The position numbers and the translations under genes were made by a program. A stretch of 51,185 bases of DNA from an uncultured Oscillospiraceae bacterium (lineage in GTDB: Bacteria; Bacillota; Clostridia; Oscillospirales; Oscillospiraceae). This document shows positions 1-51,185 of the stretch, piece by piece. The stretch is from assembly GCA_947623875.1 (NCBI GenBank), contig CANQII010000003.1:1-51185 (forward strand). Reading direction: 5' to 3'. The notes below the pieces were generated by a model. That model ran no database searches. It was not told the origin of the DNA and saw only the letters and a program-made list of their open reading frames with translations. How positions within the stretch are numbered: position 1 is the stretch's first letter; every line of letters starts with the position of its first letter.

Positions 1-2
1 CT

Positions 3-824
3 CTGAACTCCCAGCTCCACGCGGTGCCCTCCTGTCAGGCGGTGCTGAAAAAGGCCCTGGCCCAGCGTCTCGGCAAGGCATACGGTCTCAACACCCTGCC
101 CGAGACCGGCGCCCTCTACCAGGTGCAGTTCTCCCTCATGAAGGACACCGCCACCCTGATGATCGACACCAGCGGCGAGAACCTCTACAAGAGAGGATAC
201 CGGGCCCAGGGGGCACTGGCACCCCTCCGGGAGACCCTGGCGGCGGTGCTTGTCTCCCTCACCCGGTATCGGGGTCGCGATCCCCTCTGCGACCCCTTCT
301 GCGGCTCCGGCACCATCCCCATCGAGGCCACCCTCATCGCCCGGAACATCGCGCCAGGCCTGAACCGCACCTTCTCCGCCCAGAAATGGCGGCAGATCCC
401 GGCTCAGCTCTGGAAGGACGCCGCAGCCGAGGCCCGGGACCTGGAGTACCACGGCACCTATGACATCTGGGGCGGGGACATCGACCCGGAGTGCGTGGCT
501 TTGGCCCAGCACAACGCCAAACTGGCGGGGGTATCAGACTGCATCCGCTTTGAGACAGCAGATGCCGCGAAATTCACCCGCAGCGAGCCCAAGGGCCGGG
601 TGATCACCAACCCGCCCTACGGAGAGCGGCTCATGGAGGTGAAGGAGGCAGAGGCCCTCTGCAAGGCCTTCGGCAGGGCGGCGTCCAAACTGCCGGAGGG
701 GTGGTCTGTGGGGGTGCTCTCCGGCCTCACGGACTTTGAGCGGGCCTTCGGCCGGCCGGCGGACAAGAAGCGGAAGCTCTACAACGGCATGCTCCGCTGC
801 GACTTCTTCCAGTATGGGGTGTGA
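3..824 (+). CDS. Class I SAM-dependent RNA methyltransferase (THUMP/RlmL/YpsC-like), 5' partial
   Basis: Frame open to the window edge (LNSQLHAVPSCQ...); CDPFCGSGTIPIEA and VITNPPYGERL motifs typical of RlmL/YpsC methyltransferases. Confidence 0.9.
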   Translation: MNSQLHAVPSCQAVLKKALAQRLGKAYGLNTLPETGALYQVQFSLMKDTATLMIDTSGENLYKRGYRAQGALAPLRETLAAVLVSLTRYRGRDPLCDPFCGSGTIPIEATLIARNIAPGLNRTFSAQKWRQIPAQLWKDAAAEARDLEYHGTYDIWGGDIDPECVALAQHNAKLAGVSDCIRFETADAAKFTRSEPKGRVITNPPYGERLMEVKEAEALCKAFGRAASKLPEGWSVGVLSGLTDFERAFGRPADKKRKLYNGMLRCDFFQYGV

Positions 825-828
825 CGGC

Positions 829-1749
829 ATGGAACATCTCTTCATCATCAACCCCGCCGCCGGCAAGGGCAGCAGCTTGAACCGCCTGGAGCAGCACATC
901 CGCTCCCTGGGTCTCCCCTGCACCGTCCGGTACACGAAACAAGAGGGAGATTGCATGCGCTTTGCCAGGGAGGCTGCGGCGTCCGGACAGCCGGTGCGGA
1001 TCTACGCCTGCGGCGGAGACGGCACCTTGAACGAGGCGGTGAACGGCGCGGCAGGCTGGGACAACGCCGCCGTGACCAACGTCCCTCTGGGCACCGGCAA
1101 CGACTTTCTCAAGATCTTTGGCAAGGAATGTAAAAAGGCGTTCTCAGACCTTCGAAAGCTGTCTCAGGGCCCCCAGGCGGCCATGGACGTGCTGGACTGC
1201 AACGGGCGGCTGGGCATCGACATCGCCTGCGTGGGCCTGGACGCCCGGGTGGCAGGCGGGGTGCACCGGTATAAATCCCTGCCCCTGGTCTCCGGCATGC
1301 TGGCCTACGGACTCTCTGCGGCGGAACAGGTGCTGCGCTACGGCCTCACCCAGAGAGCCACCGTTACCGCCGGCGATCTCCATTACGAGGGGGAGCTCAC
1401 CATCCTCTGCGTCTGCAGCGGCCGCCACTACGGCGGGGGCTTTATGCCGGTGGGGGACAACATGCCGGACGACGGGGTGCTGGAGACCCTGGTGATCCCC
1501 GGGGTGAGCCTTCTCACCTTCCTCACCTGCCTGGGAAAATACGCCACCGGCCGGTACCGTGAGCTGCCGGACAAGATCTGGTTCCGGGAGACAGACGAGG
1601 TTCTGGTGCAGTCTGAGTCAGAGCTCATCGGGGTAATCGACGGCGAGGTGATCCGCAGTAAGGAGATCCGCATCCGCCGCAGCGACAAGAAGATGCACTT
1701 CTTCTACCCGGAGGGCCTGTCTTACCGGCCTCCCATCGCCAAAAATTAG
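829..1749 (+). CDS. Diacylglycerol kinase family lipid kinase (YegS/DagK-like)
   Basis: MEHLFIINPAAGKGS and GGDGTLNEAVNG / PLGTGNDF motifs; start placed at ATG 829 rather than the longer ORF start at 736. Confidence 0.9.
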   Translation: MEHLFIINPAAGKGSSLNRLEQHIRSLGLPCTVRYTKQEGDCMRFAREAAASGQPVRIYACGGDGTLNEAVNGAAGWDNAAVTNVPLGTGNDFLKIFGKECKKAFSDLRKLSQGPQAAMDVLDCNGRLGIDIACVGLDARVAGGVHRYKSLPLVSGMLAYGLSAAEQVLRYGLTQRATVTAGDLHYEGELTILCVCSGRHYGGGFMPVGDNMPDDGVLETLVIPGVSLLTFLTCLGKYATGRYRELPDKIWFRETDEVLVQSESELIGVIDGEVIRSKEIRIRRSDKKMHFFYPEGLSYRPPIAKN

Positions 1750-1820
1750 CACTCTTCGAGGGAGATTGTGAACGCTGCGTTAATTTTTTGGCTTTTGGGC
1801 AGTTTTTTTCAAAATAGGGC

Positions 1821-1849
1821 TTGCATTTTTTAGCCGGCGGCGTTATTAT
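1821..1849 (+). promoter_or_regulatory. Sigma-A-like promoter for groESL (TTGCAT-N17-TATTAT)
   Basis: TTGCAT 1821-1826, 17-nt spacer, TATTAT 1844-1849, just upstream of CIRCE. Confidence 0.7.
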
Positions 1850-1860
1850 CTGCACCGTAG

Positions 1861-1887
1861 TTAGCACTCAGGAAAAACGAGTGCTAA
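1861..1887 (+). promoter_or_regulatory. CIRCE element (HrcA operator)
   Basis: TTAGCACTC-N9-GAGTGCTAA, perfect match to the CIRCE consensus, upstream of groES. Confidence 0.97.
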
Positions 1888-1952
1888 CAGCCTCCAATCG
1901 GGAGGCACCCGAATTCGTTTATTGCCTATCACATATAAGGAGGAACGCATTT

Positions 1953-2237
1953 ATGAATCTCAAACCTCTCTCCGACCGCGTCATCCTGAAGGCCTGCGAA
2001 GCTGAGGAGACCACCAAGGGCGGCATCATCCTGACCGCCAGCGCCAAGGAAAAGCCGGAAATGGCTGAAGTCGTAGCAGTAGGCCCCGGCGGCATGGTGG
2101 ACGGCAAGGAAGTTGTCATGACCGTGAAGGTCGGCGACAAGGTGATCACCAGCAAGTATTCCGGCACCGAGGTCAAGGTAGACGGTCAGGAGTACACCAT
2201 CGTCCGGCAGGGCGACATTCTGGCCATCGTGGAGTAA
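1953..2237 (+). CDS. groES: Co-chaperonin GroES
   Basis: MNLKPLSDRVILKACEAEETTKGGIIL...; RBS aaggagg; CIRCE upstream; groEL downstream. Confidence 0.98.
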   Translation: MNLKPLSDRVILKACEAEETTKGGIILTASAKEKPEMAEVVAVGPGGMVDGKEVVMTVKVGDKVITSKYSGTEVKVDGQEYTIVRQGDILAIVE

Positions 2238-2282
2238 TCCACAGCATCCGGACAAGCAACGAAGTAATATCATCGGAGGTAA

Positions 2283-3914
<1,632 letters not shown>

Positions 3915-3941
3915 GCCGTAGGGCCAACCCCATCACCTGAC

Positions 3942-3977
3942 AAGCGGCCCGCACCTCCAACGGTGCGGGCCGCTTTT
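3942..3977 (+). terminator. Rho-independent terminator after groEL
   Basis: GCGGCCCGCACC-tccaac-GGTGCGGGCCGC followed by TTTT. Confidence 0.9.
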
Positions 3978-4008
3978 GTCTGTCCTATCGATGTACAGGG
4001 AATGTGCC

Positions 4009-4683
4009 TTACACGTCCAGCCACTGCCTGAGGTCCAGCAGATCCGGGGAGATATGGACATGGGGGTAGCTCTCAAAGGACTCTGCCGGGGTGGTGCCGT
4101 TTAAGACCGCGCAGAAGTCCGTCTTGCCGTTGGACGCGGTCTCTGCGTCGATCACCGTGTCTCCGCAGAAGAGCACCTGGTCTGCCGTGAGGTGCAGCTT
4201 GTTCAGAGTGTACTCCACGCCCTCCGGATGGGGCTTGTGGCGGGAGACATCGCTGCCGCCTACGATGATGGAGATGGTGTCCGAGAGGCCCCGGAAGGCA
4301 AAGATCCGCTCCAGATGGGCCCGGGGCTTTGTGGAGATGATGGCAACCTGAATGCCCTTTGCCTGCAGGGCTCGGAGCAGCTCCGTCGTGCCGGGAAAGA
4401 GCTGGGTCTCCTCCGTCATGAGGCGCTGTCCCGCAGGGCCGGAGTCCGGGCCTACCGCATCGTGAAAGCCTTGGGTAAAGGCCTTCCGGTGGGCGTCCTC
4501 CTCATCGCCGGTGAGGAAGGTGTATGCGTTCTCCAGGGTCATGCCGATGGTGGGTCTCACCTGCTCCACCGTGGGCGCCGGCAGCCCCAGAGCGGCAAAG
4601 CCCGCTTTGAAGCCCTCGGTGATAGGGTATGTGGAGTCCCCCAGGGTGTAGTCGAAATCAAAGAATACTGCCTGATACTTCAT
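4009..4683 (-). CDS. HAD family hydrolase (phosphoglycolate phosphatase-like)
   Basis: MKYQAVFFDFDYTLGDST...; RBS agaggagag upstream of ATG at 4683. Confidence 0.88.
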   Translation of the reverse strand: MKYQAVFFDFDYTLGDSTYPITEGFKAGFAALGLPAPTVEQVRPTIGMTLENAYTFLTGDEEDAHRKAFTQGFHDAVGPDSGPAGQRLMTEETQLFPGTTELLRALQAKGIQVAIISTKPRAHLERIFAFRGLSDTISIIVGGSDVSRHKPHPEGVEYTLNKLHLTADQVLFCGDTVIDAETASNGKTDFCAVLNGTTPAESFESYPHVHISPDLLDLRQWLDV

Positions 4684-5187
4684 GCGTTCTCTCCTCTGCT
4701 TGTTCTGCCGCTCATTATACCACAGCGCACCGGTCTCGCACAATGGGAATGTGTGCCCCATTCGCGGGAGCGCGGACACATGATACCCCGATGGTACGCA
4801 GATGGATGGTCCTCATCGAAGAGTCTTGGAGTTCCTTCCTCGCTAGCTCCGGACAACACCTCTCTGCAAAGCCTTGTTGAAAAGAGCAAAAACTCTGAAG
4901 CTTATCTAAAAGTGCTTGAAAAGCATGCACCGATATGATAAATTAGTATCTGCTCACCAGATGCAGAGAGTACCTTTATACTAGTTTCAGCATTTTGGAC
5001 GAAGCATCTCTTTGCAATTAAATATACTTAATTGTTGGTCGTTCCAAATGAGTTGCCGATGCCTGGACCTATGCATTGGTGCTCTCTGCGCCTCAAACCA
5101 GGTGCCCAAAGGGACAAGGTGCCAAAGGAATCGCCGAGAATCCATTGCCAGATCCAAAACACTGCGAGCAGCAAGAGGTGAACTGTT

Positions 5188-6315
5188 TTGATCAACGCAG
5201 CGAATTACGAAAAACTTGCAGCACGCATTAACCCAATTGTCTTCAAACGGTACTTACTCAGAACCGGATGGGTACCCTTTGAAACAAAACGGGATGATAT
5301 CGCTGTCCTTCAGCATTTCCATGACGACACGTTCGAACAAGTGGTCATACCGTATGACCGAGTGTCCTGCGATTATTCCAAGGTACTGGCCATGTCTGTC
5401 TGTGACGTTGCGAAGTGCGAAAACAAGACCGTGGCTCAGATGCTGCTGACACTGCTCAATGCGTACTCTGATGTGCTCACAATCCAGGTCCACGACCCGA
5501 GCATTGGGCTTGGCAGCCTCTCATTGGATGCCGCCATTGCCCTCTTTGAGAACACACAAAAGCTGCTTGCAGGAGGCGCCCGGGATGTGTTGTATCCGCG
5601 ACAATACCATCCAACCCAACCGGATGAATCTGTTCAGGAGTTCGTCCGTCTATGCCGCTTCGGACAGACTGAGACAGGCAGTTATGCAGCTTCTGTGGTG
5701 TGTCCTTTTGTGGAGGCAGGAGCGAGCTCGTATAGGCAATTGTCAGCACTGAATAGCGAAGCAGAATGCGCACAGTCTCTGACGCGGAAGGTTACACGGC
5801 ATATTGTGGAAGCCATCCATTCCATGAAATCCGCTGTAGATGCTGGTTCATGTCTGGATATTCCAGTCAGTGCCAACTTCTGTGATGCCGTGGCAAACAT
5901 CTGCGATCAGCATCCAAAGGCGGAGGTTGTATTTCAAGTGCAATGGTCTCCTTTGGTCCGGGAGAACATCCCCCCATTTTCCTCTGTGAATCTCACCAGC
6001 GACTATGTTGCACCGCTCAAAGCCATCTCCAGGTCGCTTAAGCCTAAGACGGAACAGATGAAGAAGATCGTGGGATACGTTCAGCTACTGAAAGCTGAGC
6101 CGTCTCTGGAAAACCGGCAGAGTGGCGAAATCGAAGTGGTATACCTGGACGAGCAGGGAAAGACCGGTATTCTTACGGCATCTCTGGATCTCGAAAGCTA
6201 TCAGCAGGCAATTGAGGCCCATCAGAAGGGGCTGTATGTCTCTATGAAAGGCACGATTCCAGGGGGAAGTAAGAAGATGGACTGCATATCCTTCCGCTTG
6301 ATTGCAGACGAATGA
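5188..6315 (+). CDS. Hypothetical protein, 375 aa, low-GC accessory gene
   Basis: Long ORF with TTG start preceded by agaggtg; no recognised motif. Confidence 0.7.
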   Translation: MINAANYEKLAARINPIVFKRYLLRTGWVPFETKRDDIAVLQHFHDDTFEQVVIPYDRVSCDYSKVLAMSVCDVAKCENKTVAQMLLTLLNAYSDVLTIQVHDPSIGLGSLSLDAAIALFENTQKLLAGGARDVLYPRQYHPTQPDESVQEFVRLCRFGQTETGSYAASVVCPFVEAGASSYRQLSALNSEAECAQSLTRKVTRHIVEAIHSMKSAVDAGSCLDIPVSANFCDAVANICDQHPKAEVVFQVQWSPLVRENIPPFSSVNLTSDYVAPLKAISRSLKPKTEQMKKIVGYVQLLKAEPSLENRQSGEIEVVYLDEQGKTGILTASLDLESYQQAIEAHQKGLYVSMKGTIPGGSKKMDCISFRLIADE

Positions 6316-6334
6316 ACTCCATGCATAGGCTGGC

Positions 6335-6364
6335 GGCCGGAACCCGCAGATACGGGTTCCGGCC
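6335..6364 (+). terminator. Strong hairpin after the 5188-6315 gene (no T-tract)
   Basis: Perfect 12-bp stem GGCCGGAACCCG-cagata-CGGGTTCCGGCC. Confidence 0.45.
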
Positions 6365-6618
6365 TCTGCTGCGGGAATGGCAGGAAAGTGCAAGGTTTTT
6401 TGCAATGTGAGAATGCTGCGCTATCGGTCGGGATCACCCATGCGGGAATTGCCGATGAAAACCTCTATCGGGATAGATAGACCTGTGGTTAAAAGGACCC
6501 CGGGATTCCTCTTCTTCAGGCGCTCCAAACGGTCTCCATTGCCCGATTTTGTGCATCGCTCACAAAAACAGACAGTGAAATTTGGCCGTTTTTTGACACA
6601 GCTTCCCGCAATTTCTTG

Positions 6619-6647
6619 TTGACAGTTCCCCTCCCACCTGCTATAAT
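6619..6647 (+). promoter_or_regulatory. tRNA promoter, copy 1
   Basis: TTGACA-N17-TATAAT. Confidence 0.85.
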
Positions 6648-6678
6648 CCGCAATGTTGTGAGCGGCAGGGCGAAAGAT

Positions 6679-6754
6679 GCTGGTGTAGCTCAGCTGGTAG
6701 AGCAGCTGATTTGTAATCAGCAGGTCGGGGGTTCGAATCCGTCCACCAGCTCCA
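6679..6754 (+). tRNA. tRNA-Thr (anticodon TGT), copy 1, CCA encoded
   Basis: Cloverleaf GCTGGTG...CACCAGC T CCA; anticodon loop TTTGTAA; GGTTCGAATCC T-loop. Confidence 0.95.
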
Positions 6755-6771
6755 TACGCTCAACTGAATAC

Positions 6772-6856
6772 GGAAGAGTACCCAAGTGGCCAAAGGGGGC
6801 AGACTGTAAATCTGTTAGCTTCGCTTTCGGTGGTTCGAATCCACCCTCTTCCACCA
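6772..6856 (+). tRNA. tRNA-Tyr (anticodon GTA), copy 1, CCA encoded
   Basis: GGAAGAG...CTCTTCC A CCA; anticodon loop containing CTGTAAA; long variable arm. Confidence 0.95.
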
Positions 6857-6861
6857 AAGAA

Positions 6862-6900
6862 GATCCGAACTTGTTTCCACCGGAAGCAAGTTCGGATTTC
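6862..6900 (+). terminator. Terminator after tRNA cassette 1
   Basis: ATCCGAACTTG ... CAAGTTCGGAT then TTTCTTG. Confidence 0.75.
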
Positions 6901-7021
6901 TTGTATTTCGGCGAGATCGCGGTATGATGCAGCATCTGGTAAATTTCATTTTTCGCAAAAGCACATATAGCTATTGACAAACGTAGAATCGCAGATATAT
7001 CATCAGCAAGGTGATGTATCT

Positions 7022-8263
7022 ATGCTTATTCGCTTTTCTGTTGCAAACTTTAAATCTTTTAAGGATCAAACATCGCTTTATATGGTTGCCGGCAGAACAA
7101 CCCGGCACAGCGGCCACCTCGTTGAAATCAACGGGCAGCGCATTCTAAAGGGCTCCTATCTTTTCGGCGCCAACGCAAGCGGGAAGAGCAATCTCATAGA
7201 AGCAGTGGCATTCGCCCGCGATATTGTTGCCAACGGGCTAGAAGAAGCAGACTGCGACGGGAAATACTTCCGCATTGACGACCAGTACAAGACCAGCCCC
7301 GGCGTTTTTCAGTTCGACTTTCTCTCAAACAACAGGTTTTACTCCTACGGCTTTGCCATTTCTTACGACTCTGCCACAGTAGTGGAAGAGTGGCTGTACG
7401 AGACGGGATCTGAGGAGACCTGTATTTTTCTGCGCCAGAAAGCAGAGAATGGCCAGTCCTACCGCATGGAATCCGAATTTGGTGAAAGTATTGCGAATGA
7501 ACGCTTTCACGTTTATATGTCCGATTTTCGCAGCATGAAGCTCTCCCGAGTGCTCTTTCTGTCCGATGTATCGTCTCGGGCGCCAGACGATGACATTGCC
7601 TTCCGCGCCTTCAAGGACACGTCACAGTGGTTCTCCAAGCTCTCAATCATCTCCCCTGCAGCTGCGATCCGTAATGCTCCGCGCCTGGTCTGCGGCAAAG
7701 GCATGGATTGGACCGGTCTGTTGGACTGCTTTGATACTGGGATTGATGGTGTATCCATCCGGAACATCAAGGATAGAAGTCTCTTAGGCGGCAGGATAGC
7801 CATCGACCACGGAAATCCAAATGATCTCTTCTCTTTCCGGGATGAATCCGAAGGCACAAAGCGGCTTTTTGAACTGATCCCGATCTACTACGTCTGCAGG
7901 AAAGGCGCTGTCGTTTTCGTGGACGAAATAGACAGGAGTCTCCATCCAAACCTGACCAATGAGTTCATCAAGCACTACTACCAGATGTCAGATGGGATTC
8001 CTTGCCAGCTCATTGCCACAGCGCATGATTCCAGTCTCATCAATCTCGATGTCCTCCGTCAGGACGAGATATGGTTTGTGGATCGGAAGCCAGACCACAG
8101 TTCTACGCTCTTTAGCCTGAATCGGTACAAGATACGGTCAGAATGGTCATTGGAAGAAGATTACCTGATTGGCCGCTATGGCGGCGTGCCTGTTTTCAGT
8201 CCGATCCCCCAGATTGAGCCAGATCAAGACGAAGAAGACGCGGGCCGAGGCTTAGCTGCGTGA
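7022..8263 (+). CDS. AAA family ATPase (AAA15 / COG1106, RloA-AbiL-like)
   Basis: LIRFSVANFKSFKDQ N-terminus; Walker A GANASGKSN; Walker B VVFVDEIDRSLHPN; RBS aaggtg before ATG 7022. Confidence 0.88.
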   Translation: MLIRFSVANFKSFKDQTSLYMVAGRTTRHSGHLVEINGQRILKGSYLFGANASGKSNLIEAVAFARDIVANGLEEADCDGKYFRIDDQYKTSPGVFQFDFLSNNRFYSYGFAISYDSATVVEEWLYETGSEETCIFLRQKAENGQSYRMESEFGESIANERFHVYMSDFRSMKLSRVLFLSDVSSRAPDDDIAFRAFKDTSQWFSKLSIISPAAAIRNAPRLVCGKGMDWTGLLDCFDTGIDGVSIRNIKDRSLLGGRIAIDHGNPNDLFSFRDESEGTKRLFELIPIYYVCRKGAVVFVDEIDRSLHPNLTNEFIKHYYQMSDGIPCQLIATAHDSSLINLDVLRQDEIWFVDRKPDHSSTLFSLNRYKIRSEWSLEEDYLIGRYGGVPVFSPIPQIEPDQDEEDAGRGLAA

Positions 8264-8310
8264 TACCGATGCATCCAGATCCGGATATCCTATTTCGAAG
8301 GTGAGAACAC

Positions 8311-8820
8311 ATGATTGCAGAAGTCTATCCCATGGATAAGATCGTGCTGGACGGCATTTCCATCGAACTGGGTATGCCCCAGTCTGCAGTGGAAACACGC
8401 CTCGGCAAAGGGGACGCTGTACGAAGTCGCCGCTACTACTGCAGCAGCGACCTCGCCATCCACTACGCCCAAGATGGTACAGTGGAATTCATCGAGTTTC
8501 TGGGCGGCCCAGGCGGCTCACTGAAGCCGATCCTCTACGGAGTCTCCGCCTTCGATGTCCCGGCAGAGGCACTGGTAGATCTGCTGCGGGAGAAGAACGG
8601 CGGAACCATGCTCGACACCGAGCACGGGTACTCCTATACCTTCCCCAACATCAGCGTTGGCATCTATCGGGAACGCAGACCATCCGATGTCCAGGAGCTA
8701 ATCGCAGAGATGAAGGCAGACGGCATTCACACCGAGGGCAACGCAGATGTGGCAGCAGAACTGCAGCGAGCAAATCACTGGGCTACTCTTGGCATCGGCA
8801 TTCCCGGCTACTACCGCTGA
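8311..8820 (+). CDS. Hypothetical protein, 169 aa, downstream of the AAA ATPase
   Basis: ORF with RBS gaaggtgag; 47 bp after the ATPase, same strand. Confidence 0.7.
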   Translation: MIAEVYPMDKIVLDGISIELGMPQSAVETRLGKGDAVRSRRYYCSSDLAIHYAQDGTVEFIEFLGGPGGSLKPILYGVSAFDVPAEALVDLLREKNGGTMLDTEHGYSYTFPNISVGIYRERRPSDVQELIAEMKADGIHTEGNADVAAELQRANHWATLGIGIPGYYR

Positions 8821-8905
8821 CCTTCCAATTCGGACTATATCAGGACCGTCTGATTGGATATTCCTTTTCTTGGCATATTCGGCTCAAATTCTCTCAAAAT
8901 TGCCC

Positions 8906-8934
8906 TTGACAGCCCCGTCCCCACCTGCTATAAT
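8906..8934 (+). promoter_or_regulatory. tRNA promoter, copy 2
   Basis: TTGACA-N17-TATAAT. Confidence 0.85.
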
Positions 8935-8965
8935 CCACCATGTTGTGAGCGGCAGGGCGAAAGAT

Positions 8966-9041
8966 GCTGGTGTAGCTCAGCTGGTAGAGCAGCTGATTTG
9001 TAATCAGCAGGTCGGGGGTTCGAATCCGTCCACCAGCTCCA
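8966..9041 (+). tRNA. tRNA-Thr (TGT), copy 2, CCA encoded
   Basis: Identical in sequence to copy 1. Confidence 0.95.
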
Positions 9042-9058
9042 TACGCTCAACTGAATAC

Positions 9059-9140
9059 GGAAGAGTACCCAAGTGGCCAAAGGGGGCAGACTGTAAATCT
9101 GTTAGCTTCGCTTTCGGTGGTTCGAATCCACCCTCTTCCA
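9059..9140 (+). tRNA. tRNA-Tyr (GTA), copy 2, CCA not encoded (ctg instead)
   Basis: Identical to copy 1 up to the discriminator base, followed by ctg. Confidence 0.95.
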
Positions 9141-9145
9141 CTGTT

Positions 9146-9182
9146 GCAGGTCTGATTTCCCTGGAAATCAGACCTGCTTTTT
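9146..9182 (+). terminator. Terminator after tRNA cassette 2
   Basis: GCAGGTCTGATTT-ccctgg-AAATCAGACCTGC followed by TTTTT. Confidence 0.85.
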
Positions 9183-9205
9183 GCCCAGCGCAAAGAGGTG
9201 GGAAC

Positions 9206-9343
9206 ATGAATACCGGCATTCTGGTCTGCGGCATCCGACTGAATCCTGGGAATGCATTACTACCCCAGCATCCTGAAGTGCTGTACATTAAATCTTATAA
9301 CCGCCACACCTGCCAGTACATAGGTACCGAAAGTAGTCCCTAA
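9206..9343 (+). CDS. Small ORF, 45 aa, hypothetical
   Basis: RBS agaggtggg then ATG; MNTGILVCGIRLNPGNALL...; no homology recognised. Confidence 0.3.
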   Translation: MNTGILVCGIRLNPGNALLPQHPEVLYIKSYNRHTCQYIGTESSP

Positions 9344-9687
9344 CGTCCCTGGACTACTCCGAGTGCTTTTGTTTGAGTATTCTTTCTTATCTTCTTATTC
9401 TCGTCCTCTGCTGTTTCTGTTTTCCCATTTAGCCGCCCAAACACTCATCAACGCAGATCTGCAGGAACCTCAACCTCAAAGGTCAGACGCAGGCTACTAA
9501 GGGGATTCTGTTCCGCACACCATGGAACATCAGAAATACGACAGGTGAGCTACGCAACGATAAATCTATACCCTGCAGGAAACCGCCAAAAACCGCTCCG
9601 TCCGGATCGAAATACCCGGGTAGAGCGGCTTTGCTGTAATATTGGACTGGGGCCGACAGCGCTTCTGCCCCTCCGGTCCATGCCGGT

Positions 9688-10088
9688 TCAGTTTTCGGTA
9701 ATGTGCAGTTCGTTCTTCAAAGCCGCCTGGAGAACAGCGGAAAAACTGAGTCCAGCTCGTTCTGCCATGGTATTCAGCCACGCAGGGATGGTGAGGGTCT
9801 TTTTTCCGCACGGTTGTCGTAGTGTTGACGATACTCCAACGTATCACAGTCAACCAAAGAGATAAACTCATCCTTGCCGGCCTGCAGGGCAGATACTTCA
9901 GATGCGGTGGGGATGTCTCCCTGTTCCTCTTCCAGATTGTAGAGTGTCAGACACAGAACATCAGCTGCCATCTCAAAAGCATCCATCAGGCTGTCGCCCT
10001 GGGTGTAGCAGCTTTCGAAGTCAGGAAAATGCACGGAGTACTGCGTTCCCTCCTTGGCGAAAACGGCGGGATAGATATATTTTGCCAT
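9688..10088 (-). pseudogene. Frameshifted hicB-like antitoxin
   Basis: MAKYIYPAVFAKEGTQYSVHFPDFESCYTQGDSLMDAFEMAADVL then a shift at an A6 run (9800-9805); the -1 frame continues KKTLTIPAWLNTMAERAGLSFSAVLQAALKNELHITEN*. Confidence 0.85.
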
Positions 10089-10141
10089 GAAAACAACCTC
10101 CTTTTAGCAGACTGTCATTGGTTTTTGGGAGTCAGGGGTCT

Positions 10142-10212
10142 TCAAATCCCTGCATCCGATTTGATACTTTTGAGCGTCCCATCCGGAATTTCCTTTGCAT
10201 GGCGAGGTACCG
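10142..10212 (-). pseudogene. C-terminal remnant of hicA-like toxin
   Basis: Reverse strand reads ...VPRHAKEIPDGTLKSIKSDAGI*, a HicA-like C-terminus, directly upstream of the frameshifted hicB. Confidence 0.7.
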
Positions 10213-10990
10213 GGAACTTTTTTATTTATCAGCGGGCTATAGTAGATGTCGTAGCGTTACCCATGCTGGAGAAACCTCACTTTCGAGTGCATTATAGCAC
10301 GTATCAGTACGTACGCCAACAATCTTTTGAAAAAAACGGGATATTACGTTTTGCGCTTTTCGGCCGGACTTCTGAATCTTCGATGAGACCATATCAGCTT
10401 CCAGACAATTTGCAACGGCAGGCGCATGCACTCGCTTTTCAGCAGTGTCATCTCTTGGATGCGACCTTTTCCCCTTCAGATAGCCGAGGATAATCAGGAC
10501 CTCACCCATACTCGCCAGTGCTGCCGCAACGCGCTCAATGATATAGGAGGTGGACTGCCGGGTTGGATGACACCGGGTACAAGTTCTAAAGTCTGTAGTG
10601 TAGAACATGTCCTTGGCAGCATGTCCGGGAGGGATGCGCCTCTTGTGCTGTCGGTGAGAATGGCGTCATTGCCGGCGGTGTCCTGTAAGGTATCGGTTCT
10701 GTCGCGGATGGCGCAGTTAGGATCCAAAAAAGCCGGGGATTTGCTGGCCCCGTGCGGCAAAATACCAGTGATTGGACTTGCAAGGTCAAAAAGCTTTACA
10801 GACTTTGTAATAGAAGGATTTCATGTCCTTCCCGTCAGGATTGGCTCTCTCCTGCACGGCGAGCAGCAGGCTGGTGACATCGGCACACCCACTCAGCAAC
10901 CCGCGTAGTCCTTAGCTCAGCAGCCGTTATCCAGCTTTTCTTTTGAAGCGCTTCGCAGAAAACTTCTATGGTGCTTTCGCTATTTTCTTC

Positions 10991-11019
10991 TTGACTCTCA
11001 ACCACTGTGCTTGTATAAT
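10991..11019 (+). promoter_or_regulatory. Promoter of intact hicAB
   Basis: TTGACT-N17-TATAAT. Confidence 0.8.
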
Positions 11020-11050
11020 GGGTGAGTGGCTTGGGAGGGGTGACAAAGCA

Positions 11051-11239
11051 ATGCCGATGACGCCGCATGAGATAATCAAGCTACTGGAGTCCAATGGTTT
11101 CGTGCACCTGCGTACAAATGGCTCTCATCTGTTTTTTAGGAATCCGCAGACTGGCAGAACTACCACTGTTCCTAATCATGCTGGGGCATTGAAAAAGGGC
11201 ATGGAGCAAAAGATTTTGAAAGATGCAGGTTTGAAATAG
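11051..11239 (+). CDS. hicA: HicA family toxin (mRNA interferase)
   Basis: MTPHEIIKLLESNGFVHLRTNGSHLFFRNPQTGRTTTVPNHAGALKKGMEQKILKDAGLK. Confidence 0.92.
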   Translation: MPMTPHEIIKLLESNGFVHLRTNGSHLFFRNPQTGRTTTVPNHAGALKKGMEQKILKDAGLK

Positions 11240-11250
11240 GAGAGGTTATT

Positions 11251-11658
11251 ATGGATAAGCTTTACTACCCATCCATCATGCATCCAGAGGACGAAGGTGG
11301 CTACAGTGTCTGGATGTATGATATCGCCGGGTGCAATTCCCAAGGCGAAACGCTTGCTGAAGCGGTTGAGAACATCAAGGATGCATTCGGCTTATATTAC
11401 GAAGATGCTGCCGAAGGGTGCTCTGTTCTTCCGCCTCCGTCTGCTCCAAACAATGTGAAATTGGATGATGGCGACTTTGTTGTAGTGATCGAGTTCTCGC
11501 CCAGTGAATACATGGCAAGCAAATCCACTAAGCCCGTAAAGAAGACTCTTTCTATTCCTGCGTGGCTCAACAGCATGGCAGAGGCACAGCATCTCAATTT
11601 TTCTGCCATCTTCCGGTCTGCACTCCTTGAGCAGTTGAATTTAGGCATAAGTAATTAA
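11251..11658 (+). CDS. hicB: HicB family antitoxin
   Basis: YYPSIMHPEDEGGYSVWMYDIAGCNSQGETLAEAVENIKDAFGLY N-terminus; KKTLSIPAWLNSMAEAQHLNFSAIFRSAL C-terminus. Confidence 0.93.
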   Translation: MDKLYYPSIMHPEDEGGYSVWMYDIAGCNSQGETLAEAVENIKDAFGLYYEDAAEGCSVLPPPSAPNNVKLDDGDFVVVIEFSPSEYMASKSTKPVKKTLSIPAWLNSMAEAQHLNFSAIFRSALLEQLNLGISN

Positions 11659-11694
11659 AGTAAGTGGGTGCAGAGCACTGCACCCACTTACTTT
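11657..11694 (+). terminator. Terminator after hicAB
   Basis: AAAGTAAGTGGGTGCAG-agca-CTGCACCCACTTACTTT. Confidence 0.85.
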
Positions 11695-11953
11695 CTTGTT
11701 CGCGTAATCCCGATAGTATGCCTGGAAGCCGTGCAATCTATAGCATTTTCGCCAGTCTTATAACCATTATTCTCGGTCTCTCACATTTGTTTTAATTGTG
11801 ATAAGCATTTTACTATTCATTCAACACAGAGCTATTTTTCTGAGTAGAATCCACAGGGGAGAAGTCCAAAGATGCAGCAAAGCAATGCATGGGAAACTAT
11901 AGGAACCATCTGAACATTTATGCATTCAGCTCCACACCAGTATAGGAACTATC

Positions 11954-11988
11954 GAGAGATCTGATCACAGAAGATCAGATCTCTTTTC
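11954..11988. terminator. Hairpin/terminator in intergenic region
   Basis: AGAGATCTGATC-acagaa-GATCAGATCTCT followed by TTTTCTT. Confidence 0.6.
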
Positions 11989-12161
11989 TTGCTGTTAAAT
12001 AGCTGTAAAGGGATATGCTTTACAGAAATCAAAACGTGGTATGGCGTGATTTCTATGCAGTCCGCCCTCTCCCCTGCCCTGCTTTTCCCGGGAAATCTTG
12101 CATCTTGCCACCCCTTCCTGCTGCGTGTACAATGGGATTGATACAAGAAGCCGCCCGCCGA

Positions 12162-12193
12162 TTGACCGTTTTTTGACCTTTCCCTGCTACACT
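12162..12193 (+). promoter_or_regulatory. Putative OmpR-type operator/promoter upstream of the two-component system
   Basis: TTGACC-N5-TTGACC-N9-TACACT; same architecture at 14183-14214. Confidence 0.65.
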
Positions 12194-12219
12194 GTGGGAA
12201 ACAACAAGGAGTGAGAACC

Positions 12220-12894
12220 ATGGCCCGTATCATGATTGTAGACGACGAGAAGATGCTCACAGATCTGCTGTCTCAGCACCTGCAGGACTGTGGGTACGAG
12301 ACCCTCACGGCCAATGACGCCTCCACCGCCCTGAAGCTGCTGCCCCGGAATCCGGATCTGATCCTGTTGGACATCAACATGCCGGGAACAGACGGTCTGG
12401 AGCTCTGCCGCACCATCCGAAATCACGTCTCCTGCCCCATTCTCTTCTTGACCGCCCGCATTTCGGAACAGGACAAAGTGATCGGCCTGGATTACGGCGG
12501 GGACGACTACATCACAAAGCCCTTCTCCCTGAAGGAGCTCACCGCCCGGATCGCCGCCCATCTCCGCCGGGACCAGCGCACCCTGATTCGGTCTTCCGTG
12601 CTCACCACCCCGGACGGCCTGGTGGTGAACCTCTCGGAGCGCCGGGTCTTCTACCGGGACCAGGAGATTCTCTTCTCCCGCCGGGAGTTCGATGTTCTCG
12701 AATTTCTCCTCACCAACCGGGGCCGCGTCTTCGACCGTGAGCGGATCTACGAGTGCGTCTGGGGCCTGGAGGCGGAGGGGGACAGCGGCGTGATCAAGGA
12801 ACACATCCGCAAGATCCGCGCCAAGCTCCGGGAGGTCTGCCAGAGGGACTACATTGAGACGATCTGGGGAGTGGGATACAAATGGACAGATTGA
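12220..12894 (+). CDS. Response regulator, OmpR/PhoB family
   Basis: MARIMIVDDEKMLTDLLSQHL...; winged-helix C-terminus; RBS aaggag. Confidence 0.95.
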   Translation: MARIMIVDDEKMLTDLLSQHLQDCGYETLTANDASTALKLLPRNPDLILLDINMPGTDGLELCRTIRNHVSCPILFLTARISEQDKVIGLDYGGDDYITKPFSLKELTARIAAHLRRDQRTLIRSSVLTTPDGLVVNLSERRVFYRDQEILFSRREFDVLEFLLTNRGRVFDRERIYECVWGLEAEGDSGVIKEHIRKIRAKLREVCQRDYIETIWGVGYKWTD

Positions 12895-14186
12895 AGTCCA
12901 GATACCGGGATTGGAACCTCCGGCAGTCCTTTATCGTAACGGTTGCCATCACCTTCGGAATCGTAGTGCTGCTCTCCCTGGCGGTGATCTGGGGCTGCGC
13001 CAGTCTGCAGCATTGGCTGCTGCCGGACTCCAACCAGGTGTACCTCTCCCTGGATGCCGCCACCGCCAGCGGCAAAACCGTGCACTACACCATCCGGTGT
13101 GTTCTTGGAGAGGACACGCCCTCCGGGCTCAATGTCCTCTCAGCACTGGATGAAAACGGCAATCCCGTTTCAGATCTGCTGGATCCAAGCTCCGTAGCAG
13201 CCAGCGTTACCCGAGCGGAGAGCGACTTCACCCTTCTCTCTCCCAAGCGGAAACTCCTGTACCAGGCCTGCGATATAGCAATGGTGGCTGTCCCAGTACT
13301 GATCTCCATCGGCGGAGTACTGCTCTGCGGGTTCACCTTCTATCGCAAAAAGCTGGAGAAACCGCTCATGATTCTCTCCCAGGCCACCGCCCAGATCGCG
13401 GCGCAAGACCTGGATTTCACCCTGCACTACGATGCCCAGGACGAGCTGGGCCAGCTCTGCCAATCCTTCGAGAAGATGCGTCAGGCCCTGGAGGAGAACA
13501 ACCGCGCCATGTGGAAAATGTTAGAGGAGCGGAAGCTGATCCAGGCCTCCGTGGCCCATGACCTACGCAATCCCATCGCCATCATCCAGGGATACGCAGA
13601 GTACCTGCAGCTGCACCTCCCTGCCCGGGACCTGTCTCCGGAAAAGGCGGAGGAGACCGTCTCCAACATTGCCAAGGCAGCCCGGCGGCTGGAGCAGTAC
13701 ACCGAGTCCGTCCGGGCCGTCAACCAACTGGAGGAGATTGAGATTCACCCCACAGAGCACTGCGCCGCTGTCCTGATGACAGACCTCACCGCGGACCTCT
13801 CCCAGATGGCAGTAGACGCCGGCAAGATCCTCCAGATCTCCGGCACACTCCCAGACACCGTCATCCGCATAGACACCGCCATTCTGTATCGCGTTCTGGA
13901 GAACCTTCTGAGCAACGCCATTCGCTTTGCAGAGAGTCAGATCCAGCTGTCCTGTGCTCTCCAGGAACACACCCTCTCCATCACCGTCTCAGACGATGGC
14001 CCCGGCTACCCGGAGGAGATTTTGTCCGGCAAGGCAAGGCTGCTGCTCTCCTCCCCGGACGAAAACGGCCACTGCGGCATGGGCCTCACCGTCTGCAGGA
14101 TCCTCTGTCAGAAGCACGGCGGCAGTCTGACACTGTCCAACCGAACACCCCACGGCGCCGCTGCAAAAATTCTCCTCCCCCTTTGA
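12882..14186 (+). CDS. Sensor histidine kinase
   Basis: HAMP region; H-box VAHDLRNPIAIIQGYAEY; N-box NLLSNAIRFA; G-box DDGPGYP. Confidence 0.95.
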   Translation: MDRLKSRYRDWNLRQSFIVTVAITFGIVVLLSLAVIWGCASLQHWLLPDSNQVYLSLDAATASGKTVHYTIRCVLGEDTPSGLNVLSALDENGNPVSDLLDPSSVAASVTRAESDFTLLSPKRKLLYQACDIAMVAVPVLISIGGVLLCGFTFYRKKLEKPLMILSQATAQIAAQDLDFTLHYDAQDELGQLCQSFEKMRQALEENNRAMWKMLEERKLIQASVAHDLRNPIAIIQGYAEYLQLHLPARDLSPEKAEETVSNIAKAARRLEQYTESVRAVNQLEEIEIHPTEHCAAVLMTDLTADLSQMAVDAGKILQISGTLPDTVIRIDTAILYRVLENLLSNAIRFAESQIQLSCALQEHTLSITVSDDGPGYPEEILSGKARLLLSSPDENGHCGMGLTVCRILCQKHGGSLTLSNRTPHGAAAKILLPL

Positions 14187-14214
14187 CCGTTTCTTGACCG
14201 CTCCCCGCTAAGAT
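14183..14214 (+). promoter_or_regulatory. Putative OmpR-type operator/promoter upstream of the lipoprotein-ABC operon
   Basis: TTGACC-N5-TTGACC-N9-TAAGAT, overlapping the kinase stop codon. Confidence 0.65.
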
Positions 14215-14267
14215 CTCCCTGTGCATCCTCTCCGGAGGATGATTACCCACAAGGAGGTCTTTTCATC

Positions 14268-15740
14268 GTGAAGAAACTGCTCTGTCTTGTACTCTCCCTG
14301 GGGCTGCTGCTCTCCCTCTGCGGCTGCGGGGAGAAAGAGCCCCAGGAGACCGGCGATGTCTCCGGAAACGGCTGGCCTGTCCAGACCAGCCGAAATCCGG
14401 ACACTTCCATCGCCCCGACATCCAGCCCGCCGGCGGATCAGACGGCCGCCCCAGAGGATACCCCAGCAGACGGACCGGAAACCAGCGAGGTTGATCCCGC
14501 CCCCGGCGGATCCGGCGATCTCACCCTTCTATACCACCAGCAGCGGCAAGTCTCCCACAGCTATACCGATGCCGGCTTCTACCACCTCACCCGGGAGGAG
14601 ATCCGCCTGCCGGACGGCCGCTCCGCCAGGCAGCTGCTGTACGTGGATTTTGCCACCCAGCAGGAGATCTATCTCTGCAGCGATGCGTCCTGTACCCACA
14701 ACACCCCGGACTGCACCGCTGTGTACCCCACAGACACCTTTGCCTTGAACACCGCCCTCTTCGCCTGGCAAGACAGCCTCTACATCCTCAGCAAGGAGCA
14801 GGACCAGGACGGCACGGCCGTGATGGGCGTTCTGGGAGACAGCGGCAGCACCCCTGTGGAGGCCGTGCCCACCTATCTGTACCGGGCAAACCTGGACGGT
14901 ACCGGCCGGGAGCGGATCTGTGCTTTGGACGGCGGCCTCACTGTGGAGGACCTGGCTGTAGGAGACAGTAAAGGGATATACCTTGTCACAAAGAGGGTGT
15001 CCACCCAGCAAAGCGGCGGGAGCGCATACCAGACCAGCTCAGAGCGGACCTTATGCTTTGTCAGCACGGAGACCGGCCAGGTACAGGAGATGCTGTCCCT
15101 GGATCTGGGGGACGGGATAGATTGGGACATCGTTGGGTGCACCGGTAGGAAGCTGGTGCTCTACGGGATAGACTTCGGCCGCACCGTCTCTCAGGGCGAG
15201 CTGCATCAGGATGGCACCACGAACCTCTATCAGCAGTCCGCAGATGTCTTTGCCACACTGGATGTGGACAGCGGTGCCTTCCAGGAGCTGTACCGAGTGG
15301 AGGCGCCGCTCTCTCGGAGCTATGCAGTAGATGGGCGGTGTCTGTACTATTCCGTCACAGGCGGAGGTGTCATCACCCGCGTGGACCTGCAAACCGGGGC
15401 GCAGTCCACCCTCTGCACCATCTCCCAGGACGCCATCTGGGGCATGGTGGGAGACCGGCTGTACACCCGGGACGACCGAGACCGCACTTTATACTTCATA
15501 GACACCGCCACCGGCGCTGTGAGTCACTGCGGCCTCCGGGAAAAGTCCATGGGCTCCACGCTGCGGTTTCTCGCCGAGACTCCAGACAGCGTCCTCGCCG
15601 TCTACGACAGCGATGTCTCCGCCAGAGGAGACGGCTCCTATACCATCTACGGGTATCGGTACGGCCTCATCCGCAAGGAGGACCTGTACGCCGGTCGGGA
15701 CGCCTTCCAGCCCATCCGTATGACAGGGAGCGGCCTATGA
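14268..15740 (+). CDS. Putative lipoprotein (beta-propeller-like sensor/accessory)
   Basis: GTG start, RBS aaggagg; signal peptide with LLLSLCGC lipobox. Confidence 0.75.
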   Translation: MKKLLCLVLSLGLLLSLCGCGEKEPQETGDVSGNGWPVQTSRNPDTSIAPTSSPPADQTAAPEDTPADGPETSEVDPAPGGSGDLTLLYHQQRQVSHSYTDAGFYHLTREEIRLPDGRSARQLLYVDFATQQEIYLCSDASCTHNTPDCTAVYPTDTFALNTALFAWQDSLYILSKEQDQDGTAVMGVLGDSGSTPVEAVPTYLYRANLDGTGRERICALDGGLTVEDLAVGDSKGIYLVTKRVSTQQSGGSAYQTSSERTLCFVSTETGQVQEMLSLDLGDGIDWDIVGCTGRKLVLYGIDFGRTVSQGELHQDGTTNLYQQSADVFATLDVDSGAFQELYRVEAPLSRSYAVDGRCLYYSVTGGGVITRVDLQTGAQSTLCTISQDAIWGMVGDRLYTRDDRDRTLYFIDTATGAVSHCGLREKSMGSTLRFLAETPDSVLAVYDSDVSARGDGSYTIYGYRYGLIRKEDLYAGRDAFQPIRMTGSGL

Positions 15741-16483
15741 GCACGTTAACGCTGAACGGCATCACCAAGCGGTACCGGGACAAACTGGCCCTGGACGATG
15801 TCTCCCTCTCTCTGGACCACGGGATATACGGCCTGTTGGGTCCCAACGGCGCCGGCAAGTCCACCCTGATGCACATCATCACCGGCACCCTCAAGCCAGA
15901 CAGCGGCTCCGTTACTTGGGATGGCAAAGAGATCGGCGCACTCGGGGCGCAATACCGGGCCCTTCTGGGTTACGCGCCCCAGCAGCAGGGCCTCTACGAT
16001 GCCTTTACCGGACGCCGGTTTCTGGCCTATATGGCCACCCTGAAGGGGATCCCCAAGAGGGAGCTCAAAGCTGAGATTGATCGGGTTCTATCATACGTCC
16101 ATATGGCGGAGGCCGCAGACCGGCCTCTCGGCACGTACTCCGGTGGCATGCGCCAGCGGATTCTCATCGCCCAGGCCATTCTGGGAGACCCCAAGCTCAT
16201 CGTACTGGACGAGCCCACCGCCGGGCTGGATCCCAAGGAGCGGGTGCGGATCCGGGAGCGGATCGAGGCCTTAGCCGGGGAGAAGATCATCCTGATCTCC
16301 ACCCATGTGGTGTCTGATATCGAGTCCATTGCAAAAGAGATCATCCTGATCCGGGCAGGCCGCATCCTGGACCGCGCTCCGGTGGCGGACCTGTATCGGC
16401 GGTACAGGGTCTCGGGGCTGGAAGAGGTGTACATGCAGCTCTTTGGAGAGGAGGAGCGGGATGCTTCGGCTCACCCTCTTTGA
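15737..16483 (+). CDS. ABC transporter ATP-binding protein
   Basis: GLLGPNGAGKSTLMHI; YSGGMRQRILIAQAIL; IVLDEPTAGLDP; ATGA overlap with the upstream gene. Confidence 0.95.
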   Translation: MSTLTLNGITKRYRDKLALDDVSLSLDHGIYGLLGPNGAGKSTLMHIITGTLKPDSGSVTWDGKEIGALGAQYRALLGYAPQQQGLYDAFTGRRFLAYMATLKGIPKRELKAEIDRVLSYVHMAEAADRPLGTYSGGMRQRILIAQAILGDPKLIVLDEPTAGLDPKERVRIRERIEALAGEKIILISTHVVSDIESIAKEIILIRAGRILDRAPVADLYRRYRVSGLEEVYMQLFGEEERDASAHPL

Positions 16484-18728
16484 GCTCCAGAAGGTCTGGG
16501 GCAAGCGGAGCTTTCTCTTTGCCGTGTGTGTGCTGCTGGCCCTGAACCTCTTTTTCCTCTGGTACACCCATCTGCCGGAAGGCAATACCCCGGACCTCAC
16601 AGCGTACAAGCACTTCTCCCAGGACATCGCCGGCATGAGTGAGGCGGAAAAGCACGCCTTTGTCCTAGACCGCAAAGAGATCCTGGACGGTGTGTCCTTT
16701 GTGGCGGAGATCCTCACCATGCAGCAGAGCGACATCGGCGCCGCCTTCGCGCAAGACGAACTGGCCTCCCACCCCGGCGTCTTTGAGACCTGGTATCCCC
16801 TGTATCAGTCCGGGGAGTACCTCCGCTACACGGATACCCTGGAGCAGGAGACGGCGCTCATTGGCAAACTGTTTGCCGAGGAGAGCAAGGTATCCGGGTA
16901 CGGGGAATACCTCCAGTCCATCCAGAACCGCAAGGATTCCCTCAGCGGCATCTCCATCTTCGTTGCCCAGGACCAGAACAGCTTTGCCGCCCGAAACATT
17001 CAAAAGAGCGCCCAGGATTTTGCCGGGCTGTCTGATGCAAGCATCCGCTGGATCCCGTCCAAGGGCCTCACCGCTGCCCTGGAGAGTCTCTGGACAGACC
17101 TGCTGCTGATTCTGCTGTCTTTTCTGTTCGCGGGCAACCTCATCACCGAGGAGAAACAGAAGGGGCTGCTGTACATCACCCGCAGCACCCGATCCGGCAT
17201 GGGCACCAGCATGGCCGCCAAGCTTCTGGCGTTCCTGATCCACTGTCTCGCGTCCGCCGCGCTGCTCTATTCTGCCAACCTGCTGTATTTTGCCGCCGCT
17301 GCAGGTGGCTGGGACCTCACCGCAAGCATTCAGTCTCTTGCCCCATACCTGGAGAGCAGCCTGCCCATCCGCATCTGGACCTTTCTCGTCCTCTCGGTGA
17401 TCACCAAGGCGCTGGTGCTGTTTGCAGTAGGGGGCGTGCTGATCGGGGTATGTGTCCTCTCCAGCAGCATCCTGCTCCCCTATCTCAGCGGCATGGCGTT
17501 TTGGGCGGCCAATTGGGCCCTGTATCAGTTCATCCCGGCGGCGTCCAAGCTCAGCGCCGTCAAGTACCTGAACCTCTTTGGAGCCCTCCGGGCGGAGTCC
17601 CTATACGGCTCGTACCTGAACCTGAATGTCTTTGGGCACCCGGTCTCCCGGCTCGCCCTGTCCTGGGGGATCGTGGTACTGGTCTCCGCCGCCGGCACCG
17701 TTCTCAGCCTGGTAGGCTTCGCCAAGACAGAAAACCTTGGGACAAAGGACGCTGTGCACCCGGTGGTGCTCCCCTTCCGCCCCCACGCCTCCCTCCTTCG
17801 GCATGAGGCATACAAGATTCTCCTCACCAACCGGGGTCTTGCGGTGCTGCTGGTGTTCTGCTGTCTCATCGGATACAACACCTTCCGGCAGACATACAGC
17901 CCCACCCCTCAGGAACAGTACTATCAGTCCCTGATGCTGCAGCTGGAGGGTCCCCTCACCGAGGCAAAGGTGGAACTTCTGGCAGAAGAGGACGGCCGGT
18001 ATCAGAAGGCCTTCCAGGAGATCGCCGCTATAGACGCCCAGGTAGAGGCCGGCACCATAGACAGCGATACCGCGGACGCCATGAAGCTGCCCTGGCAGAG
18101 CGTCACCGCATTCTATCCCTCGTTCCAGCGGGTGCAGCAGCAATATGAGCGCATCCAAACCCATGGCGGCGCCTTTCTCTACGACACCGGCTACCTGTAT
18201 CTCCTGGGTGCACTGGGCCGCAGCTCCTTGCCGGAGTTTCTCCTCCTCACCCTGGGAGTAATCCTGGCCTTCTGTCCGGTGCTTTCCGCAGAGTTTCAGT
18301 CCGGCGCCTGGCCGCTGCTCTGTGCCACCCGCCGGGGCAAAGGGTCTGTCCTGCGGGCCAAGGTCTTGGTGTGCTCGCTGTCCTCTGCCCTCTATTTCCT
18401 TCTGCCGTTTTGCTTTCGGTGGATCAGCATTGCTCCTGTCTTTCCCACGCACGGGCTGTCCTGCTCTGCCCAGAGCATCCCGTACTATGCGGCGCTCCCG
18501 GCTTTCTTGCCCGTCTGGGGGCTGCTTCTATGCAAGTTACTCCTCCAGGTGCTGTCTGGACAGGTCCTCACCCTCATTGTAATCGGCCTCTCCGGCTGGC
18601 GGAAGACCCATGTGCAGGCCCTGTTCTTCGGCCTGGTGCTGCTGGCGGCGCCCCTGCTGCTGGCCCTTCTGGGTTTCTCCTATGCCCAGAACTTCTCCCT
18701 GTATCCGGTGTACGCTCTACCATTCTAA
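16461..18728 (+). CDS. ABC transporter permease (large, ABC-2-like)
   Basis: Multiple hydrophobic segments; translationally overlaps the ATPase gene. Confidence 0.82.
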   Translation: MLRLTLFELQKVWGKRSFLFAVCVLLALNLFFLWYTHLPEGNTPDLTAYKHFSQDIAGMSEAEKHAFVLDRKEILDGVSFVAEILTMQQSDIGAAFAQDELASHPGVFETWYPLYQSGEYLRYTDTLEQETALIGKLFAEESKVSGYGEYLQSIQNRKDSLSGISIFVAQDQNSFAARNIQKSAQDFAGLSDASIRWIPSKGLTAALESLWTDLLLILLSFLFAGNLITEEKQKGLLYITRSTRSGMGTSMAAKLLAFLIHCLASAALLYSANLLYFAAAAGGWDLTASIQSLAPYLESSLPIRIWTFLVLSVITKALVLFAVGGVLIGVCVLSSSILLPYLSGMAFWAANWALYQFIPAASKLSAVKYLNLFGALRAESLYGSYLNLNVFGHPVSRLALSWGIVVLVSAAGTVLSLVGFAKTENLGTKDAVHPVVLPFRPHASLLRHEAYKILLTNRGLAVLLVFCCLIGYNTFRQTYSPTPQEQYYQSLMLQLEGPLTEAKVELLAEEDGRYQKAFQEIAAIDAQVEAGTIDSDTADAMKLPWQSVTAFYPSFQRVQQQYERIQTHGGAFLYDTGYLYLLGALGRSSLPEFLLLTLGVILAFCPVLSAEFQSGAWPLLCATRRGKGSVLRAKVLVCSLSSALYFLLPFCFRWISIAPVFPTHGLSCSAQSIPYYAALPAFLPVWGLLLCKLLLQVLSGQVLTLIVIGLSGWRKTHVQALFFGLVLLAAPLLLALLGFSYAQNFSLYPVYALPF

Positions 18729-18753
18729 AGCCCCACACCGCCAAGTGCTGTAA

Positions 18754-18798
18754 AGAAAAAACGCTGTACAGGCAGAGCATCGCCTGTACAGCGTTTTT
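18754..18798. terminator. Bidirectional terminator
   Basis: AAAAAACGCTGTACAGGC-agagcatc-GCCTGTACAGCGTTTTT. Confidence 0.9.
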
Positions 18799-18926
18799 CG
18801 GCTTTGGCATCACGCCTCACAGTCGCCTTTGAATGTCTATATGGGCTGGATTTCGATGCCTTGCGCATTATCTGTGGAAAGCCTTCCCCAGGCAACCGGA
18901 GGATGGATATCGCATACATCCCATTT

Positions 18927-18956
18927 TGTCCCGAATACTATATATTTTTCGGGACA
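18927..18956. promoter_or_regulatory. Palindromic operator-like site downstream of the AbiEi-like gene
   Basis: TGTCCCGAA-N12-TTCGGGACA, perfect 9-bp arms; related to 19615-19641. Confidence 0.55.
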
Positions 18957-18991
18957 TCTGCAAGTTCGGTTGATGTATCCGGCGGCATATT

Positions 18992-19600
18992 TTATACCTC
19001 CCCGGCAATCAGACGTATCGTGTCATAGACCCAATCCGTAGACTCTGCCGCCTCCTGCAACATGGCAGTTTTGTCGTCTTTACTAGGGCGCGACTTGAGA
19101 ATCCTGATCGTCTTGGATGTGACGTTTTCCCGTCCGAGGGTTTTCAGTGCCTGAATGACAAGAATCGTTATGCGGGAAAGACCCGTGATCTCCTTGTTGG
19201 TCCTGTGCTTGAACAACAGCGTTGTGTTGTTCCAGCGATACGTCTTGTATGGTCCATCACTGATGTAGGACCACACCGCAGGGACCTGTGTGGACAGGCC
19301 CAACAGGTTTAAGGCGGCATTCCCGCAAGGTGCTATTGTCCAATGATAATTTCGAGCCAGCGCTTTCGCTACTTTCTCCGGATCTGCTGCCACACATTCT
19401 TTCAGCATTTCGCTATATTCTGGCTTCTCAAATACACCACGCAGGATACGCCGAAGGATACCTGCCTGCGCCAAACGGTTCAGGTTTCGTCGTATCGTTT
19501 CCGCGTCCGCAATATCCGCAAAATCCGGACCAACAAAAACGGTTCCTTCTGCAGCGGCACCAATTCGTTCCTGGATCTGCTGAGAATACCCCTTCGCCAT
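18992..19600 (-). CDS. AbiEi-like antitoxin / DUF6088 family protein (orphan)
   Basis: MAKGYSQQIQERIGAAAEGTVFVGPDFADIADAETIRRNLNRLAQAGILRRILRGVFEKPEYSE: winged-HTH AbiEi/DUF6088-type N-terminus. Confidence 0.82.
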   Translation of the reverse strand: MAKGYSQQIQERIGAAAEGTVFVGPDFADIADAETIRRNLNRLAQAGILRRILRGVFEKPEYSEMLKECVAADPEKVAKALARNYHWTIAPCGNAALNLLGLSTQVPAVWSYISDGPYKTYRWNNTTLLFKHRTNKEITGLSRITILVIQALKTLGRENVTSKTIRILKSRPSKDDKTAMLQEAAESTDWVYDTIRLIAGEV

Positions 19601-19614
19601 CTTGCTCGCCTCCT

Positions 19615-19641
19615 GTTGTCCCGAACATTATTCTGGACAAC
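19615..19641. promoter_or_regulatory. Palindromic operator-like site upstream of the AbiEi-like gene
   Basis: GTTGTCC-N13-GGACAAC, 14 bp upstream of the start codon. Confidence 0.55.
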
Positions 19642-19659
19642 TTTTTCTGGAGTGCCGTT

Positions 19660-20868
19660 TCACTCTCCATCGCCGCCTTTGAAATTGTATACGGGCTTGA
19701 TGATCTTCTCCACCTCCGCCGTGGGGCCGATCTGATCCAGGATCTCCTGCATCCCCTTGTACGCCATGGGGCACTCGTCCAGGGTGGCACTGGAGATGGT
19801 GGTGCTGTATATCCCATCCATCTCCTTCTTGTATGCGGAGACCGTGAAAGACTGTTTTGCCTCGGAGCGGCTCATGAGCCGGCCGGCGCCGTGGGGCGCG
19901 GAGCAGTTCCAGTCCTCGTTGCCCTTGCCGATGCAGAGCAGACTTCCGTCCCGCATGTTGATGGGGATTAGCAGCCGCTCTCCTGCCTTGGCGGAGACGG
20001 AGCCCTTTCGAAGGATCATGGCGTCCGTGTCCAGGTAGTTGTGGATAGTGGTGAACTGGTCCTCCACATGGAGTTTCATGCCCCGTATGATCTCATCCAC
20101 CATGGCCTGCCGGTTGCGAGCGGCAAAGTCCTGGACAATGCGCATGTCGTGGACGTACTGGTCCATGAGATCCCCGGTGATGTAGGCCAGATGCTTGGGG
20201 ATGCTGGACTTGTTCTGCTCCTTCAGCGCCTGGATAGCCTTGGGGATCTCCTTCTGCCGTCCCTCCGCCTTCATCTGCTCCGTGAGAGCATAGATGGCTG
20301 CCGGGTCCGTGCGGTTGAGGGCCTTGAAGCCTTCATTCTGGTAGTAGTTGGCCACCTGAACGCCAAGATGGCGGCTGCCGGAGTGGACCACCAGATACAG
20401 GTTTCCCTCATCGTCCTTGTCCACCTCGATGAAGTGGTTGCCGCCGCCCAAGGTGCCGATGCTACAGAGGGCTTTCGGAATGTTCACATGTCTGGCACAG
20501 CAGAGCTTCTTGAGGTCCAGGTCCTCGCTGTACCGGTGGGGCTTGGAGCGGATGTCCATGCCGCAGGGGATGGCCTGATGGATCAGCTTGTCCAGCTGCT
20601 GCAGCTCCAGATGGTCCTCCCGGAGCCGCACCGTCTCCATGCCGCAGCCGATGTCCACGCCCACCAGGTTGGGGACGATCTTGTCTGTAATGGTCATGGT
20701 GGTGCCGATGGTGCAGCCCGCCCCGGCGTGGACGTCCGGCATCAGGCGGATCTTGCTGCCGGCCACAAACTCCTGGTCCACCAGGGCCTGGATCTGCTCC
20801 CGGGAGGCGCTGTCTATCGACTCCGCGTAGACCTTCGCTTTGTTGTACTTGCCTTGAATCTCAATCAT
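19660..20868 (-). CDS. rtcB: RtcB family RNA-splicing ligase
   Basis: MPDVHAGAGCTIGTTMT, GVDIGCGMETVRL, GGGNHFIEV, HSGSRHLG, APHGAGRLMSR. Confidence 0.96.
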   Translation of the reverse strand: MIEIQGKYNKAKVYAESIDSASREQIQALVDQEFVAGSKIRLMPDVHAGAGCTIGTTMTITDKIVPNLVGVDIGCGMETVRLREDHLELQQLDKLIHQAIPCGMDIRSKPHRYSEDLDLKKLCCARHVNIPKALCSIGTLGGGNHFIEVDKDDEGNLYLVVHSGSRHLGVQVANYYQNEGFKALNRTDPAAIYALTEQMKAEGRQKEIPKAIQALKEQNKSSIPKHLAYITGDLMDQYVHDMRIVQDFAARNRQAMVDEIIRGMKLHVEDQFTTIHNYLDTDAMILRKGSVSAKAGERLLIPINMRDGSLLCIGKGNEDWNCSAPHGAGRLMSRSEAKQSFTVSAYKKEMDGIYSTTISSATLDECPMAYKGMQEILDQIGPTAEVEKIIKPVYNFKGGDGE

Positions 20869-20986
20869 AGCTACCTCCTACCGGCTCACGTTCTGGCCTC
20901 CATCCAGCAAGACGGAAAGCCGCTTCTCTATGATACTGCAGCCTGCTTCTCCCCGCCAGTGACCTGGTAGTTCAATTTGCGGGTGC

Positions 20987-21487
20987 TCAGTCCTTCTGGT
21001 CCTCCTCAATCACGGCCTTCACCAGCTGCCAGGCGATGCTGCCCTCCCGCATCCGGGAGAGGGCCTCGTCATAGGGAACCCAATCGGCAGAGTTCACCTC
21101 GCTGGAAAGGGTGAGCGGTTTCTTGCGCACCACTGATTGGAAGCCCAGCATCAGCATCTCCTTCGAAGGATAGTGCCAGCTGCGGATGTACCGAACCTGC
21201 TCCACATCCTGGCCGATCTCCTCCTTCACCTCCCGGGCCACTGCCTCTTCCGCAGACTCCCCCAGCTGCAGGATGCCGGCGATACAGACGGAATTGCTGG
21301 TATTCACGTAGTCCTGCCGGATCAGGGCCACCTCCCGGTATTCGTTCACCACGGCGGTGATAATGCTGGGGGTTACGATATCCCAGAGGGGCACGCTGCA
21401 GTGCTCGCAATAGGGGATCAGGCCCTCGTCTCCGATTTCCCGGCGCACCAGTTTGGCCCCGCAGTGGGGGCAGAATTGAAACTTCAT
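20987..21487 (-). CDS. NUDIX hydrolase with N-terminal zinc ribbon
   Basis: FCPHCGAKL...PYCEHC; NUDIX box GESAEEAVAREVKEEIG. Confidence 0.92.
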   Translation of the reverse strand: MKFQFCPHCGAKLVRREIGDEGLIPYCEHCSVPLWDIVTPSIITAVVNEYREVALIRQDYVNTSNSVCIAGILQLGESAEEAVAREVKEEIGQDVEQVRYIRSWHYPSKEMLMLGFQSVVRKKPLTLSSEVNSADWVPYDEALSRMREGSIAWQLVKAVIEEDQKD

Positions 21488-21501
21488 GTCTGCTTCCTCC
21501 C

Positions 21502-22167
21502 TCAGAGGCGCACATCGCGCTCCGGCAGCTGGCGGATGCGCCTCTCCAGCGCCGCCGCAAACTGGCCGATGTGCAGCCCATCCACAAAGGCGTGATTCAC
21601 TTCCACCGAGAGGCCCAAGGTCTTCCGCCCTGCCGCTTCGACGTACTTCCCCCAGGTGAGCCGGGGGATGCTGTCTTGCCGGGACTCCGGGGTGCTGAGG
21701 TCCCGCTCGTTCACAAAGCCGGTGAGGTCCACCCAGGGCAGGCAGGAGAAGTAGATCAGGTTCTCCGTCTCACTGGACTGGTCCAGGAAGGTCTGCTGGG
21801 CGGCGCTTTTCCGGGCGGCCTCCCGGCAGAAGGCGGCCGGGCCGCCGTCACCGCAGTCCATGGTGACGATGTGGAACTGGTCCGCCCCGGGCTTCCGATC
21901 TGTGAAGCTGGGTTCCCGCCGGGGCAGCCGGACGAGGGTCCCGTCCAGTACCGCATAGTGGAAGGCGTCCACGTCGTTGATCGCCTCGGTGCAGAGCCAA
22001 ACCAGGGTGTAGTAGAAGGAAACGCCCATCCGCTTGGCATACTGGTATACCTCGGTAACATCCTGGCGGAAGGTAACCATGTAGAAGGGGTTGGACATGC
22101 CAGAAAAGAAGTCAAAGAGCTCCTTGCGGGGCCAGTGTTCCAGGTCCACAGGCACAACAGATTCCAT
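21502..22167 (-). CDS. Chloramphenicol acetyltransferase-like (CAT fold) protein
   Basis: CAT-type motif VNHAFVDGLHIGQF (HxxxDG) and FFSGMSNPFYMVTFRQDVTEVYQYAK. Confidence 0.88.
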   Translation of the reverse strand: MESVVPVDLEHWPRKELFDFFSGMSNPFYMVTFRQDVTEVYQYAKRMGVSFYYTLVWLCTEAINDVDAFHYAVLDGTLVRLPRREPSFTDRKPGADQFHIVTMDCGDGGPAAFCREAARKSAAQQTFLDQSSETENLIYFSCLPWVDLTGFVNERDLSTPESRQDSIPRLTWGKYVEAAGRKTLGLSVEVNHAFVDGLHIGQFAAALERRIRQLPERDVRL

Positions 22168-22184
22168 TGGTATTGTCTCCTTTA

Positions 22185-22703
22185 TCAACCAAAATAGCCC
22201 TCGTCCTGCAGCAGTTCCAACACCCGGGCCTCCCGCTCCAGCATGGTGCGGTACTGAGAGGTGCCGGTCTCCTTCCGGTTGGTGCAGATAGCGGTCTCGG
22301 GGTTCACCCACTCCAGCTGGTATCCCTCCTCCGCCTCATAGGCGTCCAGGTTCTGGGCCACAGCAGTCTCTTCCACGGCACAGAGGTAGTAGAAGTTGTC
22401 CTGGAGAAAGCGCTCCTCCGGATACTTCTCACTCCGCTCCGCCCGGTGCACATAGCCGTACGGGCGGACGCTGTCCGGCAGCACCACCAGGCCGGCCTCC
22501 TCCCGGGTCTCCCGGATCATGGCCTCCGCCGGGTCCTCCCCATTTCGGATGCCCCCTCCGGGAAACTTGTAGTGGTCCAGGAGGAGAGAGTGCACCATGG
22601 CCGCCTTTCCGTCCCGGATCACGATGCTCCGGGCGGAGTTCCGGGCAAAGGTGCTGGTGCAGGTTTGGTAGTCCCGCTTATCCATCTCGAAGAGCAGTCT
22701 CAT
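22185..22703 (-). CDS. NUDIX hydrolase
   Basis: GGGIRNGEDPAEAMIRETREEAGL. Confidence 0.9.
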   Translation of the reverse strand: MRLLFEMDKRDYQTCTSTFARNSARSIVIRDGKAAMVHSLLLDHYKFPGGGIRNGEDPAEAMIRETREEAGLVVLPDSVRPYGYVHRAERSEKYPEERFLQDNFYYLCAVEETAVAQNLDAYEAEEGYQLEWVNPETAICTNRKETGTSQYRTMLEREARVLELLQDEGYFG

Positions 22704-23434
22704 AGGTCTCCTCGATTCCGGCTCTGGTTCCATCTCTTCTCGGCTGTTTCCCGGATGCGCCGCTCCATTTCCTGTTCCTCCTCCGGGGTGATCTCGTGCC
22801 CCTGCGCCTCGCACCGCTGTTTGAAGCTATCCATCATGAGGATCTGCGTCAACTGGTTGATTCCCGCTTTCACGCCGCGCTCAAACCGGCCGAAGTCCCG
22901 CTGGAATCCCTCCAGCGTACTCACGTCGAAATGGTCTGTGTCCGCCAGGATCTTTGGGAGCACAACCTCCCTTTGGCTCACCACATTGCCTTGCTCATCC
23001 CGCACATACAGAAAAATGATCACATCCTCCAGATAGGAGGTGTCCTCCGGGTCCGAAGGCTGCTCAGGAATCCTGTTTTCAGAGACGATCTGTACCGGTT
23101 CCCCGGCCACCCAGGCTTTCTCCGCCGCCTTGTGGGCCTTTTTCGCCAGCTTCACCGCCTCATCGAAGGGAACCCCCTCTGTGGGCCGGACGCCGGAAAA
23201 AGCGGCATCGATCCCGCCCAGGCCATCCTCCTGGAAGCGGCTCTTCCACCGCAGCACGGTCTCCGGCCTCAGCCCGTACTGCGCCGCCACCTCCTCCGCT
23301 GCGCTGCCGTTGGCCAGGGCCAAAACCATGGCGGCACGCCGGTTCTTCTGGGGATAGGGGCACTCCCGCACATACCACTCCAGATCTTTGCGTTCCTGCG
23401 CGTCAATCTGCAGCGGTTCATGATTCTCTTCCAT
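22700..23434 (-). CDS. Helix-turn-helix domain protein with unknown C-terminal domain
   Basis: RRAAMVLALANGSAAEEVAAQYGLRPETVLRWKSRFQEDGLGGI HTH (transposase-like) followed by an unknown domain; ATGA overlap with the NUDIX gene. Confidence 0.75.
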   Translation of the reverse strand: MEENHEPLQIDAQERKDLEWYVRECPYPQKNRRAAMVLALANGSAAEEVAAQYGLRPETVLRWKSRFQEDGLGGIDAAFSGVRPTEGVPFDEAVKLAKKAHKAAEKAWVAGEPVQIVSENRIPEQPSDPEDTSYLEDVIIFLYVRDEQGNVVSQREVVLPKILADTDHFDVSTLEGFQRDFGRFERGVKAGINQLTQILMMDSFKQRCEAQGHEITPEEEQEMERRIRETAEKRWNQSRNRGDL

Positions 23435-23471
23435 AAAGCTCCTCTTTTCTCCTGTACACAACCGGCCGTGT

Positions 23472-24044
23472 TCAGGGCGTTTTCCCGCCCCATTTGGCCT
23501 CCCACTCCCGCTTCAGAATGGCATACTGGTACGTGTTCTCATAGAGCGGGGTGCCGTCCGGGTTCTGCACAAAGGACACGAACTCCAGAAACAGCCCTTC
23601 CCGCCGCATGCCCAGCCGCTCACAGAGCCTCTGGCTGGGGCGGTTGTCCTCCTCGGTGTAGGCGTAGATCCGCCTGGCCCCCTTCTCCCGGAACAGATAG
23701 GCAAAGAAGGCATGGGCCGCCTCAAAGGCGTAGCCCTTCCCGGCGTACGCCAGGTTCAGCATCCAGCACGGGTTGAAGGTGTCTCTGGATTCGTCCTCCG
23801 GGGCCTCGGTCTCCGGATAGGCCTCGATCTCCCCGATCACCTTGCCGGTCTCCTTCAGCACGATGGCGAAGTAGTACTCCGTCTCCTCGGCCCGCCTTTC
23901 CATCTCTGCCCGCGTCTCTTCCAAGGAGCGGAGCTTCATGGAGGCGAAGCAGTGCACCGCCGGCTCGTGCAGATATGCGTAGACATCTTCCGCATCGCAG
24001 ACCTGAAAGGGCCGCAGCAGAAGCCGCTCCGTCTCCAAGATCAT
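23472..24044 (-). CDS. GNAT family N-acetyltransferase
   Basis: MILETERLLLRPFQVCDAEDVYAYL...; YAGKGYAFEAAHAFFAYLF. Confidence 0.92.
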   Translation of the reverse strand: MILETERLLLRPFQVCDAEDVYAYLHEPAVHCFASMKLRSLEETRAEMERRAEETEYYFAIVLKETGKVIGEIEAYPETEAPEDESRDTFNPCWMLNLAYAGKGYAFEAAHAFFAYLFREKGARRIYAYTEEDNRPSQRLCERLGMRREGLFLEFVSFVQNPDGTPLYENTYQYAILKREWEAKWGGKTP

Positions 24045-24370
24045 ACCTCGGTGTCCTCCGGCAAGGGAGGCAGCTCCTCCATCTCTTCCAGCATGAGCAG
24101 CACATCCGGGTCCACGCCGCCGGCCAGGAGGGTGAGCAGCTCCTCGTCCGCCCCATCCAGGGCCCCCAGCTGCAACATCTCGTCCTCCTCCCAGTCTGCG
24201 GCGGCCTGTTCCTCCGCCAGCATGGGGTCCAGGATCCTCGGTGTCCCCGGATGGAGATGCACCCAGGCGTCCTCCGGCAGCTGGATGTCCAGGTCTGCAT
24301 CCGTGATGATCTCCACCTCTTCGCTCTCTTCCATCTCCCAGATGGGCTCTTCTCTCGGCTCTTTCTGCAC
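24041..24370 (-). CDS. Small acidic hypothetical protein
   Basis: Overlaps the GNAT start; GTG start at 24370 with RBS ggaaggag preferred because a TTGACA-N17-TACAAT promoter (24432-24460, minus strand) overlaps the upstream ATG. Confidence 0.55.
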   Translation of the reverse strand: MQKEPREEPIWEMEESEEVEIITDADLDIQLPEDAWVHLHPGTPRILDPMLAEEQAAADWEEDEMLQLGALDGADEELLTLLAGGVDPDVLLMLEEMEELPPLPEDTEV

Positions 24371-24431
24371 GGCAGTCTGTCTCCTTCCCAGTTCGTGAAA
24401 CAGCGGCGCACCCACTGCAATGTTGTACCGC

Positions 24432-24460
24432 ATTGTACCGTTTTGGGAAGGGACTGTCAA
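24432..24460 (-). promoter_or_regulatory. Promoter for the 24370-to-22185 gene string
   Basis: Minus strand TTGACA-N17-TACAAT. Confidence 0.75.
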
Positions 24461-24499
24461 GGCACAGGCCCGGGTCCCGCAGGGGGATCAGTAGGAAAA

Positions 24500-24536
24500 T
24501 GCCCCCGGACAGGCCTTGTCCGGGGGCAAAAGCTAT
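24500..24536. terminator. Terminator downstream of the ABC permease
   Basis: GCCCCCGGACA-ggcct-TGTCCGGGGGC with flanking A/T runs. Confidence 0.8.
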
Positions 24537-25324
24537 TGGATGTCCTTGCGGTTGTACCAGACAAAGCCGGCGGTGAGGCAGATGCAACTTGCCAGAAGGG
24601 AGACCACCAGCGACCCGGTCTTCAGTGTGCCCTCCGTGAAGACGTAGGCGCCATCGCAGAAGGCGTACGGGGTGAGGTATGAGAGGGGCTCCGCGGCCTC
24701 GGTGAGATTGGCCGCCAGGGAGAGGAAATAGAGGACAGCGGCGAGGCCCAGTCCCACGCCGGCAGCACCTCGGCGGAGAAAGGCGGAGAGGCCGAAGCAC
24801 ACCATCGCCAGCACACTGTGGAGCAGGAGATATCCCAGGTGCAGGAGCAGCAGTTCCCTCCAGGGCACGTCTGCCCCCACGGCAACAGCAGAGCCAACCC
24901 CCGCCGCCAGCAGAAGGCCGTTGCAGAGCAATACCTGCAGCAGCACGGCCGCGAGCTTTGCCGCCAGCACCCCGGTGCGGGCAACAGGATGGGAGAAGAG
25001 AAACTCTGCGGTCCGCCCCGCCTCCTCCCCGGAGAGGGCTTGGATCCCGATGAGGGCTCCGTAGAGTCCCCCGCCCAGGGCGGCCACGGTGCCGCACTCC
25101 ACGGCGTAGAAGCCGGCGAAGGTGCCGATGTCCAGCCGGTCCATGCCGAAGGCGGCGGAGAAGCCGCCCATGGATGCGAAGAGCTTGCCCAACTCCTCCG
25201 CGTCCGCCTGGAAAGACGGATACAGCAGGGCACATCCCGCCAGAAGGGCTGCCACAGAGACGGCCCAGATCAAGAGGGAGAGTCTCCCCCGGCGGAGCTC
25301 ATGGAACAGGATAGCGCGAATCAT
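24533..25324 (-). CDS. ABC transporter permease (ABC-2 type)
   Basis: MIRAILFHELRRGRLSLLIWAVSVAALLAGC...; hydrophobic; next to the ATPase gene. Confidence 0.88.
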   Translation of the reverse strand: MIRAILFHELRRGRLSLLIWAVSVAALLAGCALLYPSFQADAEELGKLFASMGGFSAAFGMDRLDIGTFAGFYAVECGTVAALGGGLYGALIGIQALSGEEAGRTAEFLFSHPVARTGVLAAKLAAVLLQVLLCNGLLLAAGVGSAVAVGADVPWRELLLLHLGYLLLHSVLAMVCFGLSAFLRRGAAGVGLGLAAVLYFLSLAANLTEAAEPLSYLTPYAFCDGAYVFTEGTLKTGSLVVSLLASCICLTAGFVWYNRKDIQ

Positions 25325-26201
25325 CCCGGTCTCCCTCCTCTCGGTAGAAGCGCTGGATCCAGTCCTCCAGATCCGGCTCTGTGATGGTGCAGTCCCCCAC
25401 GTCTCCCTGGGCCAGGGCCTGCAGCAGCGGTTTGGGATCCCCGTGGTAGAGGAAAGACTGTCCCGTTGGGGTCTCCTGGAGATCCCGCACCCCGGGAAGA
25501 TCTGCAACTGCGGCATGTCCCTGCACGGTGACCTGCTTCCCGTCCGCACCGGCAAGGCGGTCCACCCGGTCCTCTGCGGCGAGATGGCCGTGGGAGATCA
25601 CGGCAGCGCGGTCGCAATGGCGGCGGATCTCCGGCATGATGTGGCTGGAGAGAAAGATGGTGGCGCCTGCCTGCCGCCGCTCCTCCAGGATGGCGAAGAA
25701 CTCCCGCTGGATGAGGGGATCCATGCCGCCGGTGGGCTCATCCAGCACCAGCAGCCGGGGCCGGTGCTGCAGAGCCGCCACCGCTGCTGCCTTCTTCCGG
25801 TTGCCGTACGAGAGCTGATCCACCTTCCGGGAGGGGTCCAGCTGCAGCCGTTGCAACAGCTCCTCGGTGTACTGGTCCCGCCGCCGTCCCCGGAGCCGGG
25901 CGGAATAGTCCAGCAAGTCCCCCACAGTCTCCCCCGGCCAAAAGGCGGCCTCGGAGGCCAGATACCCGGTCTCCGCCAGGATGCATGTCCGCTCCCGGGA
26001 GACATCCCGCCCCAGGACTGAGACCTTGCCGGATGTGGGCCGCAGCAGCCCCAGGATGGCCCGGATGGTGGTGGACTTCCCCGCCCCGTTGGGCCCGATG
26101 AAGCCGTAGAAGGAACCCTCGGGGACATAGAGCGTGAGATCTGTTACCGCCTGAACAGACCCGTATCGCTTGGTGAAGCGGTCCAGCTCGATGACGTTCA
26201 C
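25299..26201 (-). CDS. ABC transporter ATP-binding protein
   Basis: YGFIGPNGAGKSTTIRAILGLL; LSYGNRKKAAAVAAL; LLVLDEPTGGMDP; GTG start. Confidence 0.94.
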   Translation of the reverse strand: MNVIELDRFTKRYGSVQAVTDLTLYVPEGSFYGFIGPNGAGKSTTIRAILGLLRPTSGKVSVLGRDVSRERTCILAETGYLASEAAFWPGETVGDLLDYSARLRGRRRDQYTEELLQRLQLDPSRKVDQLSYGNRKKAAAVAALQHRPRLLVLDEPTGGMDPLIQREFFAILEERRQAGATIFLSSHIMPEIRRHCDRAAVISHGHLAAEDRVDRLAGADGKQVTVQGHAAVADLPGVRDLQETPTGQSFLYHGDPKPLLQALAQGDVGDCTITEPDLEDWIQRFYREEGDRDDSRYPVP

Positions 26202-26818
26202 GGCGCTCCCTCCTCCTGCAGAAAGATCTGCCGCCAAAAGGCCAGGATCTTGCGAAAGTCCTGTTCCGTCTGCTCCGGGCTGAAGGTGCCCCGCTGCAGA
26301 GACTCCCAGAGGTATCCCTCCGCCACCCAGTACATCTCGCGGTACATCTGCTGCACATCGATCCCAGGCCGCAAGCCCTCCGGCCGCAGGTTCACCCGGG
26401 TGTTGTCCAGTTTCCAGTTGAAATACCGCTGATAGATGGCCTGCACATCTCCACACACCTCCGGGTCCTTCTCGTAGAAGGCACGGAGGGTGAAAGCCGT
26501 CATGTGGGGATGGCGGACCATCAGGGCGATCTTGGCCTGCAGTCCTTTCTCCATGGCCTCAAAGACGTCAGTGCCGCTGTAGCAGCCGTAGTCTGTGAGC
26601 ACCTGTACCGTGACCTCTGCGGCATGGGACCAGAGATAGAGGTACAGCTCTTTCTTGTTCTTGAAATAGTGGAAGAGCAGGGACTTGCTGATCCCGGCCT
26701 CCTCGGCGATCTCCCGCATGGGGCTGTTGCCGTAGGCGTTCTCCGAGAACACCCGGTACCCGGCATTTAAGATGGCCGTCTGCTTCTCCTGGGGCAGCTG
26801 AAAGAACTTCTCATTCAC
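26198..26818 (-). CDS. TetR/AcrR family transcriptional regulator
   Basis: AILNAGYRVFSENAYGNSPMREIAEEAGISKSLLFHYFKNKKELY HTH; GTG start. Confidence 0.94.
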   Translation of the reverse strand: MNEKFFQLPQEKQTAILNAGYRVFSENAYGNSPMREIAEEAGISKSLLFHYFKNKKELYLYLWSHAAEVTVQVLTDYGCYSGTDVFEAMEKGLQAKIALMVRHPHMTAFTLRAFYEKDPEVCGDVQAIYQRYFNWKLDNTRVNLRPEGLRPGIDVQQMYREMYWVAEGYLWESLQRGTFSPEQTEQDFRKILAFWRQIFLQEEGAP

Positions 26819-26872
26819 GGTGGATCCCTCCCGTTCTTCTTTCTCCCCCTCAGTGTACCTCCGTTGACCGAT

Positions 26873-26891
26873 TTGTGGAAGACCCCCACAA
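26873..26891. promoter_or_regulatory. Candidate TetR operator
   Basis: TTGTGG-N7-CCACAA about 55 bp upstream of the TetR gene start. Confidence 0.35.
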
Positions 26892-27050
26892 GATTTTTCT
26901 TTTTTCAACGAACTTCCTTCCAAAACTTGAAATTTTTTCTTCCCTGTGCTTTTTTCGACAGACTTCGCCCCTACCACTGTTGTACAATCCAAATATCTGA
27001 GAGATCCTCTTGGCCCCTCAGAAATATGCTGTATGAAAGGATCCACCACC

Positions 27051-27248
27051 ATGAGTATCTCCAACCAGAAAGACCTGTTCGCCGCGCTGGAGGAAATCCT
27101 CCAGAAAACCGCAAACCGCCTGGAAGTCCCCATCGCAACTCTGCGCCAGGAGCTCCAAAATCTCTCCAGCCGCATGGGATTTCCCGCAGACAAGCCCCTG
27201 CTCCCGGAGGAACTGCTCCTCCTCTGCCTGCTGATCCGCACCGCCTGA
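27051..27248 (+). CDS. Small hypothetical protein (65 aa)
   Basis: MSISNQKDLFAALEEILQKTANRLEVPIATLRQELQNLSSRMGFPADKPLLPEELLLLCLLIRTA; tacaat -10-like box upstream. Confidence 0.55.
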   Translation: MSISNQKDLFAALEEILQKTANRLEVPIATLRQELQNLSSRMGFPADKPLLPEELLLLCLLIRTA

Positions 27249-27446
27249 ATCCCCCGCAAGCCATCCAAAACCGCCCTGCCAAAGGCCGTAGAGAGAGCCT
27301 GCTCTGTCCTCCCAGGAAGTACATTCTCTAAGTTCCCGAAAATCGGCAAATCGCCCCCTCTATTTTGGCGAAAGTGCGCTCTTGACCCTTTCCTTTCACG
27401 GGAGTACAATAGTGCAAGATAGAGTCCCACTGTGAGGAGGATCTGC

Positions 27447-28406
27447 ATGGAAAAGCGCACGAAATTTGGACTTCTCAGCATCGCTGCCGCTGGCGCCGGC
27501 GCCGCCGGCGGCTGGACGGCGCTGGGAACGTATCTATACAACCGCGTCAACAATCCGCCGGCGAGAGACCCGGAGCGGGAGGACGTCAACCCGTACCAGA
27601 CAGAAGGCCGTCTTTGGGCCAGAAAGCGGGAGGGCTTCCGGGAGATCTCCATTCACGCATCCGATAATGTCCCCCTGTGGGCGGCAGTGGTGCCGGCCGC
27701 AGAGGGCGAGCACCGCTGGGCCATCTGCGTCCACGGGTACGCAGACACCTACGAGGCCATGGGCGCCATCGCCAAGCACTACCACGAGGCAGGCTGGAAC
27801 GTGCTGATGCCGGATCAGCGCCGGCATGGGCGCAGCGGCGGCAGCTATGTGGGTTGGGGGTACAACGAGCGCCTGGACCTGCTGGGCTGGATCAGCTGGA
27901 TTCTCCGCCGGGACACCGCCGCTGAGATCGTGCTCCACGGCTGCTCCATGGGCGCCGCCACCGTGCTGATGGCCACCGGCGGTCCCCTGCCCCGCCAGGT
28001 GAAGGCCGCCATCTCAGACTGTTCCTACACCTCCTGTGAAGCGGAGGTGGTCCACCTGGTCCACCACGGGGCCAAGGAGTTTGTGGCCAACATCCCCGCC
28101 CCCGCCGGCATCCTGTTCACGGCCCTCCGGAAGGCCACCCTGCGCAAGGACGGCTTCGATCTCCGGGACGCATCGCCCATCGATGCCGTGTCCAAGTCCA
28201 AGACCCCCACTCTCTTCATCCATGGGGACAAGGACGACTTCGTCCCCTCCGCCATGATGGGGAAGCTGTACCAGGCGGCCAAGTGTCCCAAGAACTTCCT
28301 CTGGGTACCGGAGGCAGCCCATGTGGCAGCGGTGGGCACGGATCCAGACCTCTACTGGGAGGCCGCCCGGAACTTCCTGGTGCCGTACGTCAAGTCTGAC
28401 CTGTGA
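27447..28406 (+). CDS. Alpha/beta hydrolase
   Basis: AICVHGYADTYEAMGAIAKHYHEAGWNVLMPDQRRHGRSGG; HGCSMGAATVLMATG; TTGACC-N17-TACAAT promoter upstream. Confidence 0.92.
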   Translation: MEKRTKFGLLSIAAAGAGAAGGWTALGTYLYNRVNNPPARDPEREDVNPYQTEGRLWARKREGFREISIHASDNVPLWAAVVPAAEGEHRWAICVHGYADTYEAMGAIAKHYHEAGWNVLMPDQRRHGRSGGSYVGWGYNERLDLLGWISWILRRDTAAEIVLHGCSMGAATVLMATGGPLPRQVKAAISDCSYTSCEAEVVHLVHHGAKEFVANIPAPAGILFTALRKATLRKDGFDLRDASPIDAVSKSKTPTLFIHGDKDDFVPSAMMGKLYQAAKCPKNFLWVPEAAHVAAVGTDPDLYWEAARNFLVPYVKSDL

Positions 28407-28416
28407 TTTCGCCACA

Positions 28417-28451
28417 AAAGGGCGCCTCGCTCCCCGGCAGGCGCCCTTTTT
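28417..28451 (+). terminator. Terminator
   Basis: AAAAGGGCGCCT...AGGCGCCCTTTTT. Confidence 0.9.
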
Positions 28452-28572
28452 GCGTCTTTTCTGCGGTGCAAAAAATCCTTGACAATTCCCCCGGAAAAGC
28501 GCATTCTGTACAGTAACGCACGTTGGGCCGCACCTCCGCCGCCCTGCAAGACATCTGGAGGCCGATCTGATT

Positions 28573-30954
28573 ATGGCAAAAAGAAAATCGAATACAGCAA
28601 CTCTCTCCAATGCAAAGGGGATGCCGGTGGTGATACTGGTGATCGCCACCCTGGTGTACTTCTTCACGGTGTCTCTCACCTCCTCGTCCACCTCCCATTA
28701 CACCGGCCTGGTGCTGGTGATTCTGGGCATCGCCGCCCTGATCATCCGCTTCAAGAAGCTCCGGGAGATGGTGTGTCTGCCCATGCTCTGTCTGGCGGCC
28801 TTTGTGGCCATGGACGGGATCTCCACCCTGTACGCCGTCTCCGGCAAATTCGCCCTCTACGAGTTTCTCAAGGTGATGAGTTCCTTCAACCTTGCCATCA
28901 TCCTTCTGGCGGTAGCCCCCGGCAAAGGCAACGCCCCGGGCCGCTGGATCGCCAAGGTGCTCTCCGGGTACGCCGCCATCTCCGGCATCCTGTCCATAGA
29001 CCTGCTCTCCACCCGGTGGATCAGCGGCTTCGTCTTCTCCATTCTGGGCAAGGTAACCCCGGACTACACCGGTCTGGAGGGGTTGGAAGTGGGCGTCCGC
29101 ATGGTCTCCATCTACGACAACCCCAACATCTTCGCCGGGATCACAGGTCTGGGGGTACTGCTGGCCCTGGGGCTGGTGACCTCCTCACAGAATCAGAAAG
29201 AGCGGGCCGCCTGCACGGTCCTCCTCTATATCAATTCCCTGTCCTTCCTGCTGGCCTTCAGTATGGGCGCCACCGCCTCCATCCTGGCGGCCTTCCTGGT
29301 GCTGCTGATTCTGGAGCAGAAAGAGCGCCGGGCAGGCCTCTTTGTGCTCATGTTTGAGACCCTGCTGCTCACCTTCATCGCAGCCTTCCTGGTCTCCATG
29401 ACCTCCTTCACCGCATGGACCGGGGTGCGCCCCATCCCCCTGCTCTGCGTCATCGTGGGCTCCGCCCTTCTCGCCGTGCTGGACTGGCTGGTGGGACAGA
29501 AGGTGGCAAAACTGCTGGTAAAGAAGCTGAAGCTGCTGCCCATCGTGATCGGGGTTTTCCTGGTCCTGCTGCTCATTTTCGCCGTGGCGGCCATGAACCT
29601 CACCGGCAGCATCAACCTCCCCGCAGGCGGCACCCTGCAGAGAGCCGCCTATCCGGATCCCGGCACATACACCCTCACGGTGGAGACGGACAAGCCCCTG
29701 TCCCTCACCATTGAGAGCCAGAACCGCCAGGAGACCATGATGCACACCAGCACCATCCTCTACACCGGAGACGCCGCCGGTGCGGCCTTCACCGTGCCGG
29801 AGGACAGCCTGGTGGTGTACTTCCACTTCGCAGCTCCGGAGGGCGCCGTCTTCAGCGCCGCCTCGTACAGCGGAGATGCCGGCAGCGGCTCCCTGCCTCT
29901 GGACTACAAACTGCTCCCCAGCTTTATCGCCAACCGTCTTCAGGGCCTTCTGGCCAACGAAAACGCCATCCAGCGTCTGGTGTTCTTTGAGGACGGCCTG
30001 AAACTGGTGAAACGCAGCCCCATCTTCGGCCTGGGCATGGGCGTCTTTGAAAACAGCATCCGCAACGTCCAGACCTTCTTCTACGAGACCAAGTACGCCC
30101 ACAACCACTACATTCAGGTGCTGGCTGAGGTGGGCATCGTAGGCCTGCTGCTCTTCGTCTCTGTGCTGGGATCCGCCGCTGCCGCCGTGTTCTTTGAGCG
30201 GAAGAAGGGCGATGAGGCCCATCCCCTCACCGCAGCCCTGGGCGCCGGGCTGGTGTTCATGGCGGCCCACGCCGTGACGGAAGTGGTGTTCTCCGCCTTC
30301 TCCTACCTGCCCATCGCCATCGGCACCCTGGCTCTCATCGGCCTCTGCTGTGGCAAGGCCATCCCGGTGCCGGAGGTAAAGACCAAAGTAAAGACCATCG
30401 GCATGGTCGTGGTGTGCGTGCTCATCGGCGCCTTCGGCTGCCTCCTCTCCGCCAATCTCGCGGCGGCTGCCCTGGTAGACAGCGCCACCACCCTCACCAA
30501 CCTGGACCGGGGTGCCGGCATGGATCCCTTCGAGTGGGCGGACTACGCCCTGTCCTATGTGGTGAACGCCACCAACACCAACGGCGGGGAGATGGATCCC
30601 ACCGTGCGGGAGAAGGCCGATCACTGGGCGGAGGAGCTGCGCAAGGTGGACTCCAACACCATCCCGTATCACCTGGCCCGGTACTACTTCCTCACAGACC
30701 GGCAGGAGGACGCCTTCGCCATGATCGAGAAGTACACCAACTACACCTCCTCTGATCCGGCCTGCTGGCAGGAGTCCTTCACCCTGATGTTCTCCTTCTA
30801 CGATGAGACCTCCTACTTCCGCCAGCAAGTGCTGCACATCGCAGACAACATGGAGCGGTGGAACACCGAAAACATGGGCAGCCTCACCCTGGAGGCAGGC
30901 ACCCTGGAGATGTTGCAGACCTACCGGGACCTGGAGGCCGCCGGCGGCAATTGA
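28573..30954 (+). CDS. O-antigen ligase family membrane protein
   Basis: Polytopic; RSPIFGLGMGVFENSIRNVQTFFYETKYAHNHYIQVLAEVGIVGLLLF (Wzy_C/O-antigen ligase motif). Confidence 0.88.
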   Translation: MAKRKSNTATLSNAKGMPVVILVIATLVYFFTVSLTSSSTSHYTGLVLVILGIAALIIRFKKLREMVCLPMLCLAAFVAMDGISTLYAVSGKFALYEFLKVMSSFNLAIILLAVAPGKGNAPGRWIAKVLSGYAAISGILSIDLLSTRWISGFVFSILGKVTPDYTGLEGLEVGVRMVSIYDNPNIFAGITGLGVLLALGLVTSSQNQKERAACTVLLYINSLSFLLAFSMGATASILAAFLVLLILEQKERRAGLFVLMFETLLLTFIAAFLVSMTSFTAWTGVRPIPLLCVIVGSALLAVLDWLVGQKVAKLLVKKLKLLPIVIGVFLVLLLIFAVAAMNLTGSINLPAGGTLQRAAYPDPGTYTLTVETDKPLSLTIESQNRQETMMHTSTILYTGDAAGAAFTVPEDSLVVYFHFAAPEGAVFSAASYSGDAGSGSLPLDYKLLPSFIANRLQGLLANENAIQRLVFFEDGLKLVKRSPIFGLGMGVFENSIRNVQTFFYETKYAHNHYIQVLAEVGIVGLLLFVSVLGSAAAAVFFERKKGDEAHPLTAALGAGLVFMAAHAVTEVVFSAFSYLPIAIGTLALIGLCCGKAIPVPEVKTKVKTIGMVVVCVLIGAFGCLLSANLAAAALVDSATTLTNLDRGAGMDPFEWADYALSYVVNATNTNGGEMDPTVREKADHWAEELRKVDSNTIPYHLARYYFLTDRQEDAFAMIEKYTNYTSSDPACWQESFTLMFSFYDETSYFRQQVLHIADNMERWNTENMGSLTLEAGTLEMLQTYRDLEAAGGN

Positions 30955-30977
30955 GCCCCATCCCCACCAAAGACAAT

Positions 30978-31010
30978 GCCCCGTCCGGATCCCTCCGGAC
31001 GGGGCGTTTT
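30978..31010 (+). terminator. Terminator
   Basis: GCCCCGTCCGG-atccct-CCGGACGGGGC then GTTTT. Confidence 0.88.
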
Positions 31011-31025
31011 GCGTATCCTGTTGGC

Positions 31026-31658
31026 TTATTCGGTCTTCCCGCCGCAGGCGCCGATGAGCTCTTTGGCGTAGGGCAGCTCCATGATGGCATCGCAGAAGGT
31101 GTGCCATTCCTCCAGTTTGTGGGCCCGGCGGGCATAGTAGATGTTGGCCAGCACCTCGTAGTTCAGGGTTACCGTGCGCATCTGGTTGTAGCTCGTAGGG
31201 AGCATCTGGATGAGGTCATACCAGTGGGCCTTGTCCTTGTTCTCCATGTACCGGAGCCGCACCGTCTCCAAGTACGCCACCCACTGGGTGAATACCGCGA
31301 GAGAGGGCTCGGTGAGGTGATCCGTGCTGAAGTCCTCCAGGGAGAAGGGCTTGGCGTGGATCTTGTGCATGGTGGAGGTGGAGTTGGCCACCGTGCCCAC
31401 TTTATAGGTGTCGAACTCCTTCCACCAGTACAGCGGCGCTGTGATGTCCATGGACACCAGCACCTGGCGGAGGAACTTGCGGTGGTCTGTGCCGGCGGAG
31501 CAGAGCCGGATGGCCAGGCCCAGGTCGTTGGGACCCAGCACGGTGTTGCCCTGGGGGTCTGTGTAGCTGTCCATCCGGTCCCAGCTGTTCATGGGGTTGC
31601 GGGCGCCCCGGATGGCGTTCTCCAGGTTCATGACTGCAATGCGTTCCACTTTCAACAT
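31026..31658 (-). CDS. ThyX-like (FAD-dependent thymidylate synthase-related) protein
   Basis: FLRQVLVSMDITAPLYWWKEFDTYKVGTVANSTSTMH...YNQMRTVTLNYEVLANIY; RBS caggagg; ThyX relationship inferred from motif layout. Confidence 0.55.
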   Translation of the reverse strand: MLKVERIAVMNLENAIRGARNPMNSWDRMDSYTDPQGNTVLGPNDLGLAIRLCSAGTDHRKFLRQVLVSMDITAPLYWWKEFDTYKVGTVANSTSTMHKIHAKPFSLEDFSTDHLTEPSLAVFTQWVAYLETVRLRYMENKDKAHWYDLIQMLPTSYNQMRTVTLNYEVLANIYYARRAHKLEEWHTFCDAIMELPYAKELIGACGGKTE

Positions 31659-31678
31659 CGGAAATGCCTCCTGAAAAT

Positions 31679-31716
31679 GCCCGGCCCACTTGAGCAAGTG
31701 GGCCGGGCGCTTTTGC
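31679..31716. terminator. Terminator hairpin
   Basis: GCCCGGCCCACTTG-ag-CAAGTGGGCCGGGC with flanking T/A tracts. Confidence 0.85.
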
Positions 31717-31733
31717 GTTGGTCTGGGATTGGC

Positions 31734-32921
31734 TTAGCCGATCGAGATATAATCTGCGCTGACGTAGCCCTTGGTGTCCTGGCCGTACATATCCCGGAAG
31801 GTGATCTCCAGCCAGCCGTTGCCGGCGTCTGCCACGATGATCACCTCATTGCCGTTCATCAGGCTGGCGATGGCGGGATTCTCGGTGCCCGGGCCGCTGC
31901 GGACGTTGAGGCCGTAATCTGCGTTCACCACATGGCCCACGGTGCCGGTGGTGAAGGAGCCGGGTGCCGCCGAGGACACCGGTGCTTCAGAGGCCGTGGG
32001 ATCCGGGGAGGCGTTGGGATCGTCTGTTGTGACAGGCGGCTCCACGGCGTCATGGCACTGGCAGAAGATGGTGCACTCCACCTTCAAGGTGCCTGCCTGG
32101 CCGGTGATGACCACCTTGTGGATGCTGTCCTGAACGGTGTTCAGGTTGGTTACCACGCCGTCATCAGACACAGAGCACATGCTGGGATCCGAGGAGGTCC
32201 AGATGATGGTGCCAGCCCAATCTGCGGGATCCAGTACCGGCTTCAGGGTGACAGAGTCTCCGTTGTTCACCAGGGTGTATGTGGTGGACTCCAGGCTGAA
32301 GCTCTTGGGCGGATCGACGCTGACGTCCGGAGTGGGCTCGGGGTTGGCGGTGCTGGGCGCCGCAGAGTTGTCCGGATTCGCGGAGCCTTCGGGATTGCCG
32401 GTGACAGCTGCGCTGCTGTCCGGCTTCTTGCTCTCCTTGGAGTCTCCATCCCCGTGCAGCTTGGGATAGACATAGGTGAATACGATCACCAGTGCTGCCA
32501 CGATGATCACCAGCGAGCACAGGAACGTGATCAGCCGGGACCAATTCACGTCGCCGCCCTTTCTGCCAGAGCCGCTGCCGCCAGTGACCAATCTCTTACC
32601 ACCTTTGTTCATTGAAGCATCTCCTCCTCCGCCGCCTTCGTCATCAAATACGTCCTGTCCGTCGAAGACATAGCCGTCATTGATGTAATCGTCGTCATCT
32701 TCCGGGGCCGCAGACGGGACCGAGGTACCGCCGTCTGGAACGCCGCCCTGGTTGGGATCGTATTGGTTGCTTTGATTCTGTGTATTCTGCTCTCTCACCG
32801 GGGGCACCGGGTTCTTTGCAGAGTTCCGTGCTCCGCAAAACGGACATTTCTTATAAGTCGTGCTGTAGTCCTCACCGCAGTTTGCACAGTGAATAAGCTG
32901 GTCTTTGGACTTTTGGGCCAT
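31734..32921 (-). CDS. Zinc-ribbon, single-TM, Ig-like/SH3 domain surface protein
   Basis: N-terminal CANCGEDYSTTYKKCPFCGAR; TM LITFLCSLVIIVAALVIVFTYVYP; C-terminal SH3b GLNVRSGPGTENPAIASLMNGNEV. Confidence 0.85.
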   Translation of the reverse strand: MAQKSKDQLIHCANCGEDYSTTYKKCPFCGARNSAKNPVPPVREQNTQNQSNQYDPNQGGVPDGGTSVPSAAPEDDDDYINDGYVFDGQDVFDDEGGGGGDASMNKGGKRLVTGGSGSGRKGGDVNWSRLITFLCSLVIIVAALVIVFTYVYPKLHGDGDSKESKKPDSSAAVTGNPEGSANPDNSAAPSTANPEPTPDVSVDPPKSFSLESTTYTLVNNGDSVTLKPVLDPADWAGTIIWTSSDPSMCSVSDDGVVTNLNTVQDSIHKVVITGQAGTLKVECTIFCQCHDAVEPPVTTDDPNASPDPTASEAPVSSAAPGSFTTGTVGHVVNADYGLNVRSGPGTENPAIASLMNGNEVIIVADAGNGWLEITFRDMYGQDTKGYVSADYISIG

Positions 32922-32971
32922 CTATCGTTTCCTCCTTGCGCCAAGAAGCATCTTGATACTGTATCATTCTC

Positions 32972-33000
32972 ATATTACACGTTTCGTTTCGTTTCGTCAA
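32972..33000 (-). promoter_or_regulatory. Promoter with pentanucleotide repeat spacer
   Basis: Minus strand TTGACG-[AAACG]x3-TG-TAATAT (17-nt spacer). Confidence 0.6.
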
Positions 33001-33177
33001 TCCCTTTTCCACATTTTTAGCAGTTTTTTTACAACCCATTTTCCAGCAGCTCCAGGCCCCGCCAGCGAGAGCAGCATCCGCAAATTCCCGGCGCGGCGGA
33101 TTTCTACCTTGCAGGATACCCATCTGCCTGCTATAATACTCCCGATCCCAGACAAAAAAGTAAGGAAGTGTTGTCCC

Positions 33178-34656
33178 ATGGCCAAGCCGCTCACCCCGGC
33201 AGAGGTGCACAAACAATACGATGAGGCTATGACTGCCTACCGCCGTCTTCTCACCGATCCCGGCTCCCGGGTGGCCTTCGGCAGGGAATCGGACGGGTTC
33301 ATGCGGCTCTGCGCCTGCGGCCTCTGGAAGGCGGACATGGGGCTCACCCCCCGGCATGTGGAGTACTACAACGCCATCTATGTGAAGGGCAACACGGTAC
33401 CCACCGTCCTCTACTGGGAGCTCACCGGCAACGTGCAGAACTACCCCGGCTTTGTGCTACCCAACTTCTTCCGCCGTCTCGTCCAGGCGGACCTGGAGCA
33501 GAACAAGAGCCTGAGCCGGCGGTTTGTGGACACCTTCACCCTGATGATGCTGCTCTTCGCCGCGGTGGACGGCAAAGTGAGCGAGTCCGAGGCCAGCTTT
33601 GTGAACGCCTGTGCAGACTCCCTCAGCCGCTTTTGCGACATGTCCGGGGTAGCCGGCGGCAAGTCTCCGCTGGATGTAAAGGACTTTGTGGCCCGGAAAG
33701 AGGACGGCTCTCCCATCCCCACCGGCCGTGCCGAGGATGAGAAGGTCTCCCCTGCCCCAGCGAAGACCACTGCAGTAAAGACGGACAAGCCAGCAGCAGC
33801 GGAGAAAGAGCCCACCCTGGAGGAGCTGCTCGCCGAGCTGGATAGCCTCTGCGGCCTACAGAAGGTAAAGGAGGACGTGAAGGGTCTCATCAACCTGGTG
33901 AAGGTCCGCAAGCTCCGGGAACAGCACGGGCTGCCGGTGCCGCCCCTCTCCCTCCACCTGGTGTTCATGGGCAACCCTGGCACCGGCAAGACCACGGTGG
34001 CCCGGCTTCTGGGCAAGCTCTATCACGCCATCGGGGTGCTCTCCAAGGGCCAGCTCATCGAGGTGGACCGCTCCGGCCTGGTGGCCGGCTTTGTGGGACA
34101 GACCGCCCTGAAGGCCCAGGAAGTGGTGTCCAAGGCCATGGGCGGTGTGCTTTTCATCGACGAGGCCTATGCCCTCACCAACCAGGACAACCCCAACGAC
34201 TTCGGTCAGGAGGCGGTGGAGGTGATCCTGAAGGCCATGGAGGATCACCGGGACGACCTCATCGTCATCGTGGCGGGCTACACGGACCTTATGACCAACT
34301 TCATCCACTCCAACCCGGGCCTGGAGAGCCGGTTCAACAAGTACATCTCCTTCGAGGACTACAACGGCTCTGAGCTGGCGGAGATCTTCCGGTCCATGTG
34401 CAAGAAGAACGGGTACACCCTCTCCCCGGAGGTGGACAAGGCGGCGGAAGAGGCCTTCCAGCTGATGTTCGAGCAGCGGGATGAGAACTTCGGCAACGCC
34501 CGGGATGTGCGCAACATCTTCGAGCACGCGGTGTCCCGGCAGGCCAACCGGATCGCCGTCATGGCCTCCCCCACGAAAGAGGATCTCATGGCCCTCACCC
34601 TGGCGGATCTGGACCTGGAGGAGGAGACGGAGCAGGCCAGCGAAGAGAAGGCCTGA
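33178..34656 (+). CDS. AAA family ATPase (CbbX/SpoVK-like) with TerB-like N-terminal region
   Basis: Walker A GNPGTGKTTVARLLG; VLFIDEAYALTN; N-terminal AAVDGKVSESEASFVN resembles TerB. Confidence 0.88.
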   Translation: MAKPLTPAEVHKQYDEAMTAYRRLLTDPGSRVAFGRESDGFMRLCACGLWKADMGLTPRHVEYYNAIYVKGNTVPTVLYWELTGNVQNYPGFVLPNFFRRLVQADLEQNKSLSRRFVDTFTLMMLLFAAVDGKVSESEASFVNACADSLSRFCDMSGVAGGKSPLDVKDFVARKEDGSPIPTGRAEDEKVSPAPAKTTAVKTDKPAAAEKEPTLEELLAELDSLCGLQKVKEDVKGLINLVKVRKLREQHGLPVPPLSLHLVFMGNPGTGKTTVARLLGKLYHAIGVLSKGQLIEVDRSGLVAGFVGQTALKAQEVVSKAMGGVLFIDEAYALTNQDNPNDFGQEAVEVILKAMEDHRDDLIVIVAGYTDLMTNFIHSNPGLESRFNKYISFEDYNGSELAEIFRSMCKKNGYTLSPEVDKAAEEAFQLMFEQRDENFGNARDVRNIFEHAVSRQANRIAVMASPTKEDLMALTLADLDLEEETEQASEEKA

Positions 34657-34798
34657 TCCACCTTTTCCCGGGAAATGAGCGGTGGTCTCGGCCATTGCGC
34701 CGGCGCAATCAGATGGTTCGCTGCCAATTGTTCGGCACCATTTTATCCGGCTGCACCGCAGCGGGGCACGTACCATGCAGCTAAGGGAGGCGACTGAA

Positions 34799-34879
34799 AT
34801 GAGCGAAATGCAGACGCCGGAGAACAATGCTTTTGTAGGAGAATACCTCAAAGTCTCTCTTTTCGTTATGAGCCATTAG
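34799..34879 (+). CDS. Putative 26-aa small protein
   Basis: RBS gggagg, ATG, MSEMQTPENNAFVGEYLKVSLFVMSH. Confidence 0.35.
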   Translation: MSEMQTPENNAFVGEYLKVSLFVMSH

Positions 34880-35014
34880 ACCACCCACCTGCTCGTTCTG
34901 GCCCGGGAACGAAGATATTTCTCAGGAAAAGGAGAACCCTGCCGGAATTAGCAGATTTTTTCTAAATTTCCCCCTTGCATTTTCCGCCTGCGTGCCTTAT
35001 AATGCAGGATGCTT

Positions 35015-35102
35015 GCCGGTGTGTTGGAATTTGGTAGACGAGGTGGACTCAAAATCCATTGCCAGCGATGGCGTGCGGGTTCGAGTCCCGCCACCGGCAC
35101 CA
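35015..35102 (+). tRNA. tRNA-Leu (anticodon CAA), CCA encoded
   Basis: GCCGGTG...CACCGGC A CCA; loop CTCAAAA; TTGCAT-N17-TATAAT promoter upstream. Confidence 0.95.
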
Positions 35103-35178
35103 CCCTCCAATCATCCGGGTCCGTCTCCTTCGTGGGAAGGGCTCGGATGATTGCCGTTTATCCGATTCTGCCTGCAGA

Positions 35179-35214
35179 AAGTCCCTCTCTGATGCGCTGA
35201 TCAGAGAGGGACTT
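35179..35214 (+). terminator. Terminator after tRNA-Leu
   Basis: AGTCCCTCTCTGAT...ATCAGAGAGGGACTTTGTT. Confidence 0.75.
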
Positions 35215-35365
35215 TGTTACATCAGCCCTGACGCAGTTGCCCTGGCCATGGTACCCCATTTCCCCGGTGTTTGACATTGACCACTGCCTCAGAAGGTGGT
35301 AATCTTGCGCAAAGGTCCAGCACCGCATGCCCAGGCACTTCTCCATGCCGATGCCGTCCCCCGCA

Positions 35366-35926
35366 TCATGCTGCCATGTTCAAAAAGTACTGGTGGACAG
35401 CCAGGCTGTCGGTGAGCTCAGGGTGGAATGCCGTTACCAGCATGTTCTCCTGGCTGGCGGCCACGATGCGGCCGTCCACACTGGCCAGGATCCTGGTCTT
35501 GGGCCCCACAGAGCAGATGTATGGGGCTCGGATGAAGGTCATGGGAATTCTGCCCAGTCCATCAAAGATCTCCTCTGTGTGGAAGCTTCCCAACTGCCGC
35601 CCGTATGCGTTCCGCCTGGCGCAGATATCCATGGTGCCGAAACAGGGGACGCCTCCCTCTACATCCCGGGCCAGGAGGATGAGCCCTGCGCAGGTGCCGA
35701 ACACCGGCAGTCCCTGGAGAATGGATGTCCGGAGGGGATCAAAGAGATCCAGGTCCCGCAGCAGCTTTCCCATGGCGGTGCTCTCTCCGCCGGGGAGGAT
35801 CAGGGCGTCAAAGGGGGCTTCCAAGTCCCGGCGCTGCCGGATCTCAAAGTGGCTCACGCCCAGGCGGTCCAGCACAGCCCCGTGTTCCGCGAAGGCCCCC
35901 TGAAGAGCCAGGATGCCGACCCGCAT
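35366..35926 (-). CDS. pdxT: Pyridoxal 5'-phosphate synthase glutaminase subunit
   Basis: [45 protein letters not shown]. Confidence 0.97.
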
Positions 35927-35927
35927 C

Positions 35928-36803
35928 TCACTTTCCCCTCTCCGCCATGAGCAGGGCGATCTCATTCTCGTTGATCCCCACCATGGCCTCCCCCAGGCCG
36001 GCGGAGACCTCTGCAATGAGCTTTGCGTCCGTATAGTTGGTGACGGCCTGGACAATGGCGGCGGCACGCTTTGCCGGATTGCCGGACTTGAAGATGCCGG
36101 AGCCCACAAAAACCCCCTCCGCGCCGAGCTGCATCATAAGAGCGGCATCTGCAGGGGTAGCTACACCGCCGGCGGCGAAGTTTACCACCGGGAGACGTCC
36201 GTTTTCGTGGACATACCGGACCAGATCCACGGGGACCTGCAGCTGTTTTGCCGCCTCATAGAGCTCATCCTCCCGGAGGTTCTGCACCCGGCGGATCTCT
36301 GCGTTCATGACGCGCATGTGGCGCACGGCCTGGACCACATCTCCGGTGCCCGGCTCCCCCTTGGTCCGGATCATGGACGCCCCTTCGGCGATGCGGCGCA
36401 GGGCCTCCCCCAGATCCCGGGCACCGCATACAAACGGGACCCGGAACTGCGTCTTGTCTATGTGGTACACATCGTCTGCGGGGGACAGGACTTCGCTCTC
36501 ATCGATGTAGTCGATGTCAATGGCCTCCAGGATCTGTGCCTCCACAAAGTGTCCGATTCTGCACTTGGCCATCACGGGAATGGACACGGCCTCCTGGATG
36601 CCCCGGATCATCTTGGGGTCGCTCATCCGAGACACGCCTCCGGCGGCCCGGATGTCTGCGGGGATCCGCTCCAGCGCCATCACAGCGCAGGCGCCGGCAT
36701 CCTCCGCGATCTTCGCCTGCTCCGGGGTGGTGACGTCCATGATCACGCCGCCCTTCAGCATCTGGGCCAGTTCCTTGTTCAGCTCATATCTGGTCTTTTC
36801 CAT
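35928..36803 (-). CDS. pdxS: Pyridoxal 5'-phosphate synthase lyase subunit
   Basis: [49 protein letters not shown]. Confidence 0.98.
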
Positions 36804-36862
36804 ATGAAACACTCCTTTGCGGCTGAGTACGGCCATTGTATCCCAGAACTGACTATAGAAAA

Positions 36863-36897
36863 ATAACCAGATGGGAGGTATTTTGCATAACCAGATG
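36863..36897 (+). promoter_or_regulatory. Direct repeat ATAACCAGATG x2 in the pdxS/MocR divergent region
   Basis: ATAACCAGATG at 36863-36873 and 36887-36897, 24-bp period. Confidence 0.5.
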
Positions 36898-37980
36898 AGG
36901 ACACAGAGAGGTGCAGACGGGCCCGCCTATCTTCGGATCTACCGGCAGCTGCGGGAGGAGATCACCTGCGGGGCCTGTCCCTATGGGACCCGTCTTCCGT
37001 CCAAACGGACCCTGGCGGAGGAGTTCGGGGTGAGCGTCATCCCGGTGGAGCACGCCTACGAACTCCTCTGCGAGGAAGGGTATGCGGAGGCACGGGAGCG
37101 CAGCGGATATTTTGTGATCTACCGGGAGGACGACTTTGTTTCCCGGGCAGGTGTAGCTGAGGAAAGCCTGCTCCCGCCGGCCCCAACCCACAGCGCACAG
37201 ACGGAGTTCCCCTTTACACTCCTCGCCCGGACCATGCGCCGGGTCCTTCTGGACTGCGGGGAGAAGATTCTGGCCAAGTCCCCCAACCACGGCTGTCCGG
37301 AGCTCCGGCAGGCGCTCTCCCGCTATCTTATCCGCAGCTGCGGCATTGCGGCGAGGCCGGAGCAGATCATTGTGGGCTCCGGTGCGGAATACCTCTATGG
37401 GCTTGTGGTACAGCTTTTGGGCCGAGACCGGGTATTTGCCCTGGAGAACCCCTCCTACGAGAAAATCCGCCGGGTGTACGAGGCCAACGGCGTCCGCTGC
37501 CAGCTTCTGCGTCTGGGCCCGGACGGGATTCCCTCCGCAGAACTGGAGCGGACGGAGGCCACCGTTCTGCATGTCACGCCGTTTCACAGCTTCCCCAGCG
37601 GCGTCACGGCCAGCGCCTCCAGACGGGCGGAGTACCTGAGATGGGCAGAGCGCAGGGACGGGTTTCTCATCGAGGACAACTACGATGCGGAGCTTACGGT
37701 CTCCCGGAAGAACGAGGACACCCTCTTCGCCCTCTCCGGCGGGAGACGGGTTCTCTACCTGAACACCTTCTCCCGGACCATCGCGCCCTCCATCCGGGTG
37801 GGCTATATGATCTTGCCAGAGGATCTGCTGGAGACCTTTGAGCGCATACTCGGTTTCTACTCCTGCACCGTGCCGGTCTTCGAGCAGTACGTCCTGGCGG
37901 AACTGCTGCAGAGCGGAGACTTTGAGCGGCATGTGAACCGAGTACGCCGGGCCAGAAGACGGAAGGAGCAGGGTTCCTGA
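36883..37980 (+). CDS. MocR/PdxR-like GntR-aminotransferase regulator, C-terminally short
   Basis: GntR w[51 protein letters not shown] plus aminotransferase fold; likely TTG start at 36883 after ggaggt (ATG 36871 is the alternative). Confidence 0.88.
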
Positions 37981-38001
37981 CCAGACCGACCTCCGCGGAG
38001 A

Positions 38002-38030
38002 AAGCCCGCCTCAGCTGGGGCGGGCTTCTG
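38002..38030 (+). terminator. Terminator after the MocR-like gene
   Basis: AAGCCCGCC-tcagctgg-GGCGGGCTT. Confidence 0.75.
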
Positions 38031-38111
38031 CGGGAAATCGTGTTGCAATGACGTGCCAGGGTAAAACGGCGCCGCCTGTCCACGCGAGACAGGCGGCGCT
38101 GTTGTTGTTTC

Positions 38112-39224
38112 TCAACTCTGGGGAATCCACACGGAGATCTGCGCCATCTCCGCCTCCGCCCAGGCGTTGGCGGAGGCCTCCAGGGGCTGGGCGACATAGC
38201 TGTCGTAATCCATGGTGCCGTCCACGTAGTTGTCCGAGTTCTCAAACCAGTCCCGCAGCTGCCGGAAGTACTCCGTGTTCATCAAGGGGTTGTCCTTCTC
38301 CAGATTGTCCATCAGGTAGCACTGATGCCGGTGGTACGTCTCATGGCACATGGTGAACATGATGTCCTGGGCGGTGGCGGTGTTCAGGTATTTGGTGCTC
38401 ACGGCGATATCCACGGTGTCCGAGTTGAATACCGCCAAAGTGCCGCCGTCCAGGGGCTTGGACACCACCGGCACCGAGGGCACCCCCAGGCGGGCACACT
38501 CCAGATTGTGGAGCTGCTGGAGCATGGCCAGCTTCTCCTCAAAGGTGTACTGGGACCAGCTTCCCTCGTTGAAGCCCGCCAGCAGCACCGCATTGTCCTC
38601 CAAAATGGTATCCGGGTCTTCCGTGGGCACGTACACCGCCGGCGCGTTCTCAGCGAGCGGGGTGTATGTGGGCGAGCCCATGTCATATAAGACGATGTCC
38701 ATGAAGCAGGGGCCTGCCATCAGGAGGAATGCGAAGAGCAGCGGGATCCGCATCCGCATATTCCGATACTCCCTCCGGGTCTGTTCCCACTGCATCACCT
38801 GCTCCGCGACTCCGATCTCCTCGTTCTCTTCGATGAGCATACGGTCCTTGTGGCCCGCCACCAGCATGAGGATCTCCCAAGCCAATATCAGGACCAGCAG
38901 GACAGCCAGCAGCACAGCCGCCGCTACAAAATGCCACTGGGCGAAAAGCAGAAGGCAGTATGCCTCAAAGGGAATGAGGTCATAGAGGGCGTGGTATAGA
39001 CCGCTGCCATGGCAGAACCGCCGGAACGGCAGTGCCTGCCACACCATAGACACCAGCAGCATCCCCGCAAAGGACAGGTATCGGGGAATGCTCAGCTTAA
39101 TCTCAGTGATCTCCAGGCTGGCCGGAAAGGTGTACACCACAAAAACGAGCAGCAGCGGCAATGCCGGCAACACAACCCGCCGCATGAAGGTTCCAAAGGT
39201 ATTTCTCTGTCTTGCTTCCGGCAT
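38112..39224 (-). CDS. Polytopic membrane protein with HExxH metallopeptidase-like domain
   Basis: Several N-terminal TM helices; MCHETYHRHQCY in the C-terminal soluble domain; RBS gggaggtg. Confidence 0.7.
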   Translation of the reverse strand: MPEARQRNTFGTFMRRVVLPALPLLLVFVVYTFPASLEITEIKLSIPRYLSFAGMLLVSMVWQALPFRRFCHGSGLYHALYDLIPFEAYCLLLFAQWHFVAAAVLLAVLLVLILAWEILMLVAGHKDRMLIEENEEIGVAEQVMQWEQTRREYRNMRMRIPLLFAFLLMAGPCFMDIVLYDMGSPTYTPLAENAPAVYVPTEDPDTILEDNAVLLAGFNEGSWSQYTFEEKLAMLQQLHNLECARLGVPSVPVVSKPLDGGTLAVFNSDTVDIAVSTKYLNTATAQDIMFTMCHETYHRHQCYLMDNLEKDNPLMNTEYFRQLRDWFENSDNYVDGTMDYDSYVAQPLEASANAWAEAEMAQISVWIPQS

Positions 39225-39260
39225 CGGGCACACCTCCCGTCTCAGGATACCGGGACCGCC

Positions 39261-40046
39261 TCACTGGGGAGACGCCAACACAATGCTCTGGTCCAGGGGA
39301 CCTACCAGGATGAATCGGGCCAGGATGGATGCGGTCTGCTCCACCTGGGCCTCGGTGGTGATCACCGGCGTACCGTCTCCCTTCTGGGGGCCGTACCCGG
39401 CAAAGCCCGCATGATTGCCTCCGGAGAGCACATGCATCTCCGCATCTTCCGGCAGGCACTTCTGATACTTTTCCAGGCTGTTTCGGTTCAATACGTGATC
39501 TTCTGAGCCGTACAGGGAGCAGACGGCGAGGCCGTTGTCTGTGAGGTCTGAGGTGGAATAGGACGCCAGGAAGATGATCCCGTCCCAGCCGTTGCTGTGT
39601 CCGTCCAGCCAGGCCGCTGCCATGCTGCCGCCCAGGGAGTGTCCGCCCAGATACCAGTGCTCCACCTGAGGGAAGTCCTCCATCACGTCTTTTGCCGCAT
39701 CCATGCGGAAGAAGGCCATGTGGAAGGGCATCTCCTCCACCACAGAGAGGATCCCCTGCTCCGCTAAGGCGTGGAGCAGCGGGCTGTATGCCCGGTGGTC
39801 TACTTTCGCCCCGGGATAGAGGACAAAGCCGGCCTTGGGCTCCGCCGGCTGAAAGACGATGCAATCTTTCTCCTCAATCACCGTGACGGCGCCGTCCGAT
39901 TGAAGGGCCGCCAAGGCGTAGCCGTTGGCGTGGTAGTACGGCAGCAGGTAGAAGAGGCAGGCTGCCGCCAGGACCAGCACCACCAACAGCACAATGAGAT
40001 ATGGTCTTTTCCGTCTCGGTCCTCGATATCGTGTTCTCTCCATCAT
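39261..40046 (-). CDS. Membrane-anchored alpha/beta hydrolase
   Basis: N-terminal TM; FVLYPGAKVDHRAYSPLLHALAEQG; WYLGGHSLGGSMAAAW. Confidence 0.88.
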   Translation of the reverse strand: MMERTRYRGPRRKRPYLIVLLVVLVLAAACLFYLLPYYHANGYALAALQSDGAVTVIEEKDCIVFQPAEPKAGFVLYPGAKVDHRAYSPLLHALAEQGILSVVEEMPFHMAFFRMDAAKDVMEDFPQVEHWYLGGHSLGGSMAAAWLDGHSNGWDGIIFLASYSTSDLTDNGLAVCSLYGSEDHVLNRNSLEKYQKCLPEDAEMHVLSGGNHAGFAGYGPQKGDGTPVITTEAQVEQTASILARFILVGPLDQSIVLASPQ

Positions 40047-40194
40047 CGACGCTCATCCTCTCCCCAGCCGGAGCCGTCTCTTTTCTCTTCTGAATCATAC
40101 CACCAGAATTCCCCAATGTACAGCGTTTTTCGCGAAGAGCGGCAAAAACGCACTGTCTCTTGGGGTTTTCAGACTGGAATTCTCTGGCAGGATG

Positions 40195-40236
40195 GAAAAA
40201 GCAGCCGTGGGCCAGCAGGAGCTGGCCCACGGCTGC
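40195..40236 (-). terminator. Terminator of the ABC/CPBP operon
   Basis: Minus strand GCAGCCGTGGGCCAGC-tcct-GCTGGCCCACGGCTGC then TTTTT. Confidence 0.9.
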
Positions 40237-40261
40237 CTGTGAGAAATTGCGCTTGGGTCTG

Positions 40262-42934
40262 TTAGAGCGGCACCACAGAGATCACAAACAGCGCTGCCGC
40301 CGCCAGGAAGAAGAGGATCATGCCGGCGTTTCGGAACACCGTCCTGCCCCGCTGTCTTCTCGGCAGTTCCACCTCTGCGGTCTGGAAGGCCAGGTTGTGG
40401 GTGCCGATGCAGAAGAGCACCAGACCTGCCAGGAAGACCATGAAGATCACCAGGAGGTAGATCAGCAGCGGCAGCATTCCCGTGAGGATGGCAGCGGCAT
40501 CGGGATCTCCGCCGATCATGATCTCCTCCGGCACCGTGCGCACGATGGCCGGCGCCACGATGCTGCCGATGAAGTTCACCAGCATATGCAGGCCGATGCT
40601 GTACCGGAGCCGTCCGGTCTTGAGATACAGGTACCCGAACACCAGGCCCAGGGCGGCGGCGTAGAAGAACTGGGAGAAGTTGCCATGGAAGAGGCCGAAG
40701 AGCAGCGCTGAGACCACCACAGCGGTCTTCTCCCCGTACACCCGCACCCGGTCTATGATCTGCTTGCGGAAGATGAACTCCTCAAAGAGCGGGGCCAGGA
40801 TCACCATCACCAGGATCTGAAACACCAGGGAGTCTGAATAGGCATAGGTGGCAAGGGGATTCTCCGCGGCGGTCGCGGGGAAGATGCTTTGAATCAGGAG
40901 CAGCACCAGAATGCCCACGATATTGCCGGCGTACATCAGGAAGAAGCTGATGGCCCCGTCCATCGCCAGCCGCACAGGCTTTGCCGGGCGGACCTCCGGC
41001 GGGTTGGCCGGCACTTTCCGCAGAATGAGATAGCAGAGGGGCATGGCCACAAAGTACATGGGCACAAAGGTGGCCACCCACAGGAGCCAGGCGGGAGCCT
41101 CCCCGTCTGCAAAGAGGTTGGAGATGAGGGCCGCGATGATCAGCTGGAGCACGGTGGCGGAGACAATGGCGGCAAAGAGGCCCAGACCCACACGAGAGAA
41201 GGCCTTTCTGGCGACGGTGAGGTCCCCCGTGAAGGGAACATCCACTTTCGGCCGTCTGCCGCCCTTGGCGTCCACAAAGATGGGGGTTACCCCAAAGAAC
41301 AGGGTGCCCAGGAACAGGTTCACTGCGGTGATAGCCGCCATGCCGAGGAAGAGGTAGTCGAAGACAATGGCCAGGGCCGCGATGACGATGTCCGGCAGCA
41401 GGCCGAAGTAGATGAAGAGCACCTGCACCAGCTGCTTTACCGTGGTACCGGCGGACACCGGCACAGACAGGTTGATGAAAGAGCCCACCGTGGTGGAGAG
41501 GTAGTCCACCGAGACGATGAGAGGGATCCAGGCCAGGGCGATCAGCGGATTGGTCCGGGTGATCACAGCGCCCACGATCACCGCCGGCAGGATGTCCAAG
41601 AGACAGTTGGCGATGCCGCCCAGAAGAGACCAGAACACCTTGGCCCAGGCGCTCTCCGGCACCATCCGGAAGGTGTCGTTTCCGGTATCTGCCTCCAGTG
41701 GGTTGCCCAGAGCCCGGTAGAAGACCATCACGCCCAGTGCCAGGGAGACCACCATCATGTCTTTGGCGAGAATGGCGGCGATCACCGCCACCACCAGGTA
41801 GAACACCATGGTCTTGGTGATGCAGCCCAGGAAGGCGAACCGGAACCGATTGTACATCGCTTTGAAGAAGAACACATTGGCGCCTGAGCCGTGGTTGAAG
41901 CTGTCCCGGCGGAGCTTTTCGCTGCGGTCTTTCTTCCGCTTCACCACGATGCCGGTGCTCTTATCAGACTGGACCTGCGCCAGCAGTTCTGCGGTCTCCT
42001 CCGATTTGGCCATGGCCTCCTCGTAGAAGTCCGCTTTCAGGCGCCATATGACGAAGACCATCAGGGCCATGCCGGCGAGAAGGGCCAGGGCGGTGAGCAC
42101 GCTGAAGAGCACATTGCCGTCCATGGCGAAGACGCAGAAGGCACGAACCCACCCCCACACCGGGATCCACCGGGTGGCCGGGCTGCCGAAGTACTGGGCG
42201 ACAGCTGTCAGCCAATCCCCGCCGATGCTCTGACGATAGGCCAGAAGGCCCAGCACCAGGACGCCCAGAATGGCGTAGATCGCCGGCCGAAGATACTTCT
42301 TCACCGCCGAGTGGGTGGAGCAGATGGTATACAGCATCACCTGGAGGAGCAAGCCGTACACGTTGAGCATGGTCCAGGCCAGCACCAACGCAACGCACCC
42401 CCAGAGGGGCAGTCCGCCGTTCAGCACCATGTTGGGCAGCTGGAAGAGCAGATACAGGCTCATGAGGACGGTCATGCCAAGGCGGGAGGAGAGCCGGAAG
42501 AGCAGCACAGACTGGGGCTTCATGGGGGAGGCGAAGAGCAGGTTCACATCTGCCGGGAGAAAGATCTGGCTGCCGGCCTTGTCCGCGCCGAAGGCGTAGA
42601 ACACCAGCACACCCAGCAGCAGCACGCCGCCCAGGGCCTCCAGGAACTGGCCGTCCACTTCCTCCAGATTCTCAATGACGATGTCTGTGTCCGGATTCTC
42701 CGGGTCTTCCAGATCCGGGTCCCAATCCTCCGGCTCCCCCGGCTCCTCCGGGAGCATCACGCCGTTGTCCGGATAGTCCGGCTCCGGGGCGTTGTCTTCC
42801 ACTACCCCGGCAAAGATCCCGATGCCCACACCCACCGCAAAGCAGATCAAGAGGAAGATGAGCACCCAGGTCTTCATCAGCTTCCGGATCTGGTTTTTCA
42901 GGGTGTGCAGCGCGTAGTATCCAACCAGCCTCAT
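40262..42934 (-). CDS. Putative ABC exporter permease fused to CPBP (CAAX/Abi) intramembrane protease
   Basis: N-terminal ABC-exporter-like membrane region; C-terminal FEEFIFRKQIIDRVR and LFGLFHGNFSQF CPBP motifs. Confidence 0.85.
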   Translation of the reverse strand: MRLVGYYALHTLKNQIRKLMKTWVLIFLLICFAVGVGIGIFAGVVEDNAPEPDYPDNGVMLPEEPGEPEDWDPDLEDPENPDTDIVIENLEEVDGQFLEALGGVLLLGVLVFYAFGADKAGSQIFLPADVNLLFASPMKPQSVLLFRLSSRLGMTVLMSLYLLFQLPNMVLNGGLPLWGCVALVLAWTMLNVYGLLLQVMLYTICSTHSAVKKYLRPAIYAILGVLVLGLLAYRQSIGGDWLTAVAQYFGSPATRWIPVWGWVRAFCVFAMDGNVLFSVLTALALLAGMALMVFVIWRLKADFYEEAMAKSEETAELLAQVQSDKSTGIVVKRKKDRSEKLRRDSFNHGSGANVFFFKAMYNRFRFAFLGCITKTMVFYLVVAVIAAILAKDMMVVSLALGVMVFYRALGNPLEADTGNDTFRMVPESAWAKVFWSLLGGIANCLLDILPAVIVGAVITRTNPLIALAWIPLIVSVDYLSTTVGSFINLSVPVSAGTTVKQLVQVLFIYFGLLPDIVIAALAIVFDYLFLGMAAITAVNLFLGTLFFGVTPIFVDAKGGRRPKVDVPFTGDLTVARKAFSRVGLGLFAAIVSATVLQLIIAALISNLFADGEAPAWLLWVATFVPMYFVAMPLCYLILRKVPANPPEVRPAKPVRLAMDGAISFFLMYAGNIVGILVLLLIQSIFPATAAENPLATYAYSDSLVFQILVMVILAPLFEEFIFRKQIIDRVRVYGEKTAVVVSALLFGLFHGNFSQFFYAAALGLVFGYLYLKTGRLRYSIGLHMLVNFIGSIVAPAIVRTVPEEIMIGGDPDAAAILTGMLPLLIYLLVIFMVFLAGLVLFCIGTHNLAFQTAEVELPRRQRGRTVFRNAGMILFFLAAAALFVISVVPL

Positions 42935-43686
42935 CCGGCATCGCCCCCTTGGGGTGTCTCACCGATCCCGGGCAGCTCCGGCGGCTGGTTCTCGCCTTCT
43001 GTGACATCGAAGAACAGCTTCTCCAGGGTTCTGCCGTCCTTGTCCAGCTCCTCCCGGGTGACGTTGGCCTTGATGACGCCGTGGTCCATGATGATAGTCC
43101 GATCCCACAGCATGTCCACGCTGTCTATGATGTGGGTGCTCACGAGAAGGGTCTTCCCCTCATTGCGCATCTCCTCCATCGCCAGCTTCAGCTCTTTGAT
43201 GGCGTGGGGATCCAGGCCGATCATGGGCTCGTCCAGCAGCACCACCTCGGGCTCCGGCAGCAGACCCAGGCAGAGGTTCAGCTTCTGCTGCATGCCTTTG
43301 GACAGCTCATCCCCGAACTTCTTCCGCTTGTCTGTGAGCTCAAAGCGCTCCAGAAGGGCTTCGATCCGAGGCTTGTATCCCGTGAGCTTGTATGCCCGGG
43401 CCAGAAACTCCATGTGCTCAGACACCGTGAGGTTGGGGTAGAGGCTGGGCATCTCCGGGATGTACCCCAGGATCCGCCGGGCGTCTGAGGATTTGTTGGG
43501 ATAGCCCCCTACGGTGATCTCCCCTTCAAAGCGGAGAAAGCCGATGACCGCTTTCATCAGGGTACTCTTTCCCGCGCCGTTGGGGCCCAGCAGCACCGTG
43601 ATGCTCCCCGGGTCCAGTGTGAAGTTCAGGTCATCGCAGGCGACAACCTTGCCGTATCTCTTGGTGACGTGCGTAACCGTTAGCAT
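42931..43686 (-). CDS. ABC transporter ATP-binding protein
   Basis: LLGPNGAGKSTLMKAVIGFL; LSKGMQQKLNLCLGLL; VVLLDEPMIGLDP. Confidence 0.95.
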   Translation of the reverse strand: MLTVTHVTKRYGKVVACDDLNFTLDPGSITVLLGPNGAGKSTLMKAVIGFLRFEGEITVGGYPNKSSDARRILGYIPEMPSLYPNLTVSEHMEFLARAYKLTGYKPRIEALLERFELTDKRKKFGDELSKGMQQKLNLCLGLLPEPEVVLLDEPMIGLDPHAIKELKLAMEEMRNEGKTLLVSTHIIDSVDMLWDRTIIMDHGVIKANVTREELDKDGRTLEKLFFDVTEGENQPPELPGIGETPQGGDAG

Positions 43687-43752
43687 GCTACTCTGTCCTC
43701 CTGTCTATTGTCCGTGGATCAGATCCGCCGCGGGGATATGCCTGGCTGGATC

Positions 43753-43790
43753 TGATATCAATACGATATCACTTTGATTGGCGGTGTCAA
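43753..43790 (-). promoter_or_regulatory. Promoter with palindromic operator TGATATC-N5-GATATCA
   Basis: Perfect 7-5-7 palindrome 43753-43771 overlapping -10 TATCGT; -35 TTGACA (minus strand, 43785-43790), 16-nt spacer. Confidence 0.6.
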
Positions 43791-44102
43791 GAGGGAATTT
43801 TCCAAAAATCGCGGAAAATTTCCGCCGCCGCATCGCCCAGGATGACAAGTATCCCTGTCCTTTTGACAATTTTTCTTGTCTTTTCAGAGAATAGCAGACC
43901 GAAAGAGGGCTGTCAAGAGAGGAATGGAAGATTTGTGAAATCCGGCGGATTTTCGGGGAACTTGCGGAGACGCAGGCCTCCTGCCGGAACCCCGCAGTTC
44001 TCTGTCCTTCTGGTGAAACTTAGCAAAAGTTTGTGCAAAATTCCCTCTTGACCGCTCCCCTCGTTTTCGTCTATGATAGGCCATGGTTTGAGAGACAACA
44101 GA

Positions 44103-44493
44103 CAGAGGAAACCAATATGCCGCTGAAATGCGGTTTTCTTTCAGCATGTGAGTTAGACCTTACTAACTATTTGCCGCATCAGGCCGACAGTGAAAACCGC
44201 TTGTTCCAGGAACAAGCGGTTTTAAGCTGAAATAGTCCAATTTTCCATATCAGATCGACACAGCAGGAGAATTTCCGATGAAGCGCTGAAATCAGCGTTT
44301 TTCTTCCGGTTGTGGGTTAGATACAGCTAATTCAGGTAGCAGTCGCTAATAGCAGTTGCCTTATCTAACTCTCCTGCTACCCGGCAGTTTCTCCCCTGCT
44401 TCATGAGAAACCGGTCTCTGTTTCCCATGGATGCGCCATATTCGTCCGAGGGAAAACAGGTTTTCTTTCAAGCCACGGGTTAGTTGGCGCTAA
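44103..44493 (+). repeat. Array of three diverged ~164-bp units with TTAG-N6-CTAA boxes
   Basis: Boxes at 44153-44166, 44317-44330, 44480-44493; each TTAG lies 19 nt after the start of a T-tract following a small hairpin. Confidence 0.65.
44193..44224 (+). terminator. Terminator within the leader array
   Basis: AAAACCGCTTGTT-ccagg-AACAAGCGGTTTT. Confidence 0.8.
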
Positions 44494-44539
44494 TTTGCAC
44501 AAAAGCCTTATTTCGATATAGAAAGACGAGGGATGCACC

Positions 44540-45454
44540 ATGAAATCCAACGCACAGCGGGCCCGGGAGCAGCTCACCCTCACCCCTGATGTGGAATTCA
44601 CCTTGCAGGAAGACGGCCTGATCGGTGCTCTGTACAGGCCGAAGAAAGACCAGTACCCCGGCAAAGCGATCGTCATGCTCGGCGGCAGCGATGGTATCTA
44701 TCCCCTCACCCAGATGGTGGCGGAGGTGTATGTCCAGCGCGGCATTACCATCCTGGCCCTGGCCTACTGGAATGAACCAGGCCTGCCGGACTGCTTCGAG
44801 AGAGTCCCTGTGGAACCAGTGGAGAAAGCGGCCCTGTGGCTTCATGAGCATGGGTATCAGAAAGTGGGTCTCTGGGGCATCTCCATGGGTTCCATGCTGG
44901 CACTGCTGGCGGGCAGTCTCATGCCGGGGCTGATCTCCTCTGTGGTGGCGGTCTGCCCCACAAACATCTGTGGTCAGGGCTTCGTGAAGAAGAAGGGCAT
45001 CGCCAAACTGGAGTGCTCCGCCTTCAGCTGGCGGGACAAGGACATCCCCTGGGCGGGATTACAGCTGTCCAAAGGTGCCATCCTCCGAGACAGCTTCCGG
45101 GAGAAGAGCATGTCCCTGCGCTCCTGTTATCTGGACGCCGTTCAGAACGCCCCGGAGGAGGCCCAGATCCCGGTGGAGCGGATCCGCGGTCCCATTCTGC
45201 TCCTCTATCCCCAGTACGATGCCATGTGGCCCTCGGAGATCGCGGCAGAGAAGATCGCCCAGCGTCTGAAAGCCCACAGCTTTGCGTATCCCGTGAAACA
45301 GGTGGGATATGAGTTCGCCAGCCACATGCTGATTCCCATCCACACCCGCTCCAAGGCGATGTTCCAGGTGGAGCGGAAGCACCCGGAGGAGTGCCGCAAG
45401 AGCGACCTGGACAGCCTGGAACAGGCCCTGGCTTTCTGGAAAGAGGTCTGGTAA
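44540..45454 (+). CDS. Acyl-CoA thioester hydrolase/BAAT C-terminal-like alpha/beta hydrolase
   Basis: VMLGGSDGIYPLTQMVAEVYVQRGITILALAYWNEPGLP; VGLWGISMGSMLALLAG. Confidence 0.85.
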   Translation: MKSNAQRAREQLTLTPDVEFTLQEDGLIGALYRPKKDQYPGKAIVMLGGSDGIYPLTQMVAEVYVQRGITILALAYWNEPGLPDCFERVPVEPVEKAALWLHEHGYQKVGLWGISMGSMLALLAGSLMPGLISSVVAVCPTNICGQGFVKKKGIAKLECSAFSWRDKDIPWAGLQLSKGAILRDSFREKSMSLRSCYLDAVQNAPEEAQIPVERIRGPILLLYPQYDAMWPSEIAAEKIAQRLKAHSFAYPVKQVGYEFASHMLIPIHTRSKAMFQVERKHPEECRKSDLDSLEQALAFWKEVW

Positions 45455-45948
45455 TGAATTGGGCGAGGATCGTGCTGGACGGCCTGGCAATGGGTGTGGT
45501 GTTCAATGTGTCCACCGCGCTGCTGTGGACGATTGCACCCACCGCCTTTTCCCAGATGATGCCGAAGGAGATCCGAAACACTGCCCCGAAGATGACGCGG
45601 AGCGATCTCGCTGTACTGGCAGGGCTGCATCTCATGCAGCTGCTGGTTATCGTGTACATGGCCCTGAGTGCCATCAATGCCGGCATCCGCGGCTTCTGGC
45701 CTCTGTTTTGGACGGCGTATCTCGAGATGCTGTTCGTCTCCTTCGGCGACCTCATCGGGCTGGACGGCTTCTTCCGCGCCTATGTGTGTAAGCATGGACT
45801 TGTACCTCCTGGCACTGCGCAGTGCAATGCCTGGCATCTGAAAACGTGGATGCTCACGCTGGCGCTGCCGGAACATTTATTGGGCTGGCCGCTGTTTCTC
45901 TGTCCGCTGGCCGGCCTCATCGCGGCAGGCATCGGCATGCTGCGCTAA
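45454..45948 (+). CDS. Hypothetical membrane protein
   Basis: TAATG overlap with the hydrolase; four or so hydrophobic segments. Confidence 0.7.
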   Translation: MNWARIVLDGLAMGVVFNVSTALLWTIAPTAFSQMMPKEIRNTAPKMTRSDLAVLAGLHLMQLLVIVYMALSAINAGIRGFWPLFWTAYLEMLFVSFGDLIGLDGFFRAYVCKHGLVPPGTAQCNAWHLKTWMLTLALPEHLLGWPLFLCPLAGLIAAGIGMLR

Positions 45949-46043
45949 CCGCCCTGCCTCGGGACCCGTGGAGGGAGGAGCGCATATAGCGCTCGCAGCA
46001 GATCTTTGAAATCACCATATGGCAAAGAAAGGACGAATTTGCT

Positions 46044-46301
46044 ATGAACAAGATCACACTGAAAATAGACGGCATGATGTGCGGGATGTGCGAGGCCCAT
46101 GTGAACGACGCCGTCCGCAAGGCATTTCCGGTGAAGAAGGTCTCCTCCTCCCACACCAAGGGCGAGACGGAGATCCTCACAGAGCAGCCCATAGACGAGG
46201 CAAAGCTCCGGGCGGCCATCGACGCCACCGGATACAAGGTGCTGTCTGTGCAGAGCGAGCCCTACGAGAAGAAGGGCCTGTTCGGATTTCTGCACGGATA
46301 A
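46044..46301 (+). CDS. Heavy-metal-associated (HMA) domain protein
   Basis: ITLKIDGMMCGMCEAHVNDAVRKAF...IDATGYKVLSV. Confidence 0.92.
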   Translation: MNKITLKIDGMMCGMCEAHVNDAVRKAFPVKKVSSSHTKGETEILTEQPIDEAKLRAAIDATGYKVLSVQSEPYEKKGLFGFLHG

Positions 46302-46363
46302 ACCAGCGGCGCAAAACCTGGGGGACCATCCCTGCCGTATGAGATCGGAGGTAACAAGAAGAC

Positions 46364-48103
46364 ATGATGATAGACAAACGGCTCCTGGCGCTGGCGCCGG
46401 AGAGCAAAAAGTACATCGCCGGCAATGTATTGCTGCAGTGGCTGTCTCTGGTGACCAACATCGCCCTTATGACAGCTCTCACTTCCCTTCTGGCGGGGTT
46501 ATTCCAGCGCACTGCCGGCACCCAGCAGATCACCACTGTGCTCATCATCGCGGTGGTCTGCCTGGTAGTCCGGTTTCTCTGCACCACCGGGGCCAGCCGG
46601 ATGAGCTACCTCTCCAGCAAGGCGGTGAAGAAGACCCTGCGGGAGAAAATCTACGGCAAGCTGCTGCGGCTGGGCGCCTCGTACCACGAGCAGGTGGCCA
46701 CCTCTGAGGTGGTCCAGGTATCTGTGGAGGGCGTAGAGCAGCTGGAGACCTATTTCGGCGCCTATCTGCCCCAGTTCTTCTATGCCATGCTGGCGCCCCT
46801 CACTCTCTTCGTCTACTTGAGCTTCATCAGCCTTCCCTCGGCCATCGTACTGCTGATCTGCGTGCCGCTGATCCCCGTCTCCATCGCAGCGGTACAGACC
46901 TGGGCCAAGAAGCTGCTGTCCAAGTACTGGGGGCAGTACACCGCCCTGGGCGATACCTTCCTGGAGAACCTGCAGGGGCTCACCACCTTGAAGATCTACC
47001 AGTCTGATGGCTTCAAAAACGAGGAGATGAACGAAGAGGCGGAGAAGTTCCGGAAGATCACCATGAAGGTGCTCACCATGCAGCTAAACTCCATCACCAT
47101 CATGGACCTCATCGCATACGGCGGCGCGGCCCTGGGCGTGATCCTGGCCACCACCCAGATGCGGGCGGGCAAGATCGACATGGCAGGGGCACTTCTCATC
47201 ATCCTTCTCTCCGCAGACTTCTTCCTCCCCATGCGGCAGCTGGGCTCCTTCTTCCATGTGGCCATGAACGGCATGGCGGCCAGCGGCAAGATCTTCCACC
47301 TGCTGGACCTCCCGGAGCCAGCAGAACAGACGAAGCCCATGCCGGCAGACTGCACCATCGCCTGCAGAGACCTTCACTTCGCCTACGATCCTCAGCGGGA
47401 GGTACTCCACGGGCTGGACCTGGACCTTCCCAAGGGCAGCTTTACCGCCATCGTGGGAGACAGCGGCTGCGGCAAGTCCACGGTGGCCGGCATTCTCATG
47501 GGCCGCAACCGGGGCTACACCGGAACCGTAACTGTAGGCGGCACGGAGCTCTCCGTGATCCAGGAGGCATCCCTCCTCCAGAACATCACCTATGTGGGCC
47601 ACCAGAGCTATCTCTTCCAGGGCACCGTCCGGGATAACCTTCTCATAGGCAATCCCAAGGCGGACGATGCCGCTCTCTGGGCGGTGCTGGAGCGGGCCAA
47701 ACTGGCGGACTTTCTCCGGGCGGAGCAGGGGCTGGACACGCAGCTTCTGGAGCAGGCTTCCAACCTCTCCGGCGGCCAGCGGCAGCGCCTGGCGCTGGCC
47801 CGGGCCCTTCTCCACAATAGCCCCGTGTACATCTTCGATGAGGCCACCTCCAACATCGATGTGGAGAGCGAGAACGACATCATGCAGGAGATCCACCGGC
47901 TGGCCAAAACCAAGACCATTCTGCTGATCTCCCACCGCCTCGCCAACGGGGCGGCGGCAGACAAGATCTATGTGATGGAGGGCGGGTCTGTGGTGGAGTC
48001 CGGCACCCATACCACATTACTGGCCCGCAATGGCGTCTACGCCAGGCTCTGGAATACCCAGCAAGCCCTGGAACACTACGGAGAGGAGGGGAGCATCGCA
48101 TGA
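46364..48103 (+). CDS. ABC transporter, fused permease/ATPase (heterodimer subunit 1)
   Basis: N-terminal TMD; GDSGCGKSTVAGILMG; LSGGQRQRLALARALL. Confidence 0.93.
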   Translation: MMIDKRLLALAPESKKYIAGNVLLQWLSLVTNIALMTALTSLLAGLFQRTAGTQQITTVLIIAVVCLVVRFLCTTGASRMSYLSSKAVKKTLREKIYGKLLRLGASYHEQVATSEVVQVSVEGVEQLETYFGAYLPQFFYAMLAPLTLFVYLSFISLPSAIVLLICVPLIPVSIAAVQTWAKKLLSKYWGQYTALGDTFLENLQGLTTLKIYQSDGFKNEEMNEEAEKFRKITMKVLTMQLNSITIMDLIAYGGAALGVILATTQMRAGKIDMAGALLIILLSADFFLPMRQLGSFFHVAMNGMAASGKIFHLLDLPEPAEQTKPMPADCTIACRDLHFAYDPQREVLHGLDLDLPKGSFTAIVGDSGCGKSTVAGILMGRNRGYTGTVTVGGTELSVIQEASLLQNITYVGHQSYLFQGTVRDNLLIGNPKADDAALWAVLERAKLADFLRAEQGLDTQLLEQASNLSGGQRQRLALARALLHNSPVYIFDEATSNIDVESENDIMQEIHRLAKTKTILLISHRLANGAAADKIYVMEGGSVVESGTHTTLLARNGVYARLWNTQQALEHYGEEGSIA

Positions 48104-49758
48104 AACGGAGAAGCGGATTTGTGGTGATGGCCCGGCTGATCGGCCTGGTACGTCCCCTCACGGGCTTCATGCTTCTCGCCATCACCATGGGCCTCATCGG
48201 CAACCTCTGCGCGTCCTTTATCACCATCTTCGGCGGCTATGCCGTGCTGAACGTCCTGGGGTTCTCCTCTCCCCTGCCCTTGGGCGGCATCTTCGCCGTG
48301 GTACTGGTCTTCGCCCTCGTCCGGGGCGTTCTCCGGTACGCCGAGCAGTCCTGCAACCACTTCATCGCCTTCAAGCTGCTGGCCATCATCCGGGACAAGG
48401 TGTTTCAGGCTCTCCGGAAGCTCTGCCCCGCCAAACTGGAGGGCCGCAACCGGGGCGATTTGATCTCGGTGATCACCTCCGATATCGAGCTTCTGGAGGT
48501 CTTCTATGCCCACACCATCTCCCCCATCGCCATCGCAACCCTCTTCACCCTGGTGATGTGTCTCTTTATCGGCTCCTTCCACTGGACGCTGGGTCTTCTC
48601 GCCCTCTGCGCCTATGCGGTGGTGGGGATTGTGATCCCCCTCATCACCTCCAGGCTCAGCGGAGACACCGGCATGGTGTTCCGCACCCAGTCTGGCGCCC
48701 TCTCCAGCTTTGTCCTGGACAGCCTTCGAGGCCTCTCTGAGACCCTGCAGTACGGGCAGGGACAGCAGCGGCTTGCGGAAATGAACCGCCGGACAGACGA
48801 GCTCTCCGCCGAGGAGTCCAAGATGAAGAAGACCGCCGGTAGAAACGGCGCGGTTACCAACACCACCATTCTGATCTTTGATCTCATCATGCTCTTTGCC
48901 AGCACCTCCCTCTATCAGGCGGGCGCCCTCTCCTTTGACGGCGTTCTCATCCCCACCATCGCCCTCTTCTCCTCCTTTGGCCCGGCGGTGGCTCTCGCCG
49001 CCCTCGGCAGCACCCTGCAGAACACCTTTGCCGCCGGCAATCGGGTACTGGACATTCTGGACGACACCCCGGTGGTGCAGGAGGTGTCCAGCATGCCACC
49101 GGTGTCCTTCCAAAACGCCTCTGCAGATCACGTCTTCTTCTCCTATGGCGGCGAGGAAGTGCTGCAGGATGTGTCCGTTACGGTACCGGAAGGACAGATC
49201 GTGGGCATCCAGGGCAAGAGCGGCAGCGGCAAGTCCACCCTTCTGAAGCTGATGATGCGCTTCTGGGATGTACAGAAGGGCAGCGTGAAGGTGTCCGGCA
49301 TCCCGGTGGCGGAGATCAACACCGCCAACCTCCGGGAAATGGAGAGCTTCGTCACCCAGGAGACCCACCTCTTCCACGACAGCATCAAGCGGAACCTCCG
49401 CATCGCCAAGTTGGATGCCACAGATGAGGAGATCGAGGCTGCCTGCAAGAAGGCCTCTGTCCATGACTTCATCCTCACCCTCCCCCAGGGCTACGACACC
49501 CCCGTAGGCGAGCTGGGAGACACCCTCTCCGGCGGAGAGCGGCAGCGGCTGGGTCTCGCCAGAGCCTTTCTCCACGACGCCCCGCTGATGCTGCTGGATG
49601 AGCCCACCAGCAACCTGGACAGCCTCAACGAGGCGGTGATCCTGAAGTCCCTCCGGGAGGAGCGGGACAAGAAGACTGTGGTGCTGGTTTCCCACCGGGC
49701 CTCCACCATGCGCATTGCAGACCAGGTGATCTCCGTAGAGAGCGGGAGGGTGTGCTGA
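48100..49758 (+). CDS. ABC transporter, fused permease/ATPase (heterodimer subunit 2)
   Basis: GKSGSGKSTLLKLMMRF; LSGGERQRLGLARAFL; ATGA overlap with subunit 1. Confidence 0.93.
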   Translation: MKRRSGFVVMARLIGLVRPLTGFMLLAITMGLIGNLCASFITIFGGYAVLNVLGFSSPLPLGGIFAVVLVFALVRGVLRYAEQSCNHFIAFKLLAIIRDKVFQALRKLCPAKLEGRNRGDLISVITSDIELLEVFYAHTISPIAIATLFTLVMCLFIGSFHWTLGLLALCAYAVVGIVIPLITSRLSGDTGMVFRTQSGALSSFVLDSLRGLSETLQYGQGQQRLAEMNRRTDELSAEESKMKKTAGRNGAVTNTTILIFDLIMLFASTSLYQAGALSFDGVLIPTIALFSSFGPAVALAALGSTLQNTFAAGNRVLDILDDTPVVQEVSSMPPVSFQNASADHVFFSYGGEEVLQDVSVTVPEGQIVGIQGKSGSGKSTLLKLMMRFWDVQKGSVKVSGIPVAEINTANLREMESFVTQETHLFHDSIKRNLRIAKLDATDEEIEAACKKASVHDFILTLPQGYDTPVGELGDTLSGGERQRLGLARAFLHDAPLMLLDEPTSNLDSLNEAVILKSLREERDKKTVVLVSHRASTMRIADQVISVESGRVC

Positions 49759-50099
49759 TGGACGTCCAGACAAAACGGGAGCGGGAGAAGGCCATGGTCT
49801 CCCAGATGATTGCCCTATACTGCAAGGGCAACCACGGCACCAAGAAGGGCCAGCTCTGCCCGGAATGCACCGCTCTCACCCAGTACGCCTGCCAGCGCTG
49901 CGATAAGTGCCCCTTTATGGAGAATAAGACCTTCTGCTCCAACTGCAAAGTCCACTGCTACAAGCCGGAGATGCGGGAAAAGATCCGGGCGGTGATGCGG
50001 TGGAGCGGCCCCAGAATGATATTCCACGCCCCCATTCCCGCCATCCGCCACGTCCTGGAGACCCGGCGAGAACAAAAACGATTGGAGCTTGCCAAATGA
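49758..50099 (+). CDS. Nitrous oxide-stimulated promoter family protein (Cys-rich)
   Basis: MIALYCKGNHGTKKGQLCPECTALTQYACQRCDKCPF...FCSNCKVHCYKPEMREKIRAVMRWSGPRMIFHAP. Confidence 0.85.
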   Translation: MDVQTKREREKAMVSQMIALYCKGNHGTKKGQLCPECTALTQYACQRCDKCPFMENKTFCSNCKVHCYKPEMREKIRAVMRWSGPRMIFHAPIPAIRHVLETRREQKRLELAK

Positions 50100-50497
50100 G
50101 ACGAATTCTTTTCCTGATCATCGGCTGCGTGTCCCTGGCTTTAGGTGCCATTGGAGCAGTCCTGCCGATCCTCCCCACCGTTCCCTTCCTCCTTCTGGCG
50201 GCCTTCTGCTTTGCCAACAGCTCTCAGCGCCTCCACACCTGGTTCGTAGGCACCAAGCTCTACAAGGACAACCTGGAGAGCTACGTGAAAGGCGAGGGCA
50301 TGACCTGGAAGACCAAGATCCGCATTCTCTGTACCGTGACCTGCATCATGGCCATCGCCTTTGTCATGATGCGAAACACCACCGTGGGCCGGGTCGTGCT
50401 GGCTGCCGTCTGGGTCCTCCACATTCTGTTTTTCGTGTTCGGGGTGAAGACCATCCAGAAAAGCGCTGTCCCAGTACAGAACGGCAAAGACAGATAG
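50096..50497 (+). CDS. YbaN/DUF454 family membrane protein
   Basis: GCVSLALGAIGAVLPILPTVPFLLLAAFCFANSSQRLHTW. Confidence 0.92.
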   Translation: MRRILFLIIGCVSLALGAIGAVLPILPTVPFLLLAAFCFANSSQRLHTWFVGTKLYKDNLESYVKGEGMTWKTKIRILCTVTCIMAIAFVMMRNTTVGRVVLAAVWVLHILFFVFGVKTIQKSAVPVQNGKDR

Positions 50498-50505
50498 TCC
50501 ATCCG

Positions 50506-50536
50506 CAGCAGCCCGGCTCGCCCGGGCTGCTGTTTT
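50506..50536 (+). terminator. Terminator
   Basis: CAGCAGCCCGG-ctcgc-CCGGGCTGCTG then TTTT. Confidence 0.9.
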
Positions 50537-50600
50537 CATCCTGAATGGCGCTATTTCCCCAGAGAAGGAAGAAAATTGACGTTGGCGCGGGAAAAAGCTC

Positions 50601-50653
50601 TTTACAGCGGGGCCAACATGTGCTATTCTCTCTAATAGGAATCATTCCTGTTA
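50601..50653 (+). promoter_or_regulatory. Promoter and palindromic operator for the rubrerythrin gene
   Basis: TTTACA-N17-TATTCT (50601-50629), then TAATAGGAAT-C-ATTCCTGTTA (50633-50653). Confidence 0.6.
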
Positions 50654-50691
50654 AGATTCCGTGACATTTTCGATACTGGAGGAATATCATC

Positions 50692-51185
50692 ATGAAGAAA
50701 TGGGTATGCCCCGTCTGCGGATACGTCTATGAGGGCGAGAATCCCCCCGCCGAGTGCCCCGTTTGCCACGTTCCCGGCTCCAAGTTCACCGCTGTTGAGG
50801 GCGAGATGAAGCTGGCCGCCGAGCACGAGCTGGGCATCTATGCCAAGACCGTGAAGAACAACCCGGACATCAGCGACGCAGACAAGGCTTACATCCGTGA
50901 GCAGCTGATGGCCAACTTCAACGGCGAGTGCAGCGAAGTGGGTATGTACCTCTGCATGGCCCGCGTGGCACACCGTCAGGGATATCCCGAGATCGGTCTG
51001 TACTGGGAGAAGGCCGCCTATGAGGAGGCCGAGCACGCCGCCAAGTTCGCAGAGCTTCTGGGCGAAGAGCTGGAGCCCAACATGACCGCCGACACCAAGA
51101 AGAACCTCGCCTGGCGCGTGGACTGCGAGTTCGGCGCCACCCAGGGCAAGTTCGACCTGGCCGCCTGCGCCAAGAAGAACGGCCT
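50692..51185 (+). CDS. Rubrerythrin with N-terminal rubredoxin domain (NADH peroxidase-like), 3' partial
   Basis: MKKWVCPVCGYVYEGENPPAECPVCHVPGSKF then diiron motifs NGECSEVGMY and YEEAEHAAKF; RBS ctggagg; no stop before the window end, so absent from the + ORF track. Confidence 0.92.
   Translation, partial: MKKWVCPVCGYVYEGENPPAECPVCHVPGSKFTAVEGEMKLAAEHELGIYAKTVKNNPDISDADKAYIREQLMANFNGECSEVGMYLCMARVAHRQGYPEIGLYWEKAAYEEAEHAAKFAELLGEELEPNMTADTKKNLAWRVDCEFGATQGKFDLAACAKKNG

Follow-up and report, generated by a model that had tools for sequence, protein, structure and literature searches.

Repressors are usually taught as acting on transcription initiation, and intrinsic terminators as being switched by RNA. 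The 19-bp consensus of DtxR/IdeR operators, TTAGGTTAGCCTAACCTAA, contains the inverted repeat TTAG-N6-CTAA and is readable as two sites offset by 5 bp. We take YtgR of Chlamydia trachomatis to be a member of the DtxR family. In iron-replete cells, YtgR ends upstream transcripts in the trpRBA intergenic region (PMC6504234). An iron-dependent repressor bound between genes thus serves there as an attenuator, a role similar to the one proposed below. In contrast to the boxes described here, the portion of that report available to us deals with a single locus, describes neither a hairpin nor a fixed spacing, and has YtgR also repress an internal promoter (PMC6504234), whereas the terminator-operator pair of the Clostridia appears to be a recurrent module at which no promoter was detected.

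Bacterial repressor roadblocks are already known (PMC10310618), including an iron-dependent one by the same kind of repressor. PurR, GalR, ArsR, CcpA, CodY, and C.Kpn2I, bound 3' of the transcription start, block elongation (PMC10310618, PMC6237814), as we infer for the present boxes, but no conserved intrinsic terminator at a set distance is described for them in the accessible parts of these sources. The 3' end of rRNA made by RNA polymerase I has the same succession of a hairpin, a T-rich stretch, and then a DNA-bound roadblock (Reb1/Nsi1), which in the present case is a predicted one (PMC12366685). RNA polymerase I halts 15 bp before the Reb1/Nsi1 site, and release requires the RNA hairpin (PMC12366685). 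That system is eukaryotic and constitutive, its hairpin lies at a distance of 20 nt from the stop, and its backtracking is deep (PMC12366685), whereas the module in the Clostridia is bacterial, lies at gene starts, and is presumably conditional.

Riboswitch, T-box, and TRAP attenuators tie the use of a leader terminator to a nutrient signal, as is also proposed here; however, they act via the nascent RNA, either at the terminator or 5' of it, whereas the candidate sensor site in the present case is DNA downstream of it. A recurrent intrinsic terminator at a fixed distance before an operator was not found in the open-access papers searched, in which little was found on iron control in gut Clostridia.

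Three terminator-box units in the leader of a hydrolase-HMA-ABC operon

The window, by which we mean the whole 51,185-nt stretch of DNA that was analysed, contained three matches to TTAG-N6-CTAA, against a mean of 0.06 expected from 100 dinucleotide shuffles, none of which reached three. An earlier note on this DNA had listed the same three boxes at the same positions, 164 and then 163 bp apart, and no further match was found in the window. Features of the leader and of the operon behind it were as follows.

44048..44077, + strand: sigma-70-type promoter TTGACC-N18-TATGAT (10 of 12 consensus matches; consensus match only)
44120..44142, + strand: unit 1 hairpin CCGC-TGAAAT-GCGG (44120-44133) and T-tract from 44134 (folding, terminator scan)
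44153..44166, + strand: unit 1 box TTAG-ACCTTA-CTAA, probable DtxR-family operator
44193..44223, no strand assigned: additional strong hairpin, after box 1 and before box 2 (perfect arms of 15 bp, 1 nt apart)
44284..44305, + strand: unit 2 hairpin CGCTG-AAAT-CAGCG (44284-44297) and T-tract from 44298 (folding)
44317..44330, + strand: unit 2 box TTAG-ATACAG-CTAA (pattern match)
44452..44468, + strand: unit 3 weak A/T hairpin around GAAAACAGGTTTTC and T-tract from 44461 (folding)
44480..44493, + strand: unit 3 box TTAG-TTGGCG-CTAA, 60 nt 5' of the hydrolase start codon
44540..45454, + strand: gene 1, alpha/beta hydrolase, BAAT_C family
45457..45948, + strand: gene 2, membrane protein without Pfam match
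46044..46301, + strand: HMA-domain protein
46364..48103, + strand: ABC half-transporter, used as query for 80 related loci
48100..49758, + strand: second ABC half-transporter
49752..50099, + strand: YgbA_NO family protein

With a transcription start at about 44084, the boxes would lie at about +69, +233, and +396 of the leader, whose own promoter is without a box at +1. In all three units, TTAG followed exactly 19 nt after the start of the T-tract (44134, 44298, and 44461), as the earlier note had read it. Its claim of a short hairpin before each T-tract was borne out for units 1 and 2, which folded into genuine short GC stems (unit 1 was also caught by the terminator scan), but not for unit 3, where the proposed stem with a 2-nt loop cannot form. 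An alternative fold of unit 3 has an A/T-rich stem, a CAGG loop, and a 3' arm made of the unit's own T-tract, and is therefore a weak or decayed terminator. A GC hairpin followed by a sense-strand T-tract, as in intrinsic terminators, was thus present in units 1 and 2 and weak in unit 3. The strong hairpin at 44193-44223 has no box behind it. Three terminator-box modules in series are the special feature of the window.

The earlier note had alternatively suggested triplicated leaders with decayed ORFs. Alignment of units 1 and 2 scored above background (z 3.8, relative to mononucleotide shuffles only), that of units 1 and 3 was at background level, and the value for units 2 and 3 was an end-overlap artefact. 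A tandem triplication was dropped, since units 1-2 alone exceeded the shuffles; a duplication origin is weakly supported, and for these two units only. An ATG is present in each unit, but the ATG-containing segment described in the earlier note had no counterpart common to the leaders of relatives that were read, and neither had any leader ORF. In unit 1, an open frame is accompanied by a possible ribosome site; unit 2 has merely ATG-AAG-CGC-TGA, and no clear ribosome-binding site was found in unit 3. A leader-peptide or decayed-ORF reading was dropped, as nothing comparable was seen in the relatives read. Although units 1 and 2 are partly alike and each unit has its ATG, boxes that are functionless relics of tandem leaders are scarcely credible: box number and position class are conserved across genera, and the units have no ORF in common.

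Boxes at iron genes of the same genome

The assembly that includes the window (392 contigs, 75% complete) contained 16 exact boxes. Apart from the three of the window, a locus encoding a DtxR-family regulator, a P-type ATPase, and FeoA has four, and a feoA-feoA-feoB locus has three; among the remaining six, a single repeat found near contig ends accounts for four, and the other two were left out of the analysis. Recurrence at feo genes and at a DtxR-family gene, suggested as a check in the earlier note, was therefore found within one genome. The box between feoA and feoB has a hairpin, ACGGCGGAGACGCCGT-TCTTTTC, 19 nt before it. Over the whole genome, the bare 8-base pattern was not enriched (16 matches, 30 for the reversed control); the extended form GTTAG-N6-CTAAY occurred 12 times, against 2 for its reversed control. 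Enrichment in this genome is limited to the extended form and to clustering. The encoded DtxR-type protein (G000:C6:4315-4698) matched Fe_dep_repr_C with an E-value of 5e-15, and its nearest solved relatives include MntR, ScaR, and IdeR.

Two further observations were made on the contig region with the regulator (L016, G000:C6). Short repeats like 'tattcccctcgcgagaggggtggattgaaa' at about 3600-3780, resembling the end of a CRISPR array, adjoin the DtxR-regulator/P-ATPase/feoA locus just upstream. Behind feoA, at 7773-7960, a box precedes a short remnant that resembles the hydrolase of the window (QLECSAFNWRV), giving the impression that the leader and the beginning of the hydrolase were copied to this place.

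The box as operator of a predicted iron regulon

Across 151 genomes of the family, GTTAG-N6-CTAAY was found 679 times against 228 for the reversed control, with counts above the control in 102 genomes and below it in 32; a DtxR-type homologue was encoded in 137. Around the 80 homologues of the ABC gene (0.89 Mb, from Lachnospiraceae, Oscillospiraceae, and relatives), 134 boxes were counted against 18 controls. The upstream regions of ABC and feoB genes (107 in total) held 142 exact boxes and a single reversed control; these 142 had the 6-nt spacer, and any other spacer length gave 0-12 matches. The extended box was enriched in some families of the Clostridia and not in others, and its universality in the class was therefore dropped as a claim.

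Features of a DtxR-family operator were found on three counts: the box is a TTAG/CTAA inverted repeat with exact halves and a spacer of 6 only, it lies at iron/manganese genes (feoA, feoB, DtxR, ABC, NEAT, and HMA genes), and the genome encodes a DtxR-family protein. By its context, the box is an operator of what is probably an iron regulon, and a DtxR-type protein is predicted to bind TTAG-N6-CTAA. In comparison with DtxR/IdeR operators, the sites described here are single and frequently separated by 34 or ~45 bp, and terminator-linked boxes are about as many as promoter-linked ones.

Since the box is able to fold in RNA, a GUUAG-N6-CUAAC hairpin in the nascent transcript might instead sense metal or bind a protein. 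Base changes in the boxes of the 107 upstream regions, whether single or paired, were however rare and not compensated, which indicated a DNA operator and not an RNA stem. In addition, the 6-nt spacer is invariant, the box is also found directly at promoter start sites, and, lying 3' of the terminator, it would be transcribed too late to control that terminator as RNA. No Rfam match above the gathering score was obtained for the window and 12 related loci, except for tRNA and a group II intron, and a known riboswitch or leader RNA was dropped as a candidate. An RNA element is accordingly a very improbable account of the box.

Paired boxes were seen at several loci. At five feoA promoters (L107, L117, L125, L128, L150), the boxes of a pair are 34 bp apart, and in ABC leaders about 45 bp. 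These distances correspond to roughly three and four helical turns, which suggests dimers on one face of the DNA. The first box of a pair can also fold as a hairpin ahead of the second.

Two box contexts and a fixed terminator-box geometry

Boxes occurred in two nearly exclusive contexts. In class P, the -10 hexamer of a sigma-70 promoter typically starts 14-17 nt before TTAG, so that the box covers the start site. In class T, no promoter was detected, and an intrinsic-terminator-like hairpin with a T-tract directly precedes the box. The sense-side T-tract start peaked 17-19 nt before TTAG, and T-tracts were far rarer at other offsets, on the opposite strand, or when the position was displaced by 120-300 bp. 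The same peak was seen in independently fetched feoB loci with the module between feoA and feoB, and other families of the Clostridia again showed a peak, at 18 nt.

Relative to the orientation of the downstream gene, the terminator was on the sense side of 68 boxes and on the antisense side of 9. Removal of hairpins that overlapped a neighbouring box (23 of the 68, about a third) gave a strict set of 45 sense against 8 antisense cases (p 2.4e-7). In 36 of these 45, which span 41 clusters of unlike sequence, the T-tract started 17-19 nt before the box (p 6e-12, ten allowed offsets). At the level of sequence, these results showed a recurrent terminator-box pairing with fixed geometry and orientation. 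Boxes and T-tract/box spacing, on whose conservation the earlier note had made its reading depend, were kept in homologous loci. Its proposal that several copies of a metal-responsive operator/attenuator are arrayed ahead of the hydrolase-HMA-ABC operon is thereby supported, with iron as the predicted signal.

An open frame ended just upstream in 49 of 101 class-T cases and the promoter-linked class certainly exists, as would be expected if the hairpins terminated upstream transcripts and the boxes repressed separate promoters of the downstream genes. However, terminator and promoter occurred together at only 1 of 214 boxes (Fisher p 3.5e-10), class-T boxes mostly lie immediately ahead of the ribosome site, 30-60 nt 5' of the start codon, and leader hairpins sit between a promoter and its own gene. 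As the constancy of the 17-19 nt distance would also be left unexplained, such a division of roles is quite improbable.

Class-T boxes were followed by genes for FeoB, FeoA, exporter-type ABC proteins, a NEAT-domain protein, and HMA proteins, as well as for Trep_Strep membrane proteins, DUF3793 proteins, methyltransferases, and DtxR-type regulators. DUF3793 and Trep_Strep proteins could have iron-related functions. Iron islands of ~20-30 kb with many boxes were observed in some relatives; those at L230-L238 (G144:C2, G022:C12, G146:C179, G066:C7, G104:C7) have several boxes each and include DUF3793, Trep_Strep, and paired ABC genes.

Covariation in the hairpin and near-invariance of the box

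Covariation was analysed in 23 ABC leaders of one type, in which box 1 contains the terminator's 5' arm and box 2 comes after the T-tract. Pairing-preserving two-sided changes were found in six of seven pairs of the leader hairpin, with 30 such cells against 8.5 in shuffles (0/500), a control that is somewhat favourable because the RNAalifold pair register was drawn from the alignment under test. The base pairs first guessed for this hairpin were mis-registered, showed no covariation, and were discarded in favour of the RNAalifold register. A possible stem in box 2 had four invariant pairs and one pair changing on one side only. With a covarying hairpin and a near-invariant box, the two are apparently under different selection: the hairpin appears to be conserved as RNA and the box as DNA sequence.

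Class-T T-tracts were T-rich over 8 positions and then fell off sharply, like those of ordinary intrinsic terminators, in a set that was chosen on those same 8 positions. In T count and folding energy, their U-tracts were no weaker than those of ordinary 3' terminators picked with the same thresholds. The idea of unusually weak class-T terminators was consequently dropped, and considerable iron-free readthrough must be assumed.

A box-bound repressor might also stop elongation by itself, with Mfd or Rho removing the stalled polymerase and the hairpin merely stabilising the 3' end of the shortened RNA or restraining backtracking. PurR, GalR, ArsR, CcpA, and CodY act without a hairpin and Mfd is the main release factor for bacterial repressor blocks (PMC10310618, PMC4132739), while the accessible text on YtgR likewise describes no hairpin (PMC6504234). 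At the chosen thresholds, 91 of the 214 boxes had neither terminator nor promoter, which is consistent with such a plain roadblock. A covarying full hairpin with an 8-nt T-tract at a set distance nevertheless exceeds what a roadblock needs, and we consider this explanation unlikely.

Proposed mechanism of iron-dependent attenuation

If a terminator separates a gene from its promoter, or feoB from feoA, expression of that gene requires termination to be conditional or leaky. The candidate control site lies 3' of the terminator, at a distance from which a protein bound to it would halt polymerase in the vicinity of the U-tract. In view of the RNA polymerase I and YtgR precedents, repressor-gated intrinsic termination is therefore proposed. 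That a DtxR-family repressor on the box gates the preceding terminator in response to iron is, in our judgement, fairly probable; the regulator's identity, the iron dependence, the roadblock, and the raised termination are those that we infer from the arrangement of the sites.

GTTAG-N6-CTAAY would act as a single-dimer operator for an iron-responsive repressor of the DtxR/MntR family that controls iron-uptake genes. When iron is plentiful, metal-loaded repressor would occupy the box and halt the incoming polymerase just past the hairpin, at a point where the active site is within the U-tract, leading to transcript release. When iron is scarce, an empty box would allow readthrough of the modest terminators into the operon. 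The three modules in series behind one promoter in the window may form a tighter gate.

A stop 15 bp before the box, as for RNA polymerase I, would place the RNA 3' end ~2-4 nt into the U-tract. The usual distance from hairpin to RNA end at release is ~8 nt. The 3' end would thus fall short of the point at which release normally occurs, which makes both the sign and the efficiency of the effect uncertain. Release needs forward translocation (PMC3913778), which a bound repressor could hinder. A smaller protein footprint, pushing by polymerase, or Mfd might ease this problem of register.

The recurrence of the terminator-box pairing at iron-uptake genes across gut Clostridia suggests that the repressor may set where polymerase stops, and not solely where transcription begins. 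If the proposed attenuation is correct, the module would link an RNA terminator with a metal sensor that binds DNA, enable promoter-free regulation inside operons (e.g., of feoB after feoA), account for iron control in abundant gut Clostridia, and represent a predicted equivalent, in bacteria, of the way in which RNA polymerase I terminates with a hairpin plus a roadblock. For the wider proposition that operator-gated intrinsic terminators, in which a metal repressor and an RNA hairpin would jointly end transcription at the 17-19 nt spacing, are a distinct, widespread class and a main mode of iron regulation in gut Clostridia, possibly with other repressors elsewhere, the case appears evenly balanced.

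Other repeats in the window

The upstream ABC exporter genes and the hydrolase operon have divergent promoters with an inverted repeat in common, GTCAAGAGGGAATTTT...AAAATTCCCTCTTGAC (43786-43808 and 44030-44052), in which both -35 regions are included. Elsewhere in the window, a 236-bp block with tRNA-Thr and tRNA-Tyr is duplicated at 6619-6854 and 8906-9141, the copies being 2287 bp apart and 97% identical.
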